DNA of 32,509 nucleotides, taken from the IMG/VR virus record IMGVR_UViG_3300009285_001858, positions 1 to 32,509 of that record. One strand, 5' to 3'. Numbering within the stretch: position 1 is the first letter of the stretch; every line of letters starts with the position of its first letter. The notes under the pieces were generated by a model. It ran no database searches. It was given only the letters and a program-made list of their open reading frames with translations, and was not told the DNA's origin. The stretch is from a virus. Below, piece after piece: positions 1 through 32,509 of the stretch. Both the position numbers and the translations under genes were made by a program.

Positions 1-98
1 TCGTCGCAACCGGCGCAGTAGTCCGTCCCTTCGAACACCTCGACATCCGGCAACGCGCTCGGCTCATCCTCTCGCTTCGGATCGCTATAGGCTTGCAT
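1..98 (-). CDS. Small protein, N-terminal part only (runs off window)
   Basis: A leftward reading frame opens with ATG at 98-96 and stays open to the window edge, giving 32 visible residues. Its start lies 3 bases past the stop of the gene at 102-515, and GGGGAG stands 7 bases or so upstream, so it is probably co-translated with that gene. The visible part is acidic and ends in Y-C-A-G-C-D, the beginning of a possible CxxC zinc knuckle. I do not recognise the family. The rest of the gene lies outside the window. Confidence 0.55.
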   Translation of the reverse strand, partial: MQAYSDPKREDEPSALPDVEVFEGTDYCAGCD

Positions 99-101
99 GG
101 C

Positions 102-515
102 TCACTCCCCTCTCAGTCCAGGGACGGCACGGAAGGCAGTACGCGCTGATGCGGTGGCCCAGGTCGCTGCCTGGGTTACGTTCCCGTTGCGAGCGGCGAC
201 CTGCACCGCGTACCCCATATCCTGCGCCACGTCCAGAGACGACCACCCGTTGCAATACGGGTTGTTGCGCCGCAGCGTCTCCGCATCCGCCAGCGCATCC
301 GCAACCGGCATCCGGTCGGAGATGCGGCCGGAGCCGAGGCAGACGGGACAGGGTTTCGCGTCCTTGAACGGCCAGACGGGGTCAAACGCCTGAGCCTTGT
401 AGCCAGTTCCGCCGCACGCGTCGCACTCGTGGCTTTGCGCGCACTGGCAGTGATCGAATGGAAAACGCTTGCACGTATGGCTTGCGTCCGCCTGGGCCTG
501 CTCACTGCTTGTCAT
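102..515 (-). CDS. Small zinc-binding protein with DnaJ-like cysteine repeats
   Basis: The 137-residue product has two CxxCxGxG-type repeats (CDACGGTGY about residues 31-39, CPVCLGSGR about 56-64), with further Cys and His before them (HTC, HCQC). These are the zinc-binding repeats of the DnaJ cysteine-rich domain. There is no J domain, so this is a stand-alone zinc knuckle rather than a co-chaperone. The C-terminal half is alanine-rich and probably helical. I chose ATG at 515 because GGAGG sits 5 bases upstream. An in-frame GTG at 527 would lie almost at the predicted transcription start of the promoter at 533-560. It is the promoter-proximal gene of the leftward pair continuing at 98. The target is unknown. 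Confidence 0.65.
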   Translation of the reverse strand: MTSSEQAQADASHTCKRFPFDHCQCAQSHECDACGGTGYKAQAFDPVWPFKDAKPCPVCLGSGRISDRMPVADALADAETLRRNNPYCNGWSSLDVAQDMGYAVQVAARNGNVTQAATWATASARTAFRAVPGLRGE

Positions 516-532
516 GCTCGCCTCCACTCTTC

Positions 533-560
533 AATCTAGGCTTTTTTTGTCGAATGTCAA
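533..560 (-). promoter_or_regulatory. Sigma70-type promoter (leftward)
   Basis: Read leftward, there is a perfect TTGACA (-35, 560-555), a 16-base spacer and TAGATT (-10, 538-533, 4 of 6 consensus bases). The predicted start near 526 lies about 11 bases before the ATG at 515. The -35 box overlaps the stop codon of the 34-residue gene at 557-661, so the promoter begins a new unit at the end of the preceding one. Confidence 0.55.
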
Positions 561-661
561 GAGCTAAAGATGCAAAGCGCTATCCAGGCCAAGAACACCC
601 AGAATGCGACTACCGGCGAGAAGATGAACGCAATCAGCATCAGAATCAGAAAGCAGCCCAT
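557..661 (-). CDS. 34-residue hydrophobic membrane peptide
   Basis: A short leftward frame begins with ATG at 661 preceded by GGAG and AAGG, and ends with TGA at 559-557. The product is almost wholly hydrophobic: a first stretch of about 12 residues up to S-P, then a second Trp/Phe-rich stretch, with one Pro between that could make a hairpin or a kinked single span. Only the C-terminal two serines are polar. No family is recognisable at this length. Small membrane peptides of this kind in phage accessory regions include holins, antiholins and superinfection-exclusion peptides. The window has a lysozyme but no obvious holin, so this is one of the holin candidates (inference). Confidence 0.55.
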   Translation of the reverse strand: MGCFLILMLIAFIFSPVVAFWVFLAWIALCIFSS

Positions 662-720
662 TACCTTACTCCATTCTCAAAACAGACCATCTCGCCTAGA
701 TATTGCCACTTGGCCCCATC

Positions 721-834
721 CTACTTCGTCTGCTCATAGCACTCAATGGCAACCTGCGGACCAGTCGAGACGACCGCGAGCGAAACCCGCAGCAGTGGCT
801 TTAGAACTAGATCGAGAGCTAGCCTGCGAGCCAC
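721..834 (-). CDS. 37-residue hypothetical peptide (GTG start)
   Basis: A GTG at 834 lies 2 bases after the stop of the 29-residue gene at 837-926, and the frame continues for 37 residues to TAG at 723-721. The product is rich in Leu, Val and Ala with several Arg near the N terminus, and ends in a polar tail (CYEQTK). There is only a weak ribosome-binding sequence (GTAAGAG across the upstream stop). Support comes mainly from the tight spacing with its neighbour, so it may be a chance frame. Confidence 0.35.
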   Translation of the reverse strand: MARRLALDLVLKPLLRVSLAVVSTGPQVAIECYEQTK

Positions 835-836
835 TC

Positions 837-926
837 TTACTGCCCGAGTGCTGCTGCGAGCAGGATTGTTGCCAGCATGCTGAGCCATGACAGCTCCAAC
901 CCCAACCTAATGAGTGACTTGGACAT
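837..926 (-). CDS. 29-residue single-span membrane peptide
   Basis: ATG at 926 opens a 29-residue frame that overlaps the end of the gene at 907-1083 by 20 bases in a different frame. The product has a short basic N terminus (MSKSLIR) followed by a continuous hydrophobic run rich in Leu and Ala, and ends in GQ. This fits one membrane span with the N terminus inside by the positive-inside rule. No clear Shine-Dalgarno is present, so translation would depend on coupling to the upstream gene. The function is unknown. Because it lies in a run of tiny accessory genes, a role in lysis or exclusion is possible but unproven. Confidence 0.45.
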   Translation of the reverse strand: MSKSLIRLGLELSWLSMLATILLAAALGQ

Positions 927-1083
927 GGCCCCGGCCACGCGAATGTCTCGCCTGGAGCTGTGCCTGATCTTCCCACCACATGACCGCGACTGTGAGTGCC
1001 TCCTCATAGTCCGCGGCGGGGTTACGGTTGAGGTAACTCATGACGAAACCCGCCAGCCACGAATCGGGGATGATGTCTTGCAT
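907..1083 (-). CDS. 58-residue hypothetical protein
   Basis: The frame starts with ATG at 1083 behind a strong GGAGGG Shine-Dalgarno and ends with TAG at 909-907. The product is a small soluble protein: an amphipathic N-terminal half (MQDIIPDSWLAGFV), an acidic segment (DYEEALTVAV) with a following WWEDQ, and a basic His/Arg tail. No family is recognised. It is the first gene after the palindromic block at 1128-1162, so that block is the likely control site for it and the small membrane peptide that follows. Confidence 0.6.
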   Translation of the reverse strand: MQDIIPDSWLAGFVMSYLNRNPAADYEEALTVAVMWWEDQAQLQARHSRGRGHVQVTH

Positions 1084-1127
1084 GGACTTTTCCCTCCAGA
1101 ATCAACGACTTACAGTCGAGCTAAGTG

Positions 1128-1162
1128 TTGAGCACTCAAGAGATGTGAGTGTCCGACACTCA
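1128..1162. promoter_or_regulatory. Two adjacent palindromes, operator-like
   Basis: Positions 1128-1139 read TTGAG-CA-CTCAA (5-base arms, 2-base centre). Positions 1146-1162 read TGAGTGTC-C-GACACTCA (8-base perfect arms, 1-base centre). Both contain the half-site TTGAGTG or CACTCAA (1133-1139 and 1157-1163). The block is in the 84-base gap between the leftward genes at 1168-1368 and 907-1083. Paired similar palindromes upstream of a gene are typical of repressor sites, but an RNA hairpin in the leader is an alternative. I could not place a convincing promoter beside it. Confidence 0.45.
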
Positions 1163-1167
1163 ACCTT

Positions 1168-1368
1168 TTATGAGCCGAACGCTGTCAACAAGCACGCTCG
1201 CCGTGTAGCGCTGGCGTACTCACAGGCACCAAGGATGAAGCCGCGATGCCATGAGATTGTCTGCCCGCGTGCTTGCATGTCGGCCACGAGCCACGCCGCC
1301 CGCCGCATGTCATCGAGCAACCGCTGCCGGCCGGCCTTCTGCACCGCGAGCTGATCACGAGTCTTCAT
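1168..1368 (-). CDS. 66-residue helical hypothetical protein
   Basis: ATG at 1368 is preceded by GAGGTGAGG and lies 11 bases after the stop of the gene at 1380-1574, so the two form an operon. The protein is rich in Arg, Ala and Gln (DQLAVQKAGRQRLLDDMRR), probably helical in its first half, with a Trp-His segment in the middle. It ends at TAA 1170-1168. I recognise no family. Nothing in the sequence shows a DNA-binding motif clearly enough to call it a regulator, although size, charge and position near the palindromes would allow it. Confidence 0.55.
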   Translation of the reverse strand: MKTRDQLAVQKAGRQRLLDDMRRAAWLVADMQARGQTISWHRGFILGACEYASATRRACLLTAFGS

Positions 1369-1379
1369 GTGGCCTCACC

Positions 1380-1574
1380 TCACCCGCGAATGCACTCCAT
1401 GCAGCTGAGTGGATCGTTCTCGCGGTACAGGTCGAACACCGCGACGACCTGGCCACCCTTCACCAGCTCAACCACGCCATTCCGACGCCCGTTCGCCGTG
1501 CGACGGTTGCGGAGCGTGACCTCGCCGTGCTGAGCTGAGATTAACCGCGTGCCGTCGCTGAAGTGCTTAGTCAT
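1380..1574 (-). CDS. 64-residue basic hypothetical protein
   Basis: This is the first gene of the leftward unit under the promoter at 1585-1613. I chose ATG at 1574 rather than longer in-frame extensions because the predicted transcription start is near 1578. That would make the message essentially leaderless. The product is a small beta-looking basic domain (RLISAQHGEVTLRNRR, then a Val-rich strand GQVVAVFDLYREN) ending in a C-x-x-C segment (CMEC). It resembles compact phage KOW- or SH3-like small barrels in composition only. No family is assigned. Confidence 0.55.
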   Translation of the reverse strand: MTKHFSDGTRLISAQHGEVTLRNRRTANGRRNGVVELVKGGQVVAVFDLYRENDPLSCMECIRG

Positions 1575-1584
1575 CTTACCCGCG

Positions 1585-1613
1585 AATGTAGGCACAGGTG
1601 GGCCTGCTGTCAA
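1585..1613 (-). promoter_or_regulatory. Sigma70-type promoter (leftward)
   Basis: Read leftward: TTGACA (1613-1608), a 17-base spacer, TACATT (1590-1585, 4 of 6). The bases after the -35 box are GCAG, as also at the promoter 3420-3448. The start of transcription is expected about 4 bases before the ATG at 1574, which implies a very short or absent leader. Confidence 0.6.
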
Positions 1614-1619
1614 GGGGCA

Positions 1620-1726
1620 ATTTACATCTCTTACAAGTGAGCAGACAGGCCGGCCGACATAAGATATATGGCACGCGAGTTGCAGACGAGCCGGCCGATT
1701 CGGCCGAAGGTTGAGTCTCTTACACT
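1620..1726. other. Non-coding stretch with a GC-rich palindrome
   Basis: No gene is visible here. It contains CGGCCGA-T-TCGGCCG at 1692-1706 (7-base perfect arms). Two related strings, TCTCTTACAAGTGAG near 1627 and TTGAGTCTCTTACACTCA at 1711-1728, resemble the half-sites of the palindromic block at 1128-1162. This may be the divergent control region between the leftward genes and the rightward promoter at 1899. Confidence 0.4.
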
Positions 1727-1880
1727 CATCCCCCCTCCTCCCCCTCTCCCCCCGCTCGGTGCCAAATAAAAGCTTCTGCTAGCTCACAATTTTGGGGAGG
1801 GTCCATCCCCCCTCCTCCCCCTCTCCCCCCGCTCGGTGCCAAATAAAAGCTTCTGCTAGCTCACAATTTTGGGGAGGGTC
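1727..1880. repeat. Perfect tandem duplication, two 77-bp units
   Basis: Units 1727-1803 and 1804-1880 are identical base for base, and the first three bases of a third copy (CAT) follow at 1881. Each unit begins with a C-rich pyrimidine tract (C6, TCCT, C5, TCT, C6) and then holds an AT-richer part (CCAAATAAAAGC, CACAATTTTGGGGAGGG). No gene reads through it. It lies directly upstream of the rightward promoter at 1899-1927. It may be a true iteron-like or control repeat, a recent slippage duplication, or an assembly artefact. Confidence 0.9.
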
Positions 1881-1898
1881 CATACCCCCCAAAAAGAG

Positions 1899-1927
1899 TT
1901 GACAGTTTTGGGTAGTCATGCTATTGT
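1899..1927 (+). promoter_or_regulatory. Sigma70-type promoter (rightward)
   Basis: TTGACA at 1899-1904, a 17-base spacer and TATTGT at 1922-1927 (4 of 6). Transcription would start near 1934, and AGGAGAGAG at 1935-1943 serves the ATG at 1946. It is the evident promoter for the genes 1946-2647. Confidence 0.6.
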
Positions 1928-1945
1928 GTTTGTTAGGAGAGAGTT

Positions 1946-2026
1946 ATGATGCTATGGCTGCTGATAGGGGTGTTGGTGGGGATACAGTTGGGCTGTGCCA
2001 TAGCCGATAGACTGAAGGGGTACTGA
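1946..2026 (+). CDS. 26-residue membrane peptide
   Basis: ATG at 1946 follows AGGAGAG at a good distance. The 26-residue product is a single hydrophobic span (MMLWLLIGVLVGIQLG, then CAIA) with a short basic tail (DRLKGY), so the C terminus probably faces the cytoplasm. Its TGA overlaps the next ATG (TGATG at 2024-2028), which means translational coupling. It is the promoter-proximal gene of its unit. No family can be assigned at this length. It could be a holin-like or regulatory membrane peptide. Confidence 0.6.
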   Translation: MMLWLLIGVLVGIQLGCAIADRLKGY

Positions 2027-2283
2027 TGGCGAATTGGGACTTTAGGCGAGTGGTGAGTTGGGAAGTGTCGAGCGTTAGTCTCGAAGATGGCGAGGTAATG
2101 AAGGTTTATGTGGTGCCAGACGGCTCCCCTGGGGGCTTCCGCTTTCAGCTTCGTGGCAAGGATTACCCGGTTTGGCTCAAGGACCAGCGGGCAGCCGAAG
2201 AGGCAAAGAAGAAGGCGGCTGAGGCAGCAGAGGCTAGTTTACTGGAGAGTATGCTAGATGGCTCGAACAGCCCTAAGTCTTAA
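2026..2283 (+). CDS. 85-residue hypothetical protein with helical tail
   Basis: The start ATG overlaps the stop of the preceding membrane peptide. The first 55 residues look like a small mixed alpha/beta domain with alternating Val and charged residues (WEVSSVSLEDGEVMKVYVV) and a Gly-Pro turn. Residues about 55-75 are an Ala/Lys/Glu-rich helix, possibly a coiled coil. I do not recognise the family. The end overlaps the metallopeptidase-like gene by 26 bases, so the three genes from 1946 to 2647 form one unit. Confidence 0.7.
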   Translation: MANWDFRRVVSWEVSSVSLEDGEVMKVYVVPDGSPGGFRFQLRGKDYPVWLKDQRAAEEAKKKAAEAAEASLLESMLDGSNSPKS

Positions 2284-2647
2284 GCAGTGTCAGCAACTCT
2301 ATGACCGGCTACGGGTGCGCTACTTCTTAGATGCCCATGAGCCGTTGCACATCCCGCCCCCAGCAGCAGAATTGCGGTGGGTTTGGCTGCCAGACAATTC
2401 AGACGCATTGGCTGAAACTGTCTTCGATGAGGATGATGATCCTTATGAAGTGCGACTTAGTCATAAGGACGCTCGCTATTCTGTCATTCGGCCAAGCCTG
2501 CTCCATGAGTTGACTCATATGCGAATTGGCTCTCGACTATCTTGTGGTGGAATATCGCACGCCTGGACAGGAGTGAGGATTAAGCGATCCAGTATGTGGC
2601 ACGCGGAGACAGTAAGGCTGGCGGGATTGGGAGCGTTACAACTCTAA
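2258..2647 (+). CDS. HExxH metallopeptidase-like protein (SprT-like)
   Basis: The 129-residue product contains HELTH at residues 83-87, the zinc-binding HExxH of gluzincin/SprT-type metalloproteins, inside a hydrophobic helix (SLLHELTHMRIG). A conserved-looking continuation includes CGGISHAW and, near the C terminus, WHAETVRLA, where the Glu could be the third ligand. Many phages encode short proteins with this arrangement, generally annotated as SprT-like or putative metallopeptidase. Their substrates are mostly unknown. The start ATG follows GGAGAG. Its last 12 bases overlap the convergent lysozyme gene. Whether it cleaves protein or only binds zinc cannot be told here. Confidence 0.7.
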   Translation: MARTALSLKQCQQLYDRLRVRYFLDAHEPLHIPPPAAELRWVWLPDNSDALAETVFDEDDDPYEVRLSHKDARYSVIRPSLLHELTHMRIGSRLSCGGISHAWTGVRIKRSSMWHAETVRLAGLGALQL

Positions 2648-3073
2648 GCCACTAGCCAATCCGCTCTCCATCGCTCTAGCTAGCCTCTCAGCCCTGGCCG
2701 GTGTCTGCCGATACCACAAAGATTTCCTCATGGACGTGCCTGCATCCGCATAGCGCCCTTCCTCCACAGCCTTCAGCGTCCTAGTAAAGCTGACGAGCCC
2801 ACCAACGCCCATTTGAAAAGCCATTGACATGAGGACTACCTGCCTCACCACATCCAATTTCTTCCACCAGGGGAGGGCAATGTCTAGCTTGGCAGCAATC
2901 TTGTCAATATCGTTAGCAAGCAGGTAGATAGCTTCATCTTCGGAGATGCCGCCGCCCTTACGCTTGTCAATGAGCCGGCCGATACCAATTGTCAGATAGC
3001 CGAGATGATCAAGATACCCCCAAGATACATAGCCTTCTTCTTTAACCAGCAACCTAGCAAGTAAAGTCTTCAT
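2636..3073 (-). CDS. T4-type lysozyme endolysin (GH24)
   Basis: The 145-residue protein hydrolyses the N-acetylmuramic acid to N-acetylglucosamine bond of peptidoglycan for cell lysis. The catalytic triad of the T4 lysozyme family is present at the right spacing: Glu13 (EEGY), Asp22 (YLDHLGY) and Thr28 (LTIGIG). The C-terminal helical lobe has the usual FQMGVGGL...F..TL and W.....ARAERLARAM pattern. There is no signal peptide or N-terminal anchor, so export should need a holin. I chose ATG at 3073, which overlaps the upstream gene's stop by 4 bases (ATGA), over a GTG at 3085. The gene is convergent with the metallopeptidase-like gene. Confidence 0.9.
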   Translation of the reverse strand: MKTLLARLLVKEEGYVSWGYLDHLGYLTIGIGRLIDKRKGGGISEDEAIYLLANDIDKIAAKLDIALPWWKKLDVVRQVVLMSMAFQMGVGGLVSFTRTLKAVEEGRYADAGTSMRKSLWYRQTPARAERLARAMESGLASGLEL

Positions 3074-3393
3074 TGTATATTCCACAAAATACGTTTTATC
3101 AGCTTTGTAGGGAGATGAATGGGGTATGGGACTGGATTATCCTCATCCGAAGGCTTTTTAAACCTCTTTTTCGGTCTCTTTGGCATTTGAAAACTGGTTG
3201 GAAGTGGCCAAATGCAGCGGCAAGCCTCTTCCCCTGCTCCATCAGGGATTATGACCACTTCAAAAGCGTCTGCCGGGGCTCCACAAGTTGAGCAGACTAG
3301 TTCAAGAGCTTTACCAAGTTGATTCGCACTCATTGGATAGGGATGAAGTACCTCAGTATGGCAGCACATAGATCGTCGTCGGATGTCACTCAT
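3070..3393 (-). CDS. Hypothetical Cys-containing protein upstream of lysozyme
   Basis: This 107-residue protein is the first gene behind the promoter at 3420-3448 and overlaps the lysozyme start by 4 bases. It has Cys pairs at the N terminus (MCCHTEVLHPYP) and CSTC about residue 35, which with the His could bind zinc. A later C-R-C is followed by a strongly basic segment (KRPKKRFKKP) and a hydrophobic basic tail. No membrane span is present, so it does not look like a holin. ATG at 3393 is preferred over the TTG one codon earlier. The function is unknown. Confidence 0.6.
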   Translation of the reverse strand: MSDIRRRSMCCHTEVLHPYPMSANQLGKALELVCSTCGAPADAFEVVIIPDGAGEEACRCIWPLPTSFQMPKRPKKRFKKPSDEDNPVPYPIHLPTKLIKRILWNIQ

Positions 3394-3419
3394 CAAAATC
3401 TCTCACTTTCACAACCATA

Positions 3420-3448
3420 ATCATACTCCTTGAGTGGACTGCTGTCAA
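3420..3448 (-). promoter_or_regulatory. Strong sigma70-type promoter (leftward), lysozyme unit
   Basis: Read leftward: TTGACA (3448-3443), a 17-base spacer, TATGAT (3425-3420, 5 of 6). It is the best-matching promoter in the window. TTGAGTG, the half-site of the palindromes at 1128-1162, lies in the spacer at 3430-3436 on the plus strand, where a bound repressor would block it. The leader before the ATG at 3393 is about 20 bases. Confidence 0.7.
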
Positions 3449-3528
3449 GATAGGCAAATGTTAGACTAGATTTAGGAGCAGGTTGCCTGTCTCCGAGTCT
3501 GGCTGGAGGAGATGTGACCGCAGTCCAC

Positions 3529-3554
3529 CGTACTGTGCCCCGCATCACAGTACG
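3529..3554. other. Perfect 9-bp inverted repeat upstream of the terminase genes
   Basis: CGTACTGTG (3529-3537) and CACAGTACG (3546-3554) are perfect reverse complements with an 8-base loop. No T-tract follows, so it is not a typical intrinsic terminator. It lies between the leftward promoter at 3420-3448 and the rightward gene at 3620, and could be a protein-binding site or a leader hairpin. Confidence 0.55.
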
Positions 3555-3572
3555 CATCCCCCTCCTCCCCTG

Positions 3573-3598
3573 TGGCCGCTCCTCCGGCCAGGCGTTTT
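3573..3598 (+). other. GC hairpin with short T-run before the terminase gene
   Basis: TGGCCG (3573-3578) and CGGCCA (3585-3590) form a 6-bp stem with a 6-base loop, followed by GGCG and four T at 3595-3598. This has the outline of a weak rightward terminator, but no rightward gene ends just upstream. It is better read as a leader structure or a packaging-region element. Confidence 0.3.
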
Positions 3599-3619
3599 GC
3601 TAAGGGATTAGGGGATTAG

Positions 3620-4054
3620 ATGGCTAAACGTCTAGGAAAGAGTCGTCGAGAAGACCCTGTACTACCTTCAGAGGTTATTGAAGAGAATGTTGCTCAGTCC
3701 ATTAGTAATGAACCAACCACCGAACTGAGCCTATTTGACGATGCGCCACCACTCGTCACCCTCGCGCCGCCAATAACTGAGATTATTGACGTTGAGAAGG
3801 ATATGACTCCCGATCAACGGGCCATATTCACCAATTTGCTGGATACGAAGATGACTCTGGAGGAGAGGGCAGATCAACTTGTGCTGTTGGCGAAGATGCA
3901 CGGGACGAAAACTGCGCCTGTCGGCTTGCGGGCAATTATGGAGATTAATAGGCTGACTGGGTTGAGTGAGGATAGGGCAACTGAGGCACCAGCGATGTTC
4001 CAGTTGCCAGAAAATACGACCGTATCTGTTAAAATGGAGAGAGTGGAAAAATAG
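3620..4054 (+). CDS. Probable terminase small subunit
   Basis: The 144-residue protein lies two genes before TerL, the standard place for the DNA-recognition subunit of the packaging motor. The N terminus is basic (MAKRLGKSRRED), the next 50 residues are Pro- and acid-rich and likely disordered, and residues about 62-115 are helical (MTPDQRAIFTNLLDTKMTLEERADQLVLLAKMHG, then LRAIMEINRLTGL). The last motif resembles the helix in small terminase proteins that ends with a -INRLTGL pattern. AGGGG stands before the ATG. The call rests on position and this weak similarity. The alternative is an unrelated early packaging-region protein. Confidence 0.5.
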   Translation: MAKRLGKSRREDPVLPSEVIEENVAQSISNEPTTELSLFDDAPPLVTLAPPITEIIDVEKDMTPDQRAIFTNLLDTKMTLEERADQLVLLAKMHGTKTAPVGLRAIMEINRLTGLSEDRATEAPAMFQLPENTTVSVKMERVEK

Positions 4055-4062
4055 GGGGTACA

Positions 4063-4368
4063 ATGACAAAAAGAATAAGCTTGCGCCAGCGAATTACCGA
4101 ACGAATCATTCGATGGGCACTAAAAATCTACGATGTACAATACATGAGCGCACGAGATTGGGAAATCGAGCTTCGTGCAAGAGAAATTGTGCTTTGGTGT
4201 GAAAAACATATAGTAATTGGGTTAGAACGGTGGGAGAAGTTTGACCGTGGCACTAGAGTTGCAGACGTGCCTTTGGATTTCGACACTACCTATCCTAATT
4301 TAGATGAATTGAGTGAAGCTGATAGAGAGTATTATCTACAGCACAGTAAACTTCCAGATGTAGTGTAG
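4063..4368 (+). CDS. Hypothetical 101-residue protein before TerL
   Basis: ATG at 4063 follows a GGGGG run. The protein has a basic N-terminal helix (KRISLRQRITERIIRWALK), a Trp/Glu-rich middle and an acidic C terminus (NLDELSEADREYYLQ). It ends with TAG directly abutting the TerL ATG with no clear separate ribosome-binding site, so TerL translation is probably coupled to it. I do not recognise the family. Its own GC content looks lower than that of its neighbours, which may mean recent acquisition. Confidence 0.65.
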   Translation: MTKRISLRQRITERIIRWALKIYDVQYMSARDWEIELRAREIVLWCEKHIVIGLERWEKFDRGTRVADVPLDFDTTYPNLDELSEADREYYLQHSKLPDVV

Positions 4369-5940
4369 ATGAAACAGCTCAACTTGTGGAAGAGCCAGCA
4401 GGAGTTCTTCAGTTGGGGGCCGAGCCCCATCATGTACATGGGTGGGGTTGGTAGTGGGAAGAGTTTTGCGCTTGTGCTCAAGATGCTTTACCTGTTGGAT
4501 ACCTACCCCGGCTCTCGCGGTCTTATTGCCAGACAACGATTCAACCAGCTCAAGAAGACTACCAGCGCGACACTATGGCAACTACTTCCCCGTGACAAGG
4601 TAGCCCGTCGCAACGATAACGAAGGATCTATCACCCTCACCAACGGGTCACAGTTGCTTCTAGTCCATCTCGACTCCGCTGACTCTCTCTCTAACCTCAA
4701 ATCTCTCGAAATCAACTTCGCGGCAGTAGACCAGACAGAGGACGTGACTGCCGAAGCGTGGGACACGCTTTATGAACGTGTCGGCCGATGGTCAGGTGCA
4801 TTACGGCGTGGTGGCTGGCCCATCGATTGGCCTTACAAGAATAGGCTCGGGCAGAACATTCCCCCGCGCTATCTCTTCGGCAACTGCTACTCCCCGGGCT
4901 ATGACCATTGGATCACTCAGCGCTTTTGGGAGCATGGAACAGAGCGGGATAAGTATCGGGCACAAGGATATAAGGTTGTCAGTGGGTCTACGCGGGATAA
5001 TCTCGCACTGTCAGAGGAGTATGTTGCTGACCGTATTGCAATGGGGCCAGAGTATGTAAGAAGGTTCGTAGATGCTACTGACTGGGGCGCGCATGAAGGG
5101 CGCATCTTCGACATTGACGCTCAGTCCATTCTTGAACCTACGCAGGAGATTGTAGATCGCATCAGAAGGACGATGAGACTTCATCGAGTCTATGATCATG
5201 GAGAAGCGAGTCCCTCTGCCATGATTTGGTATGCCACTGACCAGTACCACAACATCTTCGTCTATCGAGAGTATATGCAGGCCGGACTGGTGGTCTCAGA
5301 GCATCGTCGCAATATCTACGATCTGAGCAAACTGGATAGTCCGAATGGGAACGTGCCGCCGCCTTATTATTCGAACCTTGCTGACCCCGCAATCATGAGC
5401 AAGAATCGGGGCCGCACTCTCACCAGCAAACCCACGTGGTCAGTGGCTGATGAGTTCGCGGATCGGCGAGTGATGGATCCTGAGACAGCCATTTACTTTC
5501 GTAAGGCTGAAAATGACGAGGCGATGACCATCAACCGCGTACGAGAGTATTTACGGCCAGATAAGCGACACGCCAATCCGCTTACTGGCAAGCGTGGCGC
5601 ACCCCGTATCTACTTCCTCCGTAGGACGGCCGAGTATCCCTATGGTTGCTTCGAGACACTGGTAGATATCAGGTCAGCGAAGCGGAAGGAAGTAGGGGTT
5701 AAGCCAGACGGTACTAAGCTCTTTGGCGATGAGCGGGATGATAAGGTGAGGGACCATTTGCTGGACTGTATCCGCTATCTTGTCGGCACTCGGCCTGCTC
5801 TTGGACCTAAGGCTGAGGCTCCTCCGGCTGATCCAGGTACACTACGTATAGACGACTATTACAAGATTACAGCAATGGAGAATAGTCGAGCGGCAATGAG
5901 AGCGAAGCGAGATTATAGAGGAAGTCCATATGGCTATTAA
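4369..5940 (+). CDS. terL: Terminase large subunit
   Basis: The 523-residue packaging motor couples ATP hydrolysis to DNA translocation into the prohead and cuts the concatemer. Walker A is GGVGSGKS at residues 25-32. The Walker B strand with catalytic Glu is FAAVDQTED at 117-125. The C-terminal RNase H-fold nuclease shows Asp276 (VYDHGEASPSA), Asp339 (LADPA) and the DDKVRDHLLD region with Asp462 and Asp466, as expected for two-metal catalysis. Length and domain order are normal for the family. The C-terminal 40 residues are basic and probably contact the portal. The gene's end overlaps the following amidase-like gene by 11 bases. Confidence 0.95.
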   Translation: MKQLNLWKSQQEFFSWGPSPIMYMGGVGSGKSFALVLKMLYLLDTYPGSRGLIARQRFNQLKKTTSATLWQLLPRDKVARRNDNEGSITLTNGSQLLLVHLDSADSLSNLKSLEINFAAVDQTEDVTAEAWDTLYERVGRWSGALRRGGWPIDWPYKNRLGQNIPPRYLFGNCYSPGYDHWITQRFWEHGTERDKYRAQGYKVVSGSTRDNLALSEEYVADRIAMGPEYVRRFVDATDWGAHEGRIFDIDAQSILEPTQEIVDRIRRTMRLHRVYDHGEASPSAMIWYATDQYHNIFVYREYMQAGLVVSEHRRNIYDLSKLDSPNGNVPPPYYSNLADPAIMSKNRGRTLTSKPTWSVADEFADRRVMDPETAIYFRKAENDEAMTINRVREYLRPDKRHANPLTGKRGAPRIYFLRRTAEYPYGCFETLVDIRSAKRKEVGVKPDGTKLFGDERDDKVRDHLLDCIRYLVGTRPALGPKAEAPPADPGTLRIDDYYKITAMENSRAAMRAKRDYRGSPYGY

Positions 5941-6487
5941 ACCAATTTATGTGCAAGCCGGCGATACCTTCTTCACCCGCAGTAACAGCCTTCTCGGAAT
6001 GGCAATTAGGTTGGCAGAGAGAGACCCGGGCGAGGAAGCTGTATGGGCAAATCATACAGGAGTAGTTGTGGAGAGCGGGTGGATCGGCGGCAATACATTT
6101 CCACAAGCTGTCGTAGTTGAGGCACTGTGGAAGACTCGCAAAGGGCCGCTGAAGGTAAATGGGATTGAGGTACGAGTCTTTGGACCAGCAGGTAAGCTGT
6201 CTGCTAAAGAACTAGCATTATTCAGATCAGAGGCTGATAAATACGTAGGCGACACCTATGGTTGGTGGAAACTTGGGTTCCATCTCATTGACAGGCTGGC
6301 ATTCAAAGGCAAGAAAGTTGTTAGCAGACTGCTTTTTCTAGACAAGCGCCCCATTTGTTCGTATCTTGCAGCTAAAGTTAATGCCTCTGTAGATTTGTTC
6401 TTTGGCATGTTGCCTGAAGTAGCCACCCCCGATGAAATGGTCGATTTTTGTGAGACCAACCCCGACTACTGGGTGGAGAGAGTCTAA
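5930..6487 (+). CDS. Permuted papain-fold amidase-like protein (YiiX/NlpC-like)
   Basis: The 185-residue protein opens with GDTFFTRSNSLLGMAIRLA, followed by NHTGVVVE with His42, and has its Cys later at 143 (RPICSYLA). This His-before-Cys order marks the circularly permuted NlpC/P60 (YiiX/YaeF) group of papain-like enzymes, where Cys and His are the catalytic pair. Typical reactions are amide cleavage in peptidoglycan peptides or lipids. There is no signal peptide. AGAGGAAG precedes the ATG inside the end of TerL. Its place between TerL and portal suggests a virion-associated hydrolase or an accessory lysis enzyme. Which one cannot be decided here. Confidence 0.7.
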   Translation: MAIKPIYVQAGDTFFTRSNSLLGMAIRLAERDPGEEAVWANHTGVVVESGWIGGNTFPQAVVVEALWKTRKGPLKVNGIEVRVFGPAGKLSAKELALFRSEADKYVGDTYGWWKLGFHLIDRLAFKGKKVVSRLLFLDKRPICSYLAAKVNASVDLFFGMLPEVATPDEMVDFCETNPDYWVERV

Positions 6488-6524
6488 GTAGTTGATATAC
6501 TGTCTTTAGGAGGAGTTGAGAGTT

Positions 6525-6710
6525 ATGAAACTAGCAGATTATCTAACTAAGCGGGCCAAATTCGTAAAAGCGGCGCAAACGCGACTTGACCGTATGGACA
6601 GTGGCGAGAATGATGCCTCATGGGCGAGTAAGCTACAGGACGAAGTGAATATGGATATTTGGGAGCGGCTAGAAACTTTAGAAGCGCTGCTCAGTCCTCC
6701 AACGGAGTAA
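6525..6710 (+). CDS. 61-residue helical hypothetical protein
   Basis: ATG at 6525 follows AGGAGG at 11 bases. A TTG three codons earlier would be too close to that site. The protein is highly charged and mostly helical (LADYLTKRAKFVKAAQTRLDRM, then WERLETLEALL), probably a small coiled coil. It lies 5 bases before the portal gene. No family is recognised. Small helical proteins next to the portal are sometimes assembly factors, but nothing in the sequence proves it. Confidence 0.65.
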   Translation: MKLADYLTKRAKFVKAAQTRLDRMDSGENDASWASKLQDEVNMDIWERLETLEALLSPPTE

Positions 6711-6715
6711 TCTAG

Positions 6716-8656
6716 GTGGCTGTTAACGAAGATTACGTCAAGGTTTGGCGCAAGCGGATAGATACCGCGAAAAAAGCCAAGGAAGAATACGAGAAGGTTA
6801 ACCGCGTTAATGAGTGTTACTCATATTGGCGCGGAGACCAACTTGTCGAGCCTTTTGATGAATTTGGCAACCGCCGCGCCCAGATCAACAAGATTCACCC
6901 AGAGGTAAAGAACAATCTTCCTGGCCTCTACTTCTATCGCCCTTTCGCTCGTCTAACTACTGCACCTGAGGTGGGCAACGATCCTGGCTCAGAGGTGGAT
7001 GCGCAGACCAGCCTATTGCAAGACACCGCTAACCATCTCATCCGCGATCCTGAGACTCGGTTTAAAGAAGCTACCCATCTAGCGTTGAAAGAAGCCCATT
7101 GGGCATTTGGTTTGGTAGAGGCTGGATACTCTGCTGAATTCAAGGACGCACCTAATGCTGAGCGACCGCCACTTAAAGAGAATAAAGATACGAAGATCAC
7201 GGGTGGGAAGGATTCTACCCAAGTTGGGAAGGCTGAGCCGGCAGTAGATGAGTTGGGGTTGTCAGTAGGCGAGGACTCAGATTATGAATCCATGTTGGCC
7301 GAGGTGCAGAAGTTGCAGGGTCAACTTAAGTCTGAGAAATTCTTCGTCAAGTTCATCCCCGCCAAGCAGGCTCTAATCTCATCCACCGATAAAGCTATTC
7401 TGGAAGAGAATGACTGGGTAGGATACTACGAGGATGTACCGCTGGAAGATGTTAAGCGATCCAAGGGATATAAGAATCTCAAGGATCTAAAGGCATCTAC
7501 TGGCGATGAGAAGCGTGACGCTTCCAATGAAGAATATTGTGAGCGGACGGGTACGCCTAAGAGTGTACGGCTCTTCAAAATCTGGGACTTGCGGACGAAG
7601 GTTCGCTACGTGTTTGCAGAAGGGCATAACAAGTGCCTACTTCAAGAGGCGTACAAGCGCTGCCCCCTGAAGTTCCTTCGCTTTGACGTAGACCCTTACC
7701 ATTTCTTCCCTCGCCCTCCTCTACTTTCCAAACTCGGCCCTCAGGACGACTATAACCAATCCCGAGAGTATATCCGCAAAGAGCGGAATAGTCGCGTATC
7801 GCGCTATACCTATGATGATGATGCGATCGAAGTCGGCCAGATGCAGAAGCTTGAAACTGGCGAGATGGGCATCTATATCCCCCGTAAAGCTGGAACAACT
7901 AATGTTATTGAGCCTGTCAACCAACCTTCATTCTCTGGAGAGGCTGTCCAATCTCTCACACTTTCTGATAAGGAGTTTGCTGATGTTGGAGGAGTCGGAG
8001 GAGACGCGAAAGTTGCGGCAACTAAGACTGCGACGCAGGCTAAAATTGCTGAGACTAAACTTCAAGCACAGGACAGCTTTGAGCGAACTCAGGTGGCTGA
8101 ATGGCTTGGCGAAGTGGTTAGAGAACTGCTCTCGCTGGCTATCGAGAGAATGAATCTGGATCGCTGGATTGCTATTAACGTCCCTGCGGATTCCCTCTAC
8201 CAACAACAGCTTGCGATGGATATTGGGCAGAAATTTGAGAAGATTAATGCCAATATTCTTTCGGATGAAGCCGCCGGCGTGCGGTGGGACGTGGTTATTG
8301 ATGTCGAGAGTTTGAGTCCCGTCTCCGAAGAAGAGAAGTTTCAGAAGCTGCTTGCTGGCCTACAGACTATCAGCGCCCCACCACTGGCCCGCCTATTCAG
8401 CGTCTCTCCGCCCCTGCTAAAGATGTTCTTAGATGGGCTTGGGATTAAGTCTGCCAAAGATCAAGAGATTATTTCCGGCTCTATGCAGCAAGTGGTGCAG
8501 ATGGAGATGCAACTCGCCGCTCAGTCGCAAAATTCGGCCACAGGAGTTAGTGGTCAGGCTGCTCCCGGCCAACCTACTTCCCCATCCCCTGGCGGTGGCC
8601 CACAGCCCGGCAGTCCTCCTGGCCCCGGCGCGAGTATGCCAAAGGCTGGTGGCTAA
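6716..8656 (+). CDS. Portal protein
   Basis: The 646-residue protein should form the dodecameric ring at the capsid vertex through which DNA passes. It follows TerL and precedes scaffold and capsid, and its length fits the portals of short-tailed phages. Residues about 310-365 hold a characteristic stretch (KFLRFDVDPYHFFPRPPL, then DDYNQSREYIRKERNSR), like the conserved stem/clip region. Residues 420-480 are an Ala/Lys/Thr-rich helix that could be the alpha-helical wing or channel helix. The last 35 residues are Pro/Gly/Ser low complexity. The start is GTG at 6716 with GGAG about 8 bases before it. TAA overlaps the next ATG. Confidence 0.85.
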   Translation: MAVNEDYVKVWRKRIDTAKKAKEEYEKVNRVNECYSYWRGDQLVEPFDEFGNRRAQINKIHPEVKNNLPGLYFYRPFARLTTAPEVGNDPGSEVDAQTSLLQDTANHLIRDPETRFKEATHLALKEAHWAFGLVEAGYSAEFKDAPNAERPPLKENKDTKITGGKDSTQVGKAEPAVDELGLSVGEDSDYESMLAEVQKLQGQLKSEKFFVKFIPAKQALISSTDKAILEENDWVGYYEDVPLEDVKRSKGYKNLKDLKASTGDEKRDASNEEYCERTGTPKSVRLFKIWDLRTKVRYVFAEGHNKCLLQEAYKRCPLKFLRFDVDPYHFFPRPPLLSKLGPQDDYNQSREYIRKERNSRVSRYTYDDDAIEVGQMQKLETGEMGIYIPRKAGTTNVIEPVNQPSFSGEAVQSLTLSDKEFADVGGVGGDAKVAATKTATQAKIAETKLQAQDSFERTQVAEWLGEVVRELLSLAIERMNLDRWIAINVPADSLYQQQLAMDIGQKFEKINANILSDEAAGVRWDVVIDVESLSPVSEEEKFQKLLAGLQTISAPPLARLFSVSPPLLKMFLDGLGIKSAKDQEIISGSMQQVVQMEMQLAAQSQNSATGVSGQAAPGQPTSPSPGGGPQPGSPPGPGASMPKAGG

Positions 8657-8892
8657 TGGCTAAACCTGCTGTAAGACAACTAATTCAACTTCGTCGTCAA
8701 CTTGATCGGCTTGAGGAAGATGTAAGGGCAAATGTGCGAGAGACGCAGCTAGCATCTACAGCCGCGATTACGGAACTTGGAACCACAGTTGGTGATGAGA
8801 GACTGGTAAAATTCGCTGGAGACACTTGGACACTGAGACACGAGAGCGGCGGAATTAGAGTTATTCCACAAGTTCTAGACGAGGATATTTAG
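8656..8892 (+). CDS. 78-residue coiled-coil hypothetical protein
   Basis: The start overlaps the portal stop (TAATG). Residues 7-40 are a charged heptad-like helix (LIQLRRQLDRLEEDVRANV), and the remainder is a short beta-looking segment (KFAGDTWTLRHESGGIRVIP). The family is unknown. Translational coupling to the portal points to a head-assembly or portal-associated role, by inference only. Confidence 0.65.
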   Translation: MAKPAVRQLIQLRRQLDRLEEDVRANVRETQLASTAAITELGTTVGDERLVKFAGDTWTLRHESGGIRVIPQVLDEDI

Positions 8893-8901
8893 GAGAGTAC
8901 G

Positions 8902-9396
8902 ATGCCCCGACAAGTAATGATTCCTTTTGAGATTACGGCCACTAATCTCAATCTTGCAGACTCGACGTTGCAGACACTCCACACCTTCCCCAACGATGGG
9001 CTCGTCCGTGTGCCTACTCGACTGGAGCTGAAGCGCAATGCCGGTACAGCTTATACTCTCTCCTATCCTGGCGGCAAGAAAGCTGGACAGAGGAAGCTGG
9101 AGACCTTCCAACGAGAAGTGGACAACTATACTGCGATTTTCAGCGGCGGCCCCTTCCTCGTCATTGAGAGCAAGGACGATGAGGATAGGAGTCGGCCACA
9201 CATCTTCATTCCCGAAGAAGGACTACTTGACGTAGCGACGACACAAACTCGTCTCTGCTTCCCTCTTCGTGACGGTCATGTGTTTAACTCCAATGCGACC
9301 AGCTTTACTCTTCGTTCATTGGCTGGACTTGCTAGTGGCACCGGTAGCCTTCTCGGCCGCTTGTATTTTGACGAGTATACGGTAGGGGGATTCTAG
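8902..9396 (+). CDS. Hypothetical beta-rich head-region protein
   Basis: The 164-residue protein starts behind GGAGAG. It is rich in beta-prone stretches (MIPFEITATNLNL, LVRVPTRLELKRN, FLVIES) and ends with a Gly-rich strand segment. The segment LVRVPTRLELKRNAGTAYTL is reminiscent of small beta-sandwich proteins found between portal and capsid genes in many uncharacterised phages. No enzyme motif is visible. A minor head or decoration role is plausible. Confidence 0.65.
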   Translation: MPRQVMIPFEITATNLNLADSTLQTLHTFPNDGLVRVPTRLELKRNAGTAYTLSYPGGKKAGQRKLETFQREVDNYTAIFSGGPFLVIESKDDEDRSRPHIFIPEEGLLDVATTQTRLCFPLRDGHVFNSNATSFTLRSLAGLASGTGSLLGRLYFDEYTVGGF

Positions 9397-9398
9397 TC

Positions 9399-9515
9399 AT
9401 GAAGAAGATGGGTTCGGAAATGATGGTCAAGGCTCTTGCAGCCAAGGGCTTTGGTGGGAAGAAAAAGAAATCCATGAAGCCAATGATGAAGATGGCGGGT
9501 CATGACAAAATGTGA
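9399..9515 (+). CDS. 38-residue Lys/Met-rich basic peptide
   Basis: ATG at 9399 is three bases after the previous stop and has a GGGGG run before it. Of 38 residues 11 are Lys and 9 are Met, with only two acidic residues (Glu7, Asp36). It includes GKKKKSMKPMMKM. TGA overlaps the next gene by 14 bases. Such a strongly basic, Met-rich peptide in a head module could bind DNA or the packaging machinery. No family is assigned. Confidence 0.6.
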   Translation: MKKMGSEMMVKALAAKGFGGKKKKSMKPMMKMAGHDKM

Positions 9516-9756
9516 TTCCTGCGGTAATGAATTGCATATTGGGGACTGGCCCTACTGTCCCCACGGCTCCTCACGATTTCACGTAGATGCCTTCGAAGGG
9601 TATTTCGATGAAATGATAGATTCCGACCCAGTGTGGATTACCTCTGCCCATCAGCGGCGGAAGATCATGGATGAGAAGGGCCTGGAATACAAAGAGAAGT
9701 TTCGCAATGATCGGGCAGGAGCACTGCCACTGTTTTTTGATATGGGTAGACGCTGA
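9502..9756 (+). CDS. Small zinc-ribbon protein
   Basis: The 84-residue protein starts with CDSCGNEL and continues to WPYCPHGS, so three Cys plus His can form a zinc ribbon resembling the FmdB/regulatory zinc-ribbon proteins found in phage head modules. The rest (FEGYFDEMI, DEKGLEYKEKFRNDR) is helical and charged. It overlaps both neighbours (14 bases upstream, TGATG downstream), so it is expressed with the head genes. The role is unknown. Binding to nucleic acid or protein is possible. Confidence 0.75.
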   Translation: MTKCDSCGNELHIGDWPYCPHGSSRFHVDAFEGYFDEMIDSDPVWITSAHQRRKIMDEKGLEYKEKFRNDRAGALPLFFDMGRR

Positions 9757-10253
9757 TGACCAAGCCGACAGAAGCTCGTAGGCGTGCATGGATGGGAGCT
9801 GACCGCCGTCACAATATGGCACTCCCGGCAGAGGCACGTAATTCTATCGAGAATGAACTGTTGGATCACTACAGCGTCGGAGCAGACCTCGGGCCGGTAA
9901 TGGGACCAATTCTAGGGGTAGCGCAAGAGACCGTGGGCAGACCGCTTTTATCCCGCTATCCGAACCTTGCCAATAAATTGCTGCCCAGCGTTTTCAACTT
10001 CAAAACGGAAAGCAATCAGCGGCTCGGCGCTATCGACCCGTATAAGAAGCCTACGATATCGGACGCAGCGAACAATTTGGCTGCTACACTAGCTGGTTCT
10101 CTTGACAACTATCCATGGCTACAATCTTCGCTCGGTCTCACTCAGAACGAGATACTTGGCGGGCAAGCGCCGTCTGCTGAACCGGCGGTCAATGACGTAC
10201 TGACTGGTGCACTGATGAAGAAGACGTTTCGTAAGCCTCCCGCGAGGCAATGA
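9756..10253 (+). CDS. Hypothetical 165-residue protein
   Basis: The ATG overlaps the preceding TGA. The N terminus is basic (RRRAWMGADRRH), the middle is mixed with a Gly/Pro/Val run (GPVMGPILGVAQETVGRP) that is moderately hydrophobic but not a clear membrane span, and the C terminus is basic. I recognise no family. It belongs to the head-region operon between portal and scaffold by its overlaps, and is probably a minor virion or assembly protein. Confidence 0.65.
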   Translation: MTKPTEARRRAWMGADRRHNMALPAEARNSIENELLDHYSVGADLGPVMGPILGVAQETVGRPLLSRYPNLANKLLPSVFNFKTESNQRLGAIDPYKKPTISDAANNLAATLAGSLDNYPWLQSSLGLTQNEILGGQAPSAEPAVNDVLTGALMKKTFRKPPARQ

Positions 10254-10254
10254 T

Positions 10255-10464
10255 GTGGATATTGGCCTTGAAATCGGCTGGATGGGCAAATGCCATATCT
10301 GCGAACAGATTCGTCCAGTCAAAGTCTGCGACGCTTGTGGAGGACATTGGTTCTGCAAAGGGTGTAGAGGTAATTGGTTCTTACGAGGGGTTGAGGCAGT
10401 CAGGGAAAAAGTCGGCGGGCGACGTGACGGATGTTGTGGGGTAGATAATGGCTCAATATTCTGA
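10255..10464 (+). CDS. Small zinc-finger protein (GTG start)
   Basis: This 69-residue frame reads CHICEQIRPVKVCDACGGHWFCKGC, six Cys in three CxxC pairs plus one His: a dense zinc-binding module like a double zinc ribbon. That pattern makes it the real gene over the overlapping frame from 10250, which has no motif. GTG at 10255 has GAGG 7 bases before it and lies directly after the previous stop. It overlaps the following gene by 17 bases. It is the third small zinc-binding gene in the rightward head module. Confidence 0.7.
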   Translation: MDIGLEIGWMGKCHICEQIRPVKVCDACGGHWFCKGCRGNWFLRGVEAVREKVGGRRDGCCGVDNGSIF

Positions 10465-11392
10465 TCCGTACGAAAATTGGAAAGCGGCCGGTCGCCCAGG
10501 CGGTAGTTTCGCCACTTGGCAGGCGAGTCAAGCTGCTCCCGTGCCTGCTGCTGCTCCCGCCCCAGCCGCTGCTCAACCAACCGCTCAGCCGGTCGCAGCT
10601 CCTGCTGCTCCTGCCGGTGTCCCTACCCCCGAGCAGCTACGAGCAAAGGCAAAGGCCGAGGGATGGTCAGAGGATTTTGACCGCTTTGATGATGCGCAGC
10701 TTCAACGGTGGCTGAGTAGCGGACTCTATGACCCGAACACGGGCAAATTCAGGTCAGAGAATGATCCGACTGGCGCGGCTACCTATGATAAGCCTGCCGA
10801 ATGCCCTCCTGGCACAACCTTCCACGGCTCCAAGTGCGTGAGCTGGGATCAGCTTCCATATGAGTTGGGCGGCACTGGATCTGCCGGTCCTGCTGGCGGT
10901 CCTGGCGGCGGCAGTCCTGCTGCTGCCCCAGCCTTCGACCCAACTAACCCACTTCAAAGCCAATTAGTTAATCAGTACCAAGAACGTGGCAATATGTTCA
11001 GTAGCCAGCAGCCGGGTGGATTTGGCGAGAGTTTGACTGGCGGCGGTATCTTCTGGGGTCAAGGTGGACAAGGGGCGGTTAATCCGGCTCTTACTGCCGC
11101 TGCTCTGAATGCTTTTACTCCCGCAGCTCCATCACAAACTGGTGGCGGGCAGCCAGCGGCTAAACCTCCTCTTTCAGCGGCATCTAATGCGGGCAATATG
11201 CAGCCTGCGATGACTTCAGCATTTGCTGGCGGTTTCACTGGTAAAGGTACTGGAGATGTGACAACCGGTATACAGCAACCAACGGGTATGATTGGTGCTG
11301 CGCCTGCTCCCGCCAAACCACTCGAAGGCGCACTTGCTCGTCAATACAAGGATCCAAATAAATGGTGGATGCCAGAGAATCGCGTGCGTTAG
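10448..11392 (+). CDS. Ala/Pro/Gly-rich low-complexity structural protein
   Basis: The 314-residue protein has an aromatic, charged N terminus (MAQYSDPYENWKAAGRPGG), a long Ala/Pro stretch about residues 29-58, a small helical domain (EQLRAKAKAEGWSEDFDRFD, then LQRWLSSGLYD) about 60-95, a Cys-containing segment (CPPGTTFHGSKC), and then Gly/Gln/Ala-rich sequence. The extreme C terminus is again folded-looking (YKDPNKWWMPENRVR). No enzyme motif is seen. Placed just before the scaffold, it may be a minor capsid, linker or assembly factor. It could equally be a disordered ejection-type protein. Confidence 0.7.
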   Translation: MAQYSDPYENWKAAGRPGGSFATWQASQAAPVPAAAPAPAAAQPTAQPVAAPAAPAGVPTPEQLRAKAKAEGWSEDFDRFDDAQLQRWLSSGLYDPNTGKFRSENDPTGAATYDKPAECPPGTTFHGSKCVSWDQLPYELGGTGSAGPAGGPGGGSPAAAPAFDPTNPLQSQLVNQYQERGNMFSSQQPGGFGESLTGGGIFWGQGGQGAVNPALTAAALNAFTPAAPSQTGGGQPAAKPPLSAASNAGNMQPAMTSAFAGGFTGKGTGDVTTGIQQPTGMIGAAPAPAKPLEGALARQYKDPNKWWMPENRVR

Positions 11393-11419
11393 GTGTAAAC
11401 TAGGTTTAGGAGGAGACAA

Positions 11420-12376
11420 ATGGCGGATGAGCTTAATGACGCGATTGCGTCAGCAGTGAGTGAGACTAAGGCTGAAGTAGAAGGTACGGGTGCGACAGTA
11501 GTTCCTGACAAGGTTGAGACCGCGCCTGCGGAATCAGAGGTTGCTGCCACTGAGCCGGCTAAGGAAGAGGCTCCAGTAAAAGAGACTAAGCCTGTAGCAG
11601 AGCCCGAAGAGAGTTTCAGCCTCTCTGCCGCACAACTGGAGAAGATTAATAAAGACCCTGAGCTGCGGACGCTTTATCGCGGTATGGTCAAGGGTTTCAC
11701 CGCCAAGACCACTGCTCTTGCAGAAACCCGCAAGTCCCTCGAAGAGAAGGCCAAAGTCGCTGATTGGATTCAGTCCGATCCTGATGCGGCTGTTGAAACT
11801 CTTGCTCGTATGCGGGGGAAGACTTTCGCGCAGGCCAAGAATGAGGCGGCTGATAAGGTTACTGACGGCCTGGAATCTAAATGGGCTGAGACAGTAGGCC
11901 CTGAGGCTGCCAAGCTGCTCAGGCCCCTATTCGAAGAGACTGCTAAGCAAATGTTGCAAAGTGTAGTAGACCCCATTAGGCAGCAGACTGAGGAACTACA
12001 GCGTGCCGCAGCCGAACGTGGTATTGCTGCCTCCGTCCAGGGCTTTGGTGCTTCCCGTGTGGAAGCAGGCGAAGAGTGGGACGATGAGATTCAGACTGAA
12101 ATGGCCGAACTTATGAACCGCGTTAGTCCCGGCGATGAAACACCCATTGATGACTATCTCTCAACCGTCTATGACGCAGTGCAGGCTAGTCGCAACCGTA
12201 AGCGTGGAGTAAAGACTCAGCTTGATAGACTGCGAAAAGCGCAGGCTGACACTGAGCCTACCACAACTTCCCGACCCGCCCCCCGTTCCTCTGACAGCGT
12301 AACCGTAGATATGGATGACCGCACCGCTATCGCCATGGCTACCAAACTCGCACAGCAGGAGTACGAGGCCCGTTAA
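11420..12376 (+). CDS. Probable capsid scaffolding protein
   Basis: The 318-residue protein lies directly before the major capsid gene, the usual place of the scaffold, and has the expected composition. The first 65 residues are acidic with Ala/Glu/Pro/Lys repeats and look disordered. Residues about 65-210 are long charged helices (LRTLYRGMVKGFTAKTTALA, then SLEEKAKVADWIQSD). The C-terminal end is helical and charged. Scaffolds guide prohead assembly and then leave or are degraded. No protease domain is seen. AGGAGGAG precedes the ATG. Confidence 0.75.
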   Translation: MADELNDAIASAVSETKAEVEGTGATVVPDKVETAPAESEVAATEPAKEEAPVKETKPVAEPEESFSLSAAQLEKINKDPELRTLYRGMVKGFTAKTTALAETRKSLEEKAKVADWIQSDPDAAVETLARMRGKTFAQAKNEAADKVTDGLESKWAETVGPEAAKLLRPLFEETAKQMLQSVVDPIRQQTEELQRAAAERGIAASVQGFGASRVEAGEEWDDEIQTEMAELMNRVSPGDETPIDDYLSTVYDAVQASRNRKRGVKTQLDRLRKAQADTEPTTTSRPAPRSSDSVTVDMDDRTAIAMATKLAQQEYEAR

Positions 12377-12384
12377 ATCCGTAT

Positions 12385-12405
12385 GGGGCGGTGCAATGCC
12401 GCCCC
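12385..12405 (+). terminator. GC hairpin after scaffold gene, terminator-like or attenuator
   Basis: GGGGCGG (12385-12391) and CCGCCCC (12399-12405) are perfect complements with a 7-base loop. They come 9 bases after the scaffold stop. The following bases (CTTCG) lack a T-tract, so it is at best a partial terminator or a stabilising 3' hairpin that lets scaffold and capsid messages differ in amount. Confidence 0.4.
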
Positions 12406-12573
12406 CTTCGTATGCTAGTCTATAAGTAGTAGGGCAGTAAGGGTTACAAGCCCCCTGCTCACTCTGCGGACAAGGCCACTGGCCCCCGCCCTCTGGCTAG
12501 GTCATCGCTGACGGAGACCCTAGCTTTCCGAGAGCCGTCAATATCAACCAGCAATCACTAAGGAGATTCACTA
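12406..12573 (+). other. Long leader before the major capsid gene
   Basis: There is no gene here. A second hairpin pairs GCTAGGTC (12496-12503) with GA and CCTAGC (12516-12517 and 12519-12524, one bulged C). I see no good promoter, and TATAAG at 12421-12426 lacks a -35 box. GGAG just before the ATG at 12574 is the ribosome-binding site. Confidence 0.4.
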
Positions 12574-13647
12574 ATGGCTCTAGCCAGTGCGTCTTATACC
12601 TATTCGACGATTGCTGCTCTTGCTCTCGACAAGCTGTCCGACAAGATTGCCGACGCGATTTCTACATCGAACGCGGCATTCTACTTCTATAAGAAGAAGG
12701 GCAACTGGGAGGGTGTGAAGAGCGGCGGTCGTCAGCTCCGCAAGTCGGTGCTATACCAGCTTCAGACCGTTCGTCCGCTGGGTAGCTTCGGCGTAGTCAA
12801 TGTCAACCCCGTGGATAGCCACACCTCAGTCTACTTTGATTGGGTTCAGGCCGCAGTCCCCGTTTCCTTCTCCGACATGGAGGAGTTCCAGACGAGTGGC
12901 TCCGAGTCTATCGAGACTATCGTCAAGGCCAAGTTCTCGCAGGCCAAGGCGTCTCTTGATGACTTCTTCACCCGCGCACTGCTTCGCGGTCAGGCGGACA
13001 TCGACACTACCTCACTTACCACGGCTCTCACGTCTCCGCTGGATGGTTCGGTCTTCATTGACCCATTCACGAAGCTGATTGCTTTCGATCCTACCGCCGC
13101 CCTCACGGTTGGTGGTGTGGATCAGTCCACGAATAGCTGGTGGCAGAATCAGTTGTATGATTCGGCTGCTTCCACTCTCGCGGCTTTCCTTGCAGAGCTT
13201 CGGACTCTTCATGTCCGCACTCAGCGCGGCGGCGGCGGGAAGTTCCGCTCCCCCGACTTCCACATCGTTGACGAGCGGACGTATAACGTCTATGAGAAGG
13301 CCCTAGCACTTACTCATCGTAACCCTAGCTATCAGAAAGCTGACCTTCCCTTCGAGAACGTTGAGTTCAAGGGTTCGCCAGTTATCCCCGATCAGCTCGT
13401 GCCCGACGTGAAGAACGGCTCGACTACGATCACTGACGGTAGCTGGTTCATGCTCAACAGCGAGTTCATGGGCTTCACCTTTGACAACGGTAAGAGCTTC
13501 AAACTCGGCGCGAACGTGCGTCCGAACAACCAGCTCGTCACCACGGCGCTCATGCCTGTTCGCGGCGCTCACTGGACCAATAACCGCCGGAAGCTTGGCG
13601 TTATGGGTGACATCGACCTGACTACGCTCGAAGCGGCAACCACGTAA
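12574..13647 (+). CDS. Major capsid protein (HK97-fold candidate)
   Basis: The 357-residue protein follows the scaffold and precedes a decoration-like protein, in a region set off by a long leader and a terminator, as expected for the most abundant virion protein. It has a helical N-arm (ALALDKLSDKIADAISTS), a beta-rich E-loop-like part (SVLYQLQTVRPLG), a central helix (FSQAKASLDDFFTRALLRGQ), and an ending ALMPVRGAHWTNNRRKLGVMGDI. That overall order fits HK97-fold capsids. The N terminus shows no propeptide. The fold is inferred, not proven. Confidence 0.85.
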   Translation: MALASASYTYSTIAALALDKLSDKIADAISTSNAAFYFYKKKGNWEGVKSGGRQLRKSVLYQLQTVRPLGSFGVVNVNPVDSHTSVYFDWVQAAVPVSFSDMEEFQTSGSESIETIVKAKFSQAKASLDDFFTRALLRGQADIDTTSLTTALTSPLDGSVFIDPFTKLIAFDPTAALTVGGVDQSTNSWWQNQLYDSAASTLAAFLAELRTLHVRTQRGGGGKFRSPDFHIVDERTYNVYEKALALTHRNPSYQKADLPFENVEFKGSPVIPDQLVPDVKNGSTTITDGSWFMLNSEFMGFTFDNGKSFKLGANVRPNNQLVTTALMPVRGAHWTNNRRKLGVMGDIDLTTLEAATT

Positions 13648-13737
13648 GCAAGTTAACTAACTGGAATCGTGGCGACACGGTTTTAGAGAGTTGGTCATTG
13701 CGACTGTCTCTCTCACCAGTATCGAAAGGAAAGAACA

Positions 13738-14175
13738 ATGCTGATTCCCCATGTAGTGCAGACTGAGGCTGATAAGGTCTTTGTGAACGTCCTCAATAAC
13801 CAGACGGTTTCGGTTGCTGACGGTGACGTGCTGGTGTGGAACACTTCCACTCCTGATGGCGTGCGTACCACGCAGGCGGCTGCGGGAACCCTCAGCCTCT
13901 TCGTTGGTATCGCGGATGGCGCAATCGCGGCTTCAGCCTACGGTCTCGCACAGGCGTATGGTTATAAGTCGGCTGCGCTCATCAGCAATGACACGGCGAC
14001 TGCGGTTGTGGCTGGCGACATTCTCCAGCCCATCGCGGCTCAGGACCATCTCTATCGGTACGCTTCCGGTGGCGATGTGGCGTTCAGCACGAATGCGAAC
14101 ATTTACGCGGCTGAAGCAGTGGCGACTGCCGCAACGGCTTCGGCTACGTCAGGCGTCTTCATCCGCGCCCTGTAG
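13738..14175 (+). CDS. Probable capsid decoration/stabilization protein
   Basis: The 145-residue protein comes directly after the capsid gene and before a strong terminator, so it shares high late expression. It is beta-rich and small-residue-rich (VFVNVLNNQTVSVADGDVLV, LFVGIADGAIAASAYG), and Ala is abundant throughout. That composition is common for outer decoration or cement proteins. AAGGAAA precedes the ATG. No family can be assigned by eye. Confidence 0.65.
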   Translation: MLIPHVVQTEADKVFVNVLNNQTVSVADGDVLVWNTSTPDGVRTTQAAAGTLSLFVGIADGAIAASAYGLAQAYGYKSAALISNDTATAVVAGDILQPIAAQDHLYRYASGGDVAFSTNANIYAAEAVATAATASATSGVFIRAL

Positions 14176-14202
14176 TTTTAACAACTTACAGGTCTCGTAC
14201 CT

Positions 14203-14238
14203 GCCCTCCAGGGGCTCACTTCCCTGGGGGGCGTTTTT
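14203..14238 (+). terminator. Intrinsic terminator closing the capsid module
   Basis: GCCCTCCAGGG (14203-14213) and CCCTGGGGGGC (14222-14232) form an 11-bp stem with one G-U pair and an 8-base loop, followed by G and five T (14234-14238). It is the strongest terminator in the window. It should separate the abundant capsid transcripts from the modification cassette that begins at 14266. Confidence 0.9.
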
Positions 14239-14265
14239 ATGTTAGAGTGATAGTAGGAGAGTGGG

Positions 14266-15048
14266 ATGCCAGTTTACCCTCGGGTGACTATCGTAACTCC
14301 GTCATTCCAGCAGGGGAAGTATATCAAAGCCACAATCGATAGTGTGTTGGCTCAGAATTACCCCGATATAGAGTATATCGTTATGGACGGTGGGTCCACA
14401 GACGGTACTATAGACATTCTGAAGTCCTATGGCAATCGCATTATTTGGCACTCGGCCTCCGATAAAGGGCAGTCTGACGCAATTAACGCCGGAATGCGGC
14501 TAGCCAGTGGGCTGATAGTATCCTGGCTCAACTCGGACGATACGTTGCTTCCTGGGGCAGTAGAGGCTGTCGTAGGGGCATTACAGGCGAACCCACAGGC
14601 GGGGATTGTCTATGGGGACACCCTCTTTACTGGACCGGACGGGACACCGATGTTCCCCACCGACACCCACCCTTTCAACTATAGAACTATAGTTGATACT
14701 TGCCACAACCCTATCCCCCAGCCCTCCGCCTTCATTCGGCGAGAAGCTTGGGAACCGTTGGATGAGTCTTTAACTTACTTCCTAGACTGGGACCTGTGGT
14801 TACGCATTGGGGCACGGTGGCCAATACTCTACGTGCCAGAAGTGTGGTCCACGTACCGTGTGCATTCCGAGTCCAAGACTGGAAGACTAAATTACCCTGT
14901 GGGGGAATTAAAGTACATCTATCGCAAAAATTTTCCGGGGAGTAAAATACCCCCCGTGGTATATGAGCGGATGGCCGAGTATAGTAAAGCAAATGGGCAG
15001 TGGGCGAAGACACTAATGTTGAGGGGCAGAGCATGTCTAGGGAAATGA
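14266..15048 (+). CDS. GT2-family glycosyltransferase
   Basis: The 260-residue enzyme transfers a sugar from an activated nucleotide donor. It has the GT-A fold of family 2: a start strand PRVTIVTPSFQQGKYIKATI, the motif DGGSTDGT at residues 41-48, and NSDD at 89-92 in place of the classical DxD metal site. A later acceptor-side stretch reads PSAFIRREAWE then YFLDWDLWLR. No membrane segment is present, so it is a soluble cytoplasmic enzyme. GGAGAG precedes the ATG. It is the first gene of the cassette, 28 bases after the terminator. The acceptor is unknown. Confidence 0.9.
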   Translation: MPVYPRVTIVTPSFQQGKYIKATIDSVLAQNYPDIEYIVMDGGSTDGTIDILKSYGNRIIWHSASDKGQSDAINAGMRLASGLIVSWLNSDDTLLPGAVEAVVGALQANPQAGIVYGDTLFTGPDGTPMFPTDTHPFNYRTIVDTCHNPIPQPSAFIRREAWEPLDESLTYFLDWDLWLRIGARWPILYVPEVWSTYRVHSESKTGRLNYPVGELKYIYRKNFPGSKIPPVVYERMAEYSKANGQWAKTLMLRGRACLGK

Positions 15049-15287
15049 AGTATTTGGTCTATAGGTGTTTTAACTGCGGACGACTGATTACCAAATTGGA
15101 GCTGGAAGCGACTTGGGATAGGGCGGAGAAGTCAGGGGCAGAGCAAAAGGGCATATGCTCTTGTGGTGGAGGACAGCTTCGACCATCAAATGCGAAGCTG
15201 TGGGAAGAGCTGCTGCTACCTCGGGTATGGCGGCTGGCATTCAAAGAAGTTTTTCTACCCTGGCTACGGACGAAGTTCAATGGCTAA
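15033..15287 (+). CDS. Small zinc-ribbon protein in the modification cassette
   Basis: The 84-residue protein has CFNCGRLI and, about 25 residues later, CSCGGGQL, a four-cysteine zinc-ribbon pattern, followed by a helical basic segment (LWEELLLPRVWRLAFKE). Comparable small zinc-ribbon proteins occur beside glycosyltransferase and methyltransferase genes in other phages. Their role is unknown. I chose ATG at 15033 (GAGGGG 7 bases upstream) over a GTG at 15000. It overlaps both neighbours. Confidence 0.7.
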   Translation: MSREMKYLVYRCFNCGRLITKLELEATWDRAEKSGAEQKGICSCGGGQLRPSNAKLWEELLLPRVWRLAFKEVFLPWLRTKFNG

Positions 15288-15825
15288 GGCGCTTATGGTT
15301 GGCAGCGGCTTCTTCCCCCCTGAGAGGAAGATTCAACCTATTGGGGTCGAGTTGCCAGAACCTGAGTGGACCACGCTGGACATCAATCCAGAGTGTAAGC
15401 CTGATTATCAGTTTGACCTTAACCACATTGAGCAGCAAGATCCAGGAAAATTCTATCCACTACCGTTCAAGGATGAAACCTTCAATGAAATTCACATTTA
15501 CCAAACCCTCGAACATTTCGGACGGCAGGGAGACTTCAAGGGCTTCTTCCGCACCTTCCGCGAATTCTGGCGCATCCTCAAGCCCGGCGGTGAGCTATAT
15601 GGCGACACCCCCTCACTTACTAGTCCCTGGCTCTGGGGCGACCCGGGACACGCGCGCGTCATCCTTCCCCAAACCCTTCTCTTCCTGACCCGCAAATGTT
15701 ACGAGGGGCTTGGTAAGAATACTAGCACGGACTACCGCCGCTTCGTGGACCCGTGCTGGTGGGTGATTCTGCATAGTGCGGAGGAAGAGGGACGACACGG
15801 GTTCGTGCTGAGGAAGGCGCAGTGA
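15280..15825 (+). CDS. Class I SAM-dependent methyltransferase
   Basis: The 181-residue enzyme has the late half of the class I methyltransferase signature: LPFKDETFNEIHIYQTLEHF, equivalent to motifs II-III of the Methyltransf_11 type, then FREFWRILKPGGELYGDTP. The N-terminal SAM loop is reduced (VGSG instead of GxGxG), which is common in phage forms. I chose ATG at 15280 (MAKALMVGSG) because the frame upstream overlaps the preceding gene. The stop overlaps the next GTG by 4 bases (GTGA). The substrate may be a sugar or a protein. The neighbours make a sugar or glycopeptide plausible. Confidence 0.8.
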   Translation: MAKALMVGSGFFPPERKIQPIGVELPEPEWTTLDINPECKPDYQFDLNHIEQQDPGKFYPLPFKDETFNEIHIYQTLEHFGRQGDFKGFFRTFREFWRILKPGGELYGDTPSLTSPWLWGDPGHARVILPQTLLFLTRKCYEGLGKNTSTDYRRFVDPCWWVILHSAEEEGRHGFVLRKAQ

Positions 15826-16655
15826 TCCAGCTACATTTCGAGGTTTGCGGTGTATGCGACGCGAAATGTGTATTCTGCTGCTACTCATCTAAGGAAAATT
15901 CAAAGACGATCAAACGCCCGATGCCAATGCCCCTCTTCAAGAAGATCATTGATGAGGCAGCAACCATCCCGCAGATCAACGAAGTGGCATTCGCCGGTCT
16001 CGCAGAGCCAATGCTCGACCCCTTCATCATTGAGCGCATTGCCTACACTAAGCAAGTCTGCCCTGATAAGCGGATGGAGATGTACACCAACGGGGTGCGG
16101 CTTACCTCTGAACGTTTTGAGGCAGTGAAGTCCGCTGGCCTAGACGTGATGGTCATCTCTCTGAATGCCATAAATGCTTCACAGCATGAAGCGATTATGG
16201 GATTGAAAGGGAAGTATGATTTGGTCTGCGCTAACGCCGACTACGCGGTTACTCATCGTGGGTCCATGCTTATCACGGTTAGAGCAGTAGTCACTGGCGA
16301 CACCTTCACCCGCGCCGATGCCGACATCTTCCTTCGTCGCTGGGGGGTATTCAAGTGGGGAACGGGGTATGGCTCACTCACTTCTGAGCGCAATTGGGCG
16401 GGGGAGAACCGAACCACTGCTGAGTTCGATCCCAATTCATGCTGCAAGCGAGCGCTGGAGCAGATTAGTGTACATAGAGACGGTCGCGTTAATCTTTGTT
16501 GTTATGATCCTTTGAGCAAGTACAGCTTCGGCGACTTGAAAACCCAAACCATCCGAGAGATATACAACTCTGTTGGCTACGTCGAATTCCGTAAGTGGCA
16601 CTGCGATAACCAAGCGGCTAAGCATCCACTTTGCCGGATCTGCACGAGGGTGTGA
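15822..16655 (+). CDS. Radical SAM/SPASM-like enzyme 1
   Basis: The 277-residue protein has the radical SAM iron-sulfur motif Cys12-x3-Cys16-x2-Cys19 (CDAKCVFC), which holds the [4Fe-4S] cluster that cleaves S-adenosylmethionine to a 5'-deoxyadenosyl radical. Its C-terminal third shows more cysteines in SPASM-like positions: SCCKRA, LCCYDP, and a final LCRICTR, with GDLKTQTIREIYNS between. SPASM enzymes commonly modify peptides or sugar-like substrates. It starts with GTG overlapping the methyltransferase stop. It is clearly paralogous to the enzyme at 17777-18613. Confidence 0.85.
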   Translation: MIQLHFEVCGVCDAKCVFCCYSSKENSKTIKRPMPMPLFKKIIDEAATIPQINEVAFAGLAEPMLDPFIIERIAYTKQVCPDKRMEMYTNGVRLTSERFEAVKSAGLDVMVISLNAINASQHEAIMGLKGKYDLVCANADYAVTHRGSMLITVRAVVTGDTFTRADADIFLRRWGVFKWGTGYGSLTSERNWAGENRTTAEFDPNSCCKRALEQISVHRDGRVNLCCYDPLSKYSFGDLKTQTIREIYNSVGYVEFRKWHCDNQAAKHPLCRICTRV

Positions 16656-16888
16656 TGAGAAAACTTGAAGTCACTTGGATGGACAGTTGCTCCTGTACTA
16701 AATCTTGGTCAACAAGGGAAGAGGCATTGGAGTGGGCAGAAGAAGGAGTGATTGCTCAAACAGTAGGCTACTTCGTTTCGGAGAGTAAGGATTGGCTGAC
16801 TCTTGCTGCCTCTTATCATGAGGATCAGTATGGTGGCCTATGGAACATACCTAAGGGTTGCATCGTACGGCGACGGAGATTAAAGTGA
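16655..16888 (+). CDS. 77-residue hypothetical protein
   Basis: Start and stop overlap both neighbours (TGATG upstream, GTGA downstream), and GAGGG precedes the ATG. The pattern VTWMDSCSC, Trp at intervals, VGYFVSESKDWLTLAASY and IPKGCIV matches a widespread kind of short phage protein of unknown function. It lies between the first radical SAM gene and a glycosyltransferase. It does not look like a RiPP precursor: there is no leader-like helix followed by a Cys/Ser/Thr-rich core. Confidence 0.7.
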   Translation: MRKLEVTWMDSCSCTKSWSTREEALEWAEEGVIAQTVGYFVSESKDWLTLAASYHEDQYGGLWNIPKGCIVRRRRLK

Positions 16889-17589
16889 CTGACCATCTAC
16901 TGATAGCTACAGCCGCCGACTGTCAAAAGGGCTATTATCCTGACCTACAGGCTCAAGTGATAGCTGCTGGCATAGACTTCCTCTACCAGCCCATCGTCCC
17001 TTTCTCGTGGAAGAAGCTTATTCAATGGGAGCTGGACATGGCCCGTTCTTACCCTAATGCTCTTATCGCTTTCTGCGATAGTTGGGATATGCTTTACTTC
17101 GGCTCCCGTAAGGAGTTCGAGGATGTCGTGGGCGCACAGCCGCTCCTGCTCCATGCAGAGAAAGCCTGCTGGCCCCATCCTGAAAAAGCGGCACGTTATG
17201 CCTCATTCTCTTCTCCCTGGAAGTATGTCAATGGTACTGGCCCCGCTGGACTCGGGTCCGCAATTGCAGAGGCAATAGAGTATGGAATGGCCCACTTCCC
17301 AATCACTGATGACTCCGCCGATGTCCACGACCTATCCAAAGACAATGATCAACGTTTCTTCACCGATCTCTATCTCAGTGGGTATGGTGCATTGGATACC
17401 CAATGCCGTCTCTCGCAGTCATTGGTTCAAGCCGCGAATGGCGATTTTGCGGTAAAGGACGGCAGGCTGATGAACAAGATTACTGGTAGTCAGCCACTGT
17501 TCGTCCATGCTAATGGAGCGAGTGCGATGATTGGGTGGAAGGGGCTGATGGATATGTTGAAGGACTATCGACCGGAGCGACCGTGGTGA
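16885..17589 (+). CDS. PLOD/collagen-type glycosyltransferase-like protein
   Basis: The 234-residue protein has a GT-A-like layout: YPNALIAFCDSWDMLYFGS with Asp65 and Asp68 as metal/nucleotide site, LLLHAEKACWPHPEKA, KYVNGTGPAGLG and DQRFFTDLYLSG, and a late His-containing QPLFVHANGAS. This pattern resembles the glycosyltransferase domain of procollagen-lysine glycosyltransferases and related bacterial and viral enzymes, which add sugar to hydroxylated lysine. GTG at 16885 overlaps the previous stop and has GGAG in front. An upstream TTG at 16858 is less likely. The acceptor is unknown. Confidence 0.7.
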   Translation: MTDHLLIATAADCQKGYYPDLQAQVIAAGIDFLYQPIVPFSWKKLIQWELDMARSYPNALIAFCDSWDMLYFGSRKEFEDVVGAQPLLLHAEKACWPHPEKAARYASFSSPWKYVNGTGPAGLGSAIAEAIEYGMAHFPITDDSADVHDLSKDNDQRFFTDLYLSGYGALDTQCRLSQSLVQAANGDFAVKDGRLMNKITGSQPLFVHANGASAMIGWKGLMDMLKDYRPERPW

Positions 17590-17783
17590 CACCCAAATTT
17601 AAACCGATATTCTATCTAGAACGTGAGCCAAACGGCGACACTTGGCTCCGACGCGGGACCTGCAAAGGAGTGCGTATTCTGCTGGCTACTGGTTCCGAAC
17701 CGTTTGATTGGGACGATGCCTGTAAGCTGATTGATGTCTGTAACGAGTTAGAAAAGACATATGATGAGATCACAGAATGGTAG
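17586..17783 (+). CDS. 65-residue hypothetical protein
   Basis: GTG at 17586 forms a 4-base overlap with the preceding stop. GTG at 17583 is an alternative. GGAG lies just upstream. The product has a beta-looking first half (PIFYLEREPNGDTWLRRG, then VRILLATG) and an acidic helical end (WDDACKLIDVCNELEKTYDE). No family is recognised. Its last 7 bases overlap the second radical SAM gene, so it repeats the arrangement of a small gene next to a radical SAM gene in the cassette. Confidence 0.6.
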   Translation: MTPKFKPIFYLEREPNGDTWLRRGTCKGVRILLATGSEPFDWDDACKLIDVCNELEKTYDEITEW

Positions 17784-18613
17784 AGCCGACTATCGAAGTA
17801 GACATTGAGACCAGCACTACCTGTTCGGCCGCTTGCCGGTTCTGCCCCTACCCCAAGTACGCTAGCTGGCGGGCTGGCGAGACTATGGATATGGAGCTGT
17901 TCAAGAAGATTATTGACGAGCTAGTTACCATTCCACAAATCCATGATGTCAGACTTAATGGTTTAAATGAACCGCTTCTGGATCGTCACCTTGACAAACG
18001 ATACGAATACATCGCGAGTAAGGGTAATCGCTTTACCACGACACTAACCACTCATGGCGTCTACCTCGTCCCAAAGCGTGTAGATTCTTTGGTAGCTGCC
18101 GGAGTCAAACACTTCATTATCAGCCTCAATGCTGCCACTCCTGAGCAGCATGAAGCCACAATGGGACTGAAGGGCAAGTTCGATATTGTGGTTGCCAACA
18201 TTCAGCACTGCATTGACCGTGGGCTGGATGTAGAGGTTCGTGCAGTTACCAATGACGATACCTTCAAATTATCTGAAGGTATGAGACTTGTTCGCCGCTG
18301 GGGTTGGAAGCGATACGGTGGTCATGTCAAGCTTATCCGCGAGTTGAACTGGGCTGGAGCCAACCGCACCATCCGCACCTTCGATGCCGACTCCTGCTGT
18401 GTGCGGGCGGTCTCCAATATCTTCATTCGCTGGGATGGGATCATAACCACCTGCTGCGTGGATCCTACTGGCGAGGGCTTTCAGTTTGGCGATCTGAAGA
18501 AGCAGACTGTCAGAGAAGCCTACAACTCCGAACTCTACACTAATTTCCGTGAGCAACACTCACTAAATAAAGCCGCACAGTTCCCCGTGTGTGCCACTTG
18601 CACCAGAGGTTGA
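17777..18613 (+). CDS. Radical SAM/SPASM-like enzyme 2
   Basis: The 278-residue enzyme has the Cys16-x3-Cys20-x2-Cys23 motif (CSAACRFC) and SPASM-like cysteines at SCCVRA, TCCVDP and VCATCTR. It shares several long identical strings with the enzyme at 15822-16655 (LFKKIIDE, TIPQI, ISLNA, QHEA, MGLKGK, NWAG-NRT), so one is a duplicate of the other. Differences in the early barrel (LNGLNEPLLDRHLD against FAGLAEPMLDPFII) suggest they act on different positions or substrates. ATG overlaps the end of the preceding small gene. Confidence 0.85.
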   Translation: MVEPTIEVDIETSTTCSAACRFCPYPKYASWRAGETMDMELFKKIIDELVTIPQIHDVRLNGLNEPLLDRHLDKRYEYIASKGNRFTTTLTTHGVYLVPKRVDSLVAAGVKHFIISLNAATPEQHEATMGLKGKFDIVVANIQHCIDRGLDVEVRAVTNDDTFKLSEGMRLVRRWGWKRYGGHVKLIRELNWAGANRTIRTFDADSCCVRAVSNIFIRWDGIITTCCVDPTGEGFQFGDLKKQTVREAYNSELYTNFREQHSLNKAAQFPVCATCTRG

Positions 18614-18615
18614 AT

Positions 18616-19350
18616 ATGAAGCCGCTTGAAGGTATGACCGCCATTCTCGTCTCCCCAACCTATGGCGGTGTTGATCCGCTCTGTGCCCAGTCTCTGCGGG
18701 TGGCAATGATGAGCGCTTCGTCACAGGGGCTACATTGGATTGGCGACGCTTCCAACGACCGCCTCGGCTATGGCTTCTCCCGCAACCTCTCAGCCGGGGT
18801 GCTGAGAAAGAATCCCGCTGCCGCTGATGGCATTGTGTGGGTAGATTCGGATATTCGTGTCCCCAATGACGCCATCATCCGCCTACTGACTACTGCTAAG
18901 ACTCACAGTCTGGACTTTGTCACTGGTGTCTACCACGCACGGGCAACGCCTTTCCTACCCGTCATCTACCACTGGGATGCTAAGGTAAGCAAGTACCTCC
19001 AATGCGTAACCTACCCCTCCAGCCAGATAATCTCTCTAGATGCCTGCGGCTTTGGCTTCGTCTGGACATCCTCCAAGCTTATCAACGCTATTGCCAACCT
19101 ACCCACCTTCAGCAAACGTGAGGGCTGGTTCCCTGACCGCCGCGATGTCGGTGGCTATGGCGAAGACATATCCTTCTGTTATCAAGCTAAGGAAACAGGC
19201 ATTCAGCTCTACGTAGATACCGGCATCCAAGTAGGCCACACTGCCGACCCACAAGTTATCTGGGAGGTAGACTTCCGAGCCCTCAATATCACTCTTGAAT
19301 CCAAAGAGATACAGTCGAGGCCGTTGGAGCCGAACTGGGGTAGTAAGTAA
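18616..19350 (+). CDS. GT-A glycosyltransferase-like protein
   Basis: The 244-residue protein starts with TAILVSPTYGGVDPLCAQS, has the metal-binding Asp-Ser-Asp at residues 77-79 (IVWVDSDIRVP), a conserved LDACGFGFVWTSSK, and YGEDISFCYQAKETG followed by LYVDTGIQVGHT, the usual catalytic and late strand motifs of phage and bacterial GT2-like enzymes. It is soluble. I chose ATG at 18616 (AGAGG before it). The longer ORF start is not supported. It follows the second radical SAM gene by 2 bases and ends the cassette. Confidence 0.8.
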   Translation: MKPLEGMTAILVSPTYGGVDPLCAQSLRVAMMSASSQGLHWIGDASNDRLGYGFSRNLSAGVLRKNPAAADGIVWVDSDIRVPNDAIIRLLTTAKTHSLDFVTGVYHARATPFLPVIYHWDAKVSKYLQCVTYPSSQIISLDACGFGFVWTSSKLINAIANLPTFSKREGWFPDRRDVGGYGEDISFCYQAKETGIQLYVDTGIQVGHTADPQVIWEVDFRALNITLESKEIQSRPLEPNWGSK

Positions 19351-19395
19351 AACCTGCGGTATCATAGTCATAGGAGATGAAGGAGACCTATCCCT

Positions 19396-19716
19396 ATGGC
19401 TAGAACCGCCCAAGCTAAGATTCGTAGATTTGCAGTGTTCGTTAAGGAACTGCGCAATAACCGCACTACTGCCACCGGACAGAAGTCCGAGGTATTTGTG
19501 CGTCGCCCCTATGACATCGTTGAGTACGATTGGTCCGATGGTCGGGCAAAGCAGACCTACATTCAGCCGAATGGTAGCTCACGTCCAACTACTACTCTAA
19601 CTGCCTCAACCCCTATCTATGGCAAGCGGACTCAGGCACAAGCTGAGGAAGTCTACGACGACTTGAAGATTTTCGACAAAGCCCCAGACTGGGATAAGTT
19701 TGGTATCTTAGGCTAG
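19396..19716 (+). CDS. Hypothetical basic protein
   Basis: The 106-residue protein starts behind AGGAGACC at a longer-than-usual distance. It is basic at the N terminus (KIRRFAVFVKELRNNR), then mixed with Thr-rich stretches. The C-terminal part is acidic and helical (AQAEEVYDDLKIFDKAPDW). No family is recognised. It is the first gene after the modification cassette and begins the tail and adhesin module. Confidence 0.65.
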   Translation: MARTAQAKIRRFAVFVKELRNNRTTATGQKSEVFVRRPYDIVEYDWSDGRAKQTYIQPNGSSRPTTTLTASTPIYGKRTQAQAEEVYDDLKIFDKAPDWDKFGILG

Positions 19717-19723
19717 GCCCATT

Positions 19724-19978
19724 ATGGCTGATTGGGAAGATAAGACAGGGAATGGCGAGGGCGGCCCCGCTGTAGAGTGGCGACTGGTCACCCCTAGTAA
19801 TACAGCCTACATCTCCCGTCCTCGTGGGCTGTATGTGGATGTGACCGGAACCCTGAGTGTCGAGGACTCGCTAGGCAACATCATGCCTATGGCAGCGGCG
19901 GCGGTTGGCTACCACCCTCTTCGTCCAGTCCGAGTTAGAGCCACTGGCACTACTGCTGTAGTCTACGCGCTCTACTAA
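19724..19978 (+). CDS. Small spike-base-like structural protein
   Basis: The 84-residue protein shows the pattern SRPRGLYVDVTGTLSVEDS, GYHPLRPVRVRATGTTAVVYALY. I recognise this Arg-x-Leu-Tyr-Val, then Gly..P..Val.AtGTTA layout from the short phage/gene-transfer-agent proteins described as spike base proteins (RCAP_Rcc01079-like). It is small, beta-rich and without cysteine. Placement directly before a LamG-like adhesin fits a structural base role. This identification is by pattern only. Confidence 0.5.
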   Translation: MADWEDKTGNGEGGPAVEWRLVTPSNTAYISRPRGLYVDVTGTLSVEDSLGNIMPMAAAAVGYHPLRPVRVRATGTTAVVYALY

Positions 19979-19980
19979 TC

Positions 19981-20715
19981 GTGCGGCTAGCAGACTGGTT
20001 GTCAATCAGACTTAAGGCTTGGACTGCGACTGGTCCGAGCGGCCCCTTTGGCGGTCACGCTACTCTGACTGATGGGCTAGTCTCCTATTGGACATTGGAT
20101 GAGGCCAGCGGCACGCGGGCTGACTCTGTAGGGACGAATCATCTAACTGACAATAACACAGTCACTAGCGTTGCGGGCGTTTTCAATGATGCGGCAAGTT
20201 TTGTGGCGGCTAATAGTGAATATTTGAGTCATGTAGATGACGGCGCTGCGTTATCCATAGATGGAGATAAAACTTTCGCCGCTTGGGTATATCGAACAAC
20301 TGCTGGGGCCAACATGGCGATTGTGTCTCAAAGAACGTCCGGTAACGGCGCTTACCAGCTTTACTTTGATACTGCGGATAAACTTCATGCGTATATTACT
20401 GACTCTGTAGCAGGATTCTCTGAACCATCTATTACAACGTCGGTAGTAGCAGGAACGTGGAACTTCTGTGTCATGTGGTATGACTCCTCTGATAAGAAGC
20501 TTCGCGTTCAAATGAACGGTGGAACAATTGCGGCGGGCTCGGCACTGTCAAACGGGCCGGTTGCTAGTACGCAGGACTTTAATGTAGTAAGACTAGCCGG
20601 GTCAATTTATGGTAATGGAGCGGTTGATGAGCTTGGAATCTGGTCCCGCGTCCTCACCACCGATGAGCGCACCGACCTTTACAATGGCGGCGCTGGCCTC
20701 TTCTACGGTAGCTAA
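19981..20715 (+). CDS. LamG/concanavalin-like adhesin
   Basis: Most of the 244-residue protein is a LamG-type jelly roll: LVSYWTLDEASGTRADSVG, SEYLSHVD, DKTFAAWVYR, NGAYQLYFD, GTWNFCVMWYDSSDKKLRVQMNGG and VDELGIWSRVLTTDE. This Laminin_G_3 layout is used for carbohydrate or protein binding. It starts with GTG at 19981, with no strong ribosome-binding site. There is no signal peptide, as expected for a virion protein. It is probably a receptor-binding or decoration module on the tail or capsid. It ends overlapping the next ATG (TAATG). Confidence 0.8.
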   Translation: MRLADWLSIRLKAWTATGPSGPFGGHATLTDGLVSYWTLDEASGTRADSVGTNHLTDNNTVTSVAGVFNDAASFVAANSEYLSHVDDGAALSIDGDKTFAAWVYRTTAGANMAIVSQRTSGNGAYQLYFDTADKLHAYITDSVAGFSEPSITTSVVAGTWNFCVMWYDSSDKKLRVQMNGGTIAAGSALSNGPVASTQDFNVVRLAGSIYGNGAVDELGIWSRVLTTDERTDLYNGGAGLFYGS

Positions 20716-21089
20716 TGATTAGAAAACTGTGGGACAAGTTACTGGGGCGTAAGGCGGATCCTCGTCCCGATCCCGAGGATCCTGTTGCCTACGCTCACGC
20801 TGACTTAATCGAGTCCCTACAGAAGAACCGCAGCTTCCCCCTCCAGACGCTACGAGGTGGCGGGAAACCGTCAGATGTAGCAGATCGTAAGAATTGGATA
20901 GATTCGCCCACCGGCTATGAGAACTGGGTAGATGTCTACGAGGGACCAAAAGGAATTGGATACGTAGTCAGCTATGAAGTGTTGCGTGACACTAAGCTCT
21001 ATCGTAAGTCCATCAACTACGGGCCTGAAGACTGGCGCGAGCAGGACTGGACTGAAGTGATTGAGCCCAATATCCTTATCTCGCGATAG
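20715..21089 (+). CDS. Hypothetical protein between adhesin and adaptor
   Basis: The 124-residue protein has a basic N terminus (MIRKLWDKLLGRKADPRPDP), then polar sequence with Trp-rich segments (NWIDSPTGYENWVDVY, WREQDWTEVIEP). No family is recognised. It is overlapped with the LamG protein's stop and followed 20 bases later by the adaptor gene, so it is expressed with the structural genes. A role in attaching the adhesin is speculation. Confidence 0.65.
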   Translation: MIRKLWDKLLGRKADPRPDPEDPVAYAHADLIESLQKNRSFPLQTLRGGGKPSDVADRKNWIDSPTGYENWVDVYEGPKGIGYVVSYEVLRDTKLYRKSINYGPEDWREQDWTEVIEPNILISR

Positions 21090-21109
21090 AATAGACGTAG
21101 AGGGCGTAA

Positions 21110-21769
21110 ATGATTCCTGTTAGTGAGATAGTCAGCCACTGTAGAACTAGGTATGAGGCTGAGTCTGGAGGCTCGTCCACTCGTTACACTGATGCCGACA
21201 TTCGCCTCTTCATCAATGAGGGGCTGGAGACGTTGGCTGAAGCTACTGGCTTCTATGAGCGATACGTGACTGTCCCACTGGCAGAGGGCCGAACCTACTA
21301 TGACTTGCGAGGATTCACGCCTGAAACTGTTGTCAAGATCAAGAGCGTGTGGTCTACCTCCCGCAATGACTGGTTGAAGCCTGTGGCCGAAACCGATCTA
21401 GACATCAATTGGGAAGATGAAGATGGGGCACCGCTGGTGTTCTTTACACGAGGTATCCATTGGCTAGGCATAAACCCAAAGCCGTCTGCCACTGACACTG
21501 GTTACCTCCGTGTCTACTTCTCCGGTCTCCCTGGCCGCTTCACCCATCCACAGGCAGTGCTAGGGGATCTTCCATACGACCATACTCCCGCTCTCGAAGA
21601 CTATGCGCTGTATGAAATGGCTGCCCTCGACCGCCAAACTAAGTTAGCTCTCCTCCATTGGAAAGAGTATTCCACCCGAGAGAAGAGTTTGACCGACTTC
21701 ACTGATCGTAGGTTGGTTGGCAGTCGCGCTGGCAGGATGGGTAGTATGCAGCGGAGGCAGCAGCCGTGA
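21110..21769 (+). CDS. Head-tail adaptor protein
   Basis: The 219-residue protein has a helical N-terminal half (SEIVSHCRTRYEAESGG, then DADIRLFINEGLETLAEATGFYER), and then beta-sandwich-like sequence (TYYDLRGFTPETVVKIKSVW, GIHWLGINPKPSATDT, GYLRVYFSGLP), finally a long helix. This is the usual layout of phage adaptors that attach to the portal and carry the tail. Its stop overlaps the next GTG by 4 bases. It follows the pattern of adaptor proteins in many uncultured phages. The subtype is not determined. Confidence 0.65.
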   Translation: MIPVSEIVSHCRTRYEAESGGSSTRYTDADIRLFINEGLETLAEATGFYERYVTVPLAEGRTYYDLRGFTPETVVKIKSVWSTSRNDWLKPVAETDLDINWEDEDGAPLVFFTRGIHWLGINPKPSATDTGYLRVYFSGLPGRFTHPQAVLGDLPYDHTPALEDYALYEMAALDRQTKLALLHWKEYSTREKSLTDFTDRRLVGSRAGRMGSMQRRQQP

Positions 21770-22854
21770 ACCTCTATGGTTTCGTCAATGATGCGCTGGA
21801 TCGCCTTGGAGACTTGGATAACGATATCTGGACTCGAAGCGAGATGGAGCTTTATGCTAAAGATGGCTACGACACTTTTTGCCGTCGAACCAAAGCCCTC
21901 TTCGACACCTTCGTCATTGAGAACCTTCCTCGTGTCGGCAACTGGCAAACTGATCTAGAAAAGTATCTCGCTGAGCAGAAGCCGGGATGGGCGCTGACAG
22001 ACGAGCCCTTCCACATGACTGCTGAGCATGAGCGAAACTTAGGGACAGGCGGTAAGATTGGCGGCACGTATCGAGGCCCTTCCGCAGTCACCGCTCCATC
22101 TAATCGTAAGTTTGTAGGTGTGACTGGTGGGGCGGGAGAAGACATTCCCGCCACTGTGCCCGGCGGGCTGCTCCCTCAGTCTACAGTAGAAGTCATCCGC
22201 GTAGCCTATGATAAGCGCGATCTTCAAGGCATCTCCTCTCAGCAAATGAGAGTGCTGGATCCTAATTATGAGACTCGCAGCGGCGATCCGCAGTGGTACA
22301 TTCATGATAAGGACGGTCTCTATTATCTTCGCGTGGTGCCAGCGGCTCAAGGTGATGCAGTCTATGACACCGTGGATGGCTATGCAGGAACGATGACTCA
22401 GACCGATGATTCCACGGTGGACATAGTCACTACCGAAGTGAATGGATATAACACTGGCGGCTATGGCATTCTTCGCCACCGCACCGGCTGGTTTGCCGCT
22501 GGTGGGCCTTTTGGCAGTCCTACTCGCATCCACCCCGATGACATCAACATCAAGGTAGAAGTCTACCGACTAGGAAGAGATTTGAAGTCTCATCCTTCTG
22601 AGTTGCCCTCAGCCTATGACAAGTACGTCACCTACTGGGCGATGAGTAAAGCGCTGCGCCGTTCAGGGCCTGGACAAGACATCGAACTCTCTGACCACTA
22701 CGCACAACGGTTTGAAATGGGTATCAGCAGAATGACTGCGAAGAAGAATAAGATGCAGCCTGAGAGGGTTGGGCGGTTTGGTGGTGTGGCGCAAGTTGAG
22801 CCCTTTGGCTTAGGCATGCCGCAGCCACCATATCCCTACGGTTCGACAAGTTAG
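21766..22854 (+). CDS. Second connector/neck protein
   Basis: The 362-residue protein starts with GTG overlapping the adaptor stop. Its first 60 residues are like the adaptor's helical start (NDALDRLGDLDNDIWTRSE, LYAKDGYDTFCRRTK), and residues 60-290 are beta-rich with WYIHDKDGLYYLRVVPAAQ. The last part is helical and ends Pro/Gly-rich. A neck or connector role is the best reading, from position after the adaptor and from this layout. It could also be a tail-tube protein. Confidence 0.55.
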   Translation: MNLYGFVNDALDRLGDLDNDIWTRSEMELYAKDGYDTFCRRTKALFDTFVIENLPRVGNWQTDLEKYLAEQKPGWALTDEPFHMTAEHERNLGTGGKIGGTYRGPSAVTAPSNRKFVGVTGGAGEDIPATVPGGLLPQSTVEVIRVAYDKRDLQGISSQQMRVLDPNYETRSGDPQWYIHDKDGLYYLRVVPAAQGDAVYDTVDGYAGTMTQTDDSTVDIVTTEVNGYNTGGYGILRHRTGWFAAGGPFGSPTRIHPDDINIKVEVYRLGRDLKSHPSELPSAYDKYVTYWAMSKALRRSGPGQDIELSDHYAQRFEMGISRMTAKKNKMQPERVGRFGGVAQVEPFGLGMPQPPYPYGSTS

Positions 22855-22863
22855 GAGAGTTTA

Positions 22864-23250
22864 ATGGCTACAGCATACTACGAATTACTGGCCGCTGAGG
22901 ACGTTGATTGGGGAGTAGATACTAGTACCAAACGCAACCCCAGCGGAGGCACGCTCACTACCACCCAAGTGGGTATCCACAGTCTTGCTGTAGGTCAGGT
23001 AGAAGTGACAGCTACATGGAACCCTGATTCCATTGCCAACGGCTCCAGTGCGTCCACGACTGTGACTGTCAGTGGTGCAGCTCTTGGCGATTATGCTATC
23101 GTGTCATTCAGTCTAGACCTTAGCGGGTTAACCCTATCGGCCTATGTGTCTGCGGCCAACACTGTAACTGTAGTGTTGAGCAACCTAACTGGAGCTGCGG
23201 TCAATCTCGCTAGCGGGACTGTATCAGTGTTGGTATTTAAGAGCCGATAG
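22864..23250 (+). CDS. Small beta-sandwich structural protein
   Basis: The 128-residue protein starts behind GGAGAG. After a short acidic N terminus it is a repetitive beta protein: EVTATWNPDSIANGSSAST, VSGAALGDYAIVSFS, AANTVTVVLSNLTGAAVNLA. Short phage proteins with this TWNP-SIANG...SVSGA layout are common in tail and fibre regions. No enzyme motif is present. It lies directly before the fibronectin-type protein and may be part of the same fibre complex. Confidence 0.65.
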   Translation: MATAYYELLAAEDVDWGVDTSTKRNPSGGTLTTTQVGIHSLAVGQVEVTATWNPDSIANGSSASTTVTVSGAALGDYAIVSFSLDLSGLTLSAYVSAANTVTVVLSNLTGAAVNLASGTVSVLVFKSR

Positions 23251-25116
23251 ATGGCAATTACCGTCCAAAATCACTACACCTCGTTTGTTTCCCTGTCGGG
23301 ATCATTCTGCACGTATTTCTTCTATGCAGAATGGTCTGGAAATAATGGGGCGACAATTAGCGTTCGGATATTCAACTATGAATATGGCACTAACGTCTAT
23401 ACGCCAGACTCTACGGCAGACAGCGGCTTGTGGTATTCTTCTCTCTCGGGCAACCCGACTAATATTCCCGTAGATGTGGTGATGGATTGGTATCCGTATT
23501 TGACAGCAGATGGAATTGATTATTTCGGAAGTACCATTCATACTAAGACTCAATCTATTCCAGCAACCGCCAGCGCTCCCTCAGTCGCCAGCATCACTGC
23601 CTCTAGCGCGATTGTGTCCTGTAACTATGTGCCCAACGTCACTGAGTCCACAACCTCCGCCCAGCTCGAATACAAGCGAACGGTCGATAGCACGTGGACG
23701 GCGTTTGGTAGTCCAAAAACGGATGGTACTGGATATAGCACTACCGCCATTTCCAATATCAATCTCACGGGACTAACCCACTCAACTTCTTACGATGTTC
23801 GATTGACAGTCACCAGAACAACTGCCAACGACACCACAGTGACTGGCAGTACAACATCCTTCAACACACTGGTTGGAGCCCCATCTACTGTAACAGAAGC
23901 AGTCAGCAGCATTGGCAGCAATTCTGCTTACGCGAACCAAACGCTTACAATCAATGCCGGCACTACTGTAACTGTATATTGGAAGTATGGGATTCAAAAT
24001 CCTCCTACAGACTCAACCACGGCGTCTCAGGGCGCGTCCGCTGACGGTGCCTACAGTATCCAGCTCACAGGACTTTCCGCATCCACTTTGTACTATGTTC
24101 AAGCTTTTGTAGCTTTTGCCACACCATCTGGCTCACCCGCCAGCGGGTCAGTGGTACAGTTTACTACAGCAACAGACCCAGCGGCAGAGGCCGCAGCAGA
24201 GGATCATATGGTTATCCAAGAATACGACGCTGTATATGGAGTGCAGAAGGCGTTTGTCTTCTTGGCAGCTTCACCCGCTGCATCTAGCTCCAACACCTTT
24301 CTTAGCGCGGCAGCCCCTTGGGCTACGACTGAATGTCGTATCACTATCGATGGCGGGGCTGTGGCTGATTGTACGAATGCTCCTACCCGCATTGGCTCCA
24401 GCGCCTTCTATACCATCACTTTGACTGCCGCTGAATTGGCCGGAGAGAACATCTGGGTTCATATTGCTGACAGTGGAGCAGCGGCCCGAGATGTAGCGCT
24501 TCATATCCGCACCTCAGTAGAGGTTGGAAAGATCGTCGCCAACGCGGCTCAGATGAGTAACACCACGGCACTGACCTGTACTGGCGTTGGCTCGGGCCAC
24601 GGTATCTCCGCAGTTGGCGGAGCGACCGGCCTTGATATTGATGGCGTGCTAGGTCAGCATGTGATGAGGTTCAATACTGCTACTGCTGGTGGCGCTTCCA
24701 CAATCACTCTTGACGCTTCTGCCTCCTCAACCAATGACTACTATAATGGGGCTCTCATTATGCTAGTGGGTGGTACTGGTGCAGGACAGGCCCGTACAAT
24801 TACTGATTATGTTGGTAGCACTCTAGTAGCTTCAGTGAACAAGTCGTGGGCAACTAACCCCGCGAACGGTTCTGTCTTCGTCATCATTCCCGGTGATGAC
24901 CCGTGGGAGATTACCCCTGGAGCAGAGCTGTCAGCATTGCCTACCTACTCTAGCTCTTTCGCCAAGATGCTACAGTTCCTCTTCCAGCGTTTCGTCTATC
25001 GCCGCACTCAGACGGCCACGGTATTCACCATGTACAAGGATGACGGCACCACGTCTCTAACTACTGGCGGTCTCTCTGACAACGGTACAACTCAGGACCA
25101 TAACGAACTAAGCTAA
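23251..25116 (+). CDS. Fibronectin-type tail or fibre protein
   Basis: The 621-residue protein has two fibronectin III-like repeats (about residues 105-205 and 209-306), each with a LTGL-S--Y-V motif (LTGLTHSTSYDVRLTV, LTGLSASTLYYVQAFV). A later part has ITLTAAELAGENIWVHIAD, and from about residue 430 a beta-rich domain with YNGALIMLVGGTGAGQARTI. The C terminus (LQFLFQRFVYRRTQ) is a small conserved-looking end. The whole is rich in Ser, Thr and Ala and poor in charge. It is likely a receptor-facing or tail-decorating protein. The stop overlaps the next ATG (TAATG). Confidence 0.75.
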   Translation: MAITVQNHYTSFVSLSGSFCTYFFYAEWSGNNGATISVRIFNYEYGTNVYTPDSTADSGLWYSSLSGNPTNIPVDVVMDWYPYLTADGIDYFGSTIHTKTQSIPATASAPSVASITASSAIVSCNYVPNVTESTTSAQLEYKRTVDSTWTAFGSPKTDGTGYSTTAISNINLTGLTHSTSYDVRLTVTRTTANDTTVTGSTTSFNTLVGAPSTVTEAVSSIGSNSAYANQTLTINAGTTVTVYWKYGIQNPPTDSTTASQGASADGAYSIQLTGLSASTLYYVQAFVAFATPSGSPASGSVVQFTTATDPAAEAAAEDHMVIQEYDAVYGVQKAFVFLAASPAASSSNTFLSAAAPWATTECRITIDGGAVADCTNAPTRIGSSAFYTITLTAAELAGENIWVHIADSGAAARDVALHIRTSVEVGKIVANAAQMSNTTALTCTGVGSGHGISAVGGATGLDIDGVLGQHVMRFNTATAGGASTITLDASASSTNDYYNGALIMLVGGTGAGQARTITDYVGSTLVASVNKSWATNPANGSVFVIIPGDDPWEITPGAELSALPTYSSSFAKMLQFLFQRFVYRRTQTATVFTMYKDDGTTSLTTGGLSDNGTTQDHNELS

Positions 25117-28073
25117 TGGCATCAGTCTCCAACCTCTTCGAGCGCATCGGCCTCCGCTGGATGCCAGATGCTGACTCGATTAGCGCTCCTGAAGAAGCAC
25201 TTCTTAGAGCAGACAACCTCGTCCCCGACAAGATCGGCGCACTTGATCTTCGTCGGGGAAGTTCGCTGCTATACACAACTTTGGATGGCGGAGATGATGA
25301 CAGTATGCACTCCCTGCATACTGTGGAGTTGGCAAATGGGACTACCTACCGTACTACTGGAGTAGGCAACAAGGTCTACATCAACGGTGCATCTCAGGGC
25401 ATCTTTGATGGCAGTGGAGACATTTCTTTTGGTGATGATGCCTACCAGCTTTTCTCTGCTCGTGGGACTACTAAAAAGAAGTTCGATGGCACCAACTGGA
25501 ATAACTGGGGAATCAATAGACCGATTGCTGCACCAACGCTAGCAGCAGTTACTAGCGTTACCACCTCAGTAGCAGGCTTCGACAATAGTGAATCGCCAGC
25601 CACTACCATTACTGAAGGTAGTGGAGCTATCGGCGGTGCAACTGATGCTGGCGGTGCTGCTAATGGGGCGACCAAACTGCTCCCTGACGCTTCCACCTAT
25701 CGCGGTGTCATCCAACGTCTATTCTCCTCTGATCAAAACTTCTTCACCATTAGCGGTGTGGAAGGGACTGAGACTGACCTATTCGATATTTACCTCAAGC
25801 TGGATAACCCGAGAGATGTCGAGAGTGTCAAGGTCATCTTCGGCGTAGACAACTCCAGCACTGTCCCTTTCACTACTGACCGCTTCGAGTTCGAATTCAA
25901 TCTCCAGTCTAAGAAAGAAATTCCTATCAAGGACTTTGAGTCTGAAGGCTACTCTGCCTACAGTCAGTCTGTACTTGCTTCACTGGCCGAAGTCCGACCC
26001 CAGGATGTGACAGGCATTCGTACTCCTGAGCAGGTAAAGCAGATTTTACAAGGGGTGGGGAAGGTCACGGCCCCAACATCTGCTCCGCCTTCAGATGCAG
26101 GTGTATGGGGACACTTGACTGTCACTCGTGGTCAGTTCAAACGAATTGGTTCTACCGCCACTCGTGGTTGGGATACGGTTCGTGGTTTCAAAATCATCTA
26201 CACCACCCGCCGTGGGGCAGCACCTGCCGTCACCTTCGCTGACGCTATCTTCGTTGGCGGCGGGGCTAGAACACTTACTGGCACCTACCGCTGCGTGATT
26301 AGAGCGGTTCGCAACTTCAGTCAATACTATGAACTTTCGCCGCCTAGTGAGCAGAGTGATCCAATTAACCTCAACCACCAGACTCTACAGATTACTATTC
26401 CTGGCACCATCCTCTCCTCTCTCGATACTCAAGTAGATCAACTTTGGGTGTACCTCTTCGGCGGCTGGCTAGATACCTACTACCGCTTTGCCGTAGTCTC
26501 CTCCACTGTTCGTGGCGGAATGACTATCGATGAGCTGACTACGCCCGCCGGTTCCAACTTCAACTCTGCGGATGAACGCGCTCGTATCACTTCCTGGGGC
26601 GACACGTTGAATGTTGGGGATGCGTCCAGTGATCTAGTGCTGACACTGTTAAAGTCAGAGATGGACGCGCTGACTGAGAATGAGCGGTTGGAACCCTATC
26701 AGATGGTTCCGCCCGATAACATCGTTGGCATTGCAGGACCGTGGAAGGGGCGAATGTTTGTGCTCACTTCCGAAGGCTACGTCTACCCTTCTACTCGCCG
26801 TTCCCCCTCATCCTTCAATAGTATTCAGGTATTGGACCTAACTCGTTACGGCAACCCCCTGTGGATTGTGAAAACTGGCCAAGGGATTTATGTGGGGATG
26901 GAAAAGGATGTTATCCATCTAGCAGGCTCAGGCGATGATAGCGAGGATCTTACTCTCATTGACCTATATCCAGATCCATTGAATATTGGCAGTCCGCCAG
27001 TTGACTCTTGCCGTTGGGCAGACGGTAACGCCATTACCTATCGTTCTGCCGATGGTCTAATTCTGTTAACGGGCAGCAGCCTTCAGCCTATTCCAATGGC
27101 AGGCACTTCTCTTCTCTGGAGGGGTGTGGATCGTCATGGCATTGCTGGCATCAATACTACTACTGGTCGCTTCCGTGCCGCAGTGGATGATTTGATGCTG
27201 TATGTGTTGGTTCCCGAAGGTGTCGGAGTCACTAGCTCCAACACAATCTACCGCTACTCCACCCAAGCTCAACAGTGGAGTCGATTGGTTTTTAGTCAGG
27301 TGGGTAGTTTCAAATCCATCTTCAAAGAGCCGAATGGCACTTTGATTGCTGGCGATAATCTTGGCAACCTGTGGCAACTTGATACTGGACAGGCTGATAA
27401 CGTTTCTGACATCTCTGCTTATCTACTCACCCCAATTACTGACGGTGGCCAACCACTTGCTCGCAAGGACGCCTTTGATCTACAGGTTCATGGATTTACT
27501 GCTAGCGATACCGCGACACTAGAACTATTCAAAGATGGCAATACTGAGTCTGTAACAACCTTCACTTACTCCATCCCCACCATTGGCGAAATCTATCGCA
27601 TCAATGCTTCATCCTTTGCATCTTTCCTCAAAGCGCAAATTCGCATCACCGGTAACTTCAATCGCTTCACGCTAAACAATATTAACCTCACTTACCGTAT
27701 CCGCCCTCAGCATACGATGTATCTCGATACAGGTTACATCAGTCCCTCAGACCCTGGGGATATGACGTGGTTGTACGAAGTGGAGTTTGATGCCAACGCG
27801 GCTGAAGACGTGACGATGGAGTTATACATCAACGACGTGCTGAAGAGTACGAGCAGTATTGCAGTTAGTGCTAATATTCGCAAACCATATTTTGTCCCGA
27901 TAGCTCGTGGTACCAAAGGCTACCGCCCTCGTCTAGTTTTCTACACTGACAGCGCGAATGCCACTGGAGCTGTAGGCTTCGAATGTTACAACGTTCGAGT
28001 GCGTATGAGTACGAGCGGAAATCAGGAAGGGTCGGAATATAGAAAAATTTACCCCGTTCAGGAAGCCCCGTGA
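25116..28073 (+). CDS. Large nozzle/stabilization-like tail protein
   Basis: The 985-residue protein has a beta-propeller-like pattern: LDLRRGSSLLYTTLDGG, TYRTTGVGNKVYINGASQG, DDAYQLFSARGTTKKKFDG and, later, VGIAGPWKGRMFVLTSEGYVY, NPLWIVKTGQGIYVGMEKDVI. This Kelch- or WD-like repetition is found in tail nozzle and DNA-stabilization proteins of short-tailed phages. It is the largest gene in the window and follows the connector and fibre genes. The C-terminal part is a beta-sandwich-like sequence. The last 4 bases overlap the next GTG. Confidence 0.65.
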   Translation: MASVSNLFERIGLRWMPDADSISAPEEALLRADNLVPDKIGALDLRRGSSLLYTTLDGGDDDSMHSLHTVELANGTTYRTTGVGNKVYINGASQGIFDGSGDISFGDDAYQLFSARGTTKKKFDGTNWNNWGINRPIAAPTLAAVTSVTTSVAGFDNSESPATTITEGSGAIGGATDAGGAANGATKLLPDASTYRGVIQRLFSSDQNFFTISGVEGTETDLFDIYLKLDNPRDVESVKVIFGVDNSSTVPFTTDRFEFEFNLQSKKEIPIKDFESEGYSAYSQSVLASLAEVRPQDVTGIRTPEQVKQILQGVGKVTAPTSAPPSDAGVWGHLTVTRGQFKRIGSTATRGWDTVRGFKIIYTTRRGAAPAVTFADAIFVGGGARTLTGTYRCVIRAVRNFSQYYELSPPSEQSDPINLNHQTLQITIPGTILSSLDTQVDQLWVYLFGGWLDTYYRFAVVSSTVRGGMTIDELTTPAGSNFNSADERARITSWGDTLNVGDASSDLVLTLLKSEMDALTENERLEPYQMVPPDNIVGIAGPWKGRMFVLTSEGYVYPSTRRSPSSFNSIQVLDLTRYGNPLWIVKTGQGIYVGMEKDVIHLAGSGDDSEDLTLIDLYPDPLNIGSPPVDSCRWADGNAITYRSADGLILLTGSSLQPIPMAGTSLLWRGVDRHGIAGINTTTGRFRAAVDDLMLYVLVPEGVGVTSSNTIYRYSTQAQQWSRLVFSQVGSFKSIFKEPNGTLIAGDNLGNLWQLDTGQADNVSDISAYLLTPITDGGQPLARKDAFDLQVHGFTASDTATLELFKDGNTESVTTFTYSIPTIGEIYRINASSFASFLKAQIRITGNFNRFTLNNINLTYRIRPQHTMYLDTGYISPSDPGDMTWLYEVEFDANAAEDVTMELYINDVLKSTSSIAVSANIRKPYFVPIARGTKGYRPRLVFYTDSANATGAVGFECYNVRVRMSTSGNQEGSEYRKIYPVQEAP

Positions 28074-28885
28074 GCATTCGCATTCCTCAGAAGGCCGACC
28101 TAGATACTCAGAATGCTTTCAAGGATGTGGCCGAAGAGCTACAGTCCATAGATGAATTGCGAATTGCCGTCCGTGACCTACAGCGTCAGATGGATGGGCA
28201 GCAGAAACAGCTTGATACTGTCAACCCGGTCCCTACACTTACTCAGCTTGGCGATACCTCTGTAGTTGGAGACCTGAGGGTAGACGGTAGTCTCAACGTT
28301 AGAGGGGATGTAGACGCTCCGCAGATTCTAGATGGGCTAGTGGTTGCGACTCCGGCCGGAACTGGTGATGCTTCAATCTCTCAGCGAGTAGTTGAAGTTC
28401 ATGCCAGTCTTGCAGTTCTTAATGCTCTTCAAGCTGACACCATTTTCTGTAGAAGCATATCCACTCCCGGTCAACCTTCATGTCTCTTGACTCGTACTAC
28501 TAATCAAGCCATTTCTACAGGCGGGGCACCTACAGCGATTATTTGGACTGTCGAAACTTTTGATACTGGTGGTATGTATAATTCTGCCGCTAACACTAGA
28601 ATCACATTTCCTGCTAGTGGAGTCTATTTGATCGGCGGCTCATTTCAAACATTAGACAACGGTGCCGGTACTTATAGACAAACTACACTGTTAATTGACG
28701 GTACTGTTGTAGCAACAGACTACTTAAATCCAGCAGCGTATGTTAACGTCGGTATAACAATACTAAGAGCTGTTGCAGCCGGTAGTTATGCTGAGCTTAA
28801 GTTTGTTCATGACAAGGGCTCCGATTTAGAGATTGTGGCCGGTGCTAACTATTCACCGCTGTTTTGGGCAGTCAAACTAGGATGA
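28070..28885 (+). CDS. Receptor-binding fibre with C1q/TNF-like head
   Basis: The 271-residue protein starts with a helical part (DVAEELQSIDELRIAVRDLQRQMDG, a coiled coil for trimer formation), then a short beta-helix-like stretch (LGDTSVVGDLRVDGSLNVRG). From about residue 148 it has the C1q/TNF jelly-roll pattern: WTVETFDTGGMYN, TRITFPASGVYLIGGSF, RQTTLLIDGT, GSYAELKFVHDKGSDL and SPLFWAVKLG. In phages this C-terminal head recognises host surface sugars or proteins. It starts with GTG at 28070 with a 4-base overlap. Confidence 0.75.
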   Translation: MSIRIPQKADLDTQNAFKDVAEELQSIDELRIAVRDLQRQMDGQQKQLDTVNPVPTLTQLGDTSVVGDLRVDGSLNVRGDVDAPQILDGLVVATPAGTGDASISQRVVEVHASLAVLNALQADTIFCRSISTPGQPSCLLTRTTNQAISTGGAPTAIIWTVETFDTGGMYNSAANTRITFPASGVYLIGGSFQTLDNGAGTYRQTTLLIDGTVVATDYLNPAAYVNVGITILRAVAAGSYAELKFVHDKGSDLEIVAGANYSPLFWAVKLG

Positions 28886-28912
28886 TAAACTGTTCATAGG
28901 GAAGGTATAATC

Positions 28913-29821
28913 ATGGGTCTCCTCAGCGGTATTCTCGGCGCTATCCCTGGAGTCGGGGCAGTGGCTTCTGGTATAGGTAGTCTTCTTCAGGGTAATGCTG
29001 CTGGTAAAGCTGCCCAAGATCAGGCACGGCTGAATAACCAATATCTTCAGCAGTATGGAGCAGCCAACCAAGACATCGTTAGGCAGCTTCAGGCTCGTGG
29101 TTACGATCCATTCGGCCCTCAGACTTCCTCCAGTCAGCAGTACGGCGGCACACAGGGCACGTCCACTACTAGAGGTGTACAAGATGTGGATATGTTCAAT
29201 CGTCCTGAGATTCTGGCACAGTATGCTCCAATGGAACAGCGGTTCCGCCAGCTTATCGAAGGCCGACTCGGACAGCCCAGCGCAGTCACTGAAGGAGAGA
29301 TTTCCAGTACATTGAGAGGCATCAACCGTGCCAATCAGGGAGCGCTCTCACAAGTTCAGAACATGGCTGGCGGTCGTGGGCTATCCGCGCAGCAAATGCA
29401 AGCAGCCGGCACTCCTCTAGCCTCTGCTCGCGCAGGACAGATTGCAGACTTCCTATCCTCCATCCCCCAGGTTGAGAGACAGCGGCAGGGCGAGGACTTA
29501 GCTCTAGCGCAAGGAGCCATTGGGCAGTTCGGCACTGGCCAGCGTCAAACTGGCCGCACGACTAGCCAATCTTCCACTAACCAAATGGGCTCCTCGTTCG
29601 GTGGCGGCTCTCAAACCGGCGGTCCAGATGTAAGCACTCTTATGGCGCTTATGCAGCCGGCCGGTCCGCAACAGAGTATGCAGACTGGGCAGTCTACCTT
29701 CGGCAATATTCTGAGCGGTCTTGGCGGTGGCGCAAGTGCTTATGGAGCAATGCAGAAACCTAAGGTTCCTGGCGCAATCCAGAATCTTCAGACTAAACCT
29801 CTCAACCAATTCCTCTACTAA
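28913..29821 (+). CDS. Gly/Gln-rich ejection-type virion protein
   Basis: The 302-residue protein starts with a hydrophobic Gly-zipper segment (MGLLSGILGAIPGVGAVASG) that could insert into a membrane, then is Gln-, Gly- and Ser-rich with charged helices (EQRFRQLIEGRLG, then VERQRQGEDLALAQG). The composition is that of internal virion proteins ejected with DNA to make a channel. AAGG precedes the ATG. It is the first of three consecutive genes of this type at the right end. No enzymatic motif is visible. Confidence 0.6.
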   Translation: MGLLSGILGAIPGVGAVASGIGSLLQGNAAGKAAQDQARLNNQYLQQYGAANQDIVRQLQARGYDPFGPQTSSSQQYGGTQGTSTTRGVQDVDMFNRPEILAQYAPMEQRFRQLIEGRLGQPSAVTEGEISSTLRGINRANQGALSQVQNMAGGRGLSAQQMQAAGTPLASARAGQIADFLSSIPQVERQRQGEDLALAQGAIGQFGTGQRQTGRTTSQSSTNQMGSSFGGGSQTGGPDVSTLMALMQPAGPQQSMQTGQSTFGNILSGLGGGASAYGAMQKPKVPGAIQNLQTKPLNQFLY

Positions 29822-31107
29822 TGGCTATCCAGCTTCAGAACGCTGCTCAACTCTATAGACAGAGTGGAGTAGATGTACCGGGCCAGCTCGACCGTCTTAC
29901 TCAAAGCCTTATAAGTGCTCATGAAAGGAAACTGACTAGAGCGCGGCAAGCTGAGATGGACAGGATGGCCGCTGAGGAGCAGGCTTCGCAGATGCAAAAT
30001 GCAGAGGAGGCTAGACAACTTCGCCTCCTAGACATTCAGCAAAAGATGGCTGCGCTTCAGCCTCGCAAGACTGAAACGATTAAGGGTGTGCCTGACTTGG
30101 CAGCTCGTCCACCAATGGCTCCAGAGGCGGTTGCTAGTCTGGGCGAGCCTACAGCCGCTGAGAGCGCACAGGAAATTACTACCGCTCCTCCACCTGTAGA
30201 CCTTCAAGTCTCTCTTCCTCAGCAGACTCAGAAGATTACGGTTGCGGGCCAAACCATTGATGTCCCGCTACAGTCTCGGACTGATATCGAAGAGCAGCAG
30301 AGTCGAGACTTCCTTCGTCAAATTCAGCAGGCCCGTCAGCTTGAGATGGCGAAGGGGGCTACTGAAGTCACTCCTGAGATGGTTGGGCAGATGCCTGAGG
30401 CGCTTCGGCCCTTCTTCCAACCCGGGCAGCTTACTACTCCTCCGAATCCTGCAAGCTTCCTTGCAGCTCAAGAGCGTGGTCAGCAAAGACCCAACCTTGC
30501 TCAAATTGAAGCAGAGGCGGAAGCGCGAGCACGTGGCGGTCGTAAAGGTGCCCCACCAGTGTCTACACGAGAACCGGGAGCAATGTCTCCCCAAACTCAG
30601 CGGACTCTCAACCAGACCACATCTCAGTTTGAAAAAGATACAGTGATGCAGCAAGCCGGTCAAGGGGCCACAATCAAAGCCATTGCCGATAGCGTGATTG
30701 CCAGTCCTGCCGACGCGACCAAGCAGCTTGCTGCCCTATATATTCTCGTTAAAAATCTAGACCCCACATCCGCTGTCCGCGAAGGCGAGCTGTCTCTTGC
30801 GCAAGCTACGCAGTCCTATATTCAGCAGTGGGGTAATGAGTTGGCCCGTATCGGACAGGGCCGAGTGATGAGCCCGGATGCGGCAGTCGCACTTGCCAAG
30901 TCTACTAAAGAGATTGCCTCCCTTTGGGATCAAGCAGCACAGCGGCGGGAAAAGCAGTATCGAGCGAAGGCTGGTGTGCTGGGTATTGGTCCACAGTTCG
31001 AAGAGTATCTGGGCGGGTTTGCTAATACCTACGGCCAGTCCGAAGCTCCTGCCGGCGGCACTGAATGGATTCGTGACCCTAGCGGTAGACTGGTCCCGAG
31101 GCAGTAA
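29821..31107 (+). CDS. Coiled-coil ejection-type virion protein
   Basis: The 428-residue protein starts in overlap with the previous stop (TAATG). Residues about 30-85 are a charged coiled coil (ERKLTRARQAEMDRMAAEEQ), then Gln/Pro-rich sequence, a helical part (YILVKNLDPTSAVREGELS) and a C-terminal helical Arg/Ala region. Such a mix fits internal or ejection proteins of short-tailed phages. It ends in overlap with the next ATG. No catalytic motif is seen, so the call is by composition and place. Confidence 0.6.
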   Translation: MAIQLQNAAQLYRQSGVDVPGQLDRLTQSLISAHERKLTRARQAEMDRMAAEEQASQMQNAEEARQLRLLDIQQKMAALQPRKTETIKGVPDLAARPPMAPEAVASLGEPTAAESAQEITTAPPPVDLQVSLPQQTQKITVAGQTIDVPLQSRTDIEEQQSRDFLRQIQQARQLEMAKGATEVTPEMVGQMPEALRPFFQPGQLTTPPNPASFLAAQERGQQRPNLAQIEAEAEARARGGRKGAPPVSTREPGAMSPQTQRTLNQTTSQFEKDTVMQQAGQGATIKAIADSVIASPADATKQLAALYILVKNLDPTSAVREGELSLAQATQSYIQQWGNELARIGQGRVMSPDAAVALAKSTKEIASLWDQAAQRREKQYRAKAGVLGIGPQFEEYLGGFANTYGQSEAPAGGTEWIRDPSGRLVPRQ

Positions 31108-32509
31108 TGCCCAAGACTATTACGTTCGAGGGTCAGACCCACACTTTCCCCGATGACGCTACTGAGGAAGAGATTAGAGCCGCACTATCTAATGCTGCTC
31201 CTGCTGCTGGCGCAGGCGCACTAGCTGGCGCTGAGTCCGTCTCTGAGCAACCGGCCTTCACTCGTGACATTAGCCTCGGCTCGCCAATGGGTCCAACTGT
31301 CGGCGAGGTGAAACTACCCTTTGCTCTCTCAGACATCGCTGAAGCGTTGCCGGCATTGGGCGGTACGCTAGGCGCGCTGATTGGCCGTCATCCTGCTGTT
31401 GCTGGGGCTGGCAGTGCAGTAGGCGAAGTGGCACGTCAGGGCATCAGGTCAGCAGCAGGCTATGTGCCCGCCCCTGGCAACCTCCAAGAGATGATGGGAC
31501 TGGACCCGTCCTCGGCTGAAGCTAGAGTTGCTGGTGTGGCTGGAGAGACTGCTATGGGGGCTATTCCCGATTGGCTCAGCGGTCTACTAGCCAAGGGGGC
31601 TACACCGCTACGAGAAGCTGGGTTGAGACAATACGCTCATCTGCTAGAGCCTAAGGGCGAGCGAGAGCTAGTCAAAGCTACAGAAAAGTTGCGACCGGTG
31701 CAGGGGGAGCTGCCGATGCTTCCGCCACTTACTGGCCGTGGACGGCTGGAGAAGATTGCTGAGCGGAAGGTGAAGAAGGCTGGCGAGAAGGTTGGCGAGC
31801 TTTACAACGTTGAGACCCCATCATCCTTCAAACCGGCAATGGAAGAGCTGAAGAAGGTTGGGGAAAAGAACGTTCGCTATCCCGCCCACGATGTTCCTGT
31901 CTACGATGATGCTGGCAATATCATTGATCTAGAGACTGTGGACGCTACCTTCAAAGATCCAAAACTTGCTAAAGCTTTTAAAAAGCATATTGAGGAATTA
32001 CAAACTTCTCAAACCAGAGCGGAAACATACAAAGGCGGTCCCTCCAGACAAGACATATTTGAAGCTCGGCAAACTACTGATGAAATGGCAAAACGTGCTA
32101 AGGGTACGGTCTTTGATCAGCAAGCTAAAGAACTTTCGCAGGAAGTACAAGCTCTAAAAGCAAAACGTACTGGACTATCTAAAACTCTACATGCTGATAC
32201 GATGGATCCTGCTACTGGTAAATCGTTAGGTGAAGAAGCCGATGCTATCTTCTCAGCATGGAAGTCACTGGAGAAGGCAGGTAAGCAAAAGGATGCTGGC
32301 ACCTTCCTCCAACGGTGGGCAGTATCCCGACTCATCTCCGGGCCTGTAGGCACGGTTGGCGGCGTGGCCTCCACTCAGCCAGCTTTCTGGCGGTCCCTCA
32401 GTTCCAAGACCATGCGTGGTCTAGCCACTGCGCTCGAAGCCAATGACCAAGCGGCCCTCGGCCAGCTTATGCGAGTAGCACTTGCAGACTACGAGAGAGC
32501 AGGACAGCG
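31107..32509 (+). CDS. Large ejection-type protein, N-terminal 467 codons (runs off window)
   Basis: A frame starting at ATG 31107 (TAATG with the previous stop) stays open to the window end without a stop. It begins PKTITFEGQTHTFPDDAT then EEIRAALSNAAP: this FPDDAT-x-EEI-AAL pattern is common at the N terminus of large internal or tail virion proteins. There follow an Ala/Gly-rich stretch, a Gly-zipper hydrophobic stretch (ALPALGGTLGALIG), and charged helices (LKKVGEKNVRYPAHDV, FKKHIEELQTSQTRAETYKG). The C-terminal part, where a transglycosylase or other enzyme domain could lie, is outside the window. Confidence 0.7.
   Translation, partial: MPKTITFEGQTHTFPDDATEEEIRAALSNAAPAAGAGALAGAESVSEQPAFTRDISLGSPMGPTVGEVKLPFALSDIAEALPALGGTLGALIGRHPAVAGAGSAVGEVARQGIRSAAGYVPAPGNLQEMMGLDPSSAEARVAGVAGETAMGAIPDWLSGLLAKGATPLREAGLRQYAHLLEPKGERELVKATEKLRPVQGELPMLPPLTGRGRLEKIAERKVKKAGEKVGELYNVETPSSFKPAMEELKKVGEKNVRYPAHDVPVYDDAGNIIDLETVDATFKDPKLAKAFKKHIEELQTSQTRAETYKGGPSRQDIFEARQTTDEMAKRAKGTVFDQQAKELSQEVQALKAKRTGLSKTLHADTMDPATGKSLGEEADAIFSAWKSLEKAGKQKDAGTFLQRWAVSRLISGPVGTVGGVASTQPAFWRSLSSKTMRGLATALEANDQAALGQLMRVALADYERAGQ

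Follow-up and report, generated by a model that had tools for sequence, protein, structure and literature searches.

Layout of the Cassette and Its Conserved Core

The window analyzed here is the whole stretch of 32,509 nucleotides of the viral record IMGVR_UViG_3300009285_001858. Between capsid and decoration genes on one side and a head–tail adaptor gene on the other, it carries a cassette of nine closely packed genes, all open on the plus strand, as are all features located below. A sequence-only reading had already placed nine such genes inside the structural operon, behind the terminator of the capsid module, and this is borne out: a terminator-like hairpin with a T run (14202–14233), with 13 pairs of which 9 are G-C, followed by TTTTTATGTT, lies between the decoration gene and the cassette. 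The overlapping junctions were likewise found. Seven of the eight overlap by 1–16 bases (16, 8, 4, 1, 4, 4, and 7), the sole exception being a 2-base gap between the second radical SAM gene and the GT-A glycosyltransferase gene. No sigma-70-like promoter was detected on the plus strand from the hairpin to the first cassette gene.

When viral contigs and isolates were searched with one protein at a time (the second radical SAM enzyme, the PLOD-like glycosyltransferase, or the methyltransferase), no relatives were returned, and profile searches were required. The gene-neighborhood check proposed earlier showed that the cassette recurs in over 20 further viral contigs. The nine genes are all there, but the conserved core comprises only five families (radical SAM enzyme, methyltransferase, GT-A glycosyltransferase, zinc ribbon, and a small protein), and the fifth member (19396–19716) lies beyond the limits first drawn. 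The extras of the window are a second radical SAM copy, a GT2 glycosyltransferase, the PLOD-like enzyme, and two small orphan genes (16655–16888, 77 aa; 17586–17783, 65 aa). Both orphans lack a Pfam, PHROG, or NCBIfam match and have no homologues among the viral loci compared.

The zinc-ribbon protein (15033–15287) bears a CxxC...CxC pattern in which three cysteines are invariant and the fourth nearly so across 19 homologues. The class I SAM-dependent methyltransferase (15280–15825) matches PF08241 weakly (E 1.5e-5), and its relatives in the first alignment are 38–47% identical. For the small protein, a profile seeded from three members found homologues in 37 viral loci, about 26 of them distinct. 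In nearly all of these loci they lie directly downstream of a GT-A, methyltransferase, or zinc-ribbon gene.

On contigs that cover the flanking genes, the core usually occupies the interval from decoration protein to adaptor. In the 21 evaluable loci with a near-relative MCP, the GT-A enzyme is present in 20, the zinc ribbon in 19, the radical SAM enzyme in 17, and the methyltransferase in 15. Minimal slots contain nothing beyond these four families and the terminal small protein. The pairwise identities of radical SAM enzyme, methyltransferase, and GT-A enzyme remain correlated once MCP identity is corrected for (partial r 0.36, 0.48, and 0.24; p 0.003, 0.001, and 0.038). Genes for endonuclease VII, lysozyme-like proteins, and large adhesin-like proteins also turn up in this slot as variable content, as would be expected of a cargo hotspot collecting unrelated metabolic genes. 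Such an origin is nevertheless very improbable: the same five families recur with MCPs down to 29–38% identity, and their catalytic residues are all kept.

Variations on this arrangement occur as well. In three loci (L182, L184, and L186) the radical SAM–methyltransferase pair lies upstream of terL instead, and the slot of L218 additionally carries a polysaccharide pyruvyl transferase. Three other phages (MW202711, MW202496, and MW202462) have a plain GT-A gene in the equivalent slot. A remote phage relative, L003, shares the post-MCP slot, a methyltransferase, and a radical SAM/SPASM enzyme of the same superfamily (25% identity). There, however, genes that by eye resemble Maf/DUF115, NeuA, and NeuB lie between the MCP and adaptor-like genes in place of the GT-A, zinc-ribbon, and small-protein genes, in the manner of a nonulosonic-acid/Maf-type cassette.

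The cassette was not found in the isolate phages searched; radical SAM matches there are remote, never above 30% identity, and in most cases partial. The sole full-length isolate match, MT835743, was rejected, as it reads as a bacterial scaffold with ABC transporter and V-ATPase-like genes. In a search for prophages that might point to a host, the MCP profile found, among 398 genomes of one phylum, only outer-clade MCPs with flanks too short to judge the cassette. Across roughly 990 genomes from three phyla, the radical SAM profile gave only matches of 124–183 bits; these scores fall far short of those of the viral family, and we take the matches as cellular homologues.

Radical SAM Enzymes

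The two radical SAM enzymes of the window (15822–16655 and 17777–18613) are BtrN/Twitch-like paralogues of the core family, 44% identical, and both match PF04055 and PF13186. The first copy retains every cluster cysteine. In the numbering of the second, the CX3CX2C motif of BtrN-type Twitch enzymes (C16, C20, C23) is invariant in 33 viral proteins together with C208, C226, C227, C272, and C275, eight cysteines in all. A loss of the cluster ligands in most relatives, named earlier as an outcome that would count against the proposal, is thus contradicted. The auxiliary-cluster spacing is C-x17-C-x44-C-x2-C in 29 of the 33 (17/45/2 or 17/40/2 in the remainder), the same as that read for BtrN from the alignment. 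Full SPASM peptide maturases with two auxiliary clusters have a seven-cysteine motif ending in CX2CX5CX3C; the phage protein has only five C-terminal cysteines and stops three residues past C275. The SPASM label first given to these enzymes holds insofar as PF13186 is matched, but judged by its cysteines the domain belongs with the shorter Twitch domains and has the one-cluster layout of BtrN.

The AlphaFold2 model of the second copy (pLDDT 93.8) points in the same direction. Its top fold match is BtrN (4m7t; Z 25.7, rmsd 2.5 over 233 residues), followed by BlsE (Z 21.7). BtrN, a Twitch radical SAM enzyme that oxidizes a sugar alcohol (PMC9012708), is the 2-deoxy-scyllo-inosamine dehydrogenase (an aminocyclitol dehydrogenase) and the closest match in both sequence and fold. 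Identity over the structure is 18%, and the phage enzyme has an extra conserved cysteine, Cys227. BtrN acts in the butirosin biosynthesis of a bacterium. Cellular relatives of the viral family are surrounded by cytidylyltransferases, GT2 enzymes, epimerases, and polysaccharide genes.

A BtrN-like predicted fold would not by itself prove sugar chemistry, since the peptide enzymes SuiB, anSME, and SkfB/sactisynthases also match the model, at Z 19–21. These matches, the SPASM profile hit, and the presence of a cassette-linked small protein in almost every locus favor a RiPP-like maturation. The radical SAM enzyme would in that case directly modify an amino acid side chain, either in a virion protein or in a small protein such as the zinc ribbon or the terminal one, and glycosyltransferase and methyltransferase would then act on that site. 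The one-cluster cysteine layout, in place of the two-cluster SPASM motif, argues against such a role, as does the occurrence of cellular relatives in glycan clusters. The alignment of the terminal small protein, too, contains no conserved cysteine, and the zinc-ribbon cysteines suit metal binding. Peptide or protein maturation is held to be unlikely.

Glycosyltransferases and the Candidate Acceptor

Three glycosyltransferases had been counted in the cassette. All three are present in the window, but only the GT-A enzyme (18616–19350) belongs to the conserved core, of which it is, together with the decoration protein, the most conserved member. This A197/LH3-domain-like protein matches phrog_1574 (E 1.6e-16) and, weakly, Pfam; its GT-A fold is borne out by AlphaFold2 (pLDDT 92.5) and a fold search. 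The closest folds are the protein-glycosylating enzymes LH3, R699, and COLGALT1, with the second GT-like domain of LH3 at Z 19.3, and A197 of the virus STIV (Z 18.7, rmsd 2.4 over 165 residues, 18% identity; profile match E 0.0036). D77xD79, GFG, ED (E183, D184), and H208 are invariant in 29 proteins, so that the fold, the DxD motif, and the catalytic acid region of A197-type enzymes are all found. In the available part of a review, A197 is described as an essential viral glycosyltransferase thought to glycosylate the capsid protein (major coat protein B345), and no radical SAM or methyltransferase partner is described there for it; STIV, moreover, is an archaeal tailless virus (PMC10551542).

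The accessory PLOD/LH3-type enzyme (16885–17589; PF25342, GT_PLOD, E 1.5e-13) is a single domain of 234 aa whose best solved matches are mimivirus R699 and human LH3. It keeps the DXXD motif and the gating tryptophan (CDSWD and CWP, aligned with CDTYD and CWP of R699, PMC9546862), but its poly-Asp pair is one Asp short, with N-D for D-D. The sixth cassette gene thus resembles the catalytic GT domain of the collagen glucosyltransferases LH3/PLOD and R699, and the ninth their second GT-like domain; in the cassette the two are separate genes. A collagen-like substrate was considered and rejected, as none of the 33 structural and cassette genes examined contains a G-x-y run longer than 5. Relatives of this enzyme occur in L183 (two copies), L199, and L218. 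The GT2 enzyme (14266–15048; PF00535, E 1.2e-26) is specific to the window among the relatives found, with weak matches in L259 (4e-5) and L149 (0.008).

Gtr-type phage glycosyltransferases alter the host surface polysaccharide, and weak PHROG matches link the GT2 enzyme to GtrB-like families. With enzymes of sugar type at hand, the cassette could in principle modify the host surface, blocking superinfection or altering serotype. This seems quite unlikely. No cassette protein has a membrane segment (no 19-residue stretch above 1.6) or a Pfam match to a membrane glycosyltransferase or flippase family, and a lipid-carrier enzyme is also missing from the cassette; none of the proteins looks membrane-bound, and by sequence the module is probably cytosolic. 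The unit is, furthermore, kept inside the late virion operon, and late expression would presumably come too late for superinfection exclusion. Radical SAM enzymes and glycosyltransferases also occur in phage DNA-modification pathways, yet hypermodification of phage DNA is a most improbable function: the cassette sits among virion genes, and its GT-A enzyme is closest to protein glycosyltransferases, while the DNA glucosyltransferases of T4 are GT-B.

The decoration-like small capsid protein (13738–14175), assigned from position and composition with no named family match, is a candidate glycan acceptor. Of the relatives covering that region, most have a homologue immediately behind the MCP and ahead of the cassette. 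Its divergence correlates weakly with that of the GT-A enzyme (partial r 0.28, p 0.016) and not with that of the radical SAM enzyme or the methyltransferase. Correlated divergence does not clearly support it as the sole acceptor.

Proposed Pathway and Implications

That the cassette builds a modified sugar and places it on a virion protein, as first proposed, is the best-supported reading, given a unit conserved beside decoration and capsid genes; the peptide alternative is weakened by the BtrN layout and fold, although peptide maturases match well. We give somewhat better than even odds to a virion-glycan module, in which enzymes working in the cytosol modify a sugar and link it to a protein of the particle.

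From genes, linkage, motifs, and predicted folds, we infer a sugar substrate, an oxidation chemistry, an order of steps, and an acceptor. In uncultured phages of short-tailed type, the enzymes would be co-expressed with the capsid genes late in infection. Genes for making nucleotide sugars are absent from the cassette, so the host would have to supply the donors. The radical SAM enzyme would oxidize (or epimerize) a hydroxyl-bearing sugar carbon via the 5'-deoxyadenosyl radical, the auxiliary [4Fe-4S] cluster accepting the electron, a role that has been proposed for it in BtrN. The methyltransferase would O- or N-methylate the sugar, and the GT-A enzyme would transfer it. In the window, the second radical SAM copy may act at a different position, and the GT2 and PLOD-like enzymes may extend the glycan or add residues. 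The zinc ribbon and the small terminal protein would serve as accessory or acceptor proteins.

Phage particles are generally taken to consist of bare protein, with glycosylated ones known in a few isolates. Among these are the mycobacteriophages Che8, Corndog, and Myrna, whose capsid or tail proteins are glycosylated by phage-encoded glycosyltransferases (PMC12363180 and PMC11256854, citing Freeman 2023). Phage-encoded glycosyltransferases are common to both systems. In those phages the glycan was demonstrated by experiment, whereas here it is predicted; the available parts of these sources mention no radical SAM enzyme, and here a conserved five-gene unit lies within the structural operon. 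No description of a radical SAM enzyme in virion or capsid glycosylation was found in the open-access literature other than preprints. Phage virion glycosylation is thus already known, and the novelty, to our knowledge, lies in the conserved radical SAM component.

A wider picture is offered tentatively: a broad group of uncultured phages may carry a virion sugar made by virus-encoded radical chemistry, with a BtrN-like enzyme dedicated to virion assembly and a cassette swapped between capsid lineages, changing the glycan coat. The combination of radical SAM enzyme, methyltransferase, GT-A enzyme, zinc ribbon, and small protein provides a marker set for finding an isolate, and the core genes form a short list for expression and testing. 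If the proposal is true, virion glycosylation would be a regular trait of a whole environmental phage group, and radical SAM enzymes would enter virion maturation.

Gene layout of the cassette

All nine genes of the cassette (14266–19350, + strand) proposed in the sequence-only reading were recovered when re-derived from the window sequence: a GT2 glycosyltransferase starting at 14266, a zinc-ribbon protein (15033), a methyltransferase (MT; 15280), a first radical SAM enzyme (rSAM1; 15822, GTG), an orphan small protein (16655), a PLOD-like glycosyltransferase (16885, GTG), a second small orphan (17586, GTG), rSAM2 (17777) and a GT-A glycosyltransferase (18616 to 19350). Most genes overlap, as had been stated, at 7 of the 8 junctions, although by 1–16 rather than 4–16 bases. 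The terminator placed ahead of the cassette was likewise found, as a strong terminator-like hairpin 5′ of the first gene. The + strand from this hairpin to the first gene shows no sigma-70-like promoter, so read-through or a promoter type outside those covered may drive expression.

In the window, a 32,509-base IMG/VR virus record, the surrounding genes are terminase, portal, major capsid protein (MCP) and tail-type genes. Between terL and portal, 5930–6487 encodes a protein that by eye resembles NlpC/P60-type hydrolases; its homologue adjoins the cassette in two related loci, L091 and L176. The structural protein at 19981–20715, near the cassette, matches phrog_18503 (function unknown), its LamG-like (lectin-type) reading being putative.

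Viral relatives, core genes and exchange

Single-sequence searches for cassette relatives were unsuccessful. A profile from both rSAM copies retrieved one remote viral locus (L003, 25% identity) and 80 cellular loci (about 21–31%). Relatives of GT-A occur in three isolate-collection genomes (MW202711, MW202496 and MW202462, recorded as Myoviridae sp., complete, Manatee Spring), each with the same order: a small gene after MCP, GT-A, and an adaptor-like gene. Scanning viral contigs with the GT-A profile yielded L091–L094, where rSAM, MT and GT-A are adjacent (39–51% identity to the window), and the rSAM profile derived from these four matched 29 viral loci. The gene-neighbourhood check on other viruses returned relatives in which rSAM, MT, GT-A and zinc ribbon recur together, in permuted order.

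Where flanks are present, the cassette usually lies 3′ of the MCP and decoration genes and 5′ of the adaptor; L182, L184 and L186 depart from this, with an rSAM–MT pair immediately upstream of terL. A small protein at 19396–19716, just past the 19350 boundary drawn in the earlier reading, is a fifth member by profile: its homologues, in 37 viral loci (about 26 distinct), nearly always stand immediately 3′ of a GT-A, MT or zinc-ribbon gene. Seen this way, the window cassette is this core plus a second rSAM, GT2, the PLOD-like enzyme and two orphans. Further PLOD-like genes are present in L199, L218 and, in two copies, L183. L218 adds a polysaccharide pyruvyl transferase; L210 and L248 add other methyltransferases. 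Several loci (L091, L172, L185 and L216) carry large adhesin-like proteins or lysozyme-like genes around the set.

By eye, YkgJ-like Cys-cluster and polysaccharide pyruvyl transferase-like frames were noted in the slots of two near relatives, L199 (12069–12844 and 13640–13990) and L183 (3585–3911). In L003, 4930–13461 holds two Maf/DUF115-like, NeuA-like, NeuB-like, rSAM/SPASM and methyltransferase genes between MCP and adaptor-like genes, a set that, judged by eye, reads like a nonulosonic-acid virion cassette. Although catalogued as a bacteriophage, MT835743.1 (L276) looks like a piece of bacterial chromosome, carrying V-ATPase-like and ABC-transporter genes.

Scanning with an MCP profile produced 70 distinct loci, of which 42 were evaluable (adaptor matched or downstream sequence long enough). 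Above 400 bits (n = 21), decoration was present in 21, GT-A in 20, zinc ribbon in 19, rSAM in 17 and MT in 15, frequencies inflated near the query because the profile derives from the window and cassette-bearing contigs. At 240–400 bits (n = 15) the counts were GT-A 14, MT 12, decoration 11, rSAM 1 and zinc ribbon 1, and below 240 bits (n = 6) GT-A 1 and decoration 1. In all three groups the profiles may overlook diverged members. These counts suggest that GT-A and MT occupied the slot first and that rSAM and zinc ribbon were added within one clade. Decoration and GT-A were both present in 32 of the 42 loci and both missing from 6, with 4 discordant.

In pairwise identities, which are not equal to a tree test, portal (Spearman 0.79), terL (0.74) and adaptor (0.74) track MCP; tracking is weaker for rSAM (0.44), MT (0.34), GT-A (0.57), zinc ribbon (0.55) and decoration (0.42). 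After MCP correction, rSAM, MT and GT-A remain mutually correlated (p 0.003, 0.001, 0.038), which would suit their transfer between lineages as a unit; the signal is not clean, because rSAM and portal are likewise correlated (partial r 0.51, p 0.001). Given MCP, decoration shows a weak correlation with GT-A (p 0.016) and none with rSAM or MT.

Radical SAM and glycosyltransferase enzymes

Loss of cluster ligands in most relatives, which would have spoken against the cassette, was not observed: eight cysteines are invariant in 33/33 aligned viral rSAM proteins. The auxiliary spacing, 17/44/2 in 29 of these, equals that of BtrN in the alignment. BtrN is a Twitch enzyme with an auxiliary cluster on four cysteines that oxidises an aminocyclitol alcohol (PMC9012708), and it ranks first (Z 25.7, ahead of BlsE, 21.7, and SuiB, 21.2) in the fold search with the AlphaFold2 model (pLDDT 93.8). 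Among 74 pooled neighbours of cellular relatives, Pfam assigned 9 cytidylyltransferases, 7 GT2, 5 epimerases and 5 methyltransferases, along with 11 other radical SAM proteins. The main rival reading is that the cassette matures a peptide; cysteine spacing, the BtrN match and the glycan-type neighbours favour, short of proof, a sugar as rSAM substrate. Homologues of the viral rSAM family occur in 44 of 294 sampled genomes of one phylum (G005), a likely cellular source group for the family.

D77xD79, GFG, ED and H208 of the core GT-A are kept in 29 proteins. Fold comparison of its model (pLDDT 92.5) ranks LH3 highest, through its second GT-like domain (Z 19.3), then STIV A197 (18.7) and R699 (17.1), with Mnn9 and COLGALT1 also among the top matches. 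A197 is essential in STIV, with the coat protein possibly its glycosylation target (PMC10551542). The PLOD-like protein is homologous to the LH3/R699 catalytic GT domain, retaining DXXD and the gating Trp (PMC9546862) and differing in one poly-Asp residue. Since it resembles the catalytic domain and GT-A the second, the window encodes, in separate genes, relatives of both halves of a viral/animal protein-glycosylating enzyme.

Proposed role in virion modification

Glycosylated mycobacteriophages (PMC12363180, PMC11256854) and STIV (PMC10551542) are known functional relatives. We found no description of a radical SAM enzyme in a virion-glycosylation module in the open-access literature. None of the cassette proteins contains a membrane-type stretch. 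Location, conservation and protein-GT-like folds support the earlier proposal of a modified sugar on a virion protein, for which we infer substrate, chemistry, order and acceptor. The favoured reading is a cytosolic module in which rSAM would oxidise or epimerise a sugar, the methyltransferase would methylate it, and GT-A would move the tailored sugar onto a virion protein.
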